NCBI RefSeq assembly: GCF_002024165.1
Contig: NZ_MWQN01000003.1
Location: forward strand, 310,001-374,000
Reading direction: 5' to 3'
Origin: Embleya scabrispora
Lineage (GTDB): Bacteria > Actinomycetota > Actinomycetes > Streptomycetales > Streptomycetaceae
Length of the DNA: 64,000 bases
Made by a program: the position numbers and the translations under genes. Shown one piece after another: positions 1-64,000 of the stretch. Every line of letters starts with the position of its first letter. The stretch's first letter is position 1. Under the pieces are notes generated by a model. That model saw only the letters and a program-made list of their open reading frames with translations, had not been told where the DNA came from and made no database searches.

Positions 1-780
1 GTCGTCGGGAGTTTCGACCTGCTCAGGAGCCGGACCATCGGGGTCGGGGAAGCAGTTGTCGCTCCGCTCCGACGGCGACTGGGGCTGGTGCCGGTCACCG
101 AACGGCTCTTCGAGGAGCCGGCCGGGCCCACCGGTCGGGACGACGCCGGAACCGGTCGACCACGCACGGTGATGTCCACGGCTCTCGAGCGGACCTTGGG
201 CCACTGGTCGCTGGGCGGGCCGATCGCCTGCGTGGAGGCGGACTTCCATGGAGGAGAGGGTTACCAGGTAGCCGCGGTGTGGCGGAACGGCGCGATGGTG
301 TGGGGACCGGTCCATACCCGAGACTTCGATGGTCCACGGGAGGACTGGCCGATCAACGCCGCGCTCGCCCTGCTCGATGTCGCTCCGGGCGGCACCGAGG
401 GCGCGGAGCACCGTGACCTGTTCCTGGACGTGGGGCTCGGTCGGGAGCAGGACATGCACGGTTGGCGGTCGGCCGGACGGGCCGCGCGATGGGCGGCGAC
501 CTACGACCAGTGGTGTCGGGAGCAGTCGGCGGAGCACGAGAGAAAGGCGCGTGCCGCAGCGGAGTTCGAGAAATACCGGAGGCTTCCGAACGTTCCGGCG
601 GCTCTGGACGGCACGGCGATCATGCGGCTTCTCGGCGCACCTCCGGGCCCACTGATCGGCGCGGCCACTCGCCATCTCCAGGATCTGCATCTCGAACACG
701 GCCCGCTGTCACGGGAAGAGGCCGCGACCCGGCTGCGATCCTGGGCCGCGCAACAGGACACGCGACCGCGCGGCCGGTGA
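1..780 (+). CDS. Partial gene, unknown function, C-terminus like CCA-adding enzyme tail
   Basis: The frame is open from the first base, so the gene probably starts upstream of the window; GTG at 88 is the first start seen, giving 230 residues. The middle part (around residues 40-110 counted from that GTG) has a pattern of short beta strands (ACVEADFHGGEGYQVAAVW). The last ~55 residues read LDGTAIMRLLGAPPGPLIG followed by a Glu/Arg-rich helix, which resembles the C-terminal helical end of tRNA nucleotidyltransferases. No nucleotidyltransferase catalytic motif is visible in the part present. The function is not recognised. The gene ends 175 bases before a small secreted-peptide gene on the same strand. 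Confidence 0.55.
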   Translation, partial: VVGSFDLLRSRTIGVGEAVVAPLRRRLGLVPVTERLFEEPAGPTGRDDAGTGRPRTVMSTALERTLGHWSLGGPIACVEADFHGGEGYQVAAVWRNGAMVWGPVHTRDFDGPREDWPINAALALLDVAPGGTEGAEHRDLFLDVGLGREQDMHGWRSAGRAARWAATYDQWCREQSAEHERKARAAAEFEKYRRLPNVPAALDGTAIMRLLGAPPGPLIGAATRHLQDLHLEHGPLSREEAATRLRSWAAQQDTRPRGR

Positions 781-955
781 TCCGCCGCGGCACAGACCGT
801 TCACCGACGAGCCGGGCGTCGCATCCGGAGGGCTGACCGGCGGCGAGGATCGCAGCGACACGACATCGCCCCCGATTGGGTCAATGTCACGATTCATAGG
901 GTTTTGTCTGATGTGATCGTGGTGCGAGATTCGAGCACGAACCAAGGGAGAGATC

Positions 956-1150
956 ATGCGTATTCGTACTGTCGTCGCGGCCGTCGTCCTCACCGGGATC
1001 ACCGCGATCGTCGGGGCCGGCACCGCCCAGGCCGACGCCTTCGGCGGCCAAGAGTCCGCGAGCGTCGTCGCGTTCGGGGACAGCGATCACGGTCACGGCG
1101 AGTTCTTCCTGGTCGGCGACGCCGACCGCGCCTTCGGCTTCGCGGGCTAG
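956..1150 (+). CDS. Small secreted peptide (64 aa)
   Basis: A 64-residue protein beginning MRIRTVVAAVVLTG, with a basic n-region, a hydrophobic core and a likely signal peptidase I site after AQA at about residue 26. The predicted mature peptide is only ~38 residues, Gly/Phe/Asp/His rich (FGDSDHGHGEFFLVGDAD), and has no Cys. A good ribosome binding site (AGGGAGAG) lies 7-9 bases upstream of the ATG, which supports this start over the longer frame that overlaps it. The DNA between 860 and 930 is more AT-rich than its surroundings and is a likely promoter. No family is recognised; it may be a secreted or cell-wall peptide. Confidence 0.6.
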   Translation: MRIRTVVAAVVLTGITAIVGAGTAQADAFGGQESASVVAFGDSDHGHGEFFLVGDADRAFGFAG

Positions 1151-1283
1151 CCGAGCAACACTCCCGGGACGCCTCGGTCGCGGGCGGAGCAGGTCGGCAG
1201 GACACCGACACCGCCCGCGACCGGCGGAAGGCGGCTCGCCGCCGGGCCGGCGCATCCGTCGGCCGTCGGCGGGTGCGGTGGCC

Positions 1284-2444
1284 TCAACGCCATTCGATCA
1301 GGTAGCGGTTGGGCGATCCGGGCGGCAGGTCGACGACCTTGCGAGGGGTCGCTCCCGCAGCGAGGTCTTGTGTGTACAGCGATTGCCGATCGCCCTGTGT
1401 CGCGAGGAACGCGATGGAGGCGCCGTCGCGCGAGACCACCGGGTGATCGGGGCGGCGGTCGTTCGCCGGAAGCAGGTCACGCGTGGACGCGACGGCGGAG
1501 TAGTCGTCGGCGAAGGTCACCAGGGCCAGGTTGTCGGCGGTGCGACAGATCAACCGATGGTCGTCGAGCCACAGTTGCGGCCCGCACATCGGGGCGGGCT
1601 TGTCCCCGGGCAGATACGTCGTCCCCGGAACATTGCTCCGGTCGAAGGCACGCCAGGACGACTCGGGGGCCTGCGCGGGTTGCAGAAGGGTCTCGTTGAA
1701 GGTCGTGAACGCACCGTACGTCCCCGAAGGGTTGGCCGCAAAGCCGGACGAGCCGACGAGGGACGGCATCCAGTGGGTGTCCTTGGTCAGGACCAGACCG
1801 GAGCCCCGGTCCGGCCCGTGATCCGTGATGGGCGCCGCAGCCGTCAGCGGCCGCGACATCACCTTGTGGGCGACCGCGTCGGTGTACCAGAGGTCCCCGG
1901 TCCGGGGATGGATGACCGCATCGCCCTCCTTCGGCGTGCGGCCGAAGCCCTCTTCGGCGGGTGTGGGGCCGACCACCGCGCCGGTGATCAGGTTCACCGC
2001 GGTGGCACGCGCGCCGGCGTCATCGCCCACGGGCAGTGCGACGGCGACGGTCGTCAGATCGCGATCGAACATCTGCCGCACCGACGAGGCGGTCCCGCCC
2101 GACCCGCACCCCCACGCCAGATCCGCCCTGTCGGGCAGAGGCACCTGGACTGCGGCCACTCGGCGACCGTCTCGTACGGACCACGCCGACAGTTTGAATC
2201 CGGTTCTCGAAGCCGGCTCACCGAGACCGCACTCGAACACGATCAACGCATCGGCGGTGGCCAGTTTCGTGCCGTCCACGCCGCCGTCCTCGGGCGTCCC
2301 GCCCGGTGGGGGGCCCGTCCGTTCGCCGGGGATCGCCGGCTTCCCACCCGAGTCCGAGTCGTCGCTGCAACCTCCGACCGACACCGCCATGCCCAACACG
2401 GCCACGGCCAAAGACATCCTCGCGCACGATAACCACGTCTTCAT
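1284..2444 (-). CDS. Putative lipoprotein with TolB/WD40-like beta-propeller segment
   Basis: 386 residues. The N-terminus is a lipoprotein signal: a hydrophobic segment at residues ~10-24, then VGGC with Cys26 as the expected lipidated residue, followed by an Asp/Ser/Gly/Pro-rich linker to about residue 55. The rest alternates beta-strand-like stretches. Near the C-terminus the motif HPVVSRDGASIAFLA resembles the repeat of TolB/PD40-type propellers. The protein is probably anchored on the outer face of the membrane, possibly as a binding or scaffolding protein; there is no catalytic motif. It is a single gene, convergent with the small secreted peptide gene. A second in-frame ATG at residue 10 would leave a shorter signal. 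Confidence 0.7.
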   Translation of the reverse strand: MKTWLSCARMSLAVAVLGMAVSVGGCSDDSDSGGKPAIPGERTGPPPGGTPEDGGVDGTKLATADALIVFECGLGEPASRTGFKLSAWSVRDGRRVAAVQVPLPDRADLAWGCGSGGTASSVRQMFDRDLTTVAVALPVGDDAGARATAVNLITGAVVGPTPAEEGFGRTPKEGDAVIHPRTGDLWYTDAVAHKVMSRPLTAAAPITDHGPDRGSGLVLTKDTHWMPSLVGSSGFAANPSGTYGAFTTFNETLLQPAQAPESSWRAFDRSNVPGTTYLPGDKPAPMCGPQLWLDDHRLICRTADNLALVTFADDYSAVASTRDLLPANDRRPDHPVVSRDGASIAFLATQGDRQSLYTQDLAAGATPRKVVDLPPGSPNRYLIEWR

Positions 2445-2999
2445 GCCGGAGAGCGTAGGGAAACGAACACCTCCCCCGTACGCAAACCCTAACGTTGCCG
2501 ATCACCGCACGACCGCGGCCACGGCTCGTCCCCTAGGCAACGGGCCAGGGAGTCGGACGAGGGCTCCGACGCGCCCGGGTGAACGGGCGAGGGGCGGGCG
2601 CGACCGCCCGAAGTCCCGGACCTCGACCGTGTCCAGCGCGGGGGCGATGACCGCGAAGGCGCGCGCGGTCGGTTCGCCGGGATCGGCGGTGCCGTCGCCG
2701 CTGTTCCAGCGGTACAGCACGGTGTCGAACGCGGTGAACGCCGCACCCGCGGCAAGCCGGGGATACAACGCGGTGTCGGCGTCCAGGCCCCGCCTGCGGG
2801 CCGGTTCGGCGGCCAGGCCGTGTGCGCCGCATGCCTTCGGAAGCACCACGTCGGCGGTGGACCGCCGACCTCATCCCCGACCAAACCGGCCGCGTCGGAA
2901 ATCATGCCCCCAGCGAACAGGCATGTCTCGCGCCCGTCCAAGACCCATCCGTTCTCGTTCGATGCCTCGGAGGAATGGATCGATCGGTAGTCTCCCGGC
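2445..2999. other. 555-bp region, no convincing intact gene
   Basis: This stretch separates the lipoprotein gene from a decayed LysR gene. It contains a minus-strand frame at 2502-2849 (listed separately) that may be a remnant. LysR genes are often divergent from a target gene, so a decayed target may have lain here. No promoter, operator or repeat stands out, apart from the short AT-richer stretch next to the lipoprotein start at about 2440-2500. Confidence 0.4.
2502..2849 (-). CDS. Doubtful small ORF or gene remnant
   Basis: 115 codons. The middle (AGAAFTAFDTVLYRWNSGDG followed by AFAVIAPALDTVEVRDFG) looks like genuine protein, with aromatic and hydrophobic residues spaced as in a folded domain. 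Both ends are Arg/Pro-rich, as expected of noncoding high-GC DNA read through. There is no recognisable family and no clear ribosome binding site. Its position divergent from the broken LysR gene suggests it could be what is left of that regulator's target. It could equally be a chance frame. Confidence 0.2.
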   Translation of the reverse strand: MVLPKACGAHGLAAEPARRRGLDADTALYPRLAAGAAFTAFDTVLYRWNSGDGTADPGEPTARAFAVIAPALDTVEVRDFGRSRPPLARSPGRVGALVRLPGPLPRGRAVAAVVR

Positions 3000-3529
3000 A
3001 TGGCCGAACTGGAGACCCGCGAGTTGGAGTACTTCGTCGCCGTCGCCGAGGAACTGCACTTCGGTCGCGCCGCGACCCGCCTGGCGATCGCGCAGCTGGA
3101 GCGCACCAGCGGGCACGTCGCCCTCACCCCCGCCGGCGAAGCACTTTTGCACCATGGCCGGCACGCCCTCCACGCTGTCGGCGCGGCGGCCGATAGGGCC
3201 CGCCGAGCCGGCGATCGGCAAGCCCACCTGCGCCTGGTGATCAAACCCGGCGGTGACGCGAACCTCCTGTCCGGCATCCTGGCCGCCTACGCCCGCCGGC
3301 CCGACGCCCGCCGGGTGGACATCCTCTTCGGCGGAGCCACCGATCGCGCCGATTGGGACACACCATCGCGATCCTGCCCCGCTCGTCGGCCCAGCCCATG
3401 CACCCCGACCTGGTCTACCGGTTGGTGACCGATGCGCCCGACAGCGAACTCGTCCTCGGCTGGTCGCAGGACGACCGCCGCCCCCTGGTCGCCTCCTTCG
3501 TCGCCGCCGCCCTGGACGCTGCGGGTTGA
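3000..3529 (+). pseudogene. LysR-family regulator, decayed by internal deletions and a frameshift
   Basis: The start reads ELETRELEYFVAVAEELHFG, the typical LysR helix-turn-helix N-terminus, but RLAIAQLERTSGHVALTPAG lacks the recognition helix and the following LSRAIRQLE-type segment: about 20 codons are missing in frame. The effector-domain part starts normally (LRLVIKPGGDANLLSGILAA) and then jumps. From ~3362 the remaining family-like sequence (TIAILPRSSAQPMHPDLVYR, ending LVASFVAAALDAAG) is in another frame and stops at 3527-3529. The total is far shorter than the usual ~300 residues, so a functional DNA-binding protein is unlikely. The APH-like gene starts 17 bases downstream. Confidence 0.8.
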
Positions 3530-3546
3530 CGTAAGGACTCGGCACG

Positions 3547-4500
3547 ATGACCAACCACAACGAGGCGGCGACTGTGCGACCGTCGACCCTGGCCTGGGTG
3601 AGCCGGCACCTGGACGCCGGTGAACACGTCGTCGCAACCGAGGTGCTGCACGGCGGCCTGTCCGCCGAGATGCGCAAGCTGACCATCGGCACACGCGGCG
3701 GAGGCACCCGCGACCTGGTGCTGCGCACCTACGTCGATGTGGACCACGCCGAGGACTGGTTGGGCCGGGAGGCCGGTGCCCTGTCCCTGCTCCCGGGAAC
3801 CGGTGTGCCGGCTCCCGGGTTGGTCGCGGTCGATCCGACCGCCGCGCACTGCGAGTATCCGTCGCTGCTCATGACACACCTGGCGGGCCGCACGGTCCTC
3901 GACGACGAGGGCTTGGAGAGGCGCGTCCCCCTGCTGGCCCGTCAACTCGTGGCGATTCACGCGTTGCGACCCGCCGAGCGGCCCCGGGAGTACGTGGCGT
4001 TGACGACCCCGGACACTGTCGTGATCCCGAAGGGTGCCGACGCGGCGGCCTGGCGCGCCGCTGTCGATGTCATCCGCAAGCCACCGCCGGCCCGTGAAGG
4101 GCGGTTCCTGCAACGGGACTTCCAGCCGGGCAACGTACTGTTCGACGTGCCGCCGGCAAGACCGGCAGACGCCCGGATCACCGGAGTCGTCGACTGGGCG
4201 GCGACCTCCTGGGGCCCGACGGATCTCGATGTGGCGCACTGCTCCGTCAATCTCGCGCTGCTGCACGGCCCGGCGTGGGGTCTACGGTTTCCCGCGGCGT
4301 ACGAGCGGGCCGGCGGGGTGCGAGCCGCGGACGCGAGCGAGCGGCTGTACTGGCTGATCCGGGACGGACTGGCGTCCTCGGAAGAGGTGCGGTCGGTGGC
4401 GCGGACATGGCGAGCCGCAGGGAGGCCGGATCTGACCACGCGAGCCGTGGAGAAGCGGCTGGATGCCTACGTCACCGCGCTGATGGGCGCTCCGGGCTGA
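3547..4500 (+). CDS. Aminoglycoside phosphotransferase-fold (APH) kinase
   Basis: 317 residues. The C-terminal lobe has the APH catalytic motif LQRDFQPGNVLFD (catalytic Asp and metal-binding Asn) followed by GVVDWAATSWGPTDLDVAH, the Mg-binding Asp segment, as in APH(3') and choline/homoserine kinase-like enzymes. The N-terminal lobe carries VLRTYVD, where Arg occupies the usual ATP-lysine region. It probably phosphorylates a small hydroxylated molecule in the cytoplasm; the substrate cannot be read from the sequence, and actinobacteria carry many paralogues that give no resistance. It follows the broken LysR gene by 17 bases and is followed by a decayed VOC gene on the other strand. Confidence 0.85.
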   Translation: MTNHNEAATVRPSTLAWVSRHLDAGEHVVATEVLHGGLSAEMRKLTIGTRGGGTRDLVLRTYVDVDHAEDWLGREAGALSLLPGTGVPAPGLVAVDPTAAHCEYPSLLMTHLAGRTVLDDEGLERRVPLLARQLVAIHALRPAERPREYVALTTPDTVVIPKGADAAAWRAAVDVIRKPPPAREGRFLQRDFQPGNVLFDVPPARPADARITGVVDWAATSWGPTDLDVAHCSVNLALLHGPAWGLRFPAAYERAGGVRAADASERLYWLIRDGLASSEEVRSVARTWRAAGRPDLTTRAVEKRLDAYVTALMGAPG

Positions 4501-4629
4501 GCCGAGGCGGGCCCAAGCGGGTCCTGCGTCGCGGCGGTTGGCGGTTTGTGGGGCTACAAGTGGTCCGGTGGCCAAGGGTGGCAGAACCGCTGGGCCGCAG
4601 CCCGCGAACCTCCCCAGTCCTTGGCGATG

Positions 4630-4854
4630 GCACCGTGGATCAGGGGAAGTCCGCAGCGGTGCTGCCGGCGGGATGGCCGGGTACAGGACCTCGCCCGGCT
4701 CCAGGCTCGCGGCCGTCAGCCGCTCCAGGGTGGCGGCCGGTGTGTCGATCCGGATCGCGAGGTGGTCGAAACCGGTGCCCACGTCGACGAGTCCGCCGTC
4801 GAGGTGGTGGACCGGTTCGAGCGAGGCCGCGGGGCGGAAGCGGCGGGGACCTGA
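4630..4854 (-). pseudogene. VOC/glyoxalase-family remnant
   Basis: Read on the minus strand from about 4854, the frame gives EPVHHLDGGLVDVGTGFDHL then AIRIDTPAATLERLTAASLEPGEVLYP, which matches the second half of a vicinal-oxygen-chelate domain (metal-binding His in FDHLAI). The next segment, APLRTSPDPRCHRQGLGRF, resembles the usual TSPLTDPDGHRIELVQW but is scrambled, and the frame then runs into Arg/Pro-rich sequence up to 4282. The first half of the domain and a start codon are missing. This is a decayed gene fragment between the APH gene and the secreted hydrolase. Confidence 0.55.
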
Positions 4855-4889
4855 CGGGCCGGTTCGGGCGGCCCGTCAGGGGCTTGTGC

Positions 4890-6209
4890 TCAGCCGGTCG
4901 GTAGCGGGTGGCCGACTCGGGTGTCGACGACGTCGGCCGGTACGCCCGGCGGGCGCCGCGTGCCCGACAGGATCGGGTCGAACCCGGTCTCGCCGTGGAG
5001 GTAGCGGCGGAAGAACGCCGAGGCGTACGCGGACGTGAGGGTGCGTTGAGTGGGCTCGGTCAGCGACACCTGGTCGAGGTGGCTGTCGTCCTGGGAGAGG
5101 CAGGTACCGGGCTTGCTGCCCGGCACCGCGTCGTCTTGCGCGCTGACCTGCCCGCTGCTCGGTGACCACTGGGTGTTGAAGAAGGCGTGATTGGCGCCGT
5201 GTACGGTGAATTTGTGGATCGGAACGGTATTCCGTCCGGCGTTCCACTCGAAGTAGTTGCCGCCGCGCACCGCGTCGCACGTGCCCCACATCACCGCGAA
5301 CGGAACGCGGGTGACCGGCTCGTTGTCCCAGTTGCTGGTCGGCGCCAGGGCGAACACCCCCTTCACCGTCACACCCGCCGGCCAGTCGCCCCGGCGCAGG
5401 TCGGCGGCCTGCTGCATGGCCCCGCCGCCGCCCATCGAGTGGCCCACCGTTCCGACGTTCGTCATGTCCACGCGTCCGCGGAAGTCGACCCGTCGAGGCC
5501 TGCCATCACGCGGATCGGTGAAGTGGTGCGCGAGTTCGCCGCCGCCGGTCGCGGACAACCGCTGCCACATGGCCAGATGCCGATTGAACAGGGCGGCTCG
5601 GGCGTGGTAGACCGTGGGCGCCTGCCCGAACGACGTCGCGTTGATGCCGTTGGTACCGATCGACACCACCACGAAGCCCTGGGCGGCCAAGTCCCGGGCG
5701 AGGTAGTCGTATCCGTTCTTGCTGGAGATTTGTTCGGTCCCGGGCGCACACGGCCAACCGCGCAGCTTCTCGCCGGCGACGTCGGCCAACTTCTGCTGCC
5801 GCTCGGCCTCGACGGTGTCGCCGGCCGCCATGGCCGCGTCCCTGGCCTCGAGCGCCGCCGCGAGATCGACGGAGGCCGGGCGATCGGCGCAGGTGTCCCA
5901 CAGGCCGTGCTGGATCACCACCAGCGGGAAGCGCCCGCGCGCCAGGTCGGCCGGGTAATGGACCACCCCGGCAAGCTCGTTCGCCCCCTGGTACTGGCCC
6001 GCCTCGACCGGCGGCGGCACGAAGGCCCGGTCGCCGAGGTCGTACCGCACCGACGCGACCCGGTGCGACCCGGCTTGGACCGCGCCCGACGCCTCCGCCG
6101 CCCCGGCCGGCGCCGGCACCACGAGCAGCGCCGCAACGGCCGCTGCGGCCAGGCATGTTCGGGCCCAACCCCTTTCGATCGTTGCCCGCCGCAAGCCCCG
6201 AATCCTCAT
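4890..6209 (-). CDS. Secreted alpha/beta hydrolase
   Basis: 439 residues from the ATG at 6209, chosen because GGAGG lies just upstream; the frame could extend 20 codons further. The N-terminus has a long signal peptide (RGWARTCLAAAAVAALLVVP, cleavage near AGA). The mature part shows the alpha/beta-hydrolase pattern: oxyanion region VVIQHGLWDTC, nucleophile elbow GHSMGGGG, acid region VMWGTCD and catalytic-His region HGANHAFF. Paired Cys (CADRP, WPCAPG, GTCDAV, GTCLS) fit an extracellular disulfide-bonded enzyme. It is likely an esterase, lipase or polyester-type hydrolase; the substrate is unknown. The gene is monocistronic. Confidence 0.85.
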   Translation of the reverse strand: MRIRGLRRATIERGWARTCLAAAAVAALLVVPAPAGAAEASGAVQAGSHRVASVRYDLGDRAFVPPPVEAGQYQGANELAGVVHYPADLARGRFPLVVIQHGLWDTCADRPASVDLAAALEARDAAMAAGDTVEAERQQKLADVAGEKLRGWPCAPGTEQISSKNGYDYLARDLAAQGFVVVSIGTNGINATSFGQAPTVYHARAALFNRHLAMWQRLSATGGGELAHHFTDPRDGRPRRVDFRGRVDMTNVGTVGHSMGGGGAMQQAADLRRGDWPAGVTVKGVFALAPTSNWDNEPVTRVPFAVMWGTCDAVRGGNYFEWNAGRNTVPIHKFTVHGANHAFFNTQWSPSSGQVSAQDDAVPGSKPGTCLSQDDSHLDQVSLTEPTQRTLTSAYASAFFRRYLHGETGFDPILSGTRRPPGVPADVVDTRVGHPLPTG

Positions 6210-6354
6210 GTATGCCTCCATGTCTTCGCGCACCGGGCGTCTCGACGACGCCGGTGATCTCAAAGGCATACGTGGATGGGCACCGAAGGGTTGCAGCGGG
6301 CGACGCCCGGGATCCGATTCCGCCTCCGGGTCGGCGCGGACGCAGCGGCGTGTG

Positions 6355-6723
6355 TCAGCAGCGGCGCGTGGAGCTCACCTGGTCCCGCTGCGGCGACTGG
6401 AGGTTGATGGTCTGGCCGTCGAGGATGTTGAGGATCTTGTTCCTGTGTCCGGCGTCGCGGAACAGGCACCAGTCGTCCCTGGTGTTGTTCCGGACCGACC
6501 ACACGTGGTCGTTGAGCCCGCCGGCCAGAACGCTCAGGTCGGAGGCGCCGTCCTCGAGTTCGTAGTGCGCGCCGGTTCCGTTCGCGCCGTGGTAGATGCA
6601 GAACTTCCCGTCACCGCACGGCCACGCCATGCTCGGCGTCGCCGTCGCCGGGGAGGCGGCGATCGTGACGGCTCCGACCAGCAATGCGGCGGCCGTTGCG
6701 ACGGCGCGCGTCCTGGAGGTCAT
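6355..6723 (-). CDS. Secreted peptidase inhibitor family I36-like protein
   Basis: 122 residues from the ATG at 6723, which is preceded by GAAAGGAAG; the longer upstream frame is Arg-rich and unlikely to be translated. The signal peptide TRAVATAAALLVGAVTIAAS ends near ATA. The mature domain reads CGDGKFCIYHGANGTGAHYE, then LNDHVWSVRNNT and WCLFRDAGH, the Cys- and aromatic-rich gamma-crystallin-like pattern of streptomycete family I36 proteins (SMPI-like). These are extracellular; some inhibit metalloproteases while many are untested. The C-terminal RRC could close a disulfide. It lies just upstream of, and on the same strand as, the secreted hydrolase, 145 bases apart. Confidence 0.75.
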   Translation of the reverse strand: MTSRTRAVATAAALLVGAVTIAASPATATPSMAWPCGDGKFCIYHGANGTGAHYELEDGASDLSVLAGGLNDHVWSVRNNTRDDWCLFRDAGHRNKILNILDGQTINLQSPQRDQVSSTRRC

Positions 6724-6916
6724 GGTGCCACTTCCTTTCGGTCCCGATCGCCCACCCGCGACATCGGTGACCCGGGGCGGCCGACGTGAGGATCGTACGC
6801 ATCCGCGTCCCCTTCCGAGCGAGGCCGAGCCCACGATCACCCGAAAGGATGCTCGCCGACGCGACGGGTACGCCCTCGCACGTCCGAGTGCGATGTGTGA
6901 CGGGTGCGATGTGTCG

Positions 6917-7531
6917 TCAGAGGCGGGCGATGACCTCGGCCGAGGTCATGGGCAGCGAGAACATGGGGTAGTCGTAGGTGATCGCGTTCTCGTGCTCCTC
7001 CTGGGACGTGGCGGCGACGCAGTCCGTCAGGGTGATGACGCGGAAGCCGTTCTCGTACCCGGTGCGCATCGTCGACTCGACACAGCAGTTGGTGAGGAAG
7101 CCGCCGAGGATGATCGTCTCGATCCCCTTGCCGCGCAGGATGAAGTCGAGGTTCGTGCTCGCGAAGGTGTCGAGGCCGCGTTTGCCCTCGATCACGATGT
7201 CGCCGTCGGCCGGCGCGAGTTCGTCCGCGATCGCGGCCCCCCACGTGTTCTTGACGAAGGCCGAGCCGTCCACGACGCCCTTGAGGATGCCGTACGGGTG
7301 TCGGGAGAGTTCGCCGTAGCCGGCGGCGAAGGTGATCGGCGCGTGCATGACGGTGACGCCCGCGGCACGGGCGGCCTCGACCAGGGCCACGGTGTTCGCG
7401 AGCATGCCGGTCTTGGCCATCACCGCGGCGACGGCACCGTTGAGGGCCCCGCCCTCGCTGGTGAAGTCGTTCTGGTACTCGATCAGGACGAGCGCGGTCT
7501 TCGCCGGATCGAGGCGGAGGGTCTCGGACAT
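6917..7531 (-). CDS. Isochorismatase-family cysteine hydrolase
   Basis: 204 residues from the ATG at 7531, preceded by AAGGAG. It carries the family catalytic set: Asp in LVLIEYQNDF, Lys in the central region (AFVK or the following GKRGLD) and the nucleophile region GGFLTNCCVESTMRTGYENG, with the usual cis-peptide turn before the Cys. Related enzymes hydrolyse isochorismate, nicotinamide, ureas or N-carbamoyl compounds; two adjacent Cys and the short length favour a general cytosolic amidohydrolase. It is divergent from a VOC gene that starts 238 bases away. Confidence 0.9.
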   Translation of the reverse strand: MSETLRLDPAKTALVLIEYQNDFTSEGGALNGAVAAVMAKTGMLANTVALVEAARAAGVTVMHAPITFAAGYGELSRHPYGILKGVVDGSAFVKNTWGAAIADELAPADGDIVIEGKRGLDTFASTNLDFILRGKGIETIILGGFLTNCCVESTMRTGYENGFRVITLTDCVAATSQEEHENAITYDYPMFSLPMTSAEVIARL

Positions 7532-7769
7532 GGCGGCTCCTTGGTGGCCTGGACCGTCAACGGCACCGGCCAGTCTGCCGGACGCGGACGCGGGACACCG
7601 GCACAACGACAACCTCGGGCCGTGGGCCGGCCGGGTGGTGTTCGAACGACTCGCCGATCGCGATGTCGGCCGGTTCGGCGGTCCGCGGATGTCGAGAACG
7701 TGTCACCGGCTCCGTCCCGGGAACATCAGCAGCCGACATCGGCCGCACGAGGAAGAAGGAGGAATCGGC

Positions 7770-8210
7770 ATGGCGATTCAGCGGATGGACAATGTCGGCA
7801 TCGTCGTCGAGAACATGGACGCCGCCATCGCGTTCTTCGTGGAACTCGGTATGGAACTGGAGGGCAGGGCCGAGATCGAGGGCCCGGTCGCCGACCGGTG
7901 CACCGGACTCGACGGCGTCCGCTGTGACATCGCGATGGTCCGGACCCCGGACGGGCACAGCCGGCTCGAACTGGCCAAGTACCGCAGCCCCGCGCCGATC
8001 AGCGCCGGGCCGCGCAACCGGCCGCACAACATCCTGGGTACGCACCGCGTCATGTTCGCCGTCGACGACCTCGAGGACACCGTTGCCCGCCTGCGCCCCC
8101 ACGGCGCCGAACTCGTCGGCGAGATGGCCCGGTTCGAGGACAGCTATCTGCTCTGTTACGTCCGCGGCCCGGAGGGCATCATCGTCGGTCTGGCCGAGCA
8201 ACTGCGCTGA
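7770..8210 (+). CDS. VOC-family (glyoxalase-like) protein
   Basis: 146 residues from the ATG at 7770, preceded by AAGAAGGAGG. It has two beta-alpha-beta-beta-beta units: MDNVGIVVENMDAAIAFFVE with VRCDIAMVRTPDGHSRLELA, then THRVMFAVDDLEDTVARLRP with YLLCYVRGPEGIIVGLAEQL. The metal-ligand positions usually held by His and Glu are partly replaced (Asn in the first strand, Glu in RLELA, His in THRVMF), so activity as a glyoxalase or dioxygenase is uncertain. It may instead bind and sequester a small molecule. It is divergent from the isochorismatase-fold gene. Confidence 0.85.
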   Translation: MAIQRMDNVGIVVENMDAAIAFFVELGMELEGRAEIEGPVADRCTGLDGVRCDIAMVRTPDGHSRLELAKYRSPAPISAGPRNRPHNILGTHRVMFAVDDLEDTVARLRPHGAELVGEMARFEDSYLLCYVRGPEGIIVGLAEQLR

Positions 8211-8444
8211 GCACGAATCCCGGTGCGTTCGATCCTGGATGCCGTGCCGCGATCGCGCCGCGCAGGACCCTGTCCGCCGACATGTCGTCGCACCGGGCCG
8301 CACGCCCCGCCGCGGGGGCTCCTGCGGAAACCGCGTCCATGGGCCGTCACCGCGAGGAGAGGGAACTGCCTCTGTCGGACGGCGTACGGACGTGGCTATG
8401 TTCCGTTCGCAGGGTGCGTGACAGCCGTTCACCAGGGGGTCGGC

Positions 8445-9377
8445 ATGTCTTTCGCGACGTTGAGTCGGTGGGATCTGCAATATCCGGTCCTGCACCTCGC
8501 CGTCACCGGCTTCGTATGGGTCCTGGCGCTCGTGTGGCGTCGTCTGGCCCGCGGTCGGGCCGACCGCGACACCGACCCGCACTCGATCGGCGACCACGAC
8601 ATGGCGTTCCTGGCGGGAGGCGCGGCCCGGGTGGCGGACACGGCGCTCGCGGCGCTGCTCGAACGGGGCCGGATCAAGGTCGGGTCCGACGGGCACGTCA
8701 CGGTCCTGCACCGCCCGGACGTCGATGGGAACGACGTGCACGACAACGATCCCGTCGTGCACTGCGTGCTCGACGCACTACGGCGCGGCAATACGCGGAG
8801 CAGCGCCGTCGAGGCACTGCGCCGGCCCGACGCACCGCTCGTCGCGATGGAGGGGAGTCTGGTCGAGCGTGGTCTCGTCGTCCCACCCGGGCGTCGGCGG
8901 CGGGCTCGAATCCCGGCCCATGTGATGCTCGCCGTCGCGATCGGCGGGATCGTTTCGGTCTGGCTGCCCTCGATGTTCGGGGACGATCTCGAAGGGGCGT
9001 CCGCGTTCCTGCTCGGGTTGTCCGCCTTGGGCGCGTGCGCCATCGCGGTCACGCTGGGGGACACACCGGTTCGGGCGAGTGCCACGGGGCGCCGGGTCGT
9101 GAAGGCGATGCGCGCCGAGGTGGAGGCACTTCGGGCCACCCGCCCGGTCGGCGGTGGAACGGCCTCGCAGGCGGCGTCGGCCATGGCGGTCGCCTGTCTC
9201 GGTCTCGCCGCTCTGGAGCCCTCCGAGGCGCGTACGGCACTGCTGAAGTCGGCTCGAGGGGCGGGCGGTCACGACGCCGAGTTCGCCTACGACGTATGGA
9301 ATTCCGGCGGCGGCTGTGCCACCGATGGCTGCGGCGATTGCGACGGTTGCGGGGGTTGCGGGTGCGGATGCGATTGA
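8445..9377 (+). CDS. TIGR04222-type membrane protein with Gly/Cys-rich tail
   Basis: 310 residues from the ATG at 8445 (CAGGGGGT upstream). The N-terminal segment LDLAVTG-like LHLAVTGFVWVLALVWRRLA is a membrane helix, followed by HDMAFLAGGAARVADTALAA and LLERGRIKVGSDGHVTV, a winged-helix-like region typical of TIGR04222. Two further hydrophobic stretches lie near residues 165-205. The extreme C-terminus is GGGCATDGCGDCDGCGGCGC plus GCD, with nine Cys in about 23 residues. The family is widespread in actinobacteria with no known function; the tail looks like a metal-binding or lipidation-like element. Confidence 0.8.
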   Translation: MSFATLSRWDLQYPVLHLAVTGFVWVLALVWRRLARGRADRDTDPHSIGDHDMAFLAGGAARVADTALAALLERGRIKVGSDGHVTVLHRPDVDGNDVHDNDPVVHCVLDALRRGNTRSSAVEALRRPDAPLVAMEGSLVERGLVVPPGRRRRARIPAHVMLAVAIGGIVSVWLPSMFGDDLEGASAFLLGLSALGACAIAVTLGDTPVRASATGRRVVKAMRAEVEALRATRPVGGGTASQAASAMAVACLGLAALEPSEARTALLKSARGAGGHDAEFAYDVWNSGGGCATDGCGDCDGCGGCGCGCD

Positions 9378-9621
9378 GTGGACAGGGCCGCCCGTGTCGG
9401 GCGAGGACGGCCGGGCCGGTCGGCGGCGCGGCCGATGCGATACCGCACCGGGTCAGCGCCGTTGCGCCGGGCCGACACCGGTTGACCCGGGCAGCGGGCC
9501 GAGGATCGCAACCGGCAGCCCGGGCCCGTCCCCTCGACGCCCGAGCCCGGACGTCGCCGGCGGCCCACCCTTTCGCGGGCGACCGCCCGGACAGCACCCG
9601 GGCGGCCTCGACGGCGCACGG

Positions 9622-10062
9622 TCAGCGGCGGCCGGTGGTCAGGACGAGCAGGAACTGGCCGCCTCCCGCCTCGACGTCGGCGGTCACCGGCAGGCCCGGC
9701 ACCAGTCGGGAGAACCGGTCCACCAGCCAATCCGCCGCCTCCCGGGCGTCCCGCGCGGTCGGACAGCGGCCCACGATCTCACGGCCACCTTTGCGCTCCA
9801 GCCTCGCGGCAACGGCGATCAACGGCGCGGGTTCGACCACGTACAGCCGCTCCGGCCAGGCGATGGCCACCTTGACCGCGCCCTTGCGGCTGTTGCACCC
9901 GCGGTGCGCGAGCCGCTCGGCGACCTTGGCCTTCCGGTCGGCGGTCCGACTGTCGACGCTGGGCCCCTGGGGGTCGTTCACCGATTTGTCGAGGTCGACC
10001 GGTTCGTCGCAGACCCAGCATCGCCGGCCGTCGCGTTCGGCCACGTCGTCAAGAAGACTCAT
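9622..10062 (-). CDS. HNH-like zinc-ribbon protein, conserved in streptomycetes
   Basis: 146 residues from the ATG at 10062 (MSLLDDVAERDGRRCWVCDE). The N-terminal CWVC and the later LAHRGCNSRKG resemble an HNH endonuclease zinc-binding core, but the two conserved His of the ββα-metal active site are not clearly present, so nuclease activity is doubtful. The central and C-terminal parts (VKVAIAWPERLYVVEPAPLI, ADWLVDRFSRLVPGLPVTAD) form a second domain of unknown role. The upstream in-frame codons to 10200 are Arg/Pro-rich and lack a ribosome site. The gene is convergent with the TIGR04222 gene. Confidence 0.75.
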   Translation of the reverse strand: MSLLDDVAERDGRRCWVCDEPVDLDKSVNDPQGPSVDSRTADRKAKVAERLAHRGCNSRKGAVKVAIAWPERLYVVEPAPLIAVAARLERKGGREIVGRCPTARDAREAADWLVDRFSRLVPGLPVTADVEAGGGQFLLVLTTGRR

Positions 10063-10215
10063 TCGAGCAAAACTAGCCTGCCCAGCGACCCTCCCGGCAC
10101 ACCAGGACCTCGGTAGAGCCTCGGCAGCGGGCTGGGTCGTCCGCCCGTGCGTGCCGCGCGCCACGCGCCGGCCCGGCCGTCGGCCGGCCGCGGCGCCCAT
10201 CGGCGCCGATGTCGG

Positions 10216-10554
10216 TCATTGCTTCGGCCCGGTTTCGGGCGCGACGTCCTCCGGCAGCAGCGGCCGCATGAATGTGCGCTCGTAGCGCACGACACAACCG
10301 CTCTCGTCGCGAATGCGGTCCGCCGCCACGAAGTCGGCGTCCACGCCGAACAGTTCGCGATAACGCTCGTAGGCGGCCAGGCCGGGGAAGCTGAACAGGG
10401 CCAAGGCCAGGTCGCTCGCCCCCTCGGCGGGCAGGAAGTAGCCGTGATGGGTCCCGCCGTGACGACCCACCAGTTCCATCCAACAACGCCCGAATCGTTC
10501 GAACGCCTCGATCTTGCCGGGATCGATCGTGTAGTGGACGACGCAAGTGATCAT
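10216..10554 (-). CDS. NIPSNAP-family protein
   Basis: 112 residues from the ATG at 10554 (GGGGAAGAG upstream). The sequence CVVHYTIDPGKIEAFERFGR, THHGYFLPAEGASDLALALF and YERTFMRPLLP follows the dimeric alpha/beta-barrel pattern of NIPSNAP proteins, which are similar to antibiotic-biosynthesis monooxygenase folds. Its exact role is unknown. It is 87 bases downstream of the TetR gene on the same strand, so the two are probably cotranscribed and repressed from the operator at 11223-11271. Confidence 0.8.
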   Translation of the reverse strand: MITCVVHYTIDPGKIEAFERFGRCWMELVGRHGGTHHGYFLPAEGASDLALALFSFPGLAAYERYRELFGVDADFVAADRIRDESGCVVRYERTFMRPLLPEDVAPETGPKQ

Positions 10555-10641
10555 CTGCGTACTCTTCCCCGCCGTGCGGTTTCCAGCACGGCTTTGCCGG
10601 ATCATTCCGGACCCGATGCGTCGCAGGCCGGGCGGCCGCCG

Positions 10642-11211
10642 TCAGCACATGGCGCCGGCCGCCCGCACCTCGGCGAGTGTTCGTCGTGCGAGTTCGCCGA
10701 ACGTGTCGTCGTTGGCCGTGTCCGTCCAGCGCTCGTAGGCGATCTTCCAGGCGAGTGCGCCCAGTTCGGCGGCCACGCGCGAGGTCGGGTCGGGCACGCC
10801 GCGACGCTCGAGTGCGTCGATCATCGATGCGGTGAGGCCGAGTCCCTTCAACGCTTCGCGTTCCCGCAGTTCCGGGTTGGCGGCGATCACTGCCGACCTC
10901 CGGGCGCCGAACTCGCGACGATCGCACGTGAAGACCTCCGCGCCGATCATGTCCAGCGCATGCGCCACCGCTTCGAGCGGACCGGCCCCGGTCGGCGCCG
11001 CGTCGATCCCGTCGACGAGCAGTCCGGTCATCGCGCCCCCGCCGAAGAGCACCTCGCGCTTGTCCGGAAAGTGCCGGAAGAACGTGCTCTTCGTGAGCCC
11101 GGCACGCTCCGCGATCTCGATCACCGTCGTGTTCTCGTAGCCCCGTTCCTCGAACAGTTCGAGGGCGGCGACGACGAGTCGCTCGGATGCGTTGGGTTGC
11201 CATCGGGCCAT
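10642..11211 (-). CDS. TetR-family transcriptional repressor
   Basis: 189 residues. Residues 8-55 are a TetR helix-turn-helix (RLVVAALELFEERGYENTTV, AERAGLTKSTFFRHFPDKRE). The rest is a helical ligand-binding domain with Cys at CDRREFG. The divergent MDR gene starts 81 bases away, and the gap holds two copies of an ACGGGAC-n3-GTCCCGT palindrome. It therefore very likely controls itself, the NIPSNAP gene and the oxidoreductase; the ligand is probably an electrophile or quinone that the oxidoreductase handles. Confidence 0.9.
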   Translation of the reverse strand: MARWQPNASERLVVAALELFEERGYENTTVIEIAERAGLTKSTFFRHFPDKREVLFGGGAMTGLLVDGIDAAPTGAGPLEAVAHALDMIGAEVFTCDRREFGARRSAVIAANPELREREALKGLGLTASMIDALERRGVPDPTSRVAAELGALAWKIAYERWTDTANDDTFGELARRTLAEVRAAGAMC

Positions 11212-11222
11212 GAGGACATCGT

Positions 11223-11271
11223 ACGGGACTTGGTCCCGTCATCGGTGTACGGTGATGAGACCAAGTCCCGT
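11223..11271. promoter_or_regulatory. Paired TetR operator between divergent genes
   Basis: 11223-11239 is a perfect inverted repeat, ACGGGAC-TTG-GTCCCGT. 11255-11271 repeats it as ATGAGAC-CAA-GTCCCGT with the right arm intact. The two 17-bp sites are 15 bp apart and together form a larger inverted repeat centred near 11247. They lie between the TetR start (11211) and the MDR start (11293), so binding would block both promoters. Confidence 0.75.
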
Positions 11272-11292
11272 CACGTTTCCCTGGAGATACGC

Positions 11293-12237
11293 ATGAGCCG
11301 AGCCGTTCGCTATGAGACGTTCGGAGGCCCCGAGGTGCTGGAGGTACGAGAGGTCGCGGAACCGCATGCCGGACCGGGCGAGATCCGTGTTCGTGTCACG
11401 GCGGCCGGTCTGAATCCCATGGACTGGGGTATCGCCGCGCAGCCCGAGGTGGCGGCCCGGTTCGGCATCACCGCCCCGGCCGGCTTCGGGTTCGACTTCG
11501 CCGGGGTCGTCGACGAGGTCGACGCCGGCGCCACGGGTTTCGCCGTGGGCGACCGTGTCCACGGCGGCGCGCCGGGCCGGGCCGTTGCCGATTTCGTGGT
11601 GGTCACGACGCCCACCGGGGCGACCGAGCCGCTGTGGCATACGCCGGAGGGAATCAGCAGCGAGGTGGCGGCCACGCTCCCGGTCGCCGGCATGACCGCC
11701 GCCGCCGCGTTGGCGGTGATGGAACCGCGTTCCGGCGACACCGTCCTGGTCGGCGGCGCCGCGGGCGGCGTGGGTGTGTTCGCCGTACAGCTCGCGAAGC
11801 TCACCGGTGCCAGGGTGATCGGGACCGCCGCGGAGGGCACATTCGAGTTCCTGCGCCGGTTCGGTGTCGAGCCCGTGGCCTACGGCTCCGGACTGGCGGA
11901 GCGGGTACGGGCCCTGGCCCCGGAGGGCGTGACCGCGGCGACCGATCTGTTCGGCGTCGAAACGGCCGAGACCGCGCTCGCGCTCGGTGTACCGCCCGAG
12001 CGGATCTCCACGATCGCCGCAGGGCCCAATCCCCCCGGCGGCGTCCGCGCGACCGGCGGTTACGACGCGGACCCGAACGCGATGAAGCGGATCACCGACG
12101 CAATCCTCGACGGCGGGATCACCGTGCCGATCGCCGCGACGTTCCCGATCGAGCGGATCCGCGACGCGGTGACCCTGCAGGCCGGACGCCACGTCCACGG
12201 CAAGGTCGTGATCACGCTGGAGCCTCGTCTCCGTTGA
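11293..12237 (+). CDS. Quinone oxidoreductase-like zinc-independent MDR enzyme
   Basis: 314 residues from the ATG at 11293 (CTGGAGATAC upstream). It is a medium-chain dehydrogenase/reductase: GroES-like N-terminal half (VRVTAAGLNPMDWGI, GFGFDFAGVVDEVDAGATGF) and Rossmann half (VLVGGAAGGVGVFAVQLAKL, the NADPH-binding GxxGxxG). The Cys/His zinc ligands are absent, as in QorA/crystallin-type NADPH:quinone reductases. It probably reduces quinones or enones using NADPH in the cytosol. It is divergent from the TetR gene and shares its operator region, which suggests induction by its own substrate. Confidence 0.9.
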   Translation: MSRAVRYETFGGPEVLEVREVAEPHAGPGEIRVRVTAAGLNPMDWGIAAQPEVAARFGITAPAGFGFDFAGVVDEVDAGATGFAVGDRVHGGAPGRAVADFVVVTTPTGATEPLWHTPEGISSEVAATLPVAGMTAAAALAVMEPRSGDTVLVGGAAGGVGVFAVQLAKLTGARVIGTAAEGTFEFLRRFGVEPVAYGSGLAERVRALAPEGVTAATDLFGVETAETALALGVPPERISTIAAGPNPPGGVRATGGYDADPNAMKRITDAILDGGITVPIAATFPIERIRDAVTLQAGRHVHGKVVITLEPRLR

Positions 12238-12353
12238 ACGACGCACGACGCTCCGTTCGTCGCGTCGCCGGGCTCGGATCCAACCCTCCGGGGCGGCAAA
12301 CGGGGCCGGTTGGAGGCGGGTGGCGGAGCCGGCGACCGGCGCGACCCCGGGAC

Positions 12354-12377
12354 CTTTATTCCAGTACTAGAATAAAG
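12354..12377. promoter_or_regulatory. PadR operator palindrome overlapping the start region
   Basis: CTTTATTC (12354-12361) and GAATAAAG (12370-12377) are perfect inverted arms, and the centre AGTACT (12363-12368) is itself palindromic, so 24 bp are symmetric except for one base pair. This AT-rich island stands out in GC-rich DNA. It ends 2 bases before the ATG at 12380, and TAGAAT (12368-12373) could be the -10 of a leaderless transcript. This is a likely autoregulatory site for the PadR-GyrI protein. Confidence 0.75.
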
Positions 12378-12379
12378 AC

Positions 12380-13567
12380 ATGGACCGAGGCATGACCGCC
12401 GCCGAGCTCACGTTGCTCGGCCTGCTGGTGGAGCAACCCAGGCACGGCTACGAACTGGAGGAGGTGATCTCCGAGCGCGGCATGCGCGAATGGACGGAGA
12501 TCGGCTTCAGCTCCATCTACTACCTGCTGACCCGACTTCGAGAACGGGGCCTGATCACCCCGACCGATCCGACCCGATCCGCGGGCGGCAAGACGCGCAA
12601 GGTCTACACCGCGACCCCCGAAGGGCACCGGGCATGCGCCGCCGCGGCCGAGGAGGCCATCGCGGAACTGCATCCGGTGTTCCCACGCATTCTGGTGGGC
12701 CTGGCCAACGCCCCGGCCATCGACCGGGAGCGCTTGCTCGCCGCCCTCGATCGGCGTTCCCGCGCACTCGCCGAACGCATCGAACAGGTCGGCCGAACCG
12801 CCGGCGCGGACCGGCAGGCCCCGGATTTCGTCCGCGCCATCTTCGACCACGCCCTCGGCCAGTTGTCGGCCGAGGCCGAGTGGCTGTCCGACTACCGAGC
12901 CTCGCTCGACACACCACCCCACGACCGGAAAGGTGCGGCACCCGTGACTCCGTACGACGTGAAGCGTGAGCACAAGGATCTGTACGCACCCAAGAACACC
13001 ACCTGGGCCATCGTCGACGTCCCCGAGCAGCGGTTCATCGCCATCGACGGCACCGGGGATCCGAACACCTCATCCGCATACGCCGACGCGGTCGCGGCCC
13101 TGTACTCGGTCGCCTACACCCTGAAGTTCGCCGCCAAGCGGACGGACGCCGGCGACTTCGTCGTCGCTCCGCTGGAGGGGCTGTGGTGGGCGGACCGGCC
13201 GGAAGTCTTCACCACCCGCGCCAAGGACAGCTGGAACTGGACGATGCTCATCGCCATGCCCCCCTGGATCACGAAGAAGATGATCGAGGAGGCCAAGGAC
13301 ACGGCGCTCGCCAAGAAGAAGCTGCCCGCGATCTCCGAGATACGCCACCTGACGCTCCACGAAGGGCCCAGCGCCCAAGTACTGCACATCGGCCCCTACG
13401 ACGACGAGGCGCCGGTCCTGCACGAGCTCCACCACACCTACTTCGAGGCCAACTCCCTACGGCACGGGGGCCTGCACCACGAGATCTACCTCAGCGACCC
13501 CCGCAAGACCGCCCCCGAGAAGATGAAGACCGTCCTGCGCCAGCCGGTCCAGCCCGTCGACCGGTAA
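12380..13567 (+). CDS. PadR-family regulator fused to a GyrI-like ligand-binding domain
   Basis: 395 residues. Residues ~5-95 are a PadR winged helix (LTLLGLLVEQPRHGYELEEV, SSIYYLLTRLRERGLI, GKTRKVYTATPEG), followed by a helical dimerisation part to ~175. From ~190 (VTPYDVKREHKDLYAPKNTT) to the end is a GyrI/AraC-effector-like domain (EQRFIAIDGTGDPN, AQVLHIGPYDDEAP, HHEIYLSDPRKTAPEKMKTV) that is usually a separate ~200-residue protein. An in-frame GTG at 12944 with GGAAAGG upstream could also start the second domain alone. It is probably a one-component sensor of an aromatic or cationic drug. There is no ribosome site before ATG 12380, so translation is probably leaderless. Confidence 0.85.
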   Translation: MDRGMTAAELTLLGLLVEQPRHGYELEEVISERGMREWTEIGFSSIYYLLTRLRERGLITPTDPTRSAGGKTRKVYTATPEGHRACAAAAEEAIAELHPVFPRILVGLANAPAIDRERLLAALDRRSRALAERIEQVGRTAGADRQAPDFVRAIFDHALGQLSAEAEWLSDYRASLDTPPHDRKGAAPVTPYDVKREHKDLYAPKNTTWAIVDVPEQRFIAIDGTGDPNTSSAYADAVAALYSVAYTLKFAAKRTDAGDFVVAPLEGLWWADRPEVFTTRAKDSWNWTMLIAMPPWITKKMIEEAKDTALAKKKLPAISEIRHLTLHEGPSAQVLHIGPYDDEAPVLHELHHTYFEANSLRHGGLHHEIYLSDPRKTAPEKMKTVLRQPVQPVDR

Positions 13568-13661
13568 CGGATGCCGTTGCCGGTACTTCGAAAAGCCACG
13601 GCGACCTTCGCCGAGCCGAGCGGCACGCGGAACCGAAGGACGTCGCCGGCGCGGATGCGCT

Positions 13662-13709
13662 CGAACGTGTTCCACCCCCGGCGTCGAGACCGGGGGCGGA
13701 ACGCGTTCG
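13662..13709. terminator. Long hairpin between convergent genes
   Basis: The arms 13662-13681 and 13690-13709 pair over 20 bp (starting CGAACGTGTTCC) with two non-Watson-Crick positions and an 8-base loop. It lies between the PadR-GyrI gene and the oppositely oriented small secreted-protein gene and probably terminates transcripts from both sides. There is no T-run, as is common in streptomycetes. Confidence 0.65.
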
Positions 13710-13811
13710 ACGCATGTCCGAAGCGGACGGCATGTCGGGCCCGCCGCGGTTCAGGGCCGCGACGACCGGTGACCCGTTTGCGGATCACGGCCGAACGCCC
13801 GGCGCTGCGGA

Positions 13812-14180
13812 TCAGATCAGGCGCAGGTACAGGGCGACGCTGTTGCCGGGCGCGTTCCAGGCGAACGTCTTCTTGTTGTTCTTGGGGCAGGCGTTGGCGC
13901 TGTTGACCGCCACCGAGCCGACGCTGCCGTAGACCTCGGCGCACTTTCCGTCGGCCTTGGTGTCCTTCACGTAGCCGTCGACGTAGACCCGGCCGCCCGA
14001 ACACCAAACGGTCCAGTGCGCCTCGCCGCCGTTGACGTGGACGTCCTTCGTCTCCGGGCATCGCCCCAGCACACTCACCTGCCCGGACGGCGCGGCGGGC
14101 GCCGCCGAGGCAACGGCCGTCCCGGAGCATGCCGCGAAGGCTGCCGCCGCGACGAGCCCCATGGTCATGCGTCGTTTCAT
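13812..14180 (-). CDS. Small secreted protein with four cysteines
   Basis: 122 residues. The N-terminus MKRRMTMGLVAAAAFAACSG is a signal peptide, with cleavage near ASA (about residue 27). The mature ~95 residues contain Cys in GRCPET, VWCSGG, GKCAEV and NACPKN, enough for two disulfides, plus VYVDGYVKDTKADG beta-type sequence. Streptomycetes secrete many small proteins of this form with unknown roles. The gene is monocistronic and convergent with PadR-GyrI, and the hairpin at 13662 lies downstream of it. Confidence 0.7.
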   Translation of the reverse strand: MKRRMTMGLVAAAAFAACSGTAVASAAPAAPSGQVSVLGRCPETKDVHVNGGEAHWTVWCSGGRVYVDGYVKDTKADGKCAEVYGSVGSVAVNSANACPKNNKKTFAWNAPGNSVALYLRLI

Positions 14181-14634
14181 GGTCCTGTCTCCCGTCTGTC
14201 ACCGGTTGTGCAATGGCAGGACGACGCTATCCACGGGGCCGGCCGGACACGTCAAACGTGGGGTGGATCCATCCCCACCACGGTCGTTCTACACGCGAGC
14301 GTCGGCATACCACCGTCGTGCCGGCCGACGAGAACGGGACCACGGGCGCCGAAACCGGATCCCAAGCACCCGGCCCACTCGGTAAGGCTCCCCGGAGGAC
14401 CCGACCCCACCACCATCCCGCTCCCCCGTTGCCGGCCGGTTCTCGCCTACCGACGCGCGCCGATGTCACAGGACGTGCGGCGGTTCCCACCGATCCGGAT
14501 TGGGTGAATCCGCGGCGTATCGCGGATGTATCGAAAAACGCATACGCCACCACGACAGGTCTCCGAGTTTCGTGGAGACGGCACGGCGCACAGCACATCC
14601 AAAGCAGGTGGATCGATCGGGAAGGACCGTGATC
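14181..14634. other. 454-bp divergent intergenic region
   Basis: It separates a minus-strand secreted-protein gene from a plus-strand hydrolase gene, so it should hold two promoters. At 14258-14278, GTGGGG, TGGATCCA, T, CCCCAC form an inverted repeat around a palindromic core, a candidate operator. Near 14490-14520, a GATCCGGATT...AATCCGCGG arrangement recalls the GATCC units seen elsewhere in the window. No gene is convincing here. Confidence 0.4.
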
Positions 14635-15888
14635 ATGGATCCGGATTCCGTACGTGGCGTCGACCGACGGCGGCTCCTCGGATGGGGCGGGGTGGCGGCG
14701 GCCGGCGCGGCGGCGATCGGTGTGCCGCTCGTGGGCGCCGCACCCGGCCACGCCGACCCCGCCCCGGCCGGTGCCGACATCCCGCCGGACACCCGACCCG
14801 GCGGAGCCTACGACCGGTACGTGGCGAACCTGGCCGCCGACGACAAGTTCTCCGGCGTCGTGATGTTGTCGCACCGGGGCCGGACGGTGCTCTCGCGCAG
14901 CTACGGCATGGCCGACCGGGAGAAGCGGATCCGCAACCACGAGGGCACCGCGTTCAACCTCAGCTCGGCCGGCAAGCCGTTCGGCGCGGTGGCCATCCTG
15001 CAACTGGCGCAGCGGGGCAAGGTGAACTTGTGGGACACGGTTGGCACCTACCTGAAGGGCTTCGCCCCGGAGATCGCCGGGCAGGTGACCATCCACCATC
15101 TGCTCTCCGGTACGTCCGGGTTGAACTCCCCCGATGAGGACCTGGAGCGCGTCTTCCAAAGCCGGGAGGAGATGCACGAATACTGCGAGCGGTGGGCCCG
15201 GCAGGCGAAGCTGGTGTCGGCCCCCGGCACTCCCACCGAGCACGCCGGTGCAGAGGTCGCCATCCCCGCGATGATCGTGGAGGCCGTGACCGGCACGACG
15301 TACTGGGACTACGTCGAGGAACACCTCTTCGGGCGCTGCGGCATGACCGGCACGGCCTTCTACACCAGGCCGCAGTGGCTCACCGACGAGCACATCGCAC
15401 ACTCGTACATGCGCCAGAGCGACGGCAGCCGGGTGGACGCCGTCCGCAACCTCGACAAGGGCAGCCCCGACCCGTACCAGCTCGGCAAGAACCCGGCCCG
15501 CGGCTTCATCGATCCGCCCGGGGACGGGGGCTTCGCCACCGCGCCGGACCTGATCCGGTTCGCGCACGCACTGGGCGACGGCACGGTGCTGGACCGGCCC
15601 TACGCCGAGCTGTTCACCGGTGCCAAGATCCCCCATGGCCCCCAGGTGAACGGGCGGGGCAGCCGGGCAACGCCCGCCGACGCGTCATTCGGGGCGTACA
15701 CGTTGCCGGTCAGCCTCATCAACGGTCAGTGGGTGATCGGGCGCGCCGGAGTCAATCCCGGCAGCGTCGCCAGTTGGAACATCTACCCCTACACCGGCTG
15801 GGTCGGCGTCATCCTCGGCAATCACGACGACGTGCCTTTCCAGGAGATCATCGAACGGGAGATCCAGGCCGTCACCGGCAGACGGTGA
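14635..15888 (+). CDS. Tat-exported beta-lactamase-fold serine hydrolase with altered YxN motif
   Basis: 417 residues from the ATG at 14635 (GAAGGA 8 bases upstream). The N-terminus has a twin-arginine signal (DRRRLLGWGGVAAAGAAAIG). The domain is of the class C beta-lactamase/DD-peptidase/esterase fold: FSGVVMLSHRGRTVLSRSYG, then SxxK as S111-A-G-K114, and IVEAVTGTTYWDYVEEHLFG. Where family members have YSN, this protein has H203-A-G, so the usual general-base Tyr and the Asn are missing. A late HxG-like element is not obvious. It is extracellular; it may be a weak or specialised esterase, or a non-catalytic binding protein. Confidence 0.8.
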   Translation: MDPDSVRGVDRRRLLGWGGVAAAGAAAIGVPLVGAAPGHADPAPAGADIPPDTRPGGAYDRYVANLAADDKFSGVVMLSHRGRTVLSRSYGMADREKRIRNHEGTAFNLSSAGKPFGAVAILQLAQRGKVNLWDTVGTYLKGFAPEIAGQVTIHHLLSGTSGLNSPDEDLERVFQSREEMHEYCERWARQAKLVSAPGTPTEHAGAEVAIPAMIVEAVTGTTYWDYVEEHLFGRCGMTGTAFYTRPQWLTDEHIAHSYMRQSDGSRVDAVRNLDKGSPDPYQLGKNPARGFIDPPGDGGFATAPDLIRFAHALGDGTVLDRPYAELFTGAKIPHGPQVNGRGSRATPADASFGAYTLPVSLINGQWVIGRAGVNPGSVASWNIYPYTGWVGVILGNHDDVPFQEIIEREIQAVTGRR

Positions 15889-16037
15889 CACACGCCCCCA
15901 CCGACGGCACGGCGACACCGCGAAACGTTCCACTCACGACATCGACTCCCGCGTCCGCTCGTATCCGTCTGCGAGAGTTGGCTACCTGCGGACGGCGCCC
16001 GCCGGGATTCCGCACTCATGCGCGCGAGGGAGTCGAC

Positions 16038-16592
16038 GTGATACCGACCGAGGCGGATCTCACCGAAGCCGTGTACCGGGCCGCCGGTGCCGCCGTCTCG
16101 GACCTGTTCCGGGAATTCCCGGAACACGACTTCTACTACTGCGCGTTGGTCACGCCGGGCGAGGCCTTCGGCCCGTCGCTGTCGGCCTGGTCGAGCCAGG
16201 CCCTGGCCACCGCGGCGGGCGGATCCGCGACCGAGGCCGACATGTTGCGGTGGTCCTACGCGGACTCGCCCTTCTGCACCTACGGGGAGCGTCACCTCGC
16301 CCCGATCAGAAGCCTCTTCGACGCCCGACCGCAAGTCTTCGAACTCCCCGACGACGAGGCGGAGGCCGAGTTCGAACTCCGGCTGCGCGCGATGGTCGCG
16401 GCAATGGCCCGCCTCGACGCGGAAGGGCTCTTCGGCCACGGCGAGCAACGCCTGTCCATCGTCGCCGTCGTCGAGGTCCCCGGTGACGATGCCGAGAACG
16501 CCGCCCGCGCCTCCGCCCTGAATCCTCCGACAGCCGCCGCGACATACGTGGCCGCGAACTCGCCCACAACCCCACTCCGAAACCCCCGGTAG
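16038..16592 (+). CDS. DUF4303-like cytosolic protein
   Basis: 184 residues from GTG 16038 with GAGGGAG about 6 bases upstream. Sequence features include LTEAVYRAAGAAVSDLFREF, FYYCALVTPGEAFGPSLSAW, MLRWSYADSPFCTYGERHLA and a C-terminal region of helices (MVAAMARLDAEGLFGHGEQR). This fits DUF4303, a family often found near contact-dependent or immunity-type genes but of unknown function; the assignment is by eye. There is no signal peptide. It lies between the serine hydrolase and the phosphoketolase on the same strand, with 149 and 116 base gaps. Confidence 0.65.
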   Translation: MIPTEADLTEAVYRAAGAAVSDLFREFPEHDFYYCALVTPGEAFGPSLSAWSSQALATAAGGSATEADMLRWSYADSPFCTYGERHLAPIRSLFDARPQVFELPDDEAEAEFELRLRAMVAAMARLDAEGLFGHGEQRLSIVAVVEVPGDDAENAARASALNPPTAAATYVAANSPTTPLRNPR

Positions 16593-16622
16593 CCCGAGGT
16601 CGCCCGTGTGGCCCCTGCCCGT

Positions 16623-16638
16623 AGGGCCGTTCGGCCCT
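16623..16638. promoter_or_regulatory. DevR/OsdR-like palindrome upstream of phosphoketolase
   Basis: AGGGCC-GTTC-GGCCCT is a perfect 6+6 inverted repeat, 70 bases before the phosphoketolase ATG. The identical 16-mer occurs at 22559-22574, and variants occur at 20384 and 24692. The GGGnC...GnCCC symmetry resembles sites of NarL-type dormancy regulators (DevR/OsdR). A role as activator site is inferred. Confidence 0.6.
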
Positions 16639-16657
16639 TCACCCCACATGTGGTGAA
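16638..16657. promoter_or_regulatory. Second inverted repeat in the phosphoketolase promoter
   Basis: TTCACC (16638-16643) and GGTGAA (16652-16657) are separated by 8 bases, and the inner CCACATGTGG (16644-16653) is a perfect palindrome. It directly abuts the AGGGCC box and is 51 bases before the start codon. A second regulator probably acts here. Confidence 0.45.
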
Positions 16658-16708
16658 GCGCGAGCGTGGGCATGAGCGGAACCACGGCGACGGACGAGAG
16701 GACGAGCG

Positions 16709-19078
16709 ATGACGATGGCCACGACTCCCGCGGCACCGGATCTGGCGATGGTCGATGCCTGGTGGCGGGCGGCGAACTATCTCGCGGTGGGGCAGATCTA
16801 CCTCCGGGAGAATCCGCTGCTCGCCGAGCCGTTGCGGCCCGGGCACATCAAGCCGCGACTGCTCGGGCACTGGGGTACCTCCCCCGGCCTGAACCTGATC
16901 TACGCCCACCTGAACCGGGTGATCCGCGAACGCGGCACCCACGCCCTGCACGTGACCGGTCCCGGACACGGCGGCCCCTCCGCGCTCGCCGCGTCGTGGC
17001 TGGACGGCACCTACAGCGAGCGCCACCCGAACGTCCCCCGGGACGCGGCCGGCATGGCCACCCTGTTCCGGCAGTTCTCCCAGCCCGGCGGCGTACCCAG
17101 CCACATCGCCCCGGGCGTGCCCGGCTCGATCCACGAGGGCGGCGAACTCGGCTACAGCCTCTCGCACGCCTTCGGCGCCGCCTTCGACAACCCGAACCTG
17201 GTCGTCGCGTGCGTGATCGGCGACGGAGAGGCCGAGACCGGGCCACTGGCCGCGTCGTGGCACGGGAACAAGTTCCTCAGCCCCCGCACCGACGGCGCCG
17301 TCCTGCCGATCCTGCACCTCAACGGCTGGAAGATCGCCAACCCCACCCTGCTCGCCCGCATGCCGCGCGAGGAGCTGGACGCGCTGCTGACCGGGTACGG
17401 CTGGCGCCCCATCCACATCGAGGGCGACGAACCCGCCCGCGTACACGCCGACTTCGCCGCCGCGCTGGACGAGGCGCTGGACGAGATCGCCGCGTACAAG
17501 GCCACCGCCCAGCGCCGCCCCCGGTGGCCGATGCTCGTGCTGCGCGCCCCCAAGGGCTGGACCGGCCCGCGCACCGTCGACGGCACCCCCGTCGAGGGCA
17601 CCTGGCGCTCCCACCAGGTCCCCCTCGCCGGCGTGCGCGAAAACCCGGAGCACCTGGCCCTGCTCGACGCGTGGATGCGCTCCTACCGCCCCGACGAACT
17701 CTTCGACGCCGACGGGCACCCCACCCCGATCGTGCTCGCCAACGTCCCCGCCGGCGACACCCGACTCGGCGCGGTCCCCGAGGCCAACGGCGGCGCCCTG
17801 GTGCGGGAGTTGCCGCTGCCGGACCTGCACGACTTCGCGGTCGAGGTCACCGAACCCGGCGCGTCCTCCTCCGAACCCACCCGCGCGCTCGGCGAATACC
17901 TGCGCGAGGTCTTCGCCCGCACCGCGAACCGCCGCGACTTCCGCCTGTTCGGCCCGGACGAGACCGAGTCCAACCGCCTCGGCGCCGTCTACCGCGCCAC
18001 CGCCAAGGCCTGGCAGGAACCCGTCACCGACCTCGACGCCCACCTGGCCCCCGACGGTCGCGTGGTGGAGATCCTGTCCGAACACACCTGCCAGGGCATG
18101 CTGGAGGGCTACCTCCTCACCGGCCGACACGGCGTGTTCTCCTGCTACGAGGCGTTCACCCACATCGTGTCCTCGATGTTCAACCAGCACGCCAAGTGGC
18201 TGCACGCCTGCCGCGAGATCGACTGGCGCCCACCGATCGCCTCGCTCAACTACCTGCTCACCTCCCACGTCTGGCGCCAGGACCAGAACGGCTTCTCCCA
18301 CCAGGACCCCGGCTTCGTCGACAACGTCATCAACAAGCGCCCCGAAGTCGTCCGCGTCTACCTCCCCCCGGACACCAACACCCTCCTGTCGGTGGGCGAC
18401 CACACCCTGCGCAGCCGCGGCCTGGTCAACGTCATCGTCGCCGGCAAGACCCCCACTCCCGACTGGCTCACCATGGACGAGGCGGTCCTGCACTGCACCC
18501 GCGGCGCCGGCATCTGGGAGTGGGCCTCCAACGACGACGGCGACCCGCAGGTCGTCCTGGCCTGCGCCGGCGACGTACCCACCCTGGAGACCCTCGCCGC
18601 CGCCGACCTGATCCGCTGCCGGCTCCCCGAACTGCGCGTACGCGTGGTCAACGTCGTCGACCTGATGCGACTGGTTCCCGAGACCGAACACCCGCACGGC
18701 ATGCCCGATCGGGAATACGACGCCCTCTTCGGCACCGACGTCCCGGTGATCTTCGCCTACCACGGCTACCCGTGGCTGATCCACCGCCTCGCCTACCGCC
18801 GCCACAATCACGCCCACCTGCACGTACGCGGCTACAAGGAGTACGGCACCACGACGACCCCGTTCGACATGGTCGTCCTCAACGACATGGACCGCTACCA
18901 ACGCGTCATCGACGTCATCGACCGCGTCCCCGGCCTGGCCACCCACGCCGCGACGGTACGCCAAACCATGGTCGACGCCCGCACCCGACACCGCGCCTGG
19001 ATCCTCGAACACGGCGAGGACATGCCGGAAGTACGCGACTGGACCTGGTCGACGGACATCCGCGAGCCGCAACCCTGA
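16709..19078 (+). CDS. xfp: Xylulose-5-phosphate/fructose-6-phosphate phosphoketolase
   Basis: 789 residues, the normal family length. TPP- and substrate-site motifs include [80 protein letters not shown] and, in the second half, [20 protein letters not shown]. It cleaves xylulose 5-P or fructose 6-P with phosphate to acetyl-phosphate plus an aldose phosphate in the cytosol. The acetate kinase gene is convergent and ends 71 bases away, so the pair would turn sugar phosphates into acetate and ATP. The upstream palindromes and neighbouring DevS-like kinase suggest induction in hypoxia or dormancy. GAGAGGAC precedes the ATG. Confidence 0.97.
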
Positions 19079-19149
19079 GCCGAACCGGGACCTCCGGCCG
19101 GGCCGGGCGGGCGATCACCCTCGGCGAGGCCGACGGCCGAGGGGCGGGG

Positions 19150-20259
19150 TCACATGCGGCCGGAGGTGACGAGTGAACGCGTCTCGTGGGCGATCTCGAT
19201 GTCCTCGCGGGCGGTGACGACGACCGTGCGGACCGGGTCGTCGCCGGCGCTCACGTCGGCGTCGCCGCACGCCTCGGCGTTGGCGCGCGGGTCCAGGCGC
19301 ACGCCCAGGAAGGCGAGTTCGCGCACGGCGTCGGCCCGGACGGCGTCGTCGTGTTCGCCGACTCCGCCGGTGAAGGCGAGTACGTCCAGGCCGCCCATCG
19401 CGGCGGCCATGGCGGCGATCCTCGTCCGGAGTCGGTAGGCGTAGATCCGGCGGGCGATCGCGGCGCGCCGATCGCCCGCCTCGGCCGCGGCGCGGATGGC
19501 CCGCATGTCCCCGCCGTGGCCGGCCAGCGCCGCCATGCCTGCGCCGTGCTCCAGCGCCTGTTCGAGGTCGTCGACGGTGACGCCGCGGCGCTGGAGCCAC
19601 AGGATCAGACCCGGATCGACATCGCCCGCCCGGGTCGCCATGACCAGGCCCTCGGCCGGGGTGAACCCCATGGTCGTGTCGACCGATTCGCCTGCGCGTA
19701 CGGCCGCCAGGGAGGCTCCCGCGCCCAGGTGGCAGCTCACCACCCGCGCCGACGCCGCCTCCACGCCCGCCAGTTCGCAGGCCCGCCGGGCGGCGTACGC
19801 GTGGGACAGGCCGTGGAAGCCGTACCGGCGCAGTCCCCACTTCGTGCGCCAGCCCTCCGGCAGGGCGTACGTGCTCGCCTCCGCCGGCAGCGTGCGGTGG
19901 AACGCGGTGTCGAAGCAGGCAACCGCCGGCACGCCCGGCAGCGCCCGGCGAACTGCGTCGATCCCCGCGAGCGCCCGCCCCTGGTGCAGCGGCGCCAACG
20001 GCGCGAGGCCGGCGATCCGCGCGATCACCGACGGGTCGAGCCGCGTCGCACCGGTGAACTCCGCCGCCCCGTGCACCACCCGATGCCCCACGGCGTCGAC
20101 GGGCCCGGCATCGCGCAGGAACCCGGAAACCGCCCCGTCCGGAATCTCGTCGGGGCACTCGAGGGTCGACGCGCACACGATGGCGTCGTGCGAATCGAGA
20201 ACCGACAGCTTCACCGTCGACGACCCGGCGTTGACGACAAGGACTCGTTCCGTGCTCAT
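19150..20259 (-). CDS. ackA: Acetate kinase
   Basis: 369 residues from the ATG at 20259 (GAGGGAG upstream); the longer frame to 20790 is noncoding in character. Family motifs in order: VNAGSSTVKLSV, VGHRVVHGA, VACFDTAFH, LRRYGFHGLSHAYAA, VVSCHLGAGASLAAVRAGES followed by VDTTMGFTP, and FTGGVGEHDD. It transfers phosphate between acetyl-phosphate and ADP in the cytosol. No phosphotransacetylase gene is present here; the source of acetyl-phosphate is probably the convergent phosphoketolase. A variant AGGGCC box lies 125 bases upstream of its start. Confidence 0.96.
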   Translation of the reverse strand: MSTERVLVVNAGSSTVKLSVLDSHDAIVCASTLECPDEIPDGAVSGFLRDAGPVDAVGHRVVHGAAEFTGATRLDPSVIARIAGLAPLAPLHQGRALAGIDAVRRALPGVPAVACFDTAFHRTLPAEASTYALPEGWRTKWGLRRYGFHGLSHAYAARRACELAGVEAASARVVSCHLGAGASLAAVRAGESVDTTMGFTPAEGLVMATRAGDVDPGLILWLQRRGVTVDDLEQALEHGAGMAALAGHGGDMRAIRAAAEAGDRRAAIARRIYAYRLRTRIAAMAAAMGGLDVLAFTGGVGEHDDAVRADAVRELAFLGVRLDPRANAEACGDADVSAGDDPVRTVVVTAREDIEIAHETRSLVTSGRM

Positions 20260-20765
20260 GATGTCGGTACTCCCTCGTGATCGATCCGGATTCGATACGC
20301 GGACATGGGGCGGTGTGTGCCCGCCGTTTCGTCGCCCATGTATGCCGCTACACCGACGGTTCCGCCTCCGGAGGAAGACCGGCAGGGCCATTGGACCCAC
20401 CCACACGGAAAATCGCCGGGCCCGGATGGGCCGCCACCACGTCGAGCGCCTACCAGTGGTGGAGCGGTCCGGGCGGCCGGTGGGTATCGTCGGCCGCTGC
20501 GACCTGCAGGGTGCCCTCGTGCGGTCGGACGAGAAGGGCGACGTCGGGGCGCGACGCCGGGATGCGCCGGGCCGCTTCGACGGCGTCGGACGTCGTGAAC
20601 GCCCGTGCCTGTCACACCGCCACCGTATCGGGCGGTACGGCGTCGGTCGTCGACCGAAGTCACGGATCCTCTGCTCCGTTCGACGAAGAGGAGACGCGTG
20701 CGGCGTGGTTTGACACGATGGACGCGAGAGCCGTGTCGACGGTCTTCGATTCCTGTGGAGGGGAT
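20260..20765. other. 506-bp divergent promoter region, no gene
   Basis: It lies between ackA (minus) and the sensor kinase (plus). It holds the AGGGCC-ATTG-GACCCA variant box at 20384-20399. A short minus-strand stretch at about 20460-20610 reads like protein (SDAVEAARRIPASRPDVALL) but has no start and soon stops, so it may be a remnant. Bases 20277-20302 resemble the start region of the serine hydrolase gene at 14629. Confidence 0.4.
20384..20399. promoter_or_regulatory. Variant of the AGGGCC palindrome, upstream of ackA
   Basis: AGGGCC-ATTG-GACCCA matches the AGGGCC-GTTC-GGCCCT box at 12 of 16 positions and keeps the GGGnC...GnCCC symmetry. It is 125 bases from the ackA start and 366 from the kinase start, so ackA is the more likely target. 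Confidence 0.45.
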
Positions 20766-22469
20766 GTGGCGTCGGACCAGCGACCGGCACTGCCGCGGAT
20801 GCGTCTGGACGAGTTGTTGGACGAGCTCCAGGCGCACGTGGAGGTGGTGCGTTCGACCCGGGACCGGGTCAACGGACTGCTGGAGGCCGTGCTGTCGGTG
20901 GGCAGCGATCTCGACCTGGAGACCGTGCTCCGCCGCATCGTGGAGTCGGCGGTGTCCCTGGTCGACGCCGAATACGGCGCGCTCGGGGTGATCGGCGACG
21001 AGGAACGACTGGCCCGGTTCCTGCCCGTGGGCATGGACCCCGAGACGATCCTGCGCATCGGCCCCTTCCCCACCGGACGCGGCATCCTCGGGCTGATCAT
21101 CCGCGACCCGCACCCGCTGCGCCTGCACGACCTCACCGAACACCCGGACTCGTTCGGCTTCCCCGCCGGCCACCCGCCCATGAACACCTTCGCGGGAGTG
21201 CCGATCCGCATCCGCGACACCGTCTTCGGAAACCTGTACCTCACCGAGAAACGCGGCGGCGCCGACTTCGACGAGGACGACGAGGCCGTCCTGCGCACCC
21301 TCGCCGCCGCCGCGGGCGTCGCCATCGACAACGCACGCCTGTACGACGACGTCCGCCGCCGCGAACGATGGCTCACGGCCAGTTCCGATCTCACCCGCAG
21401 CCTGCTCTCCGGCCAACCTCCCGCCGACGTGCTCCGCTCGTTCACCGCCACCATCCGGGAGATGGCCGACGCCGACCTGGTGACGCTCGCGGTGCCGGTG
21501 GCGGGCACCGACGACCTGGTGGTGGAGGCCGCGTCGGGACCACTCGCGGACGGCGTCCACGGGCTGGTCCTGTCGGGGGAAAGCACCCTGATGGGCAAGG
21601 TGTTCGGCTCCGGCGAGACGATCGTCACCGGTGATCTCAGTCACGACCCGGGCGCGGTGGTGGCCAAGGCCGTCGGGCTCGATCTGGGCTCGGCGTTCCT
21701 GCTGCCGCTCGGCACCCGCGAGAGCATTCGCGGTGTGCTCCAGGTCGCCAACCGGGCGGAACGGCCCCAGCTCTCGGACGCGGTGGTACGCATGGTCACC
21801 GGCTTCGCCGACCACGCCGCACTGGCCCTGGAGATCGCCGAACGGCGCCGCGACGCCGAACTGCTCACCGTGCTCCAGGACCGCGACCGTATCGCCCGCG
21901 ACCTGCACGACCTCGCCATCCAGCGACTGTTCGCCACCGGCATGACCCTGCAAAGCGCGACCCGCTTCATCGACCACCCCGAAGCCCTGGAGCGCGTCGA
22001 ATCCGCCGTGGACGCCCTCGATGACACCATCAAGGTCATCCGATCCACGATCTTCTCCCTCAAGGCCCGCGACCGGAACACCGGCACCGGACTGCGCTCA
22101 CGCTGCCTGCGCGAAGTCGACGCCTCCACCGAAGCCCTCGGCTACGCCCCCACCCTGCGCGTCGACGGCCTCCTCGACACCTCCGTCCCCGAGACCATCG
22201 CCGTCCACCTGATCGCCGTCCTGCGCGAGGCTCTGGCCAACGCCGCGCGCCATGCGCACGCGCGCCGGGTGGAGGTCCACGTGGAGACCGACGACAAGCA
22301 TGTGCGACTTCGGGTGCGCGACGACGGGGTCGGTCCGCCCGCGGCACCCACCCGCGACAGCGGGTTGGGGAACATGCGGGAACGCGCCGAATCCCTGGGT
22401 GGTACCTGCGCGTTCGGCCCGGCGCCCGACGGCGGCGCGCTGGTGGAGTGGCGCGTCCCGCTGAGGTGA
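20766..22469 (+). CDS. DevS/OsdK-like two-GAF haem sensor histidine kinase
   Basis: 567 residues from GTG 20766 (GTGGAGGGG upstream), the usual length for DevS/DosT homologues; longer frames upstream look noncoding. Order: short N-terminal helix, GAF1 (~45-190), GAF2 (~205-365), HisKA_3 dimerisation helix (RDRIARDLHDLAIQRLF, phosphoacceptor His in DLHD) and HATPase (ALANAARHAHARRVEV, RDDGVGPP, GLGNMRERAESLGG). In GAF1, HPPMNTFAGVPIRIRDTVFG gives His136, and Tyr158 follows 22 residues later in NLYLTEK. This is the same spacing as the haem ligand His149 and distal Tyr171 of mycobacterial DevS. It probably senses O2, NO, CO or redox state. No response regulator gene is adjacent. Confidence 0.9.
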   Translation: MASDQRPALPRMRLDELLDELQAHVEVVRSTRDRVNGLLEAVLSVGSDLDLETVLRRIVESAVSLVDAEYGALGVIGDEERLARFLPVGMDPETILRIGPFPTGRGILGLIIRDPHPLRLHDLTEHPDSFGFPAGHPPMNTFAGVPIRIRDTVFGNLYLTEKRGGADFDEDDEAVLRTLAAAAGVAIDNARLYDDVRRRERWLTASSDLTRSLLSGQPPADVLRSFTATIREMADADLVTLAVPVAGTDDLVVEAASGPLADGVHGLVLSGESTLMGKVFGSGETIVTGDLSHDPGAVVAKAVGLDLGSAFLLPLGTRESIRGVLQVANRAERPQLSDAVVRMVTGFADHAALALEIAERRRDAELLTVLQDRDRIARDLHDLAIQRLFATGMTLQSATRFIDHPEALERVESAVDALDDTIKVIRSTIFSLKARDRNTGTGLRSRCLREVDASTEALGYAPTLRVDGLLDTSVPETIAVHLIAVLREALANAARHAHARRVEVHVETDDKHVRLRVRDDGVGPPAAPTRDSGLGNMRERAESLGGTCAFGPAPDGGALVEWRVPLR

Positions 22470-22558
22470 CCGTGTTCGCGACGCCGTTCGGCCGGACACC
22501 GTCCGCGGAACGGGCCAGCCGAGCCACGTGGGCGCCCCGGTCCCCTCGGCGCGGGCAC

Positions 22559-22574
22559 AGGGCCGTTCGGCCCT
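22559..22574. promoter_or_regulatory. AGGGCC palindrome upstream of the FMN split-barrel gene
   Basis: The 16-mer is identical to the one at 16623-16638. It sits 16 bases before the GTG at 22591 and 34 before the ATG at 22609. A degenerate second copy with the core GCCGTTCGGCC lies at about 22481-22496, and paired sites are usual for DevR-type regulators. The closeness to the start codon implies a short leader, or a start downstream of 22591. Confidence 0.55.
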
Positions 22575-22590
22575 GGTGGAGGGCCCGATC

Positions 22591-23079
22591 GTGGTCGAGA
22601 GTGGTGGGATGAGCGAAGACCTCGTGACGACTCGTCCCCTCGCGCGCCGGGAGACGCTGGAGTTGATGGCCGGCGCCCGGGTCGGACGTGTCGTCGTCAG
22701 CGAGGGCGCTCTTCCGGCCGTGCACTTGGTGACGTTCGCCTTCGACGGGGAGTCGGTGGTCTTCCGCGCGCCCGCCGACTCCACGCTCGCGAAGGCCGCG
22801 GGGGACGCGGTGGTCGCGTTCCAGGCCGATCACATCGACCCGACGACGCTCACCGGCTGGACGGGCACCATCACCGGCCACGCCTCCCGCGTCCGGGCCC
22901 CCGCGGCCGTCGTACGTCCGGAACACCCGCTGTCCGAAGCCGGACACGGGCAGAACCAGGCGTGGTTCTCGATCACGTCCGAGCTCGTCACCGGCCTGCT
23001 GGTGCGGCACACCACGGGCTCCGGTGCGCCGTCGGGACAGGCGACGGGGGCCGGCTCGGCGCCCTCTTCGGGCGCGTGA
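22591..23079 (+). CDS. Pyridoxamine 5'-phosphate oxidase-like FMN split-barrel protein
   Basis: 162 residues if GTG 22591 is used (GGTGGAGGG 7 bases upstream) or 156 from the ATG at 22609; the promoter box favours the second, the ribosome site the first. The sequence LARRETLELMAGARVGRVVV, PAVHLVTFAFDGESVVFRAP and GWTGTITGHASRVRAPA is the split-barrel flavin-binding fold found beside dormancy genes in mycobacteria and streptomycetes. It is probably an FMN- or F420-dependent oxidoreductase or flavin store. The C-terminal 20 residues are Gly/Ser/Ala-rich and disordered. It follows the DevS-like kinase by 121 bases on the same strand. Confidence 0.8.
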   Translation: MVESGGMSEDLVTTRPLARRETLELMAGARVGRVVVSEGALPAVHLVTFAFDGESVVFRAPADSTLAKAAGDAVVAFQADHIDPTTLTGWTGTITGHASRVRAPAAVVRPEHPLSEAGHGQNQAWFSITSELVTGLLVRHTTGSGAPSGQATGAGSAPSSGA

Positions 23080-23110
23080 GGTCGCACCGTCCGCCCGACG
23101 CCGCGATCCG

Positions 23111-24378
23111 TCAGGTGTCGCGGCCGATCGTTCTGCGGACGCCGTAGGCCGCGGCGCCGGCCGCGATCACGGCGGCTCCGGCGAGTACCGAGGCGAGCGG
23201 CAGGGCGAAGGCCAGGACCAGACAGCCCGACGTGCCGACGACGGGTACGATCCGGGCCGGGCGGCCCTCCTCGGGGCGAGGGTCCAGGCCGCGGCGTTGG
23301 CGATCGCGTAGTAGGCCAACACGCCGAAGGACGAGAAGCCGATGGCGCCGCGCACGTCCGTCGTGGCGGCCAGGACCGCGACCACGCAGCCGACGGCGAG
23401 CTCCGCCCGGTGCGGAACGTGGAAGCGCGGATGGACGGCGGCCAGGGCATGCGGCAGATGCCGGTCGCGGGCCATCGCCAGGGTGGTGCGCGAGACGCCC
23501 AGGATCAGCGCGAGCAGCGAGCCGAGGGCGGCGACGGCGGCGGCGACCCGAACCACGGGGGCCAGGCCCGGAACACCCGCCGCGCGGACCGCGTCGACCA
23601 GCGGCGCGGCGGCGTCGGAGAGCCGATCCGGGCCCAGCACGAGAAGAACGGCGACGGCGACCGCGGCGTACACCACGAGGGTGATGCCGAGGGCGAGCGG
23701 GATGGCGCGGGGGATGGTCCGCTTCGGATCCCGGACCTCCTCGCCCAGCGTGGCGATGCGCGCGTATCCGGCGAACGCGAAGAACAACAGCCCGGCGGCC
23801 CGCAACACCCCGCCGGCAGAGGCGTCCGCGCCGACGTCCAGCCGCGCCGCGACCACGGATCCCGACGTCAGGCACACCACGACCACCGTGGCGAGCACCG
23901 TCAGGACGACCACGACCACCGCCCGGGTCAGCAGCGCGGACTTGTGTACGCCCGCGTAGTTCACCGCCGTCAGCACCACCACCGCGGCGACGGCGACCGC
24001 GTGCGCCCGTGCGGGCCACACGTACGAGCCGACCGTCAGGGCCATCGCCGCGCACGAGGCGGTCTTGCCGACCACGAAACCCCACCCGGCCAGGTATCCC
24101 CAGAAGTCGCCGAGCCGCTCGCGCCCGTACACGTACGTGCCACCCGACCGCGGGTAGCGGGCCGCCAACCGCGCCGAGGACGTCGCATTGCAATACGCCA
24201 CCACCGCCGCCACGGCCAGCCCGAGCAACAGCCCGGAGCCGGCCGCCGACGCGGCCGGGGCCAGGGACGCGAAGATCCCGGCCCCGATCATCGAGCCCAA
24301 TCCGATCACCACGGCGTCGGACACGCCCAGATGCCGCTTCAGCTCACCCCCGCCGGCGGGCACCACGGGCGTACTCAT
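23111..24378 (-). pseudogene. APC-superfamily amino-acid permease with a C-terminal frameshift
   Basis: From the ATG at 24378 the frame gives ~370 residues of a typical permease: VIGLGSMIGAGIFASLAPAA (the TM1 signature), about ten hydrophobic helices, EEVRDPKRTIPRAIPLALGI, and LAYYAIANAAAWTLAP. It then becomes Arg/Ser-rich. The missing last helices (EEGRPARIVPVVGTSGCLVL, LPLASVLAGAAVIAAGAAAY, RRTIGRDT) are in the next frame and stop at 23111. One extra C in the minus strand at the CCCC run (plus 23273-23276) would restore one frame of ~422 residues. This is either a real mutation or an assembly error. The substrate would be an amino acid or amine. Confidence 0.8.
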
Positions 24379-24871
24379 CGCGCACTCCTCGACGACGACG
24401 GCCGCAGGGAGCCGATGGGGCGGGCACTTCGACAGCGCTGCACGATATCGGAAGGGGATGTCGTACGGATGACGACGAGGGGAACCTCGGGAGCCGGGCG
24501 CGCGGGGGCTCGCGGTACCGCCACTGCGGCCGTCGTCCGCGAGCCGGGACAGGCAATGGCGGAGCGCCCCGCGTCCACGGTGAACACCGGCCGCGTGCGG
24601 TACACCGACCCGTGCCCGGTCCGGTTGTCTTCGGGCCGGGCGCGCTTCGCGCCGCTCGCCGCCGACCGCGCGCCGATCCCACGTGCGAGGCAGGGCCGTC
24701 CGGTCCGGGGACTCGGGTCCGATGGCCCTGCTCGGATCCGGGCGGGACGGGCAATGTTCGAAGCACCCGCCGGCCACGACTGAGCCCGCACCGAACGGGC
24801 ATCTGCGCACGGTCGGCCCCGACGTCCCGCCCCCTGCCTACCGCATCCCACCTCCGCGAAGGAATCCCACC
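24379..24871. other. 493-bp divergent promoter region, no gene
   Basis: It lies between the permease (minus) and the UspA gene (plus). It contains the two tandem GGnC...GnCC boxes at 24692-24720, listed separately. Frames through the region are Arg/Pro-rich and have no ribosome sites, so no gene is called. Confidence 0.45.
24692..24720. promoter_or_regulatory. Tandem DevR/OsdR-like boxes upstream of the UspA gene
   Basis: AGGGCC-GTCC-GGTCC at 24692-24706 is a variant of the AGGGCC box. It is followed at once by GGAC-TCGG-GTCC (24709-24720), a perfect 4+4 inverted repeat. The pair lies about 152 bases before the UspA start. Adjacent paired sites are typical of NarL-type dormancy regulators. 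Confidence 0.45.
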
Positions 24872-25816
24872 GTGACCCAGGCATCGACCCCCCGTCCGGC
24901 TCCGCTCCGCGGACACGTCGTCGTCGGCTTCGACGGCTCCCCCGGCGCCGAACGAGCCGTGGACCTGGCCGCCGACGAGGCCGCCCGCAGACACACCACC
25001 CTCGAGGTGCTGCATGCCCTGGAATGGGTCGAAGTCGCCGGCGGCGACGACCGCTTCGGACAACAACTGCGCGAGAACGCCCGCGCCATCGTCGACCGAG
25101 GCGCCGACCGCGCACATGCCCGACACCACGACCTGCCGGTGCTCGCCACGGTCGAACTCGCCAACGCCATCGACACGTTGGAGGCCGCGAGCGACCGCGC
25201 CGCCCTGCTCGTCGTCGGCAGCCGAGGGATGGGCGGCTTCGCCGGCCTGTTGATGGGGTCGGTCAGCCTCCCCGTCTCGGCGGCGGCCCGCTGTCCGATC
25301 CTGGTCGTCCACCCCGACCACGACACCGCCGCCGACCGTCCCGCGAAGCCGATCGTGGTCGGCGTCTCCGCCGACGACTGCGGCCCCGCCCTCGAAGCCG
25401 CCTTCGCCCAGGCGGCGGCCCGGAACCTGCCCGTACACGCCGTCCACGCGTGGCGCTACCCCGCGTCGCTCGCCGGCGGCCTGGCGTACGCCCCGGCCGT
25501 GTCGATCATCGACGACTGGCGCACGATGGCGGAGACCACCCTGGCCACCGCCGTCAAGCCCTTCCGCGAGAAGCACCCGGACGTCCCCGTCACCGAGGAC
25601 GCCGTCCTCGACACCACCGCCCACGCACTGGTCACCGCAAGCGCCGACGCCGACCTCCTGGTCCTCGCCGCCCACCGCGACACCGGCCGCTTCGGCCCCA
25701 ACCTGGGCCGGGCCATCCACACGGCCCTACACCACGCCCACTCCCCCATCCTCCTCATCCCCACCCGAAACCACCCCGAGCCCGACAGGACTCCACACCC
25801 CGGAGACCGTCACTGA
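24872..25816 (+). CDS. Universal stress protein with two UspA domains
   Basis: 314 residues from GTG 24872 (GAAGGAATC upstream). Domain 1 (~10-145) starts GHVVVGFDGSPGAERAVDLA and ends with the ATP-binding loop VVGSRGMGGFAGLLMGSVSL. Domain 2 (~155-305) starts KPIVVGVSADDCGPALEAAF and ends AHRDTGRFGPNLGRAIHTAL, where the loop is degenerate. Tandem Usp proteins of this type are strongly induced in hypoxic or dormant actinobacteria. The adjacent palindromes and DevS-like kinase support that role here. Cytosolic; probably an ATP-binding metabolic switch or chaperone-like factor. Confidence 0.92.
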   Translation: MTQASTPRPAPLRGHVVVGFDGSPGAERAVDLAADEAARRHTTLEVLHALEWVEVAGGDDRFGQQLRENARAIVDRGADRAHARHHDLPVLATVELANAIDTLEAASDRAALLVVGSRGMGGFAGLLMGSVSLPVSAAARCPILVVHPDHDTAADRPAKPIVVGVSADDCGPALEAAFAQAAARNLPVHAVHAWRYPASLAGGLAYAPAVSIIDDWRTMAETTLATAVKPFREKHPDVPVTEDAVLDTTAHALVTASADADLLVLAAHRDTGRFGPNLGRAIHTALHHAHSPILLIPTRNHPEPDRTPHPGDRH

Positions 25817-26003
25817 AACCACACCGCACCCCGAACCCGACGCACACCCATCGACTCGACGCATCGCCCCCGCACGCGTGGACCCGTCGTTTCCGGGTAG
25901 GTAGCGCTCGCTATCGGAAGCGGAGACCGGCGTTCACGGCGACTGATGCCGTGACACCGGCCGATCCGGTAACGAAACAACGGCTCAACGTCAGGAACGT
26001 CTC

Positions 26004-26345
26004 ATGGGGCTCACCGTCCGCCACGGCACCGATCGGCTCGTCGTCACGTTGCCGGCCCGCGTCGACCGCCGAAACGCGTCCGCCGTCCTGGACAACCTGA
26101 TGCGGGTTCTCAACGTGCCGACCGGCCGGGACTGCCGCGAAGTGGTGTTGGACCTGCGGGAGACCGCCTTTCTCGACGAAAGCGGCCCATGGATCCTGTC
26201 CGCCGTACGTCGAGGCGCGGGGCTGTTGCATATGCACGTCTCCTACGAGGCGGCCGACGCCCACACCCGCGATGTCGCGACCGAGGCGGGGCTGGCGCCC
26301 ACCGTCGATTCCAACCGCCCCGACCTGACCCTGGCCGCCTCCTGA
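26004..26345 (+). CDS. STAS-domain (anti-sigma factor antagonist-like) protein
   Basis: 113 residues. It has the STAS pattern: TDRLVVTLPARVDRRNASAV, CREVVLDLRETAFLDESGPW with Ser in DESG at the usual phosphorylation position, then LHMHVSYEAADAHTRDVATE. It probably binds an anti-sigma kinase (RsbW/SpoIIAB type) and is switched by phosphorylation, but no kinase gene is beside it. Start context CATGGGGCTC with AGGAACG upstream is acceptable. It lies alone between the UspA gene and the arsenic island. Confidence 0.75.
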   Translation: MGLTVRHGTDRLVVTLPARVDRRNASAVLDNLMRVLNVPTGRDCREVVLDLRETAFLDESGPWILSAVRRGAGLLHMHVSYEAADAHTRDVATEAGLAPTVDSNRPDLTLAAS

Positions 26346-26382
26346 AGAAGGCACCCTCCTCGCCGGCGTTCCGCGCCGGGCG

Positions 26383-26850
26383 TCAGCCGCCGCACGCACA
26401 GGCCGCGGCGGGTGCCGGAGCGTCCGAAGCCTCACCCGTACAGCAGGCGTCGGCGCCGGGCGCCCCGCTCTTGCCCAGCCGGTCGGCGTCGGCCTTGACG
26501 ACGTAGACCTCCCACGGCTCCTTGCCCGGGCCGTGGACCCACACCTTGTCCTGGAGGGCATAGCAGCACGAGGTGTCGTTTTCCTCGAACGTGGCGAGTC
26601 CGGCGTCCTTGAGGCGGGTGGTGGCGGCGTTGACGTCGTCGGTGGAGCCGACCTCGACGCCGAGGTGGTCCAGGCGGGTGTCCTGGCCGGCCTCGCCCTC
26701 GATGAGGACGAGCTTCAGGGGCGGGTCGGCGACGGAGAAGTTCGCGTAGCCGGGTCGGCGCTTGGCGGGCTCCACGCCGAGCAGCTTGGAGTAGAAGGTC
26801 ACCGAGGCCTCGAGGTCGGCGACGTTGAGCGCGAGTTGCACACGGGACAT
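26383..26850 (-). CDS. arsI: ArsI/CadI-type VOC metalloenzyme (C-As lyase-like)
   Basis: 156 residues from the ATG at 26850 (GGGGAGA upstream). RVQLALNVADLEASVTFYSK, RLDHLGVEVGSTDDVNAATT and ENDTSCCYALQDKVWVHGPG are the ArsI/CadI family signatures: the CC pair binds trivalent organoarsenicals, and the His/Glu residues bind iron. The C-terminal ~25 residues add ADACCTGEAS and ACACGG, four more Cys. It probably demethylates methylarsonite, or binds metal, in the cytosol. It is divergent from arsR across a perfect palindromic operator, so it is arsenic-inducible by inference. Confidence 0.88.
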   Translation of the reverse strand: MSRVQLALNVADLEASVTFYSKLLGVEPAKRRPGYANFSVADPPLKLVLIEGEAGQDTRLDHLGVEVGSTDDVNAATTRLKDAGLATFEENDTSCCYALQDKVWVHGPGKEPWEVYVVKADADRLGKSGAPGADACCTGEASDAPAPAAACACGG

Positions 26851-26870
26851 GACAGTGGTCTCCCCATCGG

Positions 26871-26896
26871 CTTGTATCGATGTCGATCGATACAAG
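26871..26896. promoter_or_regulatory. ArsR operator, perfect palindrome
   Basis: CTTGTATCGA (26871-26880) and TCGATACAAG (26887-26896) are perfect 10-bp inverted arms around TGTCGA. The site lies between the divergent arsI (start 26850) and arsR (start 26933) genes. AT-rich ATCGAT-type palindromes are characteristic of SmtB/ArsR repressors. Both transcripts are probably repressed until arsenite binds. Confidence 0.85.
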
Positions 26897-26932
26897 CTTG
26901 CGCGTTGGATCGAAGAACGTCAACATAGAGGA

Positions 26933-27331
26933 ATGTCGAAACAGGAATTCGTGGTACTCGGTCAGGACACCGAAGGTTGTTGCCCCACGCTGCTGACCGC
27001 CCCACTGGACGAGGATCGGGCCGCCGACCTGGCGCGGGTGTTCAAGGCGTTGGGCGACCCGGTGCGACTGCGACTGCTGTCGATGATCGCCTCCCGGGCG
27101 GGCGGGGAGATCTGCGTCTGCGATCTCACCCCGGCGTTCGACCTGTCCCAGCCGACCATCTCCCACCACCTCAAGCTGCTGAAGCAGGCCGGGCTGATCG
27201 CCTCCGAGCGGCGCGGGACCTGGGTGTACTACCGGCTCCTGCCCGCCATGACCGATCGCCTCGCCGCGATCCTCACCCGCCCCGCCGGCGAGCCCCGTCC
27301 CGAACCCGCCCCCGCGCCGGTCGGCGCGTGA
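26933..27331 (+). CDS. arsR: ArsR/SmtB-family arsenic-responsive repressor
   Basis: 132 residues from the ATG at 26933 (AGAGGA upstream). The winged helix runs LARVFKALGDPVRLRLLSMI, then EICVCDLTPAFDLSQPTISH followed by HLKLLKQAGLI. The recognition-helix pair C61-V-C63 is the classical ArsR metal site, and an extra N-terminal pair C16-C17 (EGCCPTLL) may contribute the third ligand. Its stop overlaps the GTG of acr3 (GTGA), which indicates translational coupling of arsR-acr3-arsC. Confidence 0.95.
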   Translation: MSKQEFVVLGQDTEGCCPTLLTAPLDEDRAADLARVFKALGDPVRLRLLSMIASRAGGEICVCDLTPAFDLSQPTISHHLKLLKQAGLIASERRGTWVYYRLLPAMTDRLAAILTRPAGEPRPEPAPAPVGA

Positions 27332-28431
27332 GCGCCCCGGTCGGGACTCCGGCGGGACCGGTCGCCGGACGACTGTCGTTCCTCGACCGCTTCCTCGCGG
27401 TGTGGATCCTGATCGCGATGGCCGCCGGCCTCGGCCTGGGCCGGCTCGTCCCCGGCCTGGGCGACGCGCTCGCGAAGGTGACGGTCACCGGCGTCTCCTT
27501 GCCGATCGCGCTCGGCCTGCTGGTGATGATGTACCCGGTGCTCGCGAAGGTCCGCTGGGACCGGCTCGACACCGTCACCCGCGACCGGCGGCTGCTCCTG
27601 CCGTCCCTGGTCCTGAACTGGATCGTGGGCCCGGCACTGATGTTCGCCCTCGCGTGGCTGATGCTGCCCGATCTGCCCGAGTACCGCACCGGCCTGATCG
27701 TCGTCGGCCTGGCCCGCTGCATCGCCATGGTGATCATCTGGAACGACCTCGCCTGCGGCGACCGTGAGGCCGCCGCCGTCCTGGTCGCCCTCAACTCGGT
27801 GTTCCAGGTGATCGCCTTCGCCGCGCTCGGCTGGTTCTACCTCGACGTGCTGCCCGGATGGCTCGGCCTGGAACGCACCGCCCTGGACGTGTCCGTATGG
27901 GAAATCGCCCGGAGCGTGCTGATCTTCCTCGGCATCCCGCTCCTGGCCGGGTTCCTCACCCGCCGCCTCGGCGAGAAGGTCGGGGGCAGGACCTGGTACG
28001 AGACGAGGGTGATCCCCAGGATCGGCCCGTTCGCCCTGTACGGGCTCCTGTTCACCATCGTCGTGCTCTTCGCCCTCCAAGGCGACGCCGTCACCGCCAA
28101 GCCGCTCGACGTCGCCCGGATCGCGCTGCCCCTGCTCGCCTACTTCGCGCTGATGTGGGGCGGGTCCATGGCCGTCGGACGCGCGGTCGGCCTGAACCAT
28201 GCGCGGGCCACGACACTTGCGTTCACCGCCGCGGGCAACAACTTCGAGCTGGCCATCGCGGTCGCCATCGCCACCTTCGGCGCCACCTCGGGACAGGCCC
28301 TCGCCGGAGTCGTCGGACCCCTCATCGAAGTGCCGGTGCTCATCGGCCTCGTGTACGTCGCCCTCGCCGCCCGCCGCTACTTCCCGCAGCCCGCCGCCAC
28401 CGCAGCCCCGGAAGGCCCCGCCCGTGTCTGA
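27328..28431 (+). CDS. acr3: Acr3-family arsenite efflux permease
   Basis: 367 residues from GTG 27328, overlapping the arsR stop. About ten hydrophobic helices are seen. The family signature GLARCIAMVIIWNDLACGD carries the essential Cys (C131), and GNNFELAIAVAIATFG and GPLIEVPVLIGLVY carry the conserved Asn/Glu region. It exports arsenite across the inner membrane driven by proton motive force. The first ~12 residues, APVGTPAGPVAGR, are a hydrophilic N-terminal extension. It overlaps arsC downstream by 8 bases. Confidence 0.95.
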   Translation: MSAPVGTPAGPVAGRLSFLDRFLAVWILIAMAAGLGLGRLVPGLGDALAKVTVTGVSLPIALGLLVMMYPVLAKVRWDRLDTVTRDRRLLLPSLVLNWIVGPALMFALAWLMLPDLPEYRTGLIVVGLARCIAMVIIWNDLACGDREAAAVLVALNSVFQVIAFAALGWFYLDVLPGWLGLERTALDVSVWEIARSVLIFLGIPLLAGFLTRRLGEKVGGRTWYETRVIPRIGPFALYGLLFTIVVLFALQGDAVTAKPLDVARIALPLLAYFALMWGGSMAVGRAVGLNHARATTLAFTAAGNNFELAIAVAIATFGATSGQALAGVVGPLIEVPVLIGLVYVALAARRYFPQPAATAAPEGPARV

Positions 28432-28840
28432 ACCCACCACGCCATCCGTGCTGTTCGTGTGCGTCCACAACGCCGGACGGTCCCAGATGGCCGCCGCCTG
28501 GCTCACCCACCTCGCCGACGGCCGGGTCGAGGTCCGCTCCGCCGGATCCGCGCCCGCCGACGCCGTGAACCCGGCCGCCGTCGCGGCGATGACGGAGGTC
28601 GGCATCGACATGTCCACCGAGAGGCCGAAAATCCTGACCGTGGCGGCGGTACGCGCGTCCGACGTGGTGATCACCATGGGCTGCGGCGACACCTGCCCGG
28701 TCTTCCCCGGCAGGCGATACCTCGACTGGAAGCTCGACGACCCGGCCGGGCAGGGTGTCGAGGCCGTACGGCCGATCCGCGACGAGATCGAACGACGCGT
28801 CCGCGCCCTGCTCGCCGAACTCGGCATCGAGGCGGCCTGA
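28424..28840 (+). CDS. arsC: Thioredoxin-type arsenate reductase
   Basis: 138 residues from GTG 28424, overlapping the acr3 stop (GGAAGGCCC upstream). The low-molecular-weight phosphatase loop FVCVHNAGRSQ places catalytic Cys13 and Arg19. MGCGDTCPVFPG gives C87 and C91, the relay cysteines used in thioredoxin-coupled reductases (Cys10/82/89 in the staphylococcal enzyme). DWKLDDPAG holds the general acid. It reduces arsenate to arsenite for export by Acr3. Last gene of the arsR operon. Confidence 0.95.
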   Translation: MSEPTTPSVLFVCVHNAGRSQMAAAWLTHLADGRVEVRSAGSAPADAVNPAAVAAMTEVGIDMSTERPKILTVAAVRASDVVITMGCGDTCPVFPGRRYLDWKLDDPAGQGVEAVRPIRDEIERRVRALLAELGIEAA

Positions 28841-29012
28841 CCGGCGCCGCCGCAACGGGTGGGCACGTCACGGCGATGCGGCGCGCACACGCCGGCGGCG
28901 CCGTGTACCGCACACCGACGACCGTCTGCCGATTGTGGACATTCGCGGCGCGAAAGCAGGCCGCGTTCCAGGATCGCCGATCTTCCACGACCGGCTCGGG
29001 CACGCTGGTGGG

Positions 29013-30074
29013 GTGACCTACTTCGTACACGTCGATGTCGTCCCCCCGAGCGGGCATCCACCCCTGGACAACCTGCAGCGGGCAGGCATAGCCCGCCTGC
29101 TCGCCGAACCCCTGGAGCATCTGGACGGCGTCGACGGCCCCGACGACATGAGCATCGACCTGGACGACTTCCGTATCGGCTCGCATCCCGAGGGTGCCCT
29201 CGTGCTCTTGGAACTGGATGCCCCCGCTCTGGAGTTCGCCGAGACGGCCGCCCGTGAGGTGGTCGAGGAGATCCTGGGCAACACCGAAGGCTTGGAGGAG
29301 TGGGCAGTTGCCTCCTGCGAGGTCAAACTGCACGACGCACTCGCGCGGAAAAGCCTCGCCGCCGCCGACGGCCCCGACGCGCCGCCCGCGGACCCGGCGG
29401 AGCGCGCCCGACTCCACCGCCGCCCGGTGCCGGACCCGCACCCGAACCCGGGAACGCCGACCGCCGAAGAGGTCGAGACGTATTGCGGGCGTCTTCGGAG
29501 CCTGGCCCCGCGCCTGACCCGTTTTCCCGCGGGCCGATTCGGTCACGACACCTCGAACCCGCTCCCCCACGCCACCGTCGAACTGGCGGCAGGCGCCCTC
29601 GTCTACGCCATCGATCCGCTCATCGACGAACTCTTCGGCGACCTGGTGAGCCTGGCCGAGGACGAAGTGGCCGACCACGTCGAGGACTCCGACGCGGACT
29701 TCTTCATTCTGGACGAACTTCCGCCCGCCTTCGCCGAGCAGTACACCGAGCTGTTCGTCCGCCGATTCATCATCGCCGCCGCCGGTGTGACCCAACGCCT
29801 CACCTCGACCACGTGGCACCCACCCGCCACCACGGCCGAAGCACTCGCCCTGCACCTGCTCCTCCAGGAGGCCATTCCCGTCCTCGACATCCACGGCCTG
29901 TACGACCACGACATCAAAAGCGCATACGCCGCGTTCAGGGAGGCACTCCTGGGCGACCTCGACCCGGAGTGGCTCTACGAGGAAGACCCGTTCGACGAAC
30001 GGAACCCGGTCACGGACTGGTTCAAAACCTTCGGATCCGACACGCGGGTCCACTTCTACACCCTCGGCGACTGA
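29013..30074 (+). CDS. Conserved hypothetical protein, acidic and cytosolic
   Basis: 353 residues if it starts at GTG 29013 (TYFVHVDVVPPSGHPPLDNL); the frame is open upstream but Arg-rich. The sequence has two parts: an N-terminal region to ~115 with regular hydrophobic spacing (ALVLLELDAPALEFAETAAR, AVASCEVKLHDALARKSLAA), and, after a Pro-rich linker near residue 145, a helical C-terminal part that is strongly acidic (DLVSLAEDEVADHVEDSDAD, EEDPFDERN). There is no signal peptide or membrane helix. No family is recognised. It is a single gene between the arsenic operon and the epoxide hydrolase. Confidence 0.7.
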   Translation: MTYFVHVDVVPPSGHPPLDNLQRAGIARLLAEPLEHLDGVDGPDDMSIDLDDFRIGSHPEGALVLLELDAPALEFAETAAREVVEEILGNTEGLEEWAVASCEVKLHDALARKSLAAADGPDAPPADPAERARLHRRPVPDPHPNPGTPTAEEVETYCGRLRSLAPRLTRFPAGRFGHDTSNPLPHATVELAAGALVYAIDPLIDELFGDLVSLAEDEVADHVEDSDADFFILDELPPAFAEQYTELFVRRFIIAAAGVTQRLTSTTWHPPATTAEALALHLLLQEAIPVLDIHGLYDHDIKSAYAAFREALLGDLDPEWLYEEDPFDERNPVTDWFKTFGSDTRVHFYTLGD

Positions 30075-30211
30075 CGAAGATCGTGCGGGCAACGACGCCG
30101 GCGCCCGCATACGGCTGTCCGGAATCAGCGAGGGCCGGTCGGCGTTTGCAGCTACCGACACGAAACCCGCGCCGGCCGCGCCCTGTCGGCGGATGAGCCA
30201 CCGAAGGACAC

Positions 30212-31372
30212 ATGAGCACAGAGCGATACCACATCTCGGTCCCCGGCCACGTGCTCGACGACCTGCGCGAACGGCTGGTACGCACCCGGTTCACCACCGC
30301 GACGAACCCGGCCTACTGGGCGGCCGGGGTCGATCCCGACGCCCTGCGCGAGCTCGTGGCGTACTGGGCGGACGGTTTCGACTGGCGGGCGGCCGAGGCC
30401 CGGCTGAACGCCTACCCGCACTTCCGCGCCGAAGTCGGCGGCCGCAAGGTGCACTTCGTGCACATGCGCGGTAAGGGTCCGGCCGGGGGACCGGCATCCT
30501 TGCCGCTGGTACTCAGCCACGGATGGCCGAGCAGCTTCGTCGAGATGTTGCGAATCGCCGAGTTGCTGACCGACCCGGGCGCACACGGCGCGGACCCGGC
30601 GGACGCGTTCGACGTGGTGATCCCGTCACTGCCCGGGTTCGCCTTCTCCGAGCCGCCGGGCGGCCCGTTCACGCGGCGCGCCGTTGCCGAGACGTGGCAC
30701 GCGCTGATGACCGACGTGCTCGGCTACCCCCGCTTCGGCGCGGAGGGCGGCGACATCGGTAGCGGCGTCACGCAGTGGCTCGGCGCGCTGTTCCCGGACG
30801 TTGTGGCCGGCGTACTGGTCACCTCGTCGGTGGTCCCGACCGACTTCGGCGCGGCGCCGCCGACGCCCGAGGAGCAGCGGTTCCTCGATGCGCTGGCCGT
30901 GTACGATGCCGGGGACGGCGGCTACAGCGCGATCATGTCCACCCGCCCGGACACCGTCGCGGCCGCGCTGGTCGACTCCCCGGCGGGGCTGCTGGCGTGG
31001 ATCGTGGACAAGTACCGCGACTGGAGCGACTGCGGCGGCGACGTGACGACGCGCTGGGACCGCGACACGCTGCTGACGGTGGCGACGCTGTACTGGGCGA
31101 CCGGGTCGATCGGCACGTCGTTCGGCGAGTACCACGACTGGCCGCACAACCGGCCGGTGCCGCCGATCACCGTGCCCGGCGCCGTGACGTTGAGCAACGA
31201 GCCGGCGTTCCGCGGCATGCCACGCGGCCTCGCCGAACGGATCTTCACCGACCTGCGCCAGTGGCACACGCCGGAACGCGGCGGGCATTTCATGGCCCAC
31301 GAGGAACCCGAGCAACTGGCCCGCGACCTGCGCGACTTCTTCCGGCCGCTGCGGAAACCGGTCCGGGACTAG
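30212..31372 (+). CDS. Epoxide hydrolase with N-terminal EHN domain
   Basis: 386 residues. Residues 1-110 form the EHN domain (YHISVPGHVLDDLRERLVRT, YWADGFDWRAAEARLNAYPH). The alpha/beta-hydrolase core has the oxyanion motif LPLVLSHGWPSSFVEMLR and the nucleophile elbow EGGDIGSGVTQW with Asp181. The late HGGHFMAHE-like segment (RGGHFMAHEEPEQLARDL) provides the catalytic His. It probably opens epoxides, or hydrolyses an ester, in the cytosol; related enzymes also occur in juvenile-hormone-like and limonoid metabolism. No partner gene is adjacent. Confidence 0.92.
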   Translation: MSTERYHISVPGHVLDDLRERLVRTRFTTATNPAYWAAGVDPDALRELVAYWADGFDWRAAEARLNAYPHFRAEVGGRKVHFVHMRGKGPAGGPASLPLVLSHGWPSSFVEMLRIAELLTDPGAHGADPADAFDVVIPSLPGFAFSEPPGGPFTRRAVAETWHALMTDVLGYPRFGAEGGDIGSGVTQWLGALFPDVVAGVLVTSSVVPTDFGAAPPTPEEQRFLDALAVYDAGDGGYSAIMSTRPDTVAAALVDSPAGLLAWIVDKYRDWSDCGGDVTTRWDRDTLLTVATLYWATGSIGTSFGEYHDWPHNRPVPPITVPGAVTLSNEPAFRGMPRGLAERIFTDLRQWHTPERGGHFMAHEEPEQLARDLRDFFRPLRKPVRD

Positions 31373-31392
31373 GGTCGTCGAACGGATCGGGT

Positions 31393-31428
31393 TTCGAGCC
31401 CTTCGAGCCCTTCGAGCCGTTCGAGGCA
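31393..31428. repeat. Four tandem 9-bp units (TTCGAGCCC)
   Basis: TTCGAGCCC occurs at 31393-31401 and 31402-31410, then TTCGAGCCG and TTCGAGGCA follow directly to 31428. It lies just after the epoxide hydrolase stop. One frame reads repeating Phe-Glu-Pro, but no gene is supported there. It may be a microsatellite formed by slippage. Confidence 0.7.
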
Positions 31429-31666
31429 GAGGAAGGCGCGGGTCGTCGGCCGGCGCCCGGTGGTGGCCGCGGCGCCCGAAGAGGGCTCGTTTCCCGGAAT
31501 TTGCCGGTTCGGCCGGATCCCTTCGCCCGGCGTGGACGCCTGTGTGAGTGTTTCGCTTGCTCGGGCACGAACCCCGTCCTGCCCGGTCGTTCGCGGCCCC
31601 CACGAGGTGCCCGCGACAGCAGGTCGGTGTCGTGGTCGAGGTCTGCCTTCCACCCCAGGAGCCTCG

Positions 31667-34399
31667 ATGAATCGAAGAGTGACCACCACCGGGACCGTTC
31701 TCGCCTTACTCGCCGGCCTCACCGTCGGCGCGGCGACCCAATCGGCCGCGGCCGATCCGCCCGCGCCGTCCGGGTCTCAGGCGCTTGCCGTCGCCGCCGC
31801 CGATCGGGCGGCCGCAAGCGGCCTGGACGTCCTGGCCAAGGGACCCGACGAGCAGTACGAGCGGCAGGCGGTGACGCCGTGGGTCGACGATCTGTACTCC
31901 GTCGCCTACGAGCGCACCTACCGCGGCCTGCCGGTCGTCGGCGGTGACGCCGTCGTCCTCGCCGACGGCAAGGGCCGCGTCCGCGCGACCCAGTCCGCGA
32001 GCGACGTGCAGATATCCGCCCCGGTCCACCCGATCGTGCCGGCCGAGGCGGCCGAGACCACCTCCAGGGCCGAACTCGCGTCGGTGGACCGGGTCGAGTC
32101 GCCCCGCCTGGTCGTCCGGATCAGGGACGATCGCAGCGATCTCGCCTGGGAGACCGTACTCGTCGGCCGCACCGCGACCGCGCCCAGCCGCCTGCACGTC
32201 TTCGTCGACGCGAGCACGGGCACAGTGCTCGACAAGGTCGACGACGTCAAGGCCGGCACCGGCAACAGCCAGTGGAACGGGCCGAACATCCCGATCGACA
32301 CCACCAAGTCCGGTACCAAATACTCGCTGCGCGACCCGAACCGGCCCGGCCTGTCCTGCGCGGACTACTCCACCGGGACGGTGTTCTCCAAGTCCACCGA
32401 CTCGTGGGGCAACGGTCAGGCGTCGAGCAAGGAGACCGGCTGCGCCGACGTCATGTTCGCGGCCCAAAAAGAGTGGAACATGCTCCGCGACTGGCTCGGT
32501 CGCAACGGGCACAACGGCAACGGCGGCAGTTGGCCGGTCAAGGTCGGCCTGAACGACGTCAACGCCTACTGGGACGGCTCCTCCGTCTCCATCGGACACA
32601 ACCAGGCGAACAAGTGGATCGGCTCGATGGACGTCGTCGGCCACGAATTCGGCCACGGCATCGACCAGTTCACCCCCGGCGGCGCCGGCAGCGAACCGGG
32701 TCTGGGCGAGGCCACGGGCGACATCATGGGCGCGCTGACCGAGGCGTACACCAACGAATCCTCGCCCTACGACACCCCCGACTACACCGTCGGCGAAACG
32801 GTCAACCTGGTCGGCCAGGGGCCCATCCGCTACATGTACAAGCCGTCCACCAACGGCGACCCGAACTGCTACAGCTCCTCGATTCCCAACACCGAGGAGC
32901 ACGCGGCGGCCGGACCGCTGAACCACTGGTTCTACCTGCTCGCCGAGGGCACCAACCCCGGCGGCGGCAAGCCGACCAGCCCGACCTGCAACAACACCAC
33001 CCTCACCGGCGTGGGTATCCAGAAGGCCGGCAAGGTCTTCTACGGCGGCATGCTGCTCAAGACCAGCGGCATGACCTACAAGCGCTACCGCACCGCGACC
33101 CTGAAATCGGCGAAGACCCTCGACCCCACGTGCGGTCTGTTCAACAAGACCAAGGCCGCGTGGAACGCCATCAGCGTGCCCGCCCAGTCCGGCGACCCCA
33201 CCTGCACCGCAGGTTCCGGCCTGGACGACTTCGCCGTCGCCTTCACCTCGCCCTCGGGCATCGTGACACCGGGCGACTCGATCACGACCGCGGTGAGCAC
33301 GACCGTGACCGCGGGCGCGGCGGCGCAGGACGTCACCCTGTCCACGACCGGTCTGCCCCCCGGTGTGACCTCGACCTTCACCCCGGGGTCCGCCGAAGCG
33401 GGCGGCTCGACACTGACCCTGTCGGCGAGCCCGGCCGCGCCGGCGGGCACCTATCCCGTGACCGTCACCGGTAGCGGCCCCACCGCCACCCACACCGCCC
33501 GGTACACCCTGACCGTCACGGGTCCCGGCAACCGGAGCCTGGTGCCGCCCGACATCAACGTGGCCAACGTCCAGGCGCACCTGGCGCAGCTCAACACGAT
33601 CGCGAACCAGAACGGCGGCAACCGCCGAGCGGGCAGCGCCGGTTACACCGCGTCCGTGGCCTACGTGAAGGGCAAGCTCCAGGCCGCCGGCTTCACCGTG
33701 TCCGAGCAGGTCTGCACCTCCTGCCGATACCGTTCCAACAACCTGATCGCCGACTGGCCCGGCGGCCCCGCCAACCAGGTCGTCATGTTCGGCGCCCACC
33801 TGGACAGCGTCAGTGCCGGTCCCGGCATCAACGACAACGGCTCCGGCTCGGCCACCCTCCTGGAGAACGCCCTCGCGCTCGCCCGAGCCAACCCCACCCT
33901 CACCAAGCACGTACGCTTCGGCTGGTGGGCCGGCGAGGAACAGGGCCTCCAGGGCTCGCAGTTCTACGTCAGCCAACTCACCTCGACACAGCGCTCGGCG
34001 ATCAGGGGCTACTACAACTTCGACATGGTCGCCTCCCGCAACGCGGGCTACTTCGTCAACAACATCAACTCGGCCACCGCCGCGCCCCTCAAGGCGTACT
34101 GGGACACGCTGAACCTGCGCCCGGAGGAGAACGTCGAAGGCCAAGGCCGCTCCGACGACTACTCCTTCCAACGGGCCGGCATCCCCACCTCCGGCTACGC
34201 GGCCGGCGCCAGTGCCACCAAGTCCTCGGCGCAGGCGGCCAAATGGGGCGGCAGGGCCGGCGCGTCCTACGACTCGTGCTACCACTCCGCGTGTGACACC
34301 ACGAGCAACATCGACGCCACGGTGCTCAACCGCAGCGCCGACGGCGTGGCGTACGCGATCTGGAAGACCGCGGTCGGCGTCACCACGCCCACCACGTAG
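31667..34399 (+). CDS. Secreted M4 thermolysin-like + M28 aminopeptidase double protease
   Basis: 910 residues from the ATG at 31667 (CAGGAG upstream). Order: signal peptide ending near SAAA; propeptide with FTP/PepSY-like part ([20 protein letters not shown]); M4 catalytic domain with HEFGH at 326-330 and GLGEATGD giving the third ligand Glu348; an Ig-like ~90-residue linker domain (~520-615); and an M28 domain with zinc-site residues His711, Asp723, Glu757/758 and Asp786, in the same spacing as Streptomyces griseus aminopeptidase, plus [12 protein letters not shown] near 870. It would combine endo- and aminopeptidase activity in one exported protein, probably for extracellular protein use. 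Confidence 0.92.
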
Positions 34400-34717
34400 C
34401 CCTTGACGACTACCGGTACCGGCCGGCCGAAGCAGGCCGGTACCGGCAGCCGCCACCCCCCACGCGGCGCGGCCGCGGGACGGCGGCCCCTGCCATCTCC
34501 AGCGTCGCGCCGGCGCTCCGGACTCGCAAAGCCGCGATCCGGCCGTCCCGTGGCCACCGTCGCCTCGTGATCACCGCCGCGATCCTTGCGTGTCGGCCTG
34601 TGACGCGATGTCGGTCGGCGTGTAGCCACCGGCCGACAGGGAACGATCCCAGCCACCACCGGGAAGGCCGCTGCCCGAGTCGTTCGGCCGTGGAACCCGA
34701 CGGCGAGAGGGATCGGC
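34400..34717. other. 318-bp intergenic region
   Basis: It begins with the protease terminator hairpin (34413-34446), listed separately. The remainder, to the oxidoreductase ATG, has no clear gene and no repeat; GGCGAGAGGG just before 34718 is the ribosome site of the next gene. Confidence 0.4.
34413..34446. terminator. Terminator hairpin after the double protease gene
   Basis: CCGGTACCGGCC (34413-34424) and GGCCGGTACCGG (34435-34446) are perfect 12-bp arms around a 10-base loop, 13 bases past the stop codon. There is no T-run, as is usual in very high-GC terminators. Confidence 0.7.
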
Positions 34718-35764
34718 ATGCGGATCGGCATCATCATGGCCGCACGCCCGGGCCTGGAGTTCCTGGCGGCCCGTGCGGAGGAACTCGGTTTCAGTAGTTT
34801 CTGGGTATACGACACACCGTTGGTCCATGGTGATCCGTTCGTCGGCCTCGCGCTCTGCGCCAAGTCCACCGACCGGATCAGACTCGGCATCGGCGTCACC
34901 TCACCGGCACTGCGGTCCGCGCCCGCCGCGGCGGCGGCGCTCGGCAGTCTCAACGCCCTCGCTCCCGGCCGCATCATCTGCGGCGTCGGCACCGGCAACA
35001 CCGCGCGCCGCACGCTCGGCATGCGGCCGGCGAAGACGGTCGAACTGGCGTCGTTCACGGCAGCCTTGCAGGACCTCACCGCGGGCCGCGAGTCGGACCA
35101 TCACGAGGGAACCCGGTCGAGCAGGGTCCGCTTCCTGCACGTCGACGGTTACGTCGACATGGAGGACCCGGTGGAGTTCGTCGTGGCCGCGTTCGGCCCG
35201 AGAGTCGCCGCCGTCGCCGGCCGCCTGGGTACGGGAATGATCTCCTTCGCGTTGCACGCCCCCGAGGCCTGGTCCGCGCTCGGCCGGGCCCGCCGGGCGG
35301 CGGCACAGGCCGCGGGCAACAGCGAGAAGGCGCATTCGTACCTCGTCTCCTCCCTGTATGTCCTCGCCGACGGCGAGGACCGGTACGGCGATGCCGTCAA
35401 GGACGCGATGGGGCACATCGCGGTGACCGCACTGATCCTCGCGGTGGAGAACCCGGCCTTCCGCGCGGCCCTGTCCCGGGAGGAGGCCGCGGCTGTCGAC
35501 CGCCTGCTGCACCTGCGCGGTACCTCCGCCACCGACCCCAACCGCCACCACACGCTCTACCACAATTATCTCGGCCGACTGTCCCCCGGGGAGCGCGATC
35601 TCGTCGTGCCCTCACTGGTGGACAGGTTCGGTCTGGTCGGCACCAGGGACGAACTCGGAGAGCGGATCGACGCGCTGGAGAAGTCGGGGGTCGACGAACT
35701 CTTGATCCAACCCGTGGTGAACCCCGAGGCGGACATGGCCGAACTCGCGCGGCTCCTGCCCTGA
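34718..35764 (+). CDS. Luciferase-like flavin/F420-dependent oxidoreductase
   Basis: 348 residues, the usual size for the LLM class. RIGIIMAARPGLEFLAARAE, LGFSSFWVYDTPLVHGDPFV and LGIGVTSPALRSAPAAAAAL are the N-terminal strands of the TIM barrel. The ARLNAL-like GSLNALAPGRIICGVGTGNT is the phosphate/flavin-binding loop region. The C-terminal DRFGLVGTRDELGERIDALE is a typical end. It probably uses FMNH2 or reduced F420; the substrate is unknown. It is convergent with the four-gene operon and ends 71 bases from the last operon gene. Confidence 0.88.
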   Translation: MRIGIIMAARPGLEFLAARAEELGFSSFWVYDTPLVHGDPFVGLALCAKSTDRIRLGIGVTSPALRSAPAAAAALGSLNALAPGRIICGVGTGNTARRTLGMRPAKTVELASFTAALQDLTAGRESDHHEGTRSSRVRFLHVDGYVDMEDPVEFVVAAFGPRVAAVAGRLGTGMISFALHAPEAWSALGRARRAAAQAAGNSEKAHSYLVSSLYVLADGEDRYGDAVKDAMGHIAVTALILAVENPAFRAALSREEAAAVDRLLHLRGTSATDPNRHHTLYHNYLGRLSPGERDLVVPSLVDRFGLVGTRDELGERIDALEKSGVDELLIQPVVNPEADMAELARLLP

Positions 35765-35835
35765 CACCGCACAGCCCCGAAACCCGACCGCCCGGCCGAC
35801 ACCCCGCTCGACGGCGGAAACGGCGGCCGATCCCT

Positions 35836-37473
35836 TCAGATCCGCGAGGTGGGTTCCTCGGGCGCCTCCTTGGGTTCGGAGTCCGACAGGTCGACGTCGC
35901 CCGCGACCGTGGACGGCGTGATCGCGCCCTTGCCGAAAGGGACCCAGATGAGCCAGGCGTACCTGTAATCGGGACCGGAATCGCCCCCTTGCATGCCGAA
36001 GTAGACGCTGCACGAACCGCCCTTGCGGATCGGCAGCACCGCCACGTTGGCGGCCGTGCGGCCGTCGCTGCGCATCGCGGAGGCGGTGATGTTGGTCCCG
36101 TTCCCGGAGAGTTTGACGATCGAGTTGCGGGAGTTGCCGGTGGTGTGGACCTCGCCGATCGCCAGACCCGCGGTCGGGGCGGTGAACGTCAAAGTCCTGC
36201 CGTAGCTCAGTTGGAAGACCTGCGCCGGACCGACGATGTCCATGATGGAACCGGTCGCGGCGAACGGTCCGGTGACCGTCAGACCGTCGGCGCCCGCGAT
36301 GATCTTCGGCGCGGACAACTGCTTGCCCGCGGCCACCGTCACGTTGCCGTTCAGCAGGCTGGTGCCGGACACCGTGAGGTTGTCGGCGATCGTGACGTTG
36401 TTCCCCGGCAGCACGCTCGTGTGGCTGTTGATCTTCAGGGACAGGCCGTACGGTCCGCGCAGGTCCCTGATCCGGACGGTCGTACCGTCCTCGGTGACGG
36501 AGACATCGCCCTTGGCCGTGGTGGGGCCCGCCACCACCAACGGCCCCTTGACGGTGGTCGTCCGGTCCGCCGACGACAGGTTGAGATGGCCGCCGACGTC
36601 GATCGTCGGATACTGCCCCAACCCCATCATGGTGCGCGCGTACAAGGTCTTGGCCTGGTCCACCGTGACGTCGCCCTTGGCGGTGGTCGTGCCGTGGACC
36701 ACGAGGTTTCCCACCTCCAGGTCCGGCTTGATGACCGTCACCTGGCAGGTCAGGATCCGCACCACCTGGTCCGGCGTCTCGCCCACGGTGCCGCGCAGGT
36801 AGAACGTCGTGTCGGACTTGACGTTCGTGATCTTCCGGGTGGACTCGTTGCCGACGTTCAGACATGTGCCGCCGTAGAGCAGTTCGTACGCCGCGTTCGC
36901 CGAGCGCTCCCAGGTCAGCGTGACGTCGCCACCGTTGTTGATCACCAACGGGTCGCAGATGAGGTTCCGCATGTAGAAGCCGGGCGGGAACTTGCCCACG
37001 CTGAAGACCAGTTGTCGATTCTGGAAGGCGCTGCTCCCGGTGCGCGAGCGCTCGGTCACGGTCACCGGGGAGCTGCCGACCTTCCGGCTCACCGGAAGCT
37101 CCGAGATCTGGATGGTGATCCCCTGGTCCGGACCGATCGTCTCGTACGCCGCCGTCGGCGTGAAGACGAACTCCTTGGTGGAGGTGTTCAGTGCCACCGT
37201 CCACCCGGACAGGCTGATGGTCGCCACGGCCTTGCTCAGTTCGAGGGCGAAGTCGGGGGCGGCCGTACCGGCCGGGATCTTCACCTTGATGGACTCGACG
37301 TCGGCCGCCGTACCGCTGCGCCGCGCCGCCACGAGGATCAGCTCGCAGGTCTCCGGCGGGGTCTCCGGATTCTCCGGTGACGCCTCCACCGGGTCCGGAT
37401 TCGTCGTCAGGTCGTACGACAGCAGCGGTTCGTCCGCGGACACCACGGTGAAGCTCTGGGCGACCAGACTCAT
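35836..37473 (-). CDS. Operon protein D: repetitive beta-rich (solenoid-like) protein
   Basis: 545 residues from the ATG at 37473 (AAGGGAG upstream; 6 bases after the preceding stop). The N-terminal ~150 residues resemble an Ig-like/cargo domain (VKIPAGTAAPDFALELSKAV). Around 150-245 is a second beta domain with paired Cys (NLICDP, GGTCLNVG, LTCQVTV). From ~250 to 430 there are imperfect repeats of the type GNLVVHGTTTAKGDVTV, GPLVVAGPTTAKGDVSV, DNLTVSGTSLLNGNVTVAAG, suggesting a beta-helix or fibre stalk. The C-terminal ~110 residues (RKGGSCSVYFGMQGGDSG) form a compact cap with an acidic tail. There is no signal peptide or catalytic motif. The function is unknown. Confidence 0.8.
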   Translation of the reverse strand: MSLVAQSFTVVSADEPLLSYDLTTNPDPVEASPENPETPPETCELILVAARRSGTAADVESIKVKIPAGTAAPDFALELSKAVATISLSGWTVALNTSTKEFVFTPTAAYETIGPDQGITIQISELPVSRKVGSSPVTVTERSRTGSSAFQNRQLVFSVGKFPPGFYMRNLICDPLVINNGGDVTLTWERSANAAYELLYGGTCLNVGNESTRKITNVKSDTTFYLRGTVGETPDQVVRILTCQVTVIKPDLEVGNLVVHGTTTAKGDVTVDQAKTLYARTMMGLGQYPTIDVGGHLNLSSADRTTTVKGPLVVAGPTTAKGDVSVTEDGTTVRIRDLRGPYGLSLKINSHTSVLPGNNVTIADNLTVSGTSLLNGNVTVAAGKQLSAPKIIAGADGLTVTGPFAATGSIMDIVGPAQVFQLSYGRTLTFTAPTAGLAIGEVHTTGNSRNSIVKLSGNGTNITASAMRSDGRTAANVAVLPIRKGGSCSVYFGMQGGDSGPDYRYAWLIWVPFGKGAITPSTVAGDVDLSDSEPKEAPEEPTSRI

Positions 37474-37479
37474 CGCGTA

Positions 37480-40400
37480 TCAACTCCCTTCGGTGGAGCG
37501 GCTGTGCGCCGCCGCGTTGTCAAGGGTCAGGAACCCGGATCTGATCTCCGGTTCCACCGGCGGCAGGTCGCTCGTGTCCTGCGGCTGAATCGCGAGCTTC
37601 TCCCACGTGCCGCCGCGGTTCTCGCTCCAGGACCACTCGCCGAGCACTGTCGCGGGGACGGGCATCAGGACGGTTTCCTGCGGCTCGCGGGACGGGCCGT
37701 ACAGGTCCACGCTCCCGGCGAGGAGGTCTCCGGTGCGGAAGTTCACCGACATGCGGGCCAGCGCCGCGTCCGTGAACTCCTGCGGGACGACGACCTTCTT
37801 CGTCGCGAGGAGGTCCGTGGTGGCATGGGCCGCGCCGCGCGGGTCGACGAGCAGGGTCAGCACCGCCGTGTTCCGGTCGCCGAAGTTCAGCCACAGTTTC
37901 GGTACATCACCGATGGGGCGCAGGTAGTCGCCGCCGCCGGCCGCCGGGTCGACGATCGTGTCGAAGCGCTCGTAGTCGCCGTCGGTGACGTAGCCGACGA
38001 CGCCGTCCTCGGTCTCGTCCGCCTCGCCCATGCGCACCACCCAGGGGTAGGAGGGCAGTTCGCGTTCGGTGTCCTCGAACAACATCCTCCAGCTCACGTC
38101 GGAGGCGAGCGGGCCGTGCGTCTCCATCTCCAGCCGGGTCCGGATCAGGGCCAGTGGGCGACCCAGCAGGAAGCCGAGACCGGGGTCGGCGGGGCCGGCC
38201 GGGTCGATGGTTTGCAGGGCCTTGTCCACCGTGGCCCGGAAGGCGTCGAACACCTCGGGACCCCTGGTCTTGACGGGCTTCAGGAAGTCGTGGGCATGTA
38301 CCGAGATCCCCCGCAACTGCTCGAAGTCGGTGACCTCCGATCCGGGCAGCACGGACCACGAAACCTCCCTGACCGACTGGGCGTTGCGGGTCACCCGCAG
38401 TTCCCCGAGCGCCGAACCCGTCGCTTCGTACACGACCAGCGACCTGTCCAGCCGGTTGTGCACCAGCCACGCGCACACCGGGTTGCTCCCGGGGGCCGCC
38501 TCGACGTCCTCGTCCCCGATCGCGGACAGGAAGTCGAAGCGCAGCCGGGCCGGTTGGAGCAGCCGCGGGCCCAGTTCGATGAGCCGGTCGGCGTCCTGGT
38601 CCTGGGCGAAGTGCGCGGGTTGCATCGTGCGGACGATCTCCGGCCGGAAGTGCAGCGAGTCGCCGATCAGGTCGACGGCCCGGCCGAACCGGTCCACGAC
38701 CGACAGGTCGAGGAACGCCATCTGTCCGGCCCGAAGCTCCTGGAACCGCGAAGGGGGCCACTCCCCCCAGTCGTCGGTGGGCGCGCCGCCGGGGTCGGGC
38801 GGCGCGAAGTCCCCGTCACCCAGCAGGTCGGCGATGTCCGGAGGCGGCTGCGTGGCGCCGGAGGGCTGTCGTTGCGCGATTGCCGCGCCGAACCCGTCGA
38901 GGACCTGCGACAGTACGTCGGTCTCCTTGGCGTCGGACCGCAGTCTGCGCAGGGTTTCGGCCGGGATGAGGCCGTCGCGTCGACGGGCGTGGACGTCGAG
39001 TTCGCCTTCCATGACGTGCCCGGCGGTGGGGGCGAGCAACTGCCGGCCGGAGGCGATGACGGTGCGAATCTCCTGCGGGCGTCGTTCCTCGGGCCAACCC
39101 TTCCAGCGGTAGCGGGAGCGCTCGATGAACTCCCAGTGATCGCCGTCCTCGTCGTGGAAGGGCAGCGGGAAGTATTCCGCCTTCCACATGAGGAACAGGG
39201 GCTGCCACGGCATTTCCCACGCACTCGTACCGTAAATGGGCATCATGCCGGTGACGTTGGTGTAGTTGCCGGTCTTCAGCGCCTTGCCGAGGATGAAGAA
39301 CTCGGTGGCCAGGGCCGGGAAGCAGGGCGGAAGGTCGGTCAGCGTGAGCTTCGCGACCAGCGGGGCCACCTGACTGCCCGTCACTCCGGAGGCCGCGGTC
39401 ACCAGTCGGTCCGGCGTGCGGCACGGCAGGGACTCCTCGCGGACCAGCGGGGCGTGCAGGTTCGCTCCTTCGAGGGCGAGGACCGGGTCGGCGCTGTACT
39501 CGAAGTCCTGGCGGGGCGCGCGGATCAGGGTGCGGGCCGAACGGGCGCCGTATCGCGGGTACTTCCGTTCGATGTCGGCGGCGAGTTGGTCGACGGTCCG
39601 ACCGGTCGGCAGCAGGGCGTCGAGGGTGCTCGTTCCGGAGAGCCGTTCGACCTCCGCCTTGGCCTGTGCCAGTGCGTCGTCGATGCCTTCGTGGAAGACG
39701 GGCGGTTGGTCCTCGCGTCGGGTGAGCCACCACAGCTGGTAGAGGCGTTCCCGGGCGGCGCGCAGGTCGCGTTCGCGGGCGTCCGCCTGAGCCTGGAGTT
39801 CGTTGAGTTGCCGGAGCAGGGCGCTCTCGTCCTCGTCCCGGGGGCGGAAGGTCCGGCCGGCGGGTGCGGAGGGGTCATCGGGTTCGATCGCGCCGCGGGC
39901 ACCGATGAACCAGTGGTAGCCGCCGGGAACCGGGCCGAAGCCGATGTCGTGGGCGCGGCGGTCGGTGAGGATGTCCGCTTCGGGGAGGTCCCGCTCGGCC
40001 AGTGCCTCGGTACCGCCGAGCAGGAACGCCCGGAAGAGTTGGGCCTCTTCGGCGGAGAGCACACCTTCGGCGGACGCTCCCGTCTCGCCCACGGCCTCCA
40101 TCACGCTGTTGGCGACGGTGGGGGTGACCTCGGTGCGGTGCGGGCATTTCGACGGAGGCACCCCTCCGTCGATGTTCCAGTCGAGGCCCAGGACGGTGCC
40201 GGAGTAGACGGATGTGCGGATACCGCCGCCGGATCCGGGCGGCGCCGTCCAGCGGAGGCGGTCGAGCAGAGCCGGGAGCTCGTCCGGCGCGGCGAGGATG
40301 TCGCTGTCGGGCTGGGCGTACCAACCGGCGACGAAGTAGCCGAGCCGTTCGGTGGGTTCGACGCCGTCCAGCGTGTCGTGCATCGAGAACACGTTCTTGT

Positions 40401-40938
40401 TGTACGGCTGGAAGACGGAGAAGGTCGGCAGACCGGGACCGACCGCCGTAAGGAACGGGTCGTGCCGGTCGACGGGTTCCTTCCAGGCGCCGGTCAGGTC
40501 GTGGCACTTGCCGATGAGGGTGGCTTCGGGATGGGCGGTGTCCGGATTCTGGAAGGACACCGTGCCCTTCATGGGGTCGAGGTAGTCGCTCTCGACGATC
40601 CACGCCCTGACCTCGGCCGTGCCGTCCTCGTGCCGCACCACCAGCCAGCGGTTGGGGACGAGGGGGAAGTCGCCCACACCTTCGTCCTCGTCGTGCCTGC
40701 CGCGGGTGAGGGCGGCGGGAAGTTCCCACTGGAGGTAGACGCCGAGCTTGTCCTCTTTTCCGGGCCAGGCCTCCAGGCCCATGAAGGGGGCGGGTTCGGG
40801 CGGGCTGCCCTGGGCGACGCCCCGGAAGTTCGTGGTCCAGCGCTGGAAGACGTGATCGTCGCCGGTGTCGCGGGTCTGCCGGTTGACGGCGAGTGCCGCC
40901 ACCTCGACGGGAACGACCAGGATGCTGTCCGCGGACAT
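37480..40938 (-). CDS. Operon protein C: very large protein of unknown function
   Basis: 1,152 residues from the ATG at 40938 with a strong GAAAGGAGG; the upstream stop is 13 bases away. The N-terminus (ILVVPVEVAALAVNRQTRDT) is hydrophobic but is not a signal. Distinctive sequence includes VYLQWELPAALTRGRHDEDE, PLVPNRWLVVRHEDGTAEVR, FQPYNKNVFSMHDTL and YFVAGWYAQPDSDILA. Residues ~365-405 (LLRQLNELQAQADARERDLR) form a probable coiled coil. It is rich in Trp and Pro and mostly beta-like afterwards. There are no nucleotide-binding, protease or glycosidase motifs and no membrane helices. Its size and operon context suggest a structural component of a large assembly; this is inference. Confidence 0.8.
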   Translation of the reverse strand: MSADSILVVPVEVAALAVNRQTRDTGDDHVFQRWTTNFRGVAQGSPPEPAPFMGLEAWPGKEDKLGVYLQWELPAALTRGRHDEDEGVGDFPLVPNRWLVVRHEDGTAEVRAWIVESDYLDPMKGTVSFQNPDTAHPEATLIGKCHDLTGAWKEPVDRHDPFLTAVGPGLPTFSVFQPYNKNVFSMHDTLDGVEPTERLGYFVAGWYAQPDSDILAAPDELPALLDRLRWTAPPGSGGGIRTSVYSGTVLGLDWNIDGGVPPSKCPHRTEVTPTVANSVMEAVGETGASAEGVLSAEEAQLFRAFLLGGTEALAERDLPEADILTDRRAHDIGFGPVPGGYHWFIGARGAIEPDDPSAPAGRTFRPRDEDESALLRQLNELQAQADARERDLRAARERLYQLWWLTRREDQPPVFHEGIDDALAQAKAEVERLSGTSTLDALLPTGRTVDQLAADIERKYPRYGARSARTLIRAPRQDFEYSADPVLALEGANLHAPLVREESLPCRTPDRLVTAASGVTGSQVAPLVAKLTLTDLPPCFPALATEFFILGKALKTGNYTNVTGMMPIYGTSAWEMPWQPLFLMWKAEYFPLPFHDEDGDHWEFIERSRYRWKGWPEERRPQEIRTVIASGRQLLAPTAGHVMEGELDVHARRRDGLIPAETLRRLRSDAKETDVLSQVLDGFGAAIAQRQPSGATQPPPDIADLLGDGDFAPPDPGGAPTDDWGEWPPSRFQELRAGQMAFLDLSVVDRFGRAVDLIGDSLHFRPEIVRTMQPAHFAQDQDADRLIELGPRLLQPARLRFDFLSAIGDEDVEAAPGSNPVCAWLVHNRLDRSLVVYEATGSALGELRVTRNAQSVREVSWSVLPGSEVTDFEQLRGISVHAHDFLKPVKTRGPEVFDAFRATVDKALQTIDPAGPADPGLGFLLGRPLALIRTRLEMETHGPLASDVSWRMLFEDTERELPSYPWVVRMGEADETEDGVVGYVTDGDYERFDTIVDPAAGGGDYLRPIGDVPKLWLNFGDRNTAVLTLLVDPRGAAHATTDLLATKKVVVPQEFTDAALARMSVNFRTGDLLAGSVDLYGPSREPQETVLMPVPATVLGEWSWSENRGGTWEKLAIQPQDTSDLPPVEPEIRSGFLTLDNAAAHSRSTEGS

Positions 40939-40951
40939 GCCGGGCCTCCTT

Positions 40952-43156
40952 TCAGGGGCGGATGAAGGACTGGACCTGCGGCGCCTGGATCATCTGCAGG
41001 GCGAACCGGGCCGAGGACAGCCGGACACCGCCGTGCGCGGCCTCGAGGCCGTCCAGCAGGGCCGTGCCGGGGCCGCAGATGTTGAGCACTCCCGTGTCCC
41101 GGTCGCGGAGGTACGCGCCGAAGTCACGGTCCGCCGGGAACTCGCCCTTCCCATGGCCGATCTCGTCGCCCTCGATCTCGCGGAGTTCGATGGTGCCGAG
41201 GTTGCCGATGCCGAAGCAGATGCCGCGCGGTGGTTCGGCGATCTCGAACCGGTCGATCACCACGGGGAAGAGCACGAGTCGAACGTCCGTGCCGTAGACG
41301 GCGGTGCGCAGCGGCTCGACCTCGACTCCGTTGCGCAGCCCGGTGTGGATGGTGGTGGGCCAGCCGGGGATCAGCGACGAGCGAATGAGTACGCCGCACG
41401 CCGGGATCGGTCCGCCTTCCAGGGCGAGGCTGTTGAGGTCGGCGTCGAGGGCGTGGCCGACACCGATGCTCAGGGCCCCGTCGACGGCGGCGCGGATCCA
41501 CTGCGGGTCGACGTGGAAGAAGCGGATGCTCTCCTGGGGCAACATGCGGCTGTCCGGGACGAGGTTGTCGAAGGTCGTCGTCTCCAGCAGGCGCAGCCGG
41601 TCGAGCCGGCCGCGTACGCCGACGAACTCGTCACCGGCCGCTTCGCGGAGGACGGACCGTACGCCGGCATCGGCCAGGAGCGACCCGGCGTCCTCGGTGG
41701 TGCGCGCGGCCCGCGTCGTGGTGCGCCGGCGGCCGGCACGCAGCGCGGCGGGGGCTTCGCGCACGGCCCGGCCGAGCCGGGCGCCGCCGTCGTCCCGGAG
41801 CATGCGGTCGAAGGACTCGATCGCTAGGGGTGCGGTGAGGTGGCGGGCCGAGACGGCGCGCCCGACCGGATCCGGGTGGGCGGCGAGGCGGCGTACGGCG
41901 AACCGGGCGGCCCTGCGGAACTCCAGGAGCGCCTTCCGGTAGTCGGCGTCGGCGAGGGCGAGCGTGCGTCCCGCGGTGAACGCGGCGGCGTACGAGGTGT
42001 CGAAGACGCCGTACTTCTCCAGGTAGACGAGTGCTTCCCCGGAGGAGTCGAGGCGTACGCGGCCTTCGCCGGGGTCGGGCAGCGGCTGGGGCTTCAGCGC
42101 GGTGAAGGGCCCACGGTGGAAGGCGATCGTGCGTTCCCCGGTGGGCAGGCGCTGCGGAAGGGTGGTCGCGCCGCCGGCGATGCGGTCGAGCGCTTCGCGT
42201 TGATGTTCCGTCACGTTGCCCGGTTCGGTGACCGGGACGCGCAGGCGCAGGTCCTGACGTGGCGTCAGTCCATCGGTGGTGGCGAGGCCTTGGACCACGT
42301 CGCCGAAGCCGGTGCCGTCGTCGGGTCGGGTCTCGAAGGTCCAGGAGGTGAGGGAGACCAGCCGAACACCTTCCTCGGGAGCGCGTTCGGTGAGGGCGTG
42401 GTCGTGGCCTTCGAGGCTGACGAGGTGACAGACGTGCAGGCCGCCTCGCTGGTCGGGGAATCGGTTGGCGACGACGACGGCGTTGAGCTGGTCGATGTCG
42501 GGTTCGGGGTTGCTGCGGGCGCGGACGGCGTCGGGCTTTCCGCCCTCCCGGACGTGGGCGAGGTAGGCCATTTCGGCCGGGAGCGGCTTGACCCGGTCGA
42601 AGACAACGGCGGGGACGTGGATGCTGACGCAGGTCTCGTCGTACTCGTCGGGGCGCAGGCTGTCGGGGTCGAGTTGCGGCGGGCGGCCGGGGCCGTGTTC
42701 GCCGGTGAGCAGTCTGCGTACGGTGTCGACGGTGACGGCGCCGACCGCCTCGGGGTCTTCGTCCAGTTCGCCGGGGCGGAAGACGAACAGGGCCATCCAG
42801 GGGATGCCGTCGTCGTATTCGTCGATGTCGCCCAGCGGCCGGGACCAGGGGAGTTCGGGGATGTCGAGGTTGATGTGCGGCAGCACCTCGCTGTAGGTGC
42901 CGACCGCGTCGGGCACGGGGTATCGGGCGTTGACGGCGGTGGGGGCGATGGAGAAGCGGGGCTGGATGACGTCGAAGGGCTGGGGTTTGCCGTCGAGCGG
43001 CCGGTCGGCGCCGTCGGTGGCGCGGAGCAGTTGCCTGGTGTGGATCTCGTAGCGGCCCGCGTGGAGCGACGGGATCCGGTGGTCGAAGAAGCGGGTGCGG
43101 TGAGCGGTGGCCGGGGGCGTCTGGTCCCGGGCCCCGGTCTCGGGTGCGGTGGTCAC
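40952..43156 (-). CDS. Operon protein B: large protein of unknown function
   Basis: 734 residues from GTG 43156, chosen because AGGAGG stands 6 bases upstream and the first gene ends 22 bases before; upstream codons are Ser/Pro-rich. Notable sequence: FFDHRIPSLHAGRYEIHTRQ, PFDVIQPRFSIAPTAVNARY, SEVLPHINLDIPELPWSRPL, IPWMALFVFRPGEL, LHVCHLVSLEGHDHAL and VRLVSLTSWTFE. The middle (~420-530) is Arg/Ala-rich and helical; the last ~200 residues are beta-like (FHVDPQWIRAAVDGALSIGV, GICFGIGNLGTIELREIEG). There is no signal, membrane helix or known catalytic motif. Cytoplasmic as translated; probably a structural partner of the neighbouring proteins. Confidence 0.8.
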   Translation of the reverse strand: MTTAPETGARDQTPPATAHRTRFFDHRIPSLHAGRYEIHTRQLLRATDGADRPLDGKPQPFDVIQPRFSIAPTAVNARYPVPDAVGTYSEVLPHINLDIPELPWSRPLGDIDEYDDGIPWMALFVFRPGELDEDPEAVGAVTVDTVRRLLTGEHGPGRPPQLDPDSLRPDEYDETCVSIHVPAVVFDRVKPLPAEMAYLAHVREGGKPDAVRARSNPEPDIDQLNAVVVANRFPDQRGGLHVCHLVSLEGHDHALTERAPEEGVRLVSLTSWTFETRPDDGTGFGDVVQGLATTDGLTPRQDLRLRVPVTEPGNVTEHQREALDRIAGGATTLPQRLPTGERTIAFHRGPFTALKPQPLPDPGEGRVRLDSSGEALVYLEKYGVFDTSYAAAFTAGRTLALADADYRKALLEFRRAARFAVRRLAAHPDPVGRAVSARHLTAPLAIESFDRMLRDDGGARLGRAVREAPAALRAGRRRTTTRAARTTEDAGSLLADAGVRSVLREAAGDEFVGVRGRLDRLRLLETTTFDNLVPDSRMLPQESIRFFHVDPQWIRAAVDGALSIGVGHALDADLNSLALEGGPIPACGVLIRSSLIPGWPTTIHTGLRNGVEVEPLRTAVYGTDVRLVLFPVVIDRFEIAEPPRGICFGIGNLGTIELREIEGDEIGHGKGEFPADRDFGAYLRDRDTGVLNICGPGTALLDGLEAAHGGVRLSSARFALQMIQAPQVQSFIRP

Positions 43157-43178
43157 GGTGGTCCTCCTGACGGGCGGC

Positions 43179-45857
43179 TCAGGCCGGGATGAGCATCGGG
43201 TCGGCGGTGAAGGCCGTGCCGGCGGCGGACTTGTACGCGGCGAGGTCGGTGTCGACGGGGCCGCGGTCGAGGAGGCCGAGGGTCTCGACGGCGTCGAGGA
43301 GGGCACTGCGGCGGGCCTTGACGGGATCGCTGTTCACCCCGGTGACGATGGCCTCGACCACGCTCCGGGAGGGTCGCTGCGGCACCGGGCCGACGGGCGC
43401 GGCGGCGGGATCGAGGGGCTGGATTCCGGCTGGACTCACCTGGTCGAAGGAGATGCCCTTTTCGTCGATGAAGCCGGTGTCGGTGCCGTGGTCGACCGGT
43501 GGTGAGGCGAGGTCGATCCCGATCACCCGGTCGGGGATGAGTTCGCCGCCGGCGGCACTGTCTCCCCATCGGGCACGCGGGACCGGTCCGCGGAGGATCT
43601 TGCGCCCCCACCGCATGAGGTCGTATGCGTCGTCGCCGTTGAAGGTGATCCACACCCGCAGTTCGCTCTGCCGGTCCCTGAGCCCCATGGGGAGGATGTC
43701 GATCGGTCCGCCGCCGGCGACGTCCACGGTTCCCGTCTTGCCGAGGTAGACCTTGGTGACCGGCACCTGGGTATCGGCGGTGAACCGGAAGCCGGCGTTG
43801 TCCACGATCCACGGCTTGCGTCCGCTGCGGGTGGCGGGGGCGGGGCCTTCGCCGATGAGGCCGGGCCCGGCGGTGGAGCGGACCATGTGCTGGGGTGCGG
43901 GCAGGGTGCCCTGGAAGCCGCCCCAGTCCAGCGGCGGCGGGGTGTTGTCGCGCGGTTTGCCGAAGCCGATGGTGAAGGAGATGAACCACAGGTGGACGGT
44001 GGCCTCGCCACCGACCGGTGGGCCCCAGACGCGTACGCTGACGCCGACCTCGATGGAGATCCTGATCCGGACGAACCAGATCTTGACGGTGGCGGAGACC
44101 CCGACGCGGACGCTCATACCGACGTCGAAGTAGAAGGGTTTCCACTGGAGGAAGGCGTCGACCTTGGCGATCAGCCAGGCACGCAACATGCCGGACTGGA
44201 AGACGAGTTCGAGGGCGCCGCCGGCCATCAGGGACTTGGGGGTGAGCCCGGCGTATGCGCTGCCGGAGATGGTGACGGTGGAGCCCAGGGCCCAGGTGAG
44301 CGCGGCTTCGGCTCCCTTGGGATAGCGTGCGGGGACCTCGCGCCCGGCGGGGATGCGTCCGAGGATGAACGCGAAGTCTCCGGCGTTGGGGTTGGCGCCG
44401 AACCACACCTTGAGGCCGACGCCGCCGCGCACCTTGCAGTCCGGGTCGATGACGAAGGTGTTCTCGGTGAGGCCGACGCCGAGGCTGAGTTCACCGGAGG
44501 CGGGGCGGATGGTGGCCTCGATGCCGATCTCCACGCGGGCGATCTTCTTCGCGCTCTTGGTGGGCAGTTCGGCGCCGCCCGCGCCCAGGAGGCTGATGGC
44601 CAGGTCGTCGCCGAATTGCCCGATGGCCATGGCGCGGCCCTTGATCAGTTCGAAGATGCCGAAGGCGAAGCCGGCGGCGATCCAGACGTTGCCTTCGGAG
44701 GGTTGCACCCAGGCGAGGCTCCCGCCGCCGACGAGGGTGGCGAGGACGTCGAGGGGATCGGTGGCCTCCTCGTCGTGGCCGATCGAGCCGGGGTCGTCGA
44801 GGGCCTTGAGGAACGGGAAGCTCGCGAGCGCCTCGGCGGCGGGCACGCGGACCTTGCTGTTCCAGCCGAACCCGGCCGAGACACCGTTGAGTTCGAAGGG
44901 CGGGGCGCCGATGAGCGGATCACCGGTGAGGGCGGCGTACACGAACATCGACGGATCGGTGCCGCCGTCGGGGACGACGTAGGCGCCCATCGCGGTGCCG
45001 GTGAACGGCCCGGCGCCGACGATGAGCAGGCCGGCGATGGTGGTCTTGTACGGCGGGGTGGCGGGCAGCGCGGTGAGCGCGCCGACGAGGCGGAACGTAC
45101 GGCGTTCGAGGTTGATGCTGATGCCGTTGGCGCCGGGCGGCGGCTCGGGCGGGGACCAGCCGCGGACCATCGGCGAGTCGAGCGTCGTGACGCCCTTGCG
45201 GCGGACGGCCGCGGCGCGGGGGACGACGATGCCGTGTGAGGTGACCAATGCCCTCGGCTTGCGCCGTCGTTCGTCGGGGGTGCGGTGGCGCCGGGGCGGC
45301 AGGGGTCGGCCGAGGGCATCGCGGCGCGCGGGGTCGGTTGTGGTGTCGGGTGCGGTGTCGGACGGGGATTCGGTTGCTCGCCGGGGAGGTGTGGCCAGCG
45401 GCAGGACCTGATCGCCCGTCACCAGCCAGGCACCGGGCGGGAGTCCGTCACTGTTCGGCGTTCCGTCGACCAGCACCAGGCCGCCGGCACCACCGGCGCC
45501 ACCGAGGTCCACGAGCACCCGTACACCGGATACCTGTTCGCCCTCATGGCCGAAGTCGACTCGTACCGGCAGGAGTTCGGCGGCGGCGGTGGTGACCGCG
45601 CGCCCGGCCGCGTGCAACCCCTTGGCGTCGCACACGACGTTTTCGATGCGCAGCACGCCGTCGGGAAAAACGAGAGGCGCATCCGGACCGAGGAGTTCCG
45701 GCGCGACATCGAGAACTCCCCCGGGCCGAATATCGTCGAGCAACTTCCGCAAGGCCTGGACCTGTATCACCACAGCCGTCACCCACCCTGAAATCACGAC
45801 GAAGGGTTCGGCACCCGAGGGCGGTGCGAGATCGCGACGATCACCTTCCGATGCCAT
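43179..45857 (-). CDS. Operon protein A: DUF6603-like large beta-rich protein
   Basis: 892 residues, first gene of the operon. An N-terminal part (~1-110, AVVIQVQALRKLLDDIRPGG) is followed by a Pro/Arg/Thr-rich linker (~150-200). The long central part (~230-650) is strand-rich with alternating hydrophobics (GGVGLKVWFGANPNAGDFAF, YFDVGMSVRVGVSATVKIWF, VRIRISIEVGVSVRVWGPPV, GGEATVHLWFISFTIGFGKP), a pattern I associate with DUF6603, assigned by eye. A C-terminal region follows. There is no signal peptide; the alternating pattern suggests a long amphipathic beta-sheet structure. The ribosome site before ATG 45857 is weak. Confidence 0.75.
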   Translation of the reverse strand: MASEGDRRDLAPPSGAEPFVVISGWVTAVVIQVQALRKLLDDIRPGGVLDVAPELLGPDAPLVFPDGVLRIENVVCDAKGLHAAGRAVTTAAAELLPVRVDFGHEGEQVSGVRVLVDLGGAGGAGGLVLVDGTPNSDGLPPGAWLVTGDQVLPLATPPRRATESPSDTAPDTTTDPARRDALGRPLPPRRHRTPDERRRKPRALVTSHGIVVPRAAAVRRKGVTTLDSPMVRGWSPPEPPPGANGISINLERRTFRLVGALTALPATPPYKTTIAGLLIVGAGPFTGTAMGAYVVPDGGTDPSMFVYAALTGDPLIGAPPFELNGVSAGFGWNSKVRVPAAEALASFPFLKALDDPGSIGHDEEATDPLDVLATLVGGGSLAWVQPSEGNVWIAAGFAFGIFELIKGRAMAIGQFGDDLAISLLGAGGAELPTKSAKKIARVEIGIEATIRPASGELSLGVGLTENTFVIDPDCKVRGGVGLKVWFGANPNAGDFAFILGRIPAGREVPARYPKGAEAALTWALGSTVTISGSAYAGLTPKSLMAGGALELVFQSGMLRAWLIAKVDAFLQWKPFYFDVGMSVRVGVSATVKIWFVRIRISIEVGVSVRVWGPPVGGEATVHLWFISFTIGFGKPRDNTPPPLDWGGFQGTLPAPQHMVRSTAGPGLIGEGPAPATRSGRKPWIVDNAGFRFTADTQVPVTKVYLGKTGTVDVAGGGPIDILPMGLRDRQSELRVWITFNGDDAYDLMRWGRKILRGPVPRARWGDSAAGGELIPDRVIGIDLASPPVDHGTDTGFIDEKGISFDQVSPAGIQPLDPAAAPVGPVPQRPSRSVVEAIVTGVNSDPVKARRSALLDAVETLGLLDRGPVDTDLAAYKSAAGTAFTADPMLIPA

Positions 45858-46124
45858 TGATCAACCTGTCGTGCCGGCCAGGGGGCAAGCAATCATACAA
45901 ATAGCGATTGGCTTGATTGAATGATGCAATGACGCATTTTCACGCGCGGAATTGACGGCTTCGATTTCCCCCTCATCCGCACGAATATTCGACATCACCT
46001 GCCCCGAAACCACGATCGTCACATCGAAGCGCGGTCCCGCGCATAACGCGTACCCGGCGCCGCGACAGCGCCGACGATCGCCGCGAAATCCCCCCACCGT
46101 GACCCCGTTTCCCGGCCTCCTGCG
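45858..46124. promoter_or_regulatory. AT-rich leader/promoter region of the four-gene operon
   Basis: About 267 bases with clearly lower GC than the surroundings, especially 45888-46000. On the minus strand, TATGAT (plus 45892-45897) is a possible -10, about 35 bases before the start codon of operon protein A; no good -35 is seen. Runs such as GATTGAATGATGCAATGACG lie just upstream. The composition differs from all other promoters in the window. Confidence 0.5.
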
Positions 46125-46248
46125 GTCGACGCCGTCTCCCCGACCATCGAACGTGGCCAGGTCATCGCCCTCGTCGGCGAGAACGGCTCCGGCAAGTCCA
46201 CTCCGGCGAAGATCGTCGCCGGGCTGTACCGGCACCCGAATGACCCAC
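46125..46248 (+). pseudogene. Fragment of an ABC-transporter ATPase (Walker A region)
   Basis: In one plus-strand frame the DNA reads [20 protein letters not shown] followed by [20 protein letters not shown]: a textbook ABC ATPase P-loop region (GENGSGKST) with its flanking strands. The sequence before and after is unrelated, with no start, signature motif or Walker B. It is a ~40-codon remnant of an ABC exporter, now overlapped in antisense by the 3' end of the MFS reading frame. Confidence 0.7.
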
Positions 46249-47535
46249 ACCCCCACAACGGCCACACCCGCTGCGTTCCGGTGCGTCGCCGCCGCCGGGC
46301 GTGGATCGGGCACACGGGCGCGGATGCGCGTCGGTGGGTGGGGTCAGGGTGGTGCGGCCGGTTAGTGCCATGATGTGGCCCGTGCCCGCGCAGAGTGCGG
46401 TGACGACGAATGTCCGCCGGACGCCGATGTGTTGCACCAGAGGGCCGGCCAGTGCCGAGCCCGACGCGACTCCCGCGGCGCCGGCGCTGACGAGCCAGGT
46501 GTACGCCTCGGTCGGGGAATCGCGCGGTGCGAGGTGGTCGAGCATGAGATACGCCGAGATCATCCGGGGCGCGTACGCGGCGCCGACGAACAACAGAAGT
46601 ATGCCGAGGTGCAGGGCGGTTCGCGCCAACGCGAGAGGCACCACGCTCGTGGCAAAGGCGCCCGAGAGCCACACGTAGCGGCGGTCGACGCCGGAGACCC
46701 ACGTGCGCGCGCCGTACCACAGCCCGCCGACCATACTGCCACCGGCCATGACGGCCAGGAGCAGTCCGGCAGTTGCGCTCCCGGTGCCGGCCGCGAACGC
46801 GGGAACCTCGATGTACAACATCCCGATCACCATCCCGGCGGCGGCGAGGGTCAGCACCAACGTGCGCATCCCCGGCACGCTCAACGCGCCGAGGGCTCCG
46901 GGGGCGTGAGCGGCACACGTCCCGACCGAGCGCGACGGTCCGGCGAGGACGAAGACGGTGGTGCCGATCAACGCCGCGATCTCGGCGAGGACCAGAACGG
47001 CCACCGGCGAAGCGAACGTGAGCACCAGTGACGCGATCAGTGGGCCGGATACGGAGATGAGGTCTTCGAGCAGCGCCTGGACCGCGTAGGCGCCGGGCAG
47101 GTCCTCGTCCGAACGCACCAGCACCGGCCACAGGCGGCGCATCGAACCGCCGAGCGTCGAACTCGCGGCGCCCACAAGGGTGATCGGCGGGAGCAGGGCC
47201 CATGCGCCCTGTTCGGTCGACACCGCGACGAGAAAGCCTGCCATCGCCGCGGTCTGCACGAGGACGAAGGGGATCAGGGTGCGGGACTGTCCCCACCGGT
47301 CCACCACACGTCCCCGGAACGGGGCACTACAGGTGGTTCCCAGCATGAGCGCGGCCAACGCCGCGCCGGACACCGAGTACGAGCCCGACGAGCGGTGCAA
47401 CACGAACACGACGCCCAGCGGAAACATGCCGTTGGGCAGGCGGCCGATGAACATCGGCACCACCAGACGGGGCACCTGGGGTGTTCGAAGAACACGCAGA
47501 TAGACGCGGAAGGGATTCCAGCCGGCAGACGGCAC
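46162..47535 (-). CDS. MFS transporter with an abnormal C-terminal extension
   Basis: 457 residues from GTG 47535 (GAGGAGAC upstream). The first ~390 residues are a normal 12-helix MFS protein ([77 protein letters not shown]). After about [12 protein letters not shown], the sequence becomes Arg/Gly/Cys-rich and runs antisense over the ABC-transporter remnant before the stop at 46162. The natural 3' end seems to have been lost by rearrangement, so the tail is probably read-through. Likely a drug or metabolite exporter; possibly still functional. Confidence 0.75.
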
Positions 47536-47859
47536 CGAAGTCTCCTCGGATCACTCGACACGAAGTGACCTCAGGGCTTTTGTCCCGTCAGTTGCGACGC
47601 CGGAGGAATCCACCGACGCTGGCATCGCTCGGTCACGGACCTCCCGCCGATCCGTGTGCCACGACGACGCACGAGCGAGAGCGGAACCCTGGATGCAAAC
47701 GCACCGACCGTACCGGGGACGGACCTCGGACGCCAGGGCGCCGTTTTGCATGGTGCGTCGATCCGAACGAATCCCTTGTCCGCGTGGAACCGAATGGACT
47801 AGACCATTGCTACGCCTGCCCTGGCGTATGGACGCATCGCCGGAACAAGGAGATCGTGT
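47536..47859. other. 324-bp divergent promoter region of MFS and chitinase genes
   Basis: It holds the dre-like palindrome at 47793-47808 (listed separately) and otherwise no gene. CACGAAGTGA-type short repeats near 47560-47580 are not clearly meaningful. AACAAGGAGA just before 47860 is the chitinase ribosome site. Confidence 0.4.
47793..47808. promoter_or_regulatory. DasR-responsive element (dre)-like site before the chitinase
   Basis: AATGGACTAGACCATT matches the streptomycete dre consensus A(C/G)TGGTCTAGACCA(C/G)T at 13 of 16 positions and is palindromic apart from the central pair. It lies 51 bases before the chitinase ATG. DasR (GntR family) represses chitin and GlcNAc genes until GlcN-6-P is present. 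Good evidence that the chitinase belongs to that regulon. Confidence 0.8.
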
Positions 47860-49227
47860 ATGCCCGTTCGTCCCTCCGGTCTGCTCGCGGCCGTCACCGC
47901 CGCCGTGCTGCTTGCCACCGCCGCCACCACCACCGCGACCGCCGCGAACGCCCCGGACGCCCTCGACGCCGCCGGCCACGGATCCCAGGGGCCGAAGCTG
48001 AAAGGCCAGCGGATCGGCTACTTCACCCAGTGGGGCGCCGACAGCTCCGCCAAACGTGTTCAGGAGACCGGCCAGGCCGCGAAGCTGACCATCATCAACT
48101 ACGCGTTCGGCAACGTCTCCGCCGAGGGGACCTGTTTCGAGGCCAACATCGAGGGCCAGGGCTACGCCTACGACGATTACCAACGTCCCTACACCGCCGC
48201 CCAGTCGGTGGACGGCGTGGCCGACGCGCCCCATCAGGCGCTCAAGGGCCACTTCAACCAACTGCGCAAACTGAAGGGCGAGAACCGGCAGCTCAAGACC
48301 GTCATCTCGCTCGGCGGCTGGGCCTGGTCCAAGTACTTCTCCGACGCGGCCGCCACCGACGAATCACGCAAGAAGTTCGTCTCCTCCTGCGTCGACCTCT
48401 ACATCAAGGGCAACGTGCCGAAACTGGACGGCGCCCCGGAAGGCGGCCCCGGCGCCGCCGAAGGTGTCTTCGACGGTATCGACGTCGACTGGGAGTACCC
48501 GGGCGGCGGCGGCGCGGAGGGCAACGTCTCGCGCCCCGAGGACGGCCGCAACTTCACCCTGCTGATGGCCGAGTTCCGCAGGCAACTCGACGAGTACGCC
48601 GCACAGCGGGCCAAGACCCAGGCCCACGGCAAGCCCCGGCACTACCTGCTGACCGCTGCCCTTCCGGCCAGTTCCGTGGTCGCCGACCGCCTGGAGATCC
48701 CCGCGGTCTCCGCCTCGGTCGACTACATCAACCTGATGACCTACGACCTTCACGGCACCTGGGAGGCCAAGGGCCCCGCCAACCACCACGCCAACCTCTA
48801 CTCCGACCCCACCGACCCCGACGTCCGCCAACGCAGCGCCGACAAGGCCGTCGACCACTACGCCCAACTCGGACTGCCGTCCCGGAAGACGGTCCTGGGC
48901 GTCCCGTTCTACGGCCACGGATGGACCGGCGTGCCGGCCGGCGACCGCAACGGCCTCTACCAGAAGGCCACCGGCACCGCCCCGGACCTCACCTACAAGG
49001 AACTCGGTGCCCGCCCAGGCAGGACCTACGTCGACCGCGCCCACGGCGCCTCGTGGAAATACGACGGCGACACCTTCTACAGCTTCGACAACTCCGAAGT
49101 CCTCACCGCCAAGGCCCGCTACACGCGCCGGAACGACCTGGCCGGCGTGATGATCTGGGCCTTGGACGGCGACGATTCACGCGGAAGCGCCGTGAGCGCA
49201 CTGGACCGCGGCCTGCGACGCCACTGA
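47860..49227 (+). CDS. Secreted GH18 chitinase
   Basis: 455 residues. The signal peptide (SGLLAAVTAAVLLATAATTT) is cleaved near ANA. The GH18 barrel has QRIGYFTQWG at the first strand, KTVISLGGWAWSKYFSDAA (the SxGG motif), and the catalytic FDGIDVDWEYPG with Asp205/208/210 and Glu212, followed by LMTYDLHGTWEA and MIWALDGDD (substrate Trp). No carbohydrate-binding module is present. It hydrolyses chitin outside the cell; related enzymes are similar to Streptomyces ChiC/ChiA-type GH18 enzymes. The dre-like site upstream predicts DasR control and induction by chitin breakdown products. Confidence 0.95.
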   Translation: MPVRPSGLLAAVTAAVLLATAATTTATAANAPDALDAAGHGSQGPKLKGQRIGYFTQWGADSSAKRVQETGQAAKLTIINYAFGNVSAEGTCFEANIEGQGYAYDDYQRPYTAAQSVDGVADAPHQALKGHFNQLRKLKGENRQLKTVISLGGWAWSKYFSDAAATDESRKKFVSSCVDLYIKGNVPKLDGAPEGGPGAAEGVFDGIDVDWEYPGGGGAEGNVSRPEDGRNFTLLMAEFRRQLDEYAAQRAKTQAHGKPRHYLLTAALPASSVVADRLEIPAVSASVDYINLMTYDLHGTWEAKGPANHHANLYSDPTDPDVRQRSADKAVDHYAQLGLPSRKTVLGVPFYGHGWTGVPAGDRNGLYQKATGTAPDLTYKELGARPGRTYVDRAHGASWKYDGDTFYSFDNSEVLTAKARYTRRNDLAGVMIWALDGDDSRGSAVSALDRGLRRH

Positions 49228-49444
49228 GGCTTGCGCTGCGGTTGGGGAGTGCCGGTGCGGGACCTGTGTCCGAGTCGGCGATGTGCCGCCGCCGGCGTAC
49301 GGCCGGGGGGCTGGTGAGCGTTTTCGTATCGGGTGTTGCCGGTGCTCGCCCCGGGCCCTCCGGGGCGGCCACCGGCCGCGCACACGCCGGCCGGCCGGCC
49401 CCGCCGGGAGCGGACACCGTGCGCAATCCTCCGACAACGCCAAC

Positions 49445-49482
49445 GCGCCGCCTCTGCCCCGAAGTTCGGGCAGAGGCGGCGC
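49445..49482. terminator. Bidirectional terminator hairpin
   Basis: GCGCCGCCTCTGCCC (49445-49459) and GGGCAGAGGCGGCGC (49468-49482) are perfect 15-bp arms with an 8-base loop. It lies between the convergent chitinase and BNR-protein genes and should end both transcripts. Confidence 0.85.
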
Positions 49483-49497
49483 GCGTTCGTATACCGG

Positions 49498-51522
49498 TCA
49501 CACCGCCAGACGGTGCACGCTTCCGTAGGTCGTTCCCGCGAACAGCCACCGGCCGTCGGCCGATACGGTCAGCGACGATACCGACGGTTCCGGCAGGTTC
49601 TTCGTGATGGAGCCCCAGGTCCGGCCGCCGTCGGTGCTGCGGAGCACCCCGAGCGCCGGGGTGTGGTATTCGTGCGAACCCGCGAACACCGTCGAGCCGT
49701 CCGGGGTGAACGCCAGCGAGCCCAGGTAACCGGTCAGGTCGCCCGCCACCTTCGTCAGGTTCTTGCCGTCGTCGGTGGTCACGTATATCGCGTCCCTGGC
49801 GGCGATGATCGCGTGGCCCGGAGTGCGGGGGTTCGGCGCGATCGCGCTCACCCAGCCGTCGAGGAGCTTGGTCAGGGTGACGCCGCCGTCGGTGGTGCGG
49901 AACAGCCCGTTCGGGCCGCCGAGCCAGGCGCTGTCGGGGTGGACGGGGTCGACGGCGACGCTGGTGAAGCCCTCCAGGTCGTCGTGCCCGTTCTGGACGA
50001 GGCTCTCACCGCCGTCGTTGCTGGTGTACACGGCCGACGGCGAGTGGGTGGCGACGTACAGCCGCTTCGGGTCGCTGGGGCTGACCGCGATGCCGAGTGC
50101 CTTGCCCGGTACGGCTGTCTGGGTGATGGTCCACCGCACGCCCGCGTCGGTCGACTTCTCGAGGTAGAAGCAGGGTTGCTCGGAGGTGCAGGTGTTGCGT
50201 ACCCGGTACACCGTCGAGGGGTTCGACGGATCGGTGGCCAGGCCGTCGATCCGGTTTCCGAAGGTGTGCGGCGCGGCGCCGGAGAATCCCCATTCCTGGT
50301 ACCCGCGCGGCAGTCGGCTCTTCAGGGGCGCGGTCGACTGGTAGGTGCCGGTCATGGTGCCCGCGACGACCGCCGGGCCCGACTTGCCCTGGGCGACGGT
50401 CATCGACAACACCTCGGAGCCGGGCACGCCGATCCGGCGGAAGGACTGGTGGTCGTCGGTGGTGTAGATGCCCGCGCCGGCCGAGATCACGTCCGTGCCG
50501 GGCCGTCCGGGGAACGTGCCGGTGCTCTCGTACAGGTCGATGCGGGCCAGGCCCGCCTCGGGGCGCCAGGTGCGGCCGTTGTCGCGGCTGCCCCACTGCT
50601 GCATCTCGCCGGTGGACTGGTTGACCTGGATGTGCAGCCGGCCCGAACCGTCCACGATCGCGGCCAGGACCACCACGTCGGTGCCCCACGGCCCGCGCAG
50701 CGCCCGCCAGTGCGCGCCGCGGTCGGTGGAGACCTGCGCGACCTGCAGGTCGCCCCTGGCGACCAGGGTGGAACCGGTGCCGGTGAACTGGTCGACACCC
50801 GCGCCGGTCGAGCCGGGGCGGGGCAGCTTCACCGGGGTACGCGCGCCCCGGCGGAGCACCCAGACGTCGGCGCCGGCGGTGAAGTACAGGTCGCCGCCGG
50901 TGAACTTCGGGTTCCGCGCGTCGGCGGGGGAACCGGCCAGCAGCCGCCAGGTGTTGCCGTTGTCGGTGGTGACGTGCACACCGTCGGCGGCCATCGCGTA
51001 CAGCCGCGCGCCGGCCGGGTCGAACACGACGCCGCTGACCCGGCCCGGGGTGTCCAGCACTTGAGTGAACGTTTTGCCGGCGTCGGTGCTGCGCAGCACG
51101 TACCCGCGCCAGTGCTCCTTCTCCACGCCGCCCGCGAACACCACGTCGGGCCGGAGCGGGCTGGCCGCGACGCCGCCGGCGTCGGTGGCGTCCACGGGCA
51201 GTGCGTTGCTCTGCTGCCAGGTGGTGCCCCGGTCGTCGGTGCGGAAGACGACGTTGCCGATCGGGGTCTGCACGTAGGCCCGTTCGGGCCGGGCGGGGGT
51301 GAACGCCAGTTTGCCGCCGCTGCCGTTCGGGCCGACCTGCCGCCATTCGTTGCCCCGGGTGGCCAGGGTCGTCGGTGGGTCGGCGGGGTCCGCGGGATCC
51401 GCTCCGGCGGGCGCCGCGCCGAACGCGCCGAAAACGGTGCCGAAGGCCACCGTGGCGATCAGGAGTAGTCGGCGCCGGGACACCTTCGCTGAACTCGACC
51501 GTGGACGCTGTGCGTTGAACAT
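49498..51522 (-). CDS. Secreted BNR-repeat (sialidase/sortilin-like) protein
   Basis: 674 residues from the ATG at 51522 (GGGAG upstream). The signal peptide SRRRLLLIATVAFGTVFGAF has a short Arg-rich n-region and is cleaved near AGA. The rest is a series of Asp-box repeats (SxDxGxTW type): RTDDRGTTWQQS, RSTDAGKTFTQV, TTDNGNTWRLL, SRDNGRTWRPE, KSTDAGVRWTIT, RTTDGGVTLTKL, RSTDGGRTWGSI, making a probable 7- or 8-bladed propeller. The catalytic Arg triad and Tyr/Glu pair of true sialidases are not evident, so a binding or glycosidase role on extracellular polysaccharide is uncertain. Convergent with the chitinase. Confidence 0.85.
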   Translation of the reverse strand: MFNAQRPRSSSAKVSRRRLLLIATVAFGTVFGAFGAAPAGADPADPADPPTTLATRGNEWRQVGPNGSGGKLAFTPARPERAYVQTPIGNVVFRTDDRGTTWQQSNALPVDATDAGGVAASPLRPDVVFAGGVEKEHWRGYVLRSTDAGKTFTQVLDTPGRVSGVVFDPAGARLYAMAADGVHVTTDNGNTWRLLAGSPADARNPKFTGGDLYFTAGADVWVLRRGARTPVKLPRPGSTGAGVDQFTGTGSTLVARGDLQVAQVSTDRGAHWRALRGPWGTDVVVLAAIVDGSGRLHIQVNQSTGEMQQWGSRDNGRTWRPEAGLARIDLYESTGTFPGRPGTDVISAGAGIYTTDDHQSFRRIGVPGSEVLSMTVAQGKSGPAVVAGTMTGTYQSTAPLKSRLPRGYQEWGFSGAAPHTFGNRIDGLATDPSNPSTVYRVRNTCTSEQPCFYLEKSTDAGVRWTITQTAVPGKALGIAVSPSDPKRLYVATHSPSAVYTSNDGGESLVQNGHDDLEGFTSVAVDPVHPDSAWLGGPNGLFRTTDGGVTLTKLLDGWVSAIAPNPRTPGHAIIAARDAIYVTTDDGKNLTKVAGDLTGYLGSLAFTPDGSTVFAGSHEYHTPALGVLRSTDGGRTWGSITKNLPEPSVSSLTVSADGRWLFAGTTYGSVHRLAV

Positions 51523-51637
51523 TCCGTCTCCCATGGGGCCGGTGGTGTGCTCTTTGTAGTCGCGGCCCGCGACGATCGGCCAGGTGTGGCCGCCGGCCGG
51601 TTGCGGCCGGCGCCGGAATCGGCCATGCTCGCTCGCC

Positions 51638-52612
51638 ATGGAAAATGACGAGTTGGTGTTCGGCGCCGTCGGGGTCGCGCCCTTCGACGAGCGGGTCTAT
51701 CGCACCGTTCTGGCCGGACCGCCGGTCACCGTGCGCGACTTGGCGGAGCGCACCGGCTCGGGAGCCGAGAGGTTGCAGTCGGCCCTCGCCCGGCTGCGCG
51801 GTCACGGTCTGGTCAGTCGGCTCTCGGGCCGCCCCACCCGGTGGGCGGCCGTCAGCCCCACCGCCGCGCTCGCCGCCCTGGTCCGCAACGCCCACGCCGA
51901 CCTCGGCAGGGTCACCGAGACGGCCGCCGAACTCGAGGCCGTCTACCGCGCGCTCGGCGAGACCGCCCGCCCCGGCGAGGGCGTCGAACTGCTGACCAGC
52001 GCCGACGAACTCGGCAGGTGGTTCGCCCGGCTCCAGCAGGAGGCCACCGAGGAGATCATGAGTCTGGACCGGCCGCCGTACGTCCTCGCCCACGGCAACC
52101 CGCTCCAACACACCCTGCTGGGCCGCGGGGTTCGGTACCGCACGATCTACGCCCCCGAGTCGTTGGAGATACCCGGCAACCTGGACGTCGTGGCAGGCCT
52201 GTCGCAGGCCGGCGAAGAGGCCCGGGTCCTCGCCGGCCTCCCGCTGAAGATGTCCGTCGCCGATCGCCGGATCGCCCTGCTGCCGCTGCATCTCGACTCG
52301 CCCATCACCCGCAGTGTCGTCATCCGGGGCACCACCCTCGTCGACGCCCTGGTCGCCCTGTTCGAAGGGCTCTGGACACAGGCCGTTCCACTCACCGCCG
52401 CCGGCTCCGAGTCGGCGGGCGATCCACTCGACGCGGAGGACCGACGGATCCTGAATCTGCTGCTGTCCGGACTGAAGGACGAGACGATCGCCCGGCAGCT
52501 GGGCACCAGCACCCGGAGCCTGCGCCGGCGAATGCGGGTGCTCCTCGACGAGTTGGGCGCGGAGAACCGGTTCCAGGCCGGCGTACAGGCGGTGCGGCGC
52601 GGCTGGGTGTAG
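51638..52612 (+). CDS. LuxR-type regulator with N-terminal TrmB-like HTH
   Basis: 324 residues from the ATG at 51638, with no strong ribosome site (CTCGCC). Residues ~15-60 form a winged-helix (ERVYRTVLAGPPVTVRDLAE, LARLRGHGLVSRLSGRPTRW). The middle is a sensor part with LQQEATEEIMSLDRPPYVLA. The C-terminal ~60 residues are a LuxR DNA-binding domain (DAEDRRILNLLLSGLKDETI, ARQLGTSTRSLRRRMRVLLD). Similar TrmB/LuxR regulators in streptomycetes control secondary metabolism. It is divergent from the BNR gene and only 115 bases away, so it may control that gene. Confidence 0.85.
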   Translation: MENDELVFGAVGVAPFDERVYRTVLAGPPVTVRDLAERTGSGAERLQSALARLRGHGLVSRLSGRPTRWAAVSPTAALAALVRNAHADLGRVTETAAELEAVYRALGETARPGEGVELLTSADELGRWFARLQQEATEEIMSLDRPPYVLAHGNPLQHTLLGRGVRYRTIYAPESLEIPGNLDVVAGLSQAGEEARVLAGLPLKMSVADRRIALLPLHLDSPITRSVVIRGTTLVDALVALFEGLWTQAVPLTAAGSESAGDPLDAEDRRILNLLLSGLKDETIARQLGTSTRSLRRRMRVLLDELGAENRFQAGVQAVRRGWV

Positions 52613-52662
52613 GCCCGCTCACGGGTGATGGGCCGTCGCCGATCCCGAGTACGTCCGGCCGC

Positions 52663-53286
52663 TCACTCGGCCGCACCCTGTCCGGCGTCCGCCGGTTCGT
52701 GGTCCGCGCAGTCCACGCGTAGTTCGCCCGGTCCGAACGGCGCGTCGACGAACGCGCAGTGGTGGGGCCGGTCCGGGTCCTGCGGGTGCGCGTCCGGTCG
52801 GAAGAAGCGGCATGTCACGCAGGTACGCGAGACCGGGATCGCGTCGTGCTCCTGCAACACCCTGATCATCGTGGTGGTTCCGCGCAGCATCGCCGCGACG
52901 TCGGCGTCCGACAGCGCGTCGAGCGCCTCGCGCAGCGGCACGGGGATGACGCTCAGCCGATCCGCCTCCGCCCGACCGGTGTCGGTCAGGGTCAGCGTCA
53001 CCGCGCGCGTGTCGACGGGATCGCGCCGCCGGTCGACGAGGCCCTTCGAGGTGAGCGCGCGCATGGCGTCACTGACCGTCGGCGGCGTGGAGGCGAGCGC
53101 CTTGACGATCTCGCCCTGCCTGCGCGGCCGGGCATCCGCGGCCAAATACAGCAGGATGTCGGCCTGCAACGGACTGAGCCTCGCCGGACCGCCGTTGTGC
53201 CAGGCCGTCAGGCGCACCGCCTGACCGAGCCGGGTCAGGCCGAGCAGCAGGTGCTCGGTGGGCGAGAGCCCCGGTGGTCCGTGCAT
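52663..53286 (-). CDS. MarR-family regulator with a Cys/His-rich C-terminal tail
   Basis: 207 residues. The MarR winged helix is at ~30-130 (ARLSPLQADILLYLAADARP, RRQGEIVKALASTPPTVSDA, LVDRRRDPVDTRAVTLTLTD). The C-terminal ~55 residues are unusual for MarR: RTCVTCRFFRPDAHPQDPDR, PHHCAFVDAPFGP, RVDCADHEPAD, with four Cys and several His spaced like a zinc or iron-sulfur site. It probably senses redox state or metal through this tail. It is divergent from the AhpD-like gene across a perfect 28-bp palindrome. Confidence 0.85.
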   Translation of the reverse strand: MHGPPGLSPTEHLLLGLTRLGQAVRLTAWHNGGPARLSPLQADILLYLAADARPRRQGEIVKALASTPPTVSDAMRALTSKGLVDRRRDPVDTRAVTLTLTDTGRAEADRLSVIPVPLREALDALSDADVAAMLRGTTTMIRVLQEHDAIPVSRTCVTCRFFRPDAHPQDPDRPHHCAFVDAPFGPGELRVDCADHEPADAGQGAAE

Positions 53287-53349
53287 CGGCGTGCCGCCCT
53301 TCCTTCGTGTCTTCTTCCCGTTCCGGATCGCCCCGTCCCTTGCATTCTA

Positions 53350-53377
53350 GGCAGTGCCAACTATATTTGGCACTGCC
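53350..53377. promoter_or_regulatory. MarR operator, perfect 28-bp palindrome
   Basis: GGCAGTGCCAA (53350-53360) and TTGGCACTGCC (53367-53377) are perfect 11-bp arms around CTATAT. The centre is AT-rich and could hold the -10 of one promoter. It lies between the divergent MarR (start 53286) and AhpD-like (start 53442) genes and probably represses both. Confidence 0.85.
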
Positions 53378-53441
53378 AACAGTCCTTCGGCGCACGCCAC
53401 CGAAGGCCCGGTTTCGCGTACCCAGTCGAGGAGTTACCGCC

Positions 53442-53981
53442 ATGCCCCGTCTGTCCACGGTCGACCCCGCCACCGCTGCCCCCGATGCCCGTCGTCTGCT
53501 CGCGAAGGTGGAGAGCGCCCTCGGCGTGACGCCGAACATGATGCGGGCGATGGCTGTATCGCCCGCCGTCCTCGACGGCTACCTCTCCTTCGCCGGCGCG
53601 CTCTCCAAGGGCTCGCTGTCGGGCGCGCTGCGCGAGCAGATCGCGCTGGTCTCGGCCGCCGAGAACGCGTGCGAGTACTGCTACGCCGCGCACCACGTAC
53701 TCGGCGCCAACGCCGGGGTGAACGACGCGGACCTGGCATCGGGCGGCCACGCAGAGGCATCCGACCCCAAGGCCGCCGCGGCACTGCGCTTCGCGCGGGC
53801 GGTGTTGCGTACGAAGGGCTTCGTGTCCGACGCCGAACTCGCCGACGTACGCGCGGCGGGTTACCACGACGGCGAGATCGGCGAGATCATCGGCGCGGTC
53901 GCGCTCAACGTGTTCACCAACTACTTCAACTCGGTCGGCCGCACCGAGGTCGACTTCCCGCCGGTCGCACTGCCGGCGTAA
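53442..53981 (+). CDS. Carboxymuconolactone decarboxylase/AhpD-like peroxidase
   Basis: 179 residues from the ATG at 53442 (GAGGAGTT upstream). The family motif ENACEYCYAAHHVLG gives Cys77-x-x-Cys80 and His84, the AhpD redox centre. Flanking helices are LGVTPNMMRAMAVSPAVLDG and YHDGEIGEIIGAVALNVFTN. It probably reduces a peroxide or passes electrons to a peroxiredoxin in the cytosol. It is controlled with its own regulator through the palindrome at 53350. Of the known partners, no ahpC gene is nearby. Confidence 0.93.
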   Translation: MPRLSTVDPATAAPDARRLLAKVESALGVTPNMMRAMAVSPAVLDGYLSFAGALSKGSLSGALREQIALVSAAENACEYCYAAHHVLGANAGVNDADLASGGHAEASDPKAAAALRFARAVLRTKGFVSDAELADVRAAGYHDGEIGEIIGAVALNVFTNYFNSVGRTEVDFPPVALPA

Positions 53982-54463
53982 GTCCCGAACCGGTCGCGGC
54001 GGTCGGAGCCGCTCCCCGGCCCCGACCGTGCCGGCCGAACCGACAGGCGACCCGAACGGTGCCGCCCCGCCCAAGCGGGGCGGCACCGCCGCGTCCGGGG
54101 TCGGCGCGGTCGATTTGGACGATCGTCCGATCCGACGGGCGGACAGATCTCTACCAGCAGGCGGGTCGCGGAACGCGCGGGCGTGAACACCGGCGTGATC
54201 CATTACCGCGTGGGAAGCATCGGCGAACTCCGGCGCATCGCCGCGGCGGGCCGGATCCGGATGTTCTCTCTCGACCGGGTCGGCGAGGCCCTGACCCGGG
54301 AAGACCCGGCGGAGGTCGTCGAATCGATCCTGCGCTCACCGTGTGCGGGCGGCGCACACGATCCGGACCTGCTCCTGCGCCACGAGTCCCTCGTCGCGAC
54401 GAGTCGGGACGATCAACTGCGCACCGAGATCGCCGACACGAGGCCACGCCGGGATCGGGCGCG
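53982..54463. other. 482-bp region with a doubtful plus-strand ORF
   Basis: Between the AhpD-like gene and the end of the DHA2 exporter. A plus-strand frame starting at GTG 54183 reads MNTGVIHYRVGSIGELRRIA, RMFSLDRVGEALTREDPAEV and VESILRSPCAGGAHDPDLLL, which is protein-like for ~90 codons, then becomes antisense to the exporter and Arg/Gly-rich to 54857. It may be a small or truncated gene of unknown role, or chance. No repeat or hairpin stands out. Confidence 0.3.
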
Positions 54464-55975
54464 CTACGCGGGTGGGCCGTCCGGGAGCGAGGACGCGGCG
54501 GCGGGCACTCGTACCCGTGGTCGGGCCGGTCGTCGCGGGGCGTCGCGGGGGAAGGCGAACACCAGGCCGAGGGCGGCCACCGCGATGCCCATGGCGGTCA
54601 GATATGCGATCCGGAAGCCGTCGTCGGAGGGCGGTCCACCAGGAACGAGTATCGGGTTGTGGGTCATGATCAACGCGGCCATCCGGGTCCCGACGGCTCC
54701 GCCGAGCGCCCGGGCGACGGTGATCAAGGCGGTCGCGACACCCACTTGTTCGGGTGCCACGGCCGAGGCCGCCACGACGAAGATCGCCGTCGAGCCGGCC
54801 GCCGCGCCGATCCCGGTCAGCACCAGTCCGCAGACAATCTGCCATGGCTGGTGGTGATAGGCCAGGGTCAGCGTGCCCGCCGCGAGCGACAGCATGCCCA
54901 CACCGGCGACGACCCGGCTGCCCACGTGTCGGGCCACGAGGCCGGCGAGCGGTGAACTCAGCACCGCCGCGGCCAGAGCCACACAGAGGTAGTAGCCGAT
55001 CTCGGAGGCATTCGCGCCGAGCCCCAGGCCCGTGGCCTTCGGCAGGGCCAGGAGTTGCGGGACGAGGTAGACGACCATGCTGTAGGTCCAGCCCTGCGCC
55101 ACGCCGACGCTCACCGGACCCCAGATACCGCGCCTCCGGAGCAGTACCGGTGCCACCATCGCATGTTCGACCCGGTTCTCCACGAACACCCATCCAACGA
55201 GGACCACGACCGCCGACGCCACCAGGGCCAGGCTCGTCGCGGCGCCCCAGCCGTCCTTGGGCGCGCGGTCGAGCCAGATGAACAGCAGCGCCAGACCGAC
55301 GGCGAGGGCCGCCGCACCGGGCCAGTCGACCCGGGACCGACCCGCCTTCCCGCCCGGCCCCGTCTCCTCGGACACCGACGTCCGCAGCCCGGCGGCGGTC
55401 AGGTGGAACAGCACGCCCCCGGCCACCGCACTCAGGGTCGGGAGCATGTACATCCAGGCCCGGGACAGCGAATCTGCGATCGGGCCGGCGAACAGCACGC
55501 CCGCGCAGTTGCCCGCCGTGATCGCCGCCATGAACATGCCCATCGGCGCCTTCAACCGGTCGGGAGCGTACAGCGAACGCAGCACCACGAAGCCGATCGG
55601 GATGACTCCCGTGCCGGTGCCCATCAGGATCTGACCGACCAGGAACATCGTGTAGGAATGCGCCGTGGCCGATACGAGTCCACCGCAGCTGACCAGGAAC
55701 AGTACGCCCGCCATGGTCCGGCGCGGACCGTGGAGATCGGCGAGGCTGCCGGCCAGAGGGGTCGAGACGGCGGCGCTGACGGTCAGCGCGACCGCCCACG
55801 ACGCGGCCTTGGCGGGCTTGATGTCCAGATCGCTCTGCAACATCGGCAGCGCGGGGAGAATCAGACTCTCCAGCGCCGCGACGGCCATCGCGGTGCCGGC
55901 CAACGCGATGAGCAGGAAGGTGGCGCGTCTTCCGGACGGGGTGTCGGCCGTTCCGGCGGAGGCGGAGCGTGTCAT
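54464..55975 (-). CDS. MFS transporter, DHA2-like drug exporter
   Basis: 504 residues from the ATG at 55975; about 14 hydrophobic helices. FLLIALAGTAMAVAALESLI is TM1, GSLADLHGPRRTMAGVLFLV is the motif A region and GQILMGTGTGVIPIGFVVLR is motif C-like of the 14-TM H+ antiporters. It probably exports a drug or metabolite. The amidase gene lies upstream on the same strand, with a repeat array (56001-56128) between them. The C-terminal tail (APRRPARPRVRVPAAASSLP) is basic and may be cytosolic. Confidence 0.9.
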   Translation of the reverse strand: MTRSASAGTADTPSGRRATFLLIALAGTAMAVAALESLILPALPMLQSDLDIKPAKAASWAVALTVSAAVSTPLAGSLADLHGPRRTMAGVLFLVSCGGLVSATAHSYTMFLVGQILMGTGTGVIPIGFVVLRSLYAPDRLKAPMGMFMAAITAGNCAGVLFAGPIADSLSRAWMYMLPTLSAVAGGVLFHLTAAGLRTSVSEETGPGGKAGRSRVDWPGAAALAVGLALLFIWLDRAPKDGWGAATSLALVASAVVVLVGWVFVENRVEHAMVAPVLLRRRGIWGPVSVGVAQGWTYSMVVYLVPQLLALPKATGLGLGANASEIGYYLCVALAAAVLSSPLAGLVARHVGSRVVAGVGMLSLAAGTLTLAYHHQPWQIVCGLVLTGIGAAAGSTAIFVVAASAVAPEQVGVATALITVARALGGAVGTRMAALIMTHNPILVPGGPPSDDGFRIAYLTAMGIAVAALGLVFAFPRDAPRRPARPRVRVPAAASSLPDGPPA

Positions 55976-56000
55976 TGCGTGCGTCTCATTTCTCTTTGCC

Positions 56001-56128
56001 CGATCCACCCGGGATCCGGGCGGATACGCACGGGAATCCGAACGGGAATCCACGCGAGATCCACGCGAGATCCGGACCGGATCCGAATCCCGATCCGAAC
56101 GGAATTCACGCGAGTATCCGGATACGCC
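56001..56128. repeat. Array of about eleven 11-12 bp GATCC-type repeats
   Basis: Consecutive units start at GATCCACCCGG, GATCCGGGCG, GATACGCACGG, GAATCCGAACGG, GAATCCACGCGA, GATCCACGCGA, GATCCGGACCG, GATCCGAATCCC, GATCCGAACG, GAATTCACGCGA and GTATCCGGATAC. Each contains G(A)ATCC followed by an ACGCG- or CGGAC-like half, so the period is about one helical turn. It lies in the leader of the MFS gene downstream of the amidase gene. It may be a multi-site regulator array. Confidence 0.7.
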
Positions 56129-56219
56129 AAATGAACCCGCGTGGTCGCCCGCGCGGGCGGATGGCACCGAGAACACAGGGGTTGTCTCGGATCATCTGGA
56201 ATCCGGTGCCGACTTCGAT

Positions 56220-57632
56220 TCAGATGTTCGGGTAGCGCTCCGCCCAAGGGGCGGCCTCTTCGACCTCCGCCGCCAGCCGCAACAACGTGTCGTCCCGCCC
56301 CCACCCCGCCGTGAACATCACGCCGATCGGCATGCCTCGCGCACTCCACTCCACGGGCAGGCTCAGGGCCGGAAAACCGGTCGCGTTCGCGAGGATGGTG
56401 TTTCCGGTGAAGGCCGTCATCGCGGCGAGTTCGCCCGCCGGGTCCGCGTCGTCGCGCAGTTCGCCGAGGGCCTGTGTCGGGCGGGTGATGGTCGGGGTGA
56501 TCACGATGTCCACGTCGGCGTGGTCGAGCGTCCACGCTCGGGCCCGCGCCTGCAACGTGCCGAGTGCCGCGGCCAGTTCGGCCGCCGTGGTCCGGGTCGC
56601 GATCGCGCGCAGATGCCGGACGATCGGGCGCAGCAGGGGCTCCGCGCCCGGCGGCAGCGGCAGGCTGCCGGCGAGGGACGCGAAGGCCAGGGTGAACGAC
56701 TCGGTGAACACCGGGTCCTCGGCCTGGTCGCGACGCAGCACGGTGTGCCCGAGGGATTCGAGCAGCAGCCCGGTACGGGTGACCGCCTCCGCCGACTCGG
56801 CGGCCACCGGGCCACCGGAGATCGACCCGTGCGCGACCGCGATCCGCAGGCGTGGCAACGGCCCGTCGCAGGCCGCCCGGTAGCCGCCGGCCGAAGGCGC
56901 CGGGGGATGCACGGTGTTCGCGCCGGGCCGCGAGGCCAGGACGTCCAGGAGTGCGGCCGTGTCGCGTACGGTCCTGGCCAGTGGTCCGCGCGCCGACAGG
57001 CCCATGTTGTCGCCGCGGTCGGGGCCGGTGGTGATCAGGCCCCGGCTCGGCTTGAGGCCGATCACGCCGCAGACGCTCGCCGGGGACCGCAACGACCCGG
57101 CGGTGTCGCTGCCCTGCGCGAGCGGCACCAATCGTGCGCCCACCGACGCCGCCGCGCCGCCGCTGCTGCCGGCGGCGCCGCACGCGAGGTCGAACGGGCT
57201 GCGCGCGGGCGGGGCGATGTCGGGCTCGGTGTAGCAGGCCGCGCCGAACTCGGGCACCGTGGTCTTGCCGATGTCGATGAGGCCGCCGGCCCGAAGCATG
57301 GTGACGATTTCGCCGTCCGCGTCCGGGATCCAGTCCTGGAACACCCTGCTGCCCAGGGTGGTGCGAATTCCGCGCGTCTCCTCGAGGTCCTTGATGCCGA
57401 TGGGCACTCCGAAGAGCGCGGGCAGCGGCTCGTCGCGCCGGTCGCGCAGGGTTCGTTCGGCCCGGCGTGCCGATTCCCTGGCGTGTGTGCCGGCGATCGT
57501 GGTGAATGCCCCGACCGTGTCCGCCTCGGCGGCGCGCCGGAGGAAATGGTCCACGACGTCCACCGGTGAGGTTTCTCCGGAGGCGATGACGGAACCGAGG
57601 TCCAGGGCCGATAGTTCGTGAAATTCAGACAT
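56220..57632 (-). CDS. Amidase-signature hydrolase
   Basis: 470 residues. The Ser-cisSer-Lys triad of amidases is visible: Lys81 in GVPIGIKDLEE, cis-Ser at about 156/157 in GAAGSSGGAAAS, and nucleophile Ser180 in GSDTAGSLR. It ends with typical GVMFTAGWGRDDTLLRLAAE. It is not GatA by context (no gatB/C). It probably hydrolyses a small amide, perhaps detoxifying what the adjacent exporter pumps out. It is divergent from a TetR gene 52 bases away, whose product probably controls it. Confidence 0.93.
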   Translation of the reverse strand: MSEFHELSALDLGSVIASGETSPVDVVDHFLRRAAEADTVGAFTTIAGTHARESARRAERTLRDRRDEPLPALFGVPIGIKDLEETRGIRTTLGSRVFQDWIPDADGEIVTMLRAGGLIDIGKTTVPEFGAACYTEPDIAPPARSPFDLACGAAGSSGGAAASVGARLVPLAQGSDTAGSLRSPASVCGVIGLKPSRGLITTGPDRGDNMGLSARGPLARTVRDTAALLDVLASRPGANTVHPPAPSAGGYRAACDGPLPRLRIAVAHGSISGGPVAAESAEAVTRTGLLLESLGHTVLRRDQAEDPVFTESFTLAFASLAGSLPLPPGAEPLLRPIVRHLRAIATRTTAAELAAALGTLQARARAWTLDHADVDIVITPTITRPTQALGELRDDADPAGELAAMTAFTGNTILANATGFPALSLPVEWSARGMPIGVMFTAGWGRDDTLLRLAAEVEEAAPWAERYPNI

Positions 57633-57684
57633 GCGCAGCGCACCTCGCTTGGCGTTTCGTTACGCGTATTGTTAGGGTCTCTTC
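57633..57684. promoter_or_regulatory. Short divergent promoter with TACGCGTA palindrome
   Basis: The 52 bases between the amidase and TetR starts are AT-richer than their neighbours (CGTTACGCGTATTGTTAG). TACGCGTA at 57661-57668 is a perfect 8-bp palindrome, with partially symmetric flanks GTT/TTG. A likely TetR binding site acting on both promoters. Confidence 0.45.
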
Positions 57685-58404
57685 ATGGAATCGTCAATGC
57701 CGAGTTCAGCGGGTTCAGCAGGTGCCTCCTCCAGTTCACCGGACGGCGCACCGGAGGCGGCGAAGCCGGGTCGACCCAGGGCCGTATCGCTCGAGGCGAT
57801 CCTGAGCGCCGCGACCGAGATCGCCGACGACCGTGGACTCGACGCCGTGTCGTTTCGTGTACTGGGTGACCGGCTGGGCGTGTCGCCCATGGCCATCCAT
57901 CGCACGACGGGCGGCATCGAGGCCCTGCGCCACACGATGGTCTCGGAGGTGGTCGGTCGGGTGACCCGATCGATCGTGTGGCCCGACGACTGGCAGGGCG
58001 TCGTGCGGGTCTTCGCCGAGGAGCTGCGCGCGTTGCTGATGCGCCACCCGCTGGTCCTGGAGGCACACCGCAGGGCCGCCCTCGACGCACCGGGCGCGGA
58101 CGCGGTCGCACACCGCGTCGCGGGCGTGTTGCGCACGGCGGGGCTGGACGAGGAGCGCGCCGCGTACGCATACGCCGCCGTCCACGACTTCGTCACGGGG
58201 CATGTCGCGATCCGGCTCGGTCGAGGCGAACTCGAACACTACGACGCGTCGCCCGAGCGGCAGGCGGTGTCGGTCTTCGCCCGGTACCACGACTACGCCG
58301 AACGTTTCCGCCAGGGCCTCGAACTCCTGATCACCGGAATCGAGTCCACGATCGCCGAGGGACGACCGGCGAACCCGGCGGGACACCCGCGGGGGCGGGC
58401 GTGA
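57685..58404 (+). CDS. TetR-family regulator
   Basis: 239 residues. After a Ser/Ala/Gly-rich N-terminal tail (~1-30), the helix-turn-helix reads LEAILSAATEIADDRGLDAV, SFRVLGDRLGVSPMAIHRTT. The ligand domain has YAAVHDFVTGHVAIRLGRGE, similar to TetR_C class regulators of drug exporters. The gene is divergent from the amidase and followed by an alpha/beta hydrolase with a 4-base overlap (GTGA). It probably represses amidase, the DHA2 exporter and itself. Confidence 0.88.
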   Translation: MESSMPSSAGSAGASSSSPDGAPEAAKPGRPRAVSLEAILSAATEIADDRGLDAVSFRVLGDRLGVSPMAIHRTTGGIEALRHTMVSEVVGRVTRSIVWPDDWQGVVRVFAEELRALLMRHPLVLEAHRRAALDAPGADAVAHRVAGVLRTAGLDEERAAYAYAAVHDFVTGHVAIRLGRGELEHYDASPERQAVSVFARYHDYAERFRQGLELLITGIESTIAEGRPANPAGHPRGRA

Positions 58405-59261
58405 CGATATCCGCGCCGCCGACCCGATTCGCCCCGGCGCCCGGCGGGCGGCGCATCGCCTACTGCGTCTACGGCGACCCCACCGGCGTCCCCGCGATCG
58501 TCGCGCACGGTACTCCGGGCAGCCGCTTCCAGGCCCTCACGCTCGACGCCTCGGCAGCCGCGGCCGGAGTCCGGTTGATCTGCCCCGACCGGCCGGGGTT
58601 CGGAGAGACCGATCCCGTCGACATCGACGATTTCCACGCGTGGGACGGCGACTTCGGCGCGCTGCTCGACGCGCTCGAACTCGACCGGGCGTCGCTGATC
58701 GGCATCTCGGGCGGCGCCGGCTACGCGCTCGCCGTCGCGCAGCGCGCGCCCGACCGGATCGAACACCTGGTCGTGGCCTGCGGAATGGTCCCGGGCGCCC
58801 CCGCCTCCGCCACCCGGGGCCGGCTCCCCGTGGTGACCCTCGCCTACTGGCTGGCCCGGCGGGTACCGGGCCTGCTGGGCATACTCCTCGCCCGGCGGTC
58901 CTCGGCCGCGACGGACCCGGCGAAACCACCGAACGGGTTGCCGGAGTCCGACCGGCTCGCCCTGAACGACCCGGCGATCCGCGCGTCGACGGCCCGCGAC
59001 GCCGAGGCGGCACTGCGCCAGGGGCCCGGGGCGGCCGTGGCCGACATGCGCCGCTACCACCGGGCGCTGCCCGACCCGCTCGCCACGATCACCGCGCCGA
59101 CCACGATCGTGCACGGCGATCTCGACGCGAACGTGCCGGTGGGCGTGGCCCGTTGGCTCCACGCACGGCTCCCGGAGGCCGACCTCCGCATCCTCCCCGA
59201 AGCCGGCCACCTTTTCGCCCTCACCGACCCGACCCCGCTGTGGCACGCCCTCATCGATTGA
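58401..59261 (+). CDS. Alpha/beta hydrolase
   Basis: 286 residues from GTG 58401, overlapping the TetR stop. RIAYCVYGDPTGVPAIVAHG then TPGSRFQALTLDASAAAAGV holds the oxyanion region; the nucleophile elbow is LIGISGGAGYALAVAQRAP (Ser in ISGGAG); the acid Asp is in VHGDLDANVPVG; and the His is in EAGHLFAL. A cap region (~130-195) lies between. It is a cytosolic esterase/lactonase-type enzyme with unknown substrate. It is translationally coupled to the TetR regulator, which suggests it acts on a related compound. Confidence 0.92.
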   Translation: MTISAPPTRFAPAPGGRRIAYCVYGDPTGVPAIVAHGTPGSRFQALTLDASAAAAGVRLICPDRPGFGETDPVDIDDFHAWDGDFGALLDALELDRASLIGISGGAGYALAVAQRAPDRIEHLVVACGMVPGAPASATRGRLPVVTLAYWLARRVPGLLGILLARRSSAATDPAKPPNGLPESDRLALNDPAIRASTARDAEAALRQGPGAAVADMRRYHRALPDPLATITAPTTIVHGDLDANVPVGVARWLHARLPEADLRILPEAGHLFALTDPTPLWHALID

Positions 59262-59302
59262 CACCCGGCCGAACTCGTCGGTCGACCGCACGCCGTACGC
59301 AA

Positions 59303-59343
59303 GGCGGTGGCGGTGAAGGATGGGGTCCTTCACCGCCACCGCC
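59303..59343. terminator. Strong bidirectional terminator hairpin
   Basis: The arms 59303-59320 (GGCGGTGGCGGTGAAGGA) and 59326-59343 are perfect 18-bp complements around a 5-base loop. It lies between the convergent alpha/beta hydrolase and MMPL exporter genes, 42 and 31 bases from their stops. Confidence 0.85.
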
Positions 59344-59373
59344 GGCCGAACGGTGTGCGGAACGCCTCGTGGG

Positions 59374-61556
59374 TCAGTCGTGTTCGAGGGCGATGCGCGG
59401 CAGTGCGCGGTCCAGCGGGCGCGGGAGCCAACAGGCCCGGGCGCCGAACAGTCGCATCACGGCCGGCACGATCAGGCAGCGGATCACCAGCGCGTCGAGC
59501 AGGATCGCGACCGCCAGGCCGAGGCCGAACTGCTGCAGCATGCGGTCCTCGCTCAGCACGAAGGCGCCGAACACCACGATCATGATGGCCGCCGCCGCGG
59601 TGATCACCTTGCCGGTGGTGGCCAGCCCCTCGCGCACCGCGTGACCGGCGTCCCGGGTGCGCTGCCACTCCTCGTGCACTCGGGCGAGCAGAAAGACCTC
59701 GTAGTCCATCGAGAGCCCGAACACGATCGCGAAGATCATCACCGGGATGAACGCCTCGATCGGGCCCTCCTGCACACCGAACATGCCGTGTTGGAACACC
59801 AGCGTGATCACGCCCATCGCCGCACCGATGCTGAGCAGGTTCAGCAGCGCGGCCTTCAGCGGCACCAGGATCGACCGGAAGACCAGCAGGAGCAACACGA
59901 ACGACAGGCCCACCACGATCGCCACGAACAGCGGCAGGGGTCGGCGACCTTGGTCGCGAAGTCCTCGACGGCGGCGGTTCCGCCGCCGACCAGGACGGTG
60001 GCACCGGTGCCGTGTTCCACGCCCGGCATGACGTCCTCGCGCAGGTGCTCGACCAGCCTGGTGGTCGCCTCGTCCTGGGGCGCGGACGTCGGGTAGGGGA
60101 TCACCGTGGACACCCGCGGGTCGCGGGACGGCAGGATCGGGCTCACCGCGGCGATCCCGGGCGTGCCCACGAGCGTGCCTCGGGTCTGCTCCGCCGCGCC
60201 GGCGTCGCCGTCGACGACCACGAAAAGCGGCCCGTTGAAGCCGGGTCCGAACCCGTCCGCGAGCAGGTCGTACGCCTGTCGACTGGTCTTGGCGGCCGGG
60301 TCGTTGCCGGCGTCGGCGAAGCCGAGGCGCATGTCGACCGCGGGTGCGGCCAGGCCGACCAGCGCGACGACCGGGACGATCAGCGCGAGCCACGGACGGC
60401 GCTGCACCCGGTCGGCCCAGGAACGCCGGCGGGTGCCCTCGACGACCTTGCGCTTGGCCGCCCGGCGCTCGACGTTGCGCCGGATGCGCTTGCCGAACAG
60501 GCCGAGCAGCGCGGGCAGCAGGGTCAACGACGCGAGCATGGTCATCAGTACGGTCAGCGCGACCGCGAGCGCCACACCGCGCAGCGATCCCAGGCCCAGT
60601 GTGACCAGACCGAGGAGCGCGATGATCACCGTGCAGGCGGCGAAGAACACGGTCCGGCCGGCGGTGTCCAGGGCGCGCCGGGTCGCCTGTTCGGCGTCCG
60701 CGCCGCGCAGCAGTTCGGCGCGGTAGCGGGAGAAGATGAGCAGCGCGTAGTCCACCCCGACGCCCAGGCCCACCAGCATCATCACCGGCGGTGTGAAGTC
60801 GGCGATGTCGGCCGGGTGGGAGGCGAGGACGACCAGGCCGAGGGTGCTGCCCACCGCGAAGACGGCGGTCGACAGCGGTACGGCGGCGGCCACGAGCGAG
60901 CCGAACAGGAACACCAGGACGACCAGCGCGCCGAGCATGCCCGCGCCCTCGGCCGCGCCGCCGCCGCCTTCCTGGGCGCCGCGGATCTGGTCACCGCCGA
61001 GTTCGACCCGCAGCGTCGCGTCGCGCGTCTCGGCGGCCTGCGCGGTGTCGATGATCCGGGTCACCGCGTCCTTGGGCACGTCCGTGCCGACGCCGTCCAG
61101 GGTGACCGTGGCGTACGCGGTCAGTCCGTCGCGCGAGACGGCGTTCGCGTCGTCGTACGGGCTGCGTACCTCGGCCACGTGCGGGAGTTCGCGCACCGCG
61201 CCGAGCATGCGCTCGACCCGTTCCCGGGTGGCGGGCGCCGAGACCGGCGCCTTGTCGTGCACGACGATCTGTACGCTGTCGCCGGCCTGGGTGGCGCCGT
61301 GCCGCTTCAGCGTGTCGGCGGCCTGCTGCGACTCGGTGCCCGGGAGCGAGAAGTCGTTGTGGAAATCGCTGCCGATCGCCATCGCGACGCCGCTGACCGC
61401 GATCAGCACCGCGACCCACGTCAGCAGGGCCGCCTTGCGACGCCGGTGCGCCCAACCGGCGATGCGCTCGAACACACTCGGACGGTCGGTGCGTGGCGGT
61501 GTCGGCGCGCCGGGGTCGGCGCCGGGCGGGGGATAGGACATCGGGGTCTCGGGCAC
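59374..61556 (-). pseudogene. MMPL/RND exporter split by a frameshift
   Basis: From GTG 61556 (GAGGAAACA upstream; ATG 61541 is an alternative) the frame gives the first ~540 residues of an MMPL transporter: TM1 LLTWVAVLIAVSGVAMAIGS, the extracytoplasmic region, the first TM bundle (MLVGLGVGVDYALLIFSRYR, MMPL motif), and up to AAVEDFATKVAD. The second bundle (LFVAIVVGLSFVLLLLVFRS, VFGLSMDYEVFLLARVHEEW) continues in the next frame to 59374. One missing base in the C run at plus 59937-59940 explains it. Intact, the protein would be ~727 residues, normal for the family. Real mutation or assembly error cannot be told apart. Confidence 0.85.
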
Positions 61557-61696
61557 TGTTTCCTCGATCCGCGTGCGGGGCTTGGGGACGTGGTGTCTCT
61601 TGTCCACAAGCCTCTCGGCGGGGCGGGCGCCGGGCGTCCTGCGCGGGCACGGTACGGCCGGACGCCCCCGGTGGGCCCGTCGCGGCGGCGGATACC

Positions 61697-61729
61697 CCCA
61701 CGGTTGCGTTTGGTGTACACCCACGGTTG
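61697..61729. repeat. Two CCCACGGTTG direct repeats upstream of the MMPL gene
   Basis: CCCACGGTTG at 61697-61706 and 61720-61729, 23 bases centre to centre, separated by CGTTTGGTGTACA, with GTGTACAC as a partial palindrome. It lies 140-170 bases before the MMPL start, behind the response regulator gene. The two-turn spacing would suit a NarL-type dimer site. Confidence 0.5.
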
Positions 61730-61795
61730 TGGGTCGCCGCCGGCCGACCCCCGGCCCTCGATCGGCCGACGAATCGCACGCCGACCGGATCCGAA

Positions 61796-62461
61796 TCAGC
61801 TCGGCCGGCCGGGCGTCACCATCCCCGACTCGTAGGCCGGCACCACGAGTTGAGCGCGGTCGCGGACCGCGGTCTTGGTCATGATCCGGCTCACGTGTGT
61901 CTTGGCCGTCGCGGGGCTCAACACCAGCCGGGCCGCGATCTCGTCGTTGGACAACCCGCCCGCGACCAGGGTCATCACCTCACGTTCGCGATCGGTCAAC
62001 GCCTGGACCCGGGGGTCCGGTTCCGGCGGCGCAACCCGGCCGGCGAACTCGGCGATCAGCCGACGGGTGATCGTCGGCGAGATCAGCGCGTCGCCGCGGG
62101 CGACCACGCGTACGCCGTGGATCAATTCGACCGGTTCGGTGTCCTTGACCAGGAAGCCACTCGCGCCCGCGCGCAGTGCGCCGTACACATATTCGTCCAG
62201 GTCGAAGGTGGTCAGGATGACGACCCGCACCTCCGCGAGCAGTTCGTCGGCGATGATCCGTCGGGCTGCCTCCAGGCCGTCCAGTCGCGGCATCCGGATG
62301 TCCATCAACACGACGTCCGGCCGCAGTTCGCCCGCGAGCGCCACCGCCTCCGTGCCGTCGGCGGCCTCGCCGACCACCGTGATGTCGTCCTCGTTGTCCA
62401 GGATCCAGCGCAGGCCGGCGCGGACCAACGCCTGGTCGTCCGCGAGCAACACCCGGATCAC
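61796..62461 (-). CDS. NarL/FixJ-family response regulator
   Basis: 221 residues from GTG 62461, overlapping the kinase stop (GTGA). The receiver domain has Asp8/9 in LLADDQALVRAGLRW, phosphoacceptor Asp54 in VVLMDIRMPRLDG, and VILTTFDLDEYVYGALRAGA with the Lys in FLVKD. The C-terminal LuxR domain (LTDREREVMTLVAGGLSNDE, LVLSPATAKTHVSRIMTK) binds DNA. It is partner of the histidine kinase encoded just upstream. The MMPL gene downstream on the same strand is a likely target; candidate binding repeats lie at 61697-61729. Confidence 0.95.
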   Translation of the reverse strand: MIRVLLADDQALVRAGLRWILDNEDDITVVGEAADGTEAVALAGELRPDVVLMDIRMPRLDGLEAARRIIADELLAEVRVVILTTFDLDEYVYGALRAGASGFLVKDTEPVELIHGVRVVARGDALISPTITRRLIAEFAGRVAPPEPDPRVQALTDREREVMTLVAGGLSNDEIAARLVLSPATAKTHVSRIMTKTAVRDRAQLVVPAYESGMVTPGRPS

Positions 62462-63696
62462 GCGGCGCCCTCCCGACGCAGCGGCAGCGTGGCGCTGACC
62501 CGGTACCCGCCGCCCGGTCGCGCGCCGGCCTCGAACTCGCCGCCCAGGGCTCGGGCCCGTTCTCCCATGCCCGCGACCCCGCTTCCGCCGCCGGGTCCGC
62601 CCGCCGCGCCACGGGTGTCCTCCGGCCGCTCCGCGTCGCGGCCGTCCCGGGAACCCCCCGCGCCGGCCCGCCCGTCGTCGTCGATCCGCACTCGTACCCG
62701 CCTCTCCTCGAACTCGATCCGCACCACGGCCGACGCCGCCCCCGAGTGCCGGGTCACGTTCGTCAGCGCCTCCTGCACGATCCGATACGCGGCCAGGTCC
62801 ACCGCCGGCGGCAAGGGCGGCGAGCCGTCGGGGAGTTCCAGGCGCACCCCGATACCCGCCCGAGCCATGTGCGCGATCAGCTCGTCGAGCGCGGCCAGGC
62901 CGGGGGCGGGCGCGGTCGGCGCCTCCTCGTCCACCTGCCGCAACACGCCGAGTGTCTCGCGCAGTTCGCGCAGCGCGTCGCGGCTGGTCCGCTTGATCGC
63001 GTCGAGCGCCTGCTCGGCCCGATCCGGAGCACGCGCGAAACCGTGCAGCGCGGCCCCGGACTGCACGTTGATCAGTGACAGGTGGTGGCCCAGCACGTCA
63101 TGCAACTCTCGTGCGATGCGCAGTCGTTCCTCGACCGCCCGGCGCCGGGCCTCCGCCTCCAGGGTGTGCTCCGCCTCCTCCGCGCGGCGATGCGCCTCGG
63201 CCAGGTACGCATTGCGGTTGTGCAGCATCCCGCCGATCGCGATCACCGCGACGATCCAGCCGAACATCAGGAACAGCGCGGCGTCGTCGAGATGGTTCTC
63301 ACCGCTGCGCTGTTCGGCGACGCCGACGGCGGTGGCGAAACCGGCGCCGACGATGATGGCGATCACCAGCCGCCCGCGCGCCGCCGCGCTGTACAGGGCC
63401 ACGGCGAAGGTCACGAACAGCGGCCCGTCCGCCACCACGAACGGGTAGTACACCCCCGACGCCAGCAGGGTCAGCAGCAGCACCGTGACGGGGTACTCCC
63501 GCCGGACGAACAGCGCGGCGCACGCGGCGAAGACCGGCACCAGGCCCAGCGCGTCCGATCCGTCCATCGGCACCATGTCCACGATCGTGAACACCACCAC
63601 GAACACGCCGACGACCGCCGTACCCAGGGCCCCGGCGGCCGCACCGCGCGGCACCCATGCGGGTATTCGCCAAAGACTCCCCATGATCGGCAGCAT
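62458..63696 (-). CDS. Membrane sensor histidine kinase, HisKA_3 type
   Basis: 412 residues from the ATG at 63696 (no strong ribosome site; an ATG at 63684 is an alternative). The N-terminal half has four to six membrane helices (GAAAGALGTAVVGVFVVVFT, VFAACAALFVRREYPVTVLL, AALFLMFGWIVAVIAIGGML). It is followed by a coiled-coil (YLAEAHRRAEEAEHTLEAEA), the HisKA_3 box RLRIARELHDVLGHHLSLIN, and the ATPase domain (AYRIVQEALTNVTRHSGAAS, with a Gly-rich insert and GSGVAGMGERARALGG). Typical of streptomycete NarL-type kinases. It may be cotranscribed with the MFS gene 14 bases upstream. Confidence 0.93.
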   Translation of the reverse strand: MLPIMGSLWRIPAWVPRGAAAGALGTAVVGVFVVVFTIVDMVPMDGSDALGLVPVFAACAALFVRREYPVTVLLLTLLASGVYYPFVVADGPLFVTFAVALYSAAARGRLVIAIIVGAGFATAVGVAEQRSGENHLDDAALFLMFGWIVAVIAIGGMLHNRNAYLAEAHRRAEEAEHTLEAEARRRAVEERLRIARELHDVLGHHLSLINVQSGAALHGFARAPDRAEQALDAIKRTSRDALRELRETLGVLRQVDEEAPTAPAPGLAALDELIAHMARAGIGVRLELPDGSPPLPPAVDLAAYRIVQEALTNVTRHSGAASAVVRIEFEERRVRVRIDDDGRAGAGGSRDGRDAERPEDTRGAAGGPGGGSGVAGMGERARALGGEFEAGARPGGGYRVSATLPLRREGAA

Positions 63697-63710
63697 AGGG
63701 CCGGCAACTC

Positions 63711-64000
63711 CTACGCGCTGTCGGGTTCTCCGGGGCTGGTCGGCTTCGAGGGACGGTGGAGCGCCGGGGGTCGCGGCGTCGTGCGGAGGTGCGTCGCGGC
63801 GAGGAGCAGGCAGAGGGCGGCCATCGTGGACCACAGCGCGATCGCTCCCGTGCGGGCGAGGAGTTGGGTGCCGCACAGGGGGGCGAGGGTCGCGGCAATG
63901 CCCCAACCGGTGCCGAAGACGGCCAGGTACCGGCCGCTTCCGGTCGATGGGGCCAGGTCGGTGACGAGCGCGTAGACCCGGCACATGATCAGCACCCGGC
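63711..64000 (-). CDS. MFS transporter, C-terminal part
   Basis: The frame is open to the window edge, so only the last ~96 residues are seen. LIMCRVYALVTDLAPSTGSG, RYLAVFGTGWGIAATLAPLC and GAIALWSTMAALCLLLAATH are the last two or three helices of an MFS transporter, with a short basic tail. The stop at 63711 is 14 bases before the kinase start on the same strand, so transporter, kinase and response regulator are likely one operon. Confidence 0.8.
   Translation of the reverse strand, partial: RVLIMCRVYALVTDLAPSTGSGRYLAVFGTGWGIAATLAPLCGTQLLARTGAIALWSTMAALCLLLAATHLRTTPRPPALHRPSKPTSPGEPDSA

What the first reader, a model, noticed from the sequence alone, without database searches (positions are those of the whole stretch)
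35836..45857. Four-gene operon of giant proteins without recognised enzymatic motifs: candidate undescribed system
Four minus-strand genes (892, 734, 1,152 and 545 codons) are separated by only 22, 13 and 6 bases, each later one with a strong ribosome site, and together code for ~3,320 residues. No nucleotide-binding, protease, glycosidase, membrane-helix or signal-peptide motif is visible. Protein A has a long alternating beta pattern that I associate with DUF6603. Protein C has a coiled coil and repeated aromatic/proline motifs. Protein D has solenoid-like repeats ending in a cap. Conserved order and size suggest subunits of one large assembly, possibly a filament, surface layer or delivery particle. 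This is inference.
Basis: partly seen in the sequence, partly recalled or inferred. Interest (0 to 1): 0.82.

Follow-up and report, generated by a model that had tools for sequence, protein, structure and literature searches.

The report
Conserved four-gene cassette with binding fibre
Four neighbouring genes in a soil actinomycete form a set that bacteria hand on in the same order; one encodes a variable fibre-like binding protein and one a protein that may form a membrane barrel, so the set could build an undescribed binding or delivery machine, but its function has not been tested.

Summary
A (892 aa), B (734), C (1152) and D (545) lie on the minus strand at 35836-45857 with gaps of 22, 13 and 6 bases. 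A is DUF6603; B, C and D match no curated family. The order is not strain-specific: 62 of 69 loci with a strong A or C carry A-B-C-D in order on one strand (61 Streptomycetaceae rows, one Nocardia). A Paenibacillus plasmid has A-B-C without a recognisable D. Distances of A, B and C correlate (r 0.90-0.94). The cassette is patchy (C in 52 of 394 Streptomycetaceae genomes) and sometimes decayed. D has two confidently modelled Ig-like domains and a variable, low-confidence end. A's core resembles outer-membrane barrels, but only in a poor model. Elsewhere, hemopexin/propeller proteins and assorted hydrolases sit beside the cassette; one locus has a zincin-plus-ADP-ribosyltransferase-like gene between C and D. 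The window's copy has no such partner. Best reading (0.38): an undescribed, non-contractile assembly in which D binds a target, A meets its membrane, and B and C are scaffold. Shown: the cassette and D's architecture. Inferred: everything about function. An adhesive coat and a defence role remain open.

The parts
43179..45857 (-). Gene A, 892 aa, DUF6603 protein; amphipathic beta region 251-640
   Evidence: Pfam PF20248 E 1.5e-105; low-confidence barrel-like model; alternation z 3.8
40952..43156 (-). Gene B, 734 aa, no known family; remote relative of the second gene in divergent DUF6603 loci
   Evidence: hhalign 95.3%, E 2.4e-8 over B-profile 67-296
37480..40938 (-). Gene C, 1152 aa, no known family, long conserved scaffold-like protein
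35836..37473 (-). Gene D, 545 aa: two Ig-like domains (about 14-250), then shaft-like repeats and a C-terminal tip
43163..43168 (-). AGGAGG ribosome site of B, spacing 6
   Evidence: read
40945..40950 (-). AGGAGG ribosome site of C, spacing 6
   Evidence: read
37484..37489 (-). AGGGAG ribosome site of D, inside the end of C, spacing 10
   Evidence: read

Best explanation
A-B-C-D is a mobile, co-inherited cassette for one multi-subunit assembly made in the cytoplasm (no signal peptide seen by eye) and, I infer, set free by lysis or an unknown route. D is the target-binding arm: its two Ig-like domains join it to the assembly and its exchangeable shaft or lectin-like end binds a surface. A supplies an amphipathic beta barrel or groove that meets the target membrane. 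B and C are the conserved scaffold between A and D. In other loci an enzyme or binding protein encoded beside or inside the cassette may be a payload or an extra arm; the window's copy has none next to it, so it would act through binding and membrane contact alone or with a partner encoded elsewhere. Shown: gene order, co-inheritance, purifying selection, patchy spread and decay, Ig-like domains of D. Inferred: assembly, release, A's membrane role, payload.
For: Order A-B-C-D in 62 of 69 strong loci; correlated distances over 30 loci; dN/dS 0.28-0.37. D: Ig-like domains, C-terminal half aligning over only 39% of positions against 86% for the N-terminal half, tips with F5/8 type C, PLAT or shaft repeats in a few of 35 members, up to five tandem copies (L070). 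A: barrel-like core in the model and alternating strands. Neighbours elsewhere: hemopexin/propeller proteins in or beside the block; L075 zincin plus ADP-ribosyltransferase-like gene between C and D; different hydrolases upstream of A in divergent loci.
Against: No assembly, export or toxicity was shown. A's model is poor (mean pLDDT 42.5) and its matches have rmsd near 8 A and no Foldseek E below 0.001. The window's cassette has no adjacent payload gene, and of 18 loci that I chose by eye as window-like, 16 have no same-strand gene within 150 bases upstream of A. The zincin/ART-like gene is a single case; its Peptidase_M91 score is just under Pfam's cut-off, NCBIfam finds nothing in it, and its L069 relative is on the strand opposite to that cassette. 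Some neighbours are transposases, a kinase, an oxidoreductase or an epimerase. No lysis or export gene was found, and none was searched for systematically.
Confidence: 0.38

Rival explanations
1. Adhesive extracellular scaffold: A-D build a surface-bound or shed coat (biofilm, hyphal or spore surface); neighbouring enzymes act on polymers that it binds; there is no membrane attack.
For: The Ig-like part of D resembles RbmA, a biofilm scaffold (E 9.1e-6), pilins and the grappling-hook protein; lectin-like modules; hemopexin/propeller partners.
Against: No signal peptide or cell-wall anchor seen in A-D; does not explain the barrel-like core of A; patchy spread and decay fit an optional weapon or tool at least as well.
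Confidence: 0.22
2. Intracellular conflict or anti-phage system: A-B-C sense or build a complex, D recognises the invader, and the exchanged neighbour (MBL-fold, PLD, protease) is the effector.
For: 10 of the 40 close upstream neighbours form one MBL-fold family; its member L135 hits the LmuA model (E 2.8e-12) and RTasMBL, and the L058 PLD protein hits DrmC (6.2e-8) in PADLOC; no signal peptides seen; patchy distribution.
Against: A-D match nothing in PADLOC; no Pfam nucleotide-binding or STAND domain in A-D; NCBIfam scores of the MBL protein lie far below curated cut-offs; the extracellular-type modules of D (F5/8C, PLAT, shaft repeats) are odd for a cytoplasmic sensor; the window's copy has no effector beside it.
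Confidence: 0.18
3. Lipid-handling device: A is a long hydrophobic groove that carries lipids, with B-D as its scaffold and docking parts.
For: Long alternating strands in A 251-640 in a bacterium without an outer membrane (established knowledge); likeness to groove proteins is recalled, not tested.
Against: No groove protein among the 50 rows shown (inconclusive); does not explain D's variable ends.
Confidence: 0.08

Closest known systems
Pfam DUF6603 (PF20248)
   Same: Protein A is a clear member.
   Different: A domain of unknown function; the family says nothing of the B-C-D partners. No held paper contains the name or accession.
Extracellular contractile injection systems
   Same: Fibre-like target-binding protein and, in other loci, toxin-like enzymes in or beside the operon; comparison from passages of PMC8213781.
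   Different: Those have sheath, tube, spike, baseplate and an ATPase (same passages); no such domain is found in A-D.
Tc toxin complexes
   Same: Works-like resemblance only: giant cytoplasmic proteins, a membrane-active part and payload enzymes (recalled).
   Different: No Tc, Rhs or SpvB domain in A-D.
RbmA, pilins and grappling-hook protein GhpA (Ig-like adhesion proteins)
   Same: Tandem Ig-like fold of D 14-250.
   Different: Fold likeness only; 22% identity at best among the rows cited, with no signal peptide or anchor seen in D.
Lamassu (LmuA) and similar MBL effectors
   Same: The MBL protein upstream of A in L135 hits LmuA at E 2.8e-12.
   Different: That gene is absent beside the window's cassette, and A-D hit no PADLOC model.

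Membership tests
DUF6603 (protein A) | Match to PF20248 over the curated cut-off | tested here: met
   354 bits against a cut-off of 27, residues 241-695
Extracellular contractile injection system | Sheath, tube, spike, baseplate or AAA ATPase domain in the cassette | tested here: not met
   None of these Pfam domains in A-D at E up to 5; the rest of the genome was not scanned
Tc toxin complex | TcA-, TcB- or Rhs-type domains | tested here: not met
   None in A-D in Pfam or NCBIfam
Phage tail or prophage module | Homologues in phages | tested here: not met
   A: no match in 50,697 phage records; A, B, C: none confirmed in viral contigs. D was not searched there
Known anti-phage defence system | Match to a PADLOC model in the core genes | tested here: not met
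   None for A-D; phage resistance itself not testable here
Outer-membrane beta-barrel (protein A) | Closed transmembrane barrel | tested here: inconclusive
   Z up to 15.9, rmsd 7.9 A over 274 residues, from a model with mean pLDDT 42.5; no Foldseek E below 0.001
Ig-like adhesin (protein D) | Tandem Ig-like domains | tested here: met
   pLDDT 79-94 over 41-230; Z 11.0, 2.9 A, 135 residues (7-164) and Z 9.8, 2.4 A, 76 residues (167-249)
Ig-like adhesin (protein D) | Export and binding to a surface | not testable with these tools
   Needs experiment

The most novel reading that the evidence does not exclude
A new class of bacterial delivery machine without contractile sheath or ATPase: three conserved giant proteins plus exchangeable Ig-based binding fibres, with a slot for different enzymes beside it, in which the DUF6603 protein forms a beta-barrel pore in the target's membrane.
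Probability: 0.2. Interest if true: 0.88.

Novelty: categorically new. Interest (0 to 1): 0.62.

Why it matters
About 3,300 residues of conserved, co-inherited protein without assigned function occur in roughly one in eight Streptomycetaceae genomes sampled (C in 52 of 394, own genome included) and, as A-B-C, on a Paenibacillus plasmid. If it is a binding or delivery machine, it is a new kind of tool in the best-known antibiotic producers and would give DUF6603 a function. The cassette is compact, so one deletion and one purification would test it.

Tried and rejected
Phage or prophage origin: no match of A in phage records and none confirmed for A, B or C in viral contigs; the wide A alignment could not be used for a scan; D was not searched there. 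Strain-specific oddity: rejected. Spurious ORFs in GC-rich DNA: rejected by selection and conservation; long ORFs on the opposite strand over the same stretch were taken as GC artefacts and not tested. HSP90-like stretch in D (E 0.013): not borne out by the D profile. Lamin-tail hit in D: below cut-off. PllA hit of the A profile (E 0.73) and Roundabout Ig hits of the D profile (E 0.11): not significant. Botulinum-like light-chain hits of the L075 protein (E 0.22): not significant. Profile comparison finds A, B, C and D unrelated to one another. A DNase I-like nuclease read by eye upstream of A in L073 was not confirmed by Pfam or NCBIfam. No sigma-70-type promoter found, which says little in this group. 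Lipid-groove proteins did not appear among the rows shown for A; that absence excludes nothing. A first MAFFT run timed out and was redone with faster settings. Paper searches gave nothing on the cassette (listings only; passages of one paper).

Full report
What is there. The nearest same-strand gene upstream of A is at 46162-47535, 301 bases from the A open frame; by eye it is an MFS-like transporter. Downstream is a convergent luciferase-like gene at 34718-35764 (by eye). Against E. hyalina dN/dS is 0.37, 0.32, 0.28 and 0.29 for A-D.

Families. A is DUF6603, E 1.5e-105; B and C have no match in Pfam or NCBIfam and D only a sub-threshold lamin-tail hit. PHROGs gave two weak hits, one each for C and D. 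PDB profile searches of B, A, D and C gave nothing significant. PADLOC gave nothing for A-D. No held paper contains DUF6603 or PF20248 together with Pfam; broader searches brought nothing on the cassette. 'Not in print' rests on these searches of an open-access library only.

Conservation. Six-frame profile searches of the fetched loci were counted. Of 69 loci with a strong A (over 500 bits) or strong C (over 600 bits), 62 have A-B-C in order on one strand with D after it; L008 and L100 are the same locus, so 61 are distinct. Two have A-B-C without recognised D (L013, Paenibacillus polymyxa plasmid; L126). Three have C without A: L094 is a 4.5-kb contig, L125 begins at a contig edge, L088 is a decayed P. 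sonchi plasmid copy. Two have A without C (L065, L053). Left out before the count: duplicates L049 and L072; short loci L001-L003, L015-L044, L082-L087, L089 and L090; and loci with only a weak A. Loci were found with an A or a C bait, so the evidence is in the neighbours. Pairwise distances of A, B and C over 30 loci correlate at 0.90 (A-B), 0.92 (A-C) and 0.94 (B-C); none of 2000 permutations reached them. Shared species history contributes to this.

Distribution. DUF6603 is in 32 of 150 and C in 52 of 394 Streptomycetaceae genomes, own genome included. In draws from the whole phylum DUF6603 is in 12 of 396 and C in 4 of 396, again with the own genome. Of 72,556 plasmid records A is in 7, C in 8 and B in 8, from Streptomyces, Embleya and Paenibacillus; three of them are S. 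clavuligerus. Nocardia rhizosphaerihabitans has all four (L007). Viral searches with A, B and C found none. The window's genome has a second cassette (L045) and an A N-terminal remnant (L003/L061). Several copies look broken or incomplete (L053, L059, L068, L088). I read this as a transferred, dispensable trait.

D. The model has pLDDT 79-94 over 41-230, 67-77 on either side up to 11 and 250, and low values beyond. The first two domains are Ig-like: Foldseek's best is RbmA (E 9.1e-6); VIA-align gives 3lso Z 11.0, 2.9 A over 135 residues (7-164) and GhpA (9fly) Z 9.8, 2.4 A over 76 residues at 22% identity (167-249). Viral matches mix phage tail or structural proteins with giant-virus and other proteins, all with large rmsd. 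In 35 aligned D proteins the stretch 14-250 aligns over 86% of positions at 27% identity, 255-520 over 39% at 20%. Pfam hits at E up to 0.05 among the 35 include F5/8 type C in 2, haemagglutinin repeat in 2, PLAT in 1, adenovirus shaft in 1 and phage-spike trimer in 1; cut-offs are not given in that table and some of these are weak. Of 63 loci with strong A and C (L100 left out), 33 have one D over 100 bits, 16 two, 5 three, 2 four, 1 five and 6 none. D is thus the diversified part; that it binds a target is inference.

A. With seven sequences the model is poor (mean pLDDT 42.5, pTM 0.38), but 401-590 reaches 54-85 in ten-residue means and forms an antiparallel meander. The 50 Foldseek rows shown are, by title, barrel proteins of outer membranes, the best at E 1.9e-3; VIA-align gives Z up to 15.9 with rmsd 7.9 A over 274 residues within 255-632. 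Large rmsd and low confidence make this a hint only. Hydrophobic/polar alternation exceeds shuffles in 251-640 (z 3.8), a region chosen after seeing the model, and not over the whole protein (z 0.8). A resident porin is unlikely in a Gram-positive without an outer membrane, so I infer a barrel or groove used elsewhere.

Neighbours in other loci. Hemopexin was called by Pfam in proteins of L064, L080 (two), L108 and L115; L063, L069 and L073 belong to the same similarity cluster, L073 showing only weak propeller hits. In L075 a 765-aa gene overlaps the end of C and ends just before D: residues 71-210 match Peptidase_M91 (E 2.9e-5, 24.9 bits against a cut-off of 25), and 453-724 match at 28% identity (E 1.7e-18) a 355-aa protein of L069 that hits the pertussis-S1 ADP-ribosyltransferase family over its cut-off (E 1.5e-7). 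That L069 gene lies on the strand opposite to its cassette, and NCBIfam finds nothing in either protein. Of 81 A genes listed, 40 have a same-strand gene ending within 150 bases upstream of, or overlapping, the A open frame; some overlaps are gene-caller artefacts (L112). Ten of the 40 form one MBL-fold cluster; of four members given to Pfam, two pass a Lactamase cut-off and two fall just short. Among divergent DUF6603 loci the upstream gene is a GH59 with ricin lectin (L051, 126 bases away), a PLD with a peptidoglycan-binding domain (L058), an M64 peptidase (L071, homologue in L074), a trypsin-like protein (L077), a WD40 protein (L052) or unassigned (L056); in L057 an alpha/beta hydrolase lies one gene further up. 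Others are transposase-related (L050, L081, L054) or ordinary enzymes and a kinase downstream. Of 18 loci that I chose by eye as window-like, 16 have no upstream partner within 150 bases.

A divergent class. Twelve loci have a weaker A (209-477 bits) and no strong B, C or D (L076 is a 6.6-kb contig). Their second gene is a remote relative of B (95.3%, E 2.4e-8); the third and fourth share a C-terminal domain with each other (99.5%) but show no relation to C or D. So A plus B looks like the deeper core, with the rest exchanged.

Mechanism and odds. I commit to a released multi-subunit binding assembly with a membrane-active A at 0.38; an adhesive coat 0.22, a defence role 0.18, a lipid carrier 0.08. 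The MBL cluster's likeness to LmuA (E 2.8e-12 for L135) is the best evidence for defence, and it concerns a gene that the window's cassette lacks. What is shown is a conserved, patchily spread, co-inherited cassette of unassigned function; what it does is open.

Noticed in passing
L045 (G000:C1:6801500-6821400): The window's own genome has a second A-B-C-D cassette with three D hits, one D ending in a propeller- or lectin-like part by eye.
   Followed up: partly
L003 / L061 (G000:C7:23490-23804): A lone N-terminal remnant of A (48% identical to residues 63-184) on a third contig.
   Followed up: no
L070 1-5874: Five tandem D genes follow C (the last cut by the locus edge), alike at the N-terminus and different at the C-terminus.
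   Followed up: partly
L075 12825-15122: A 765-aa protein between C and D with a zincin-like part (M91, just under cut-off) and an ADP-ribosyltransferase-like part.
   Followed up: partly
L135 4842-6131 and nine other loci: An MBL-fold family sits directly upstream of A; the L135 member hits the Lamassu LmuA model at E 2.8e-12.
   Followed up: partly
L047, L051, L052, L055-L058, L071, L074, L076, L077, L079: A divergent DUF6603 class in which, where fully visible, a remote B relative and two other large proteins replace B, C and D, often beside a hydrolase gene.
   Followed up: partly
L013 151-5146 (Paenibacillus polymyxa p-YT9A): Genes annotated as phage baseplate protein V and DUF4280 lie about 9-14 kb upstream of A on the plasmid; a PLD-like gene follows the cassette, as near the decayed P. 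sonchi copy (L088).
   Followed up: no
L010 4692-9748 (Streptomyces sp. NBC_01276 plasmid): CATRA and CHAT conflict-system genes lie about 5-10 kb upstream of A.
   Followed up: no
L114 11657-12775: A glycine-rich protein that looks like a fibre tip (by eye) follows D by about 20 bases.
   Followed up: no
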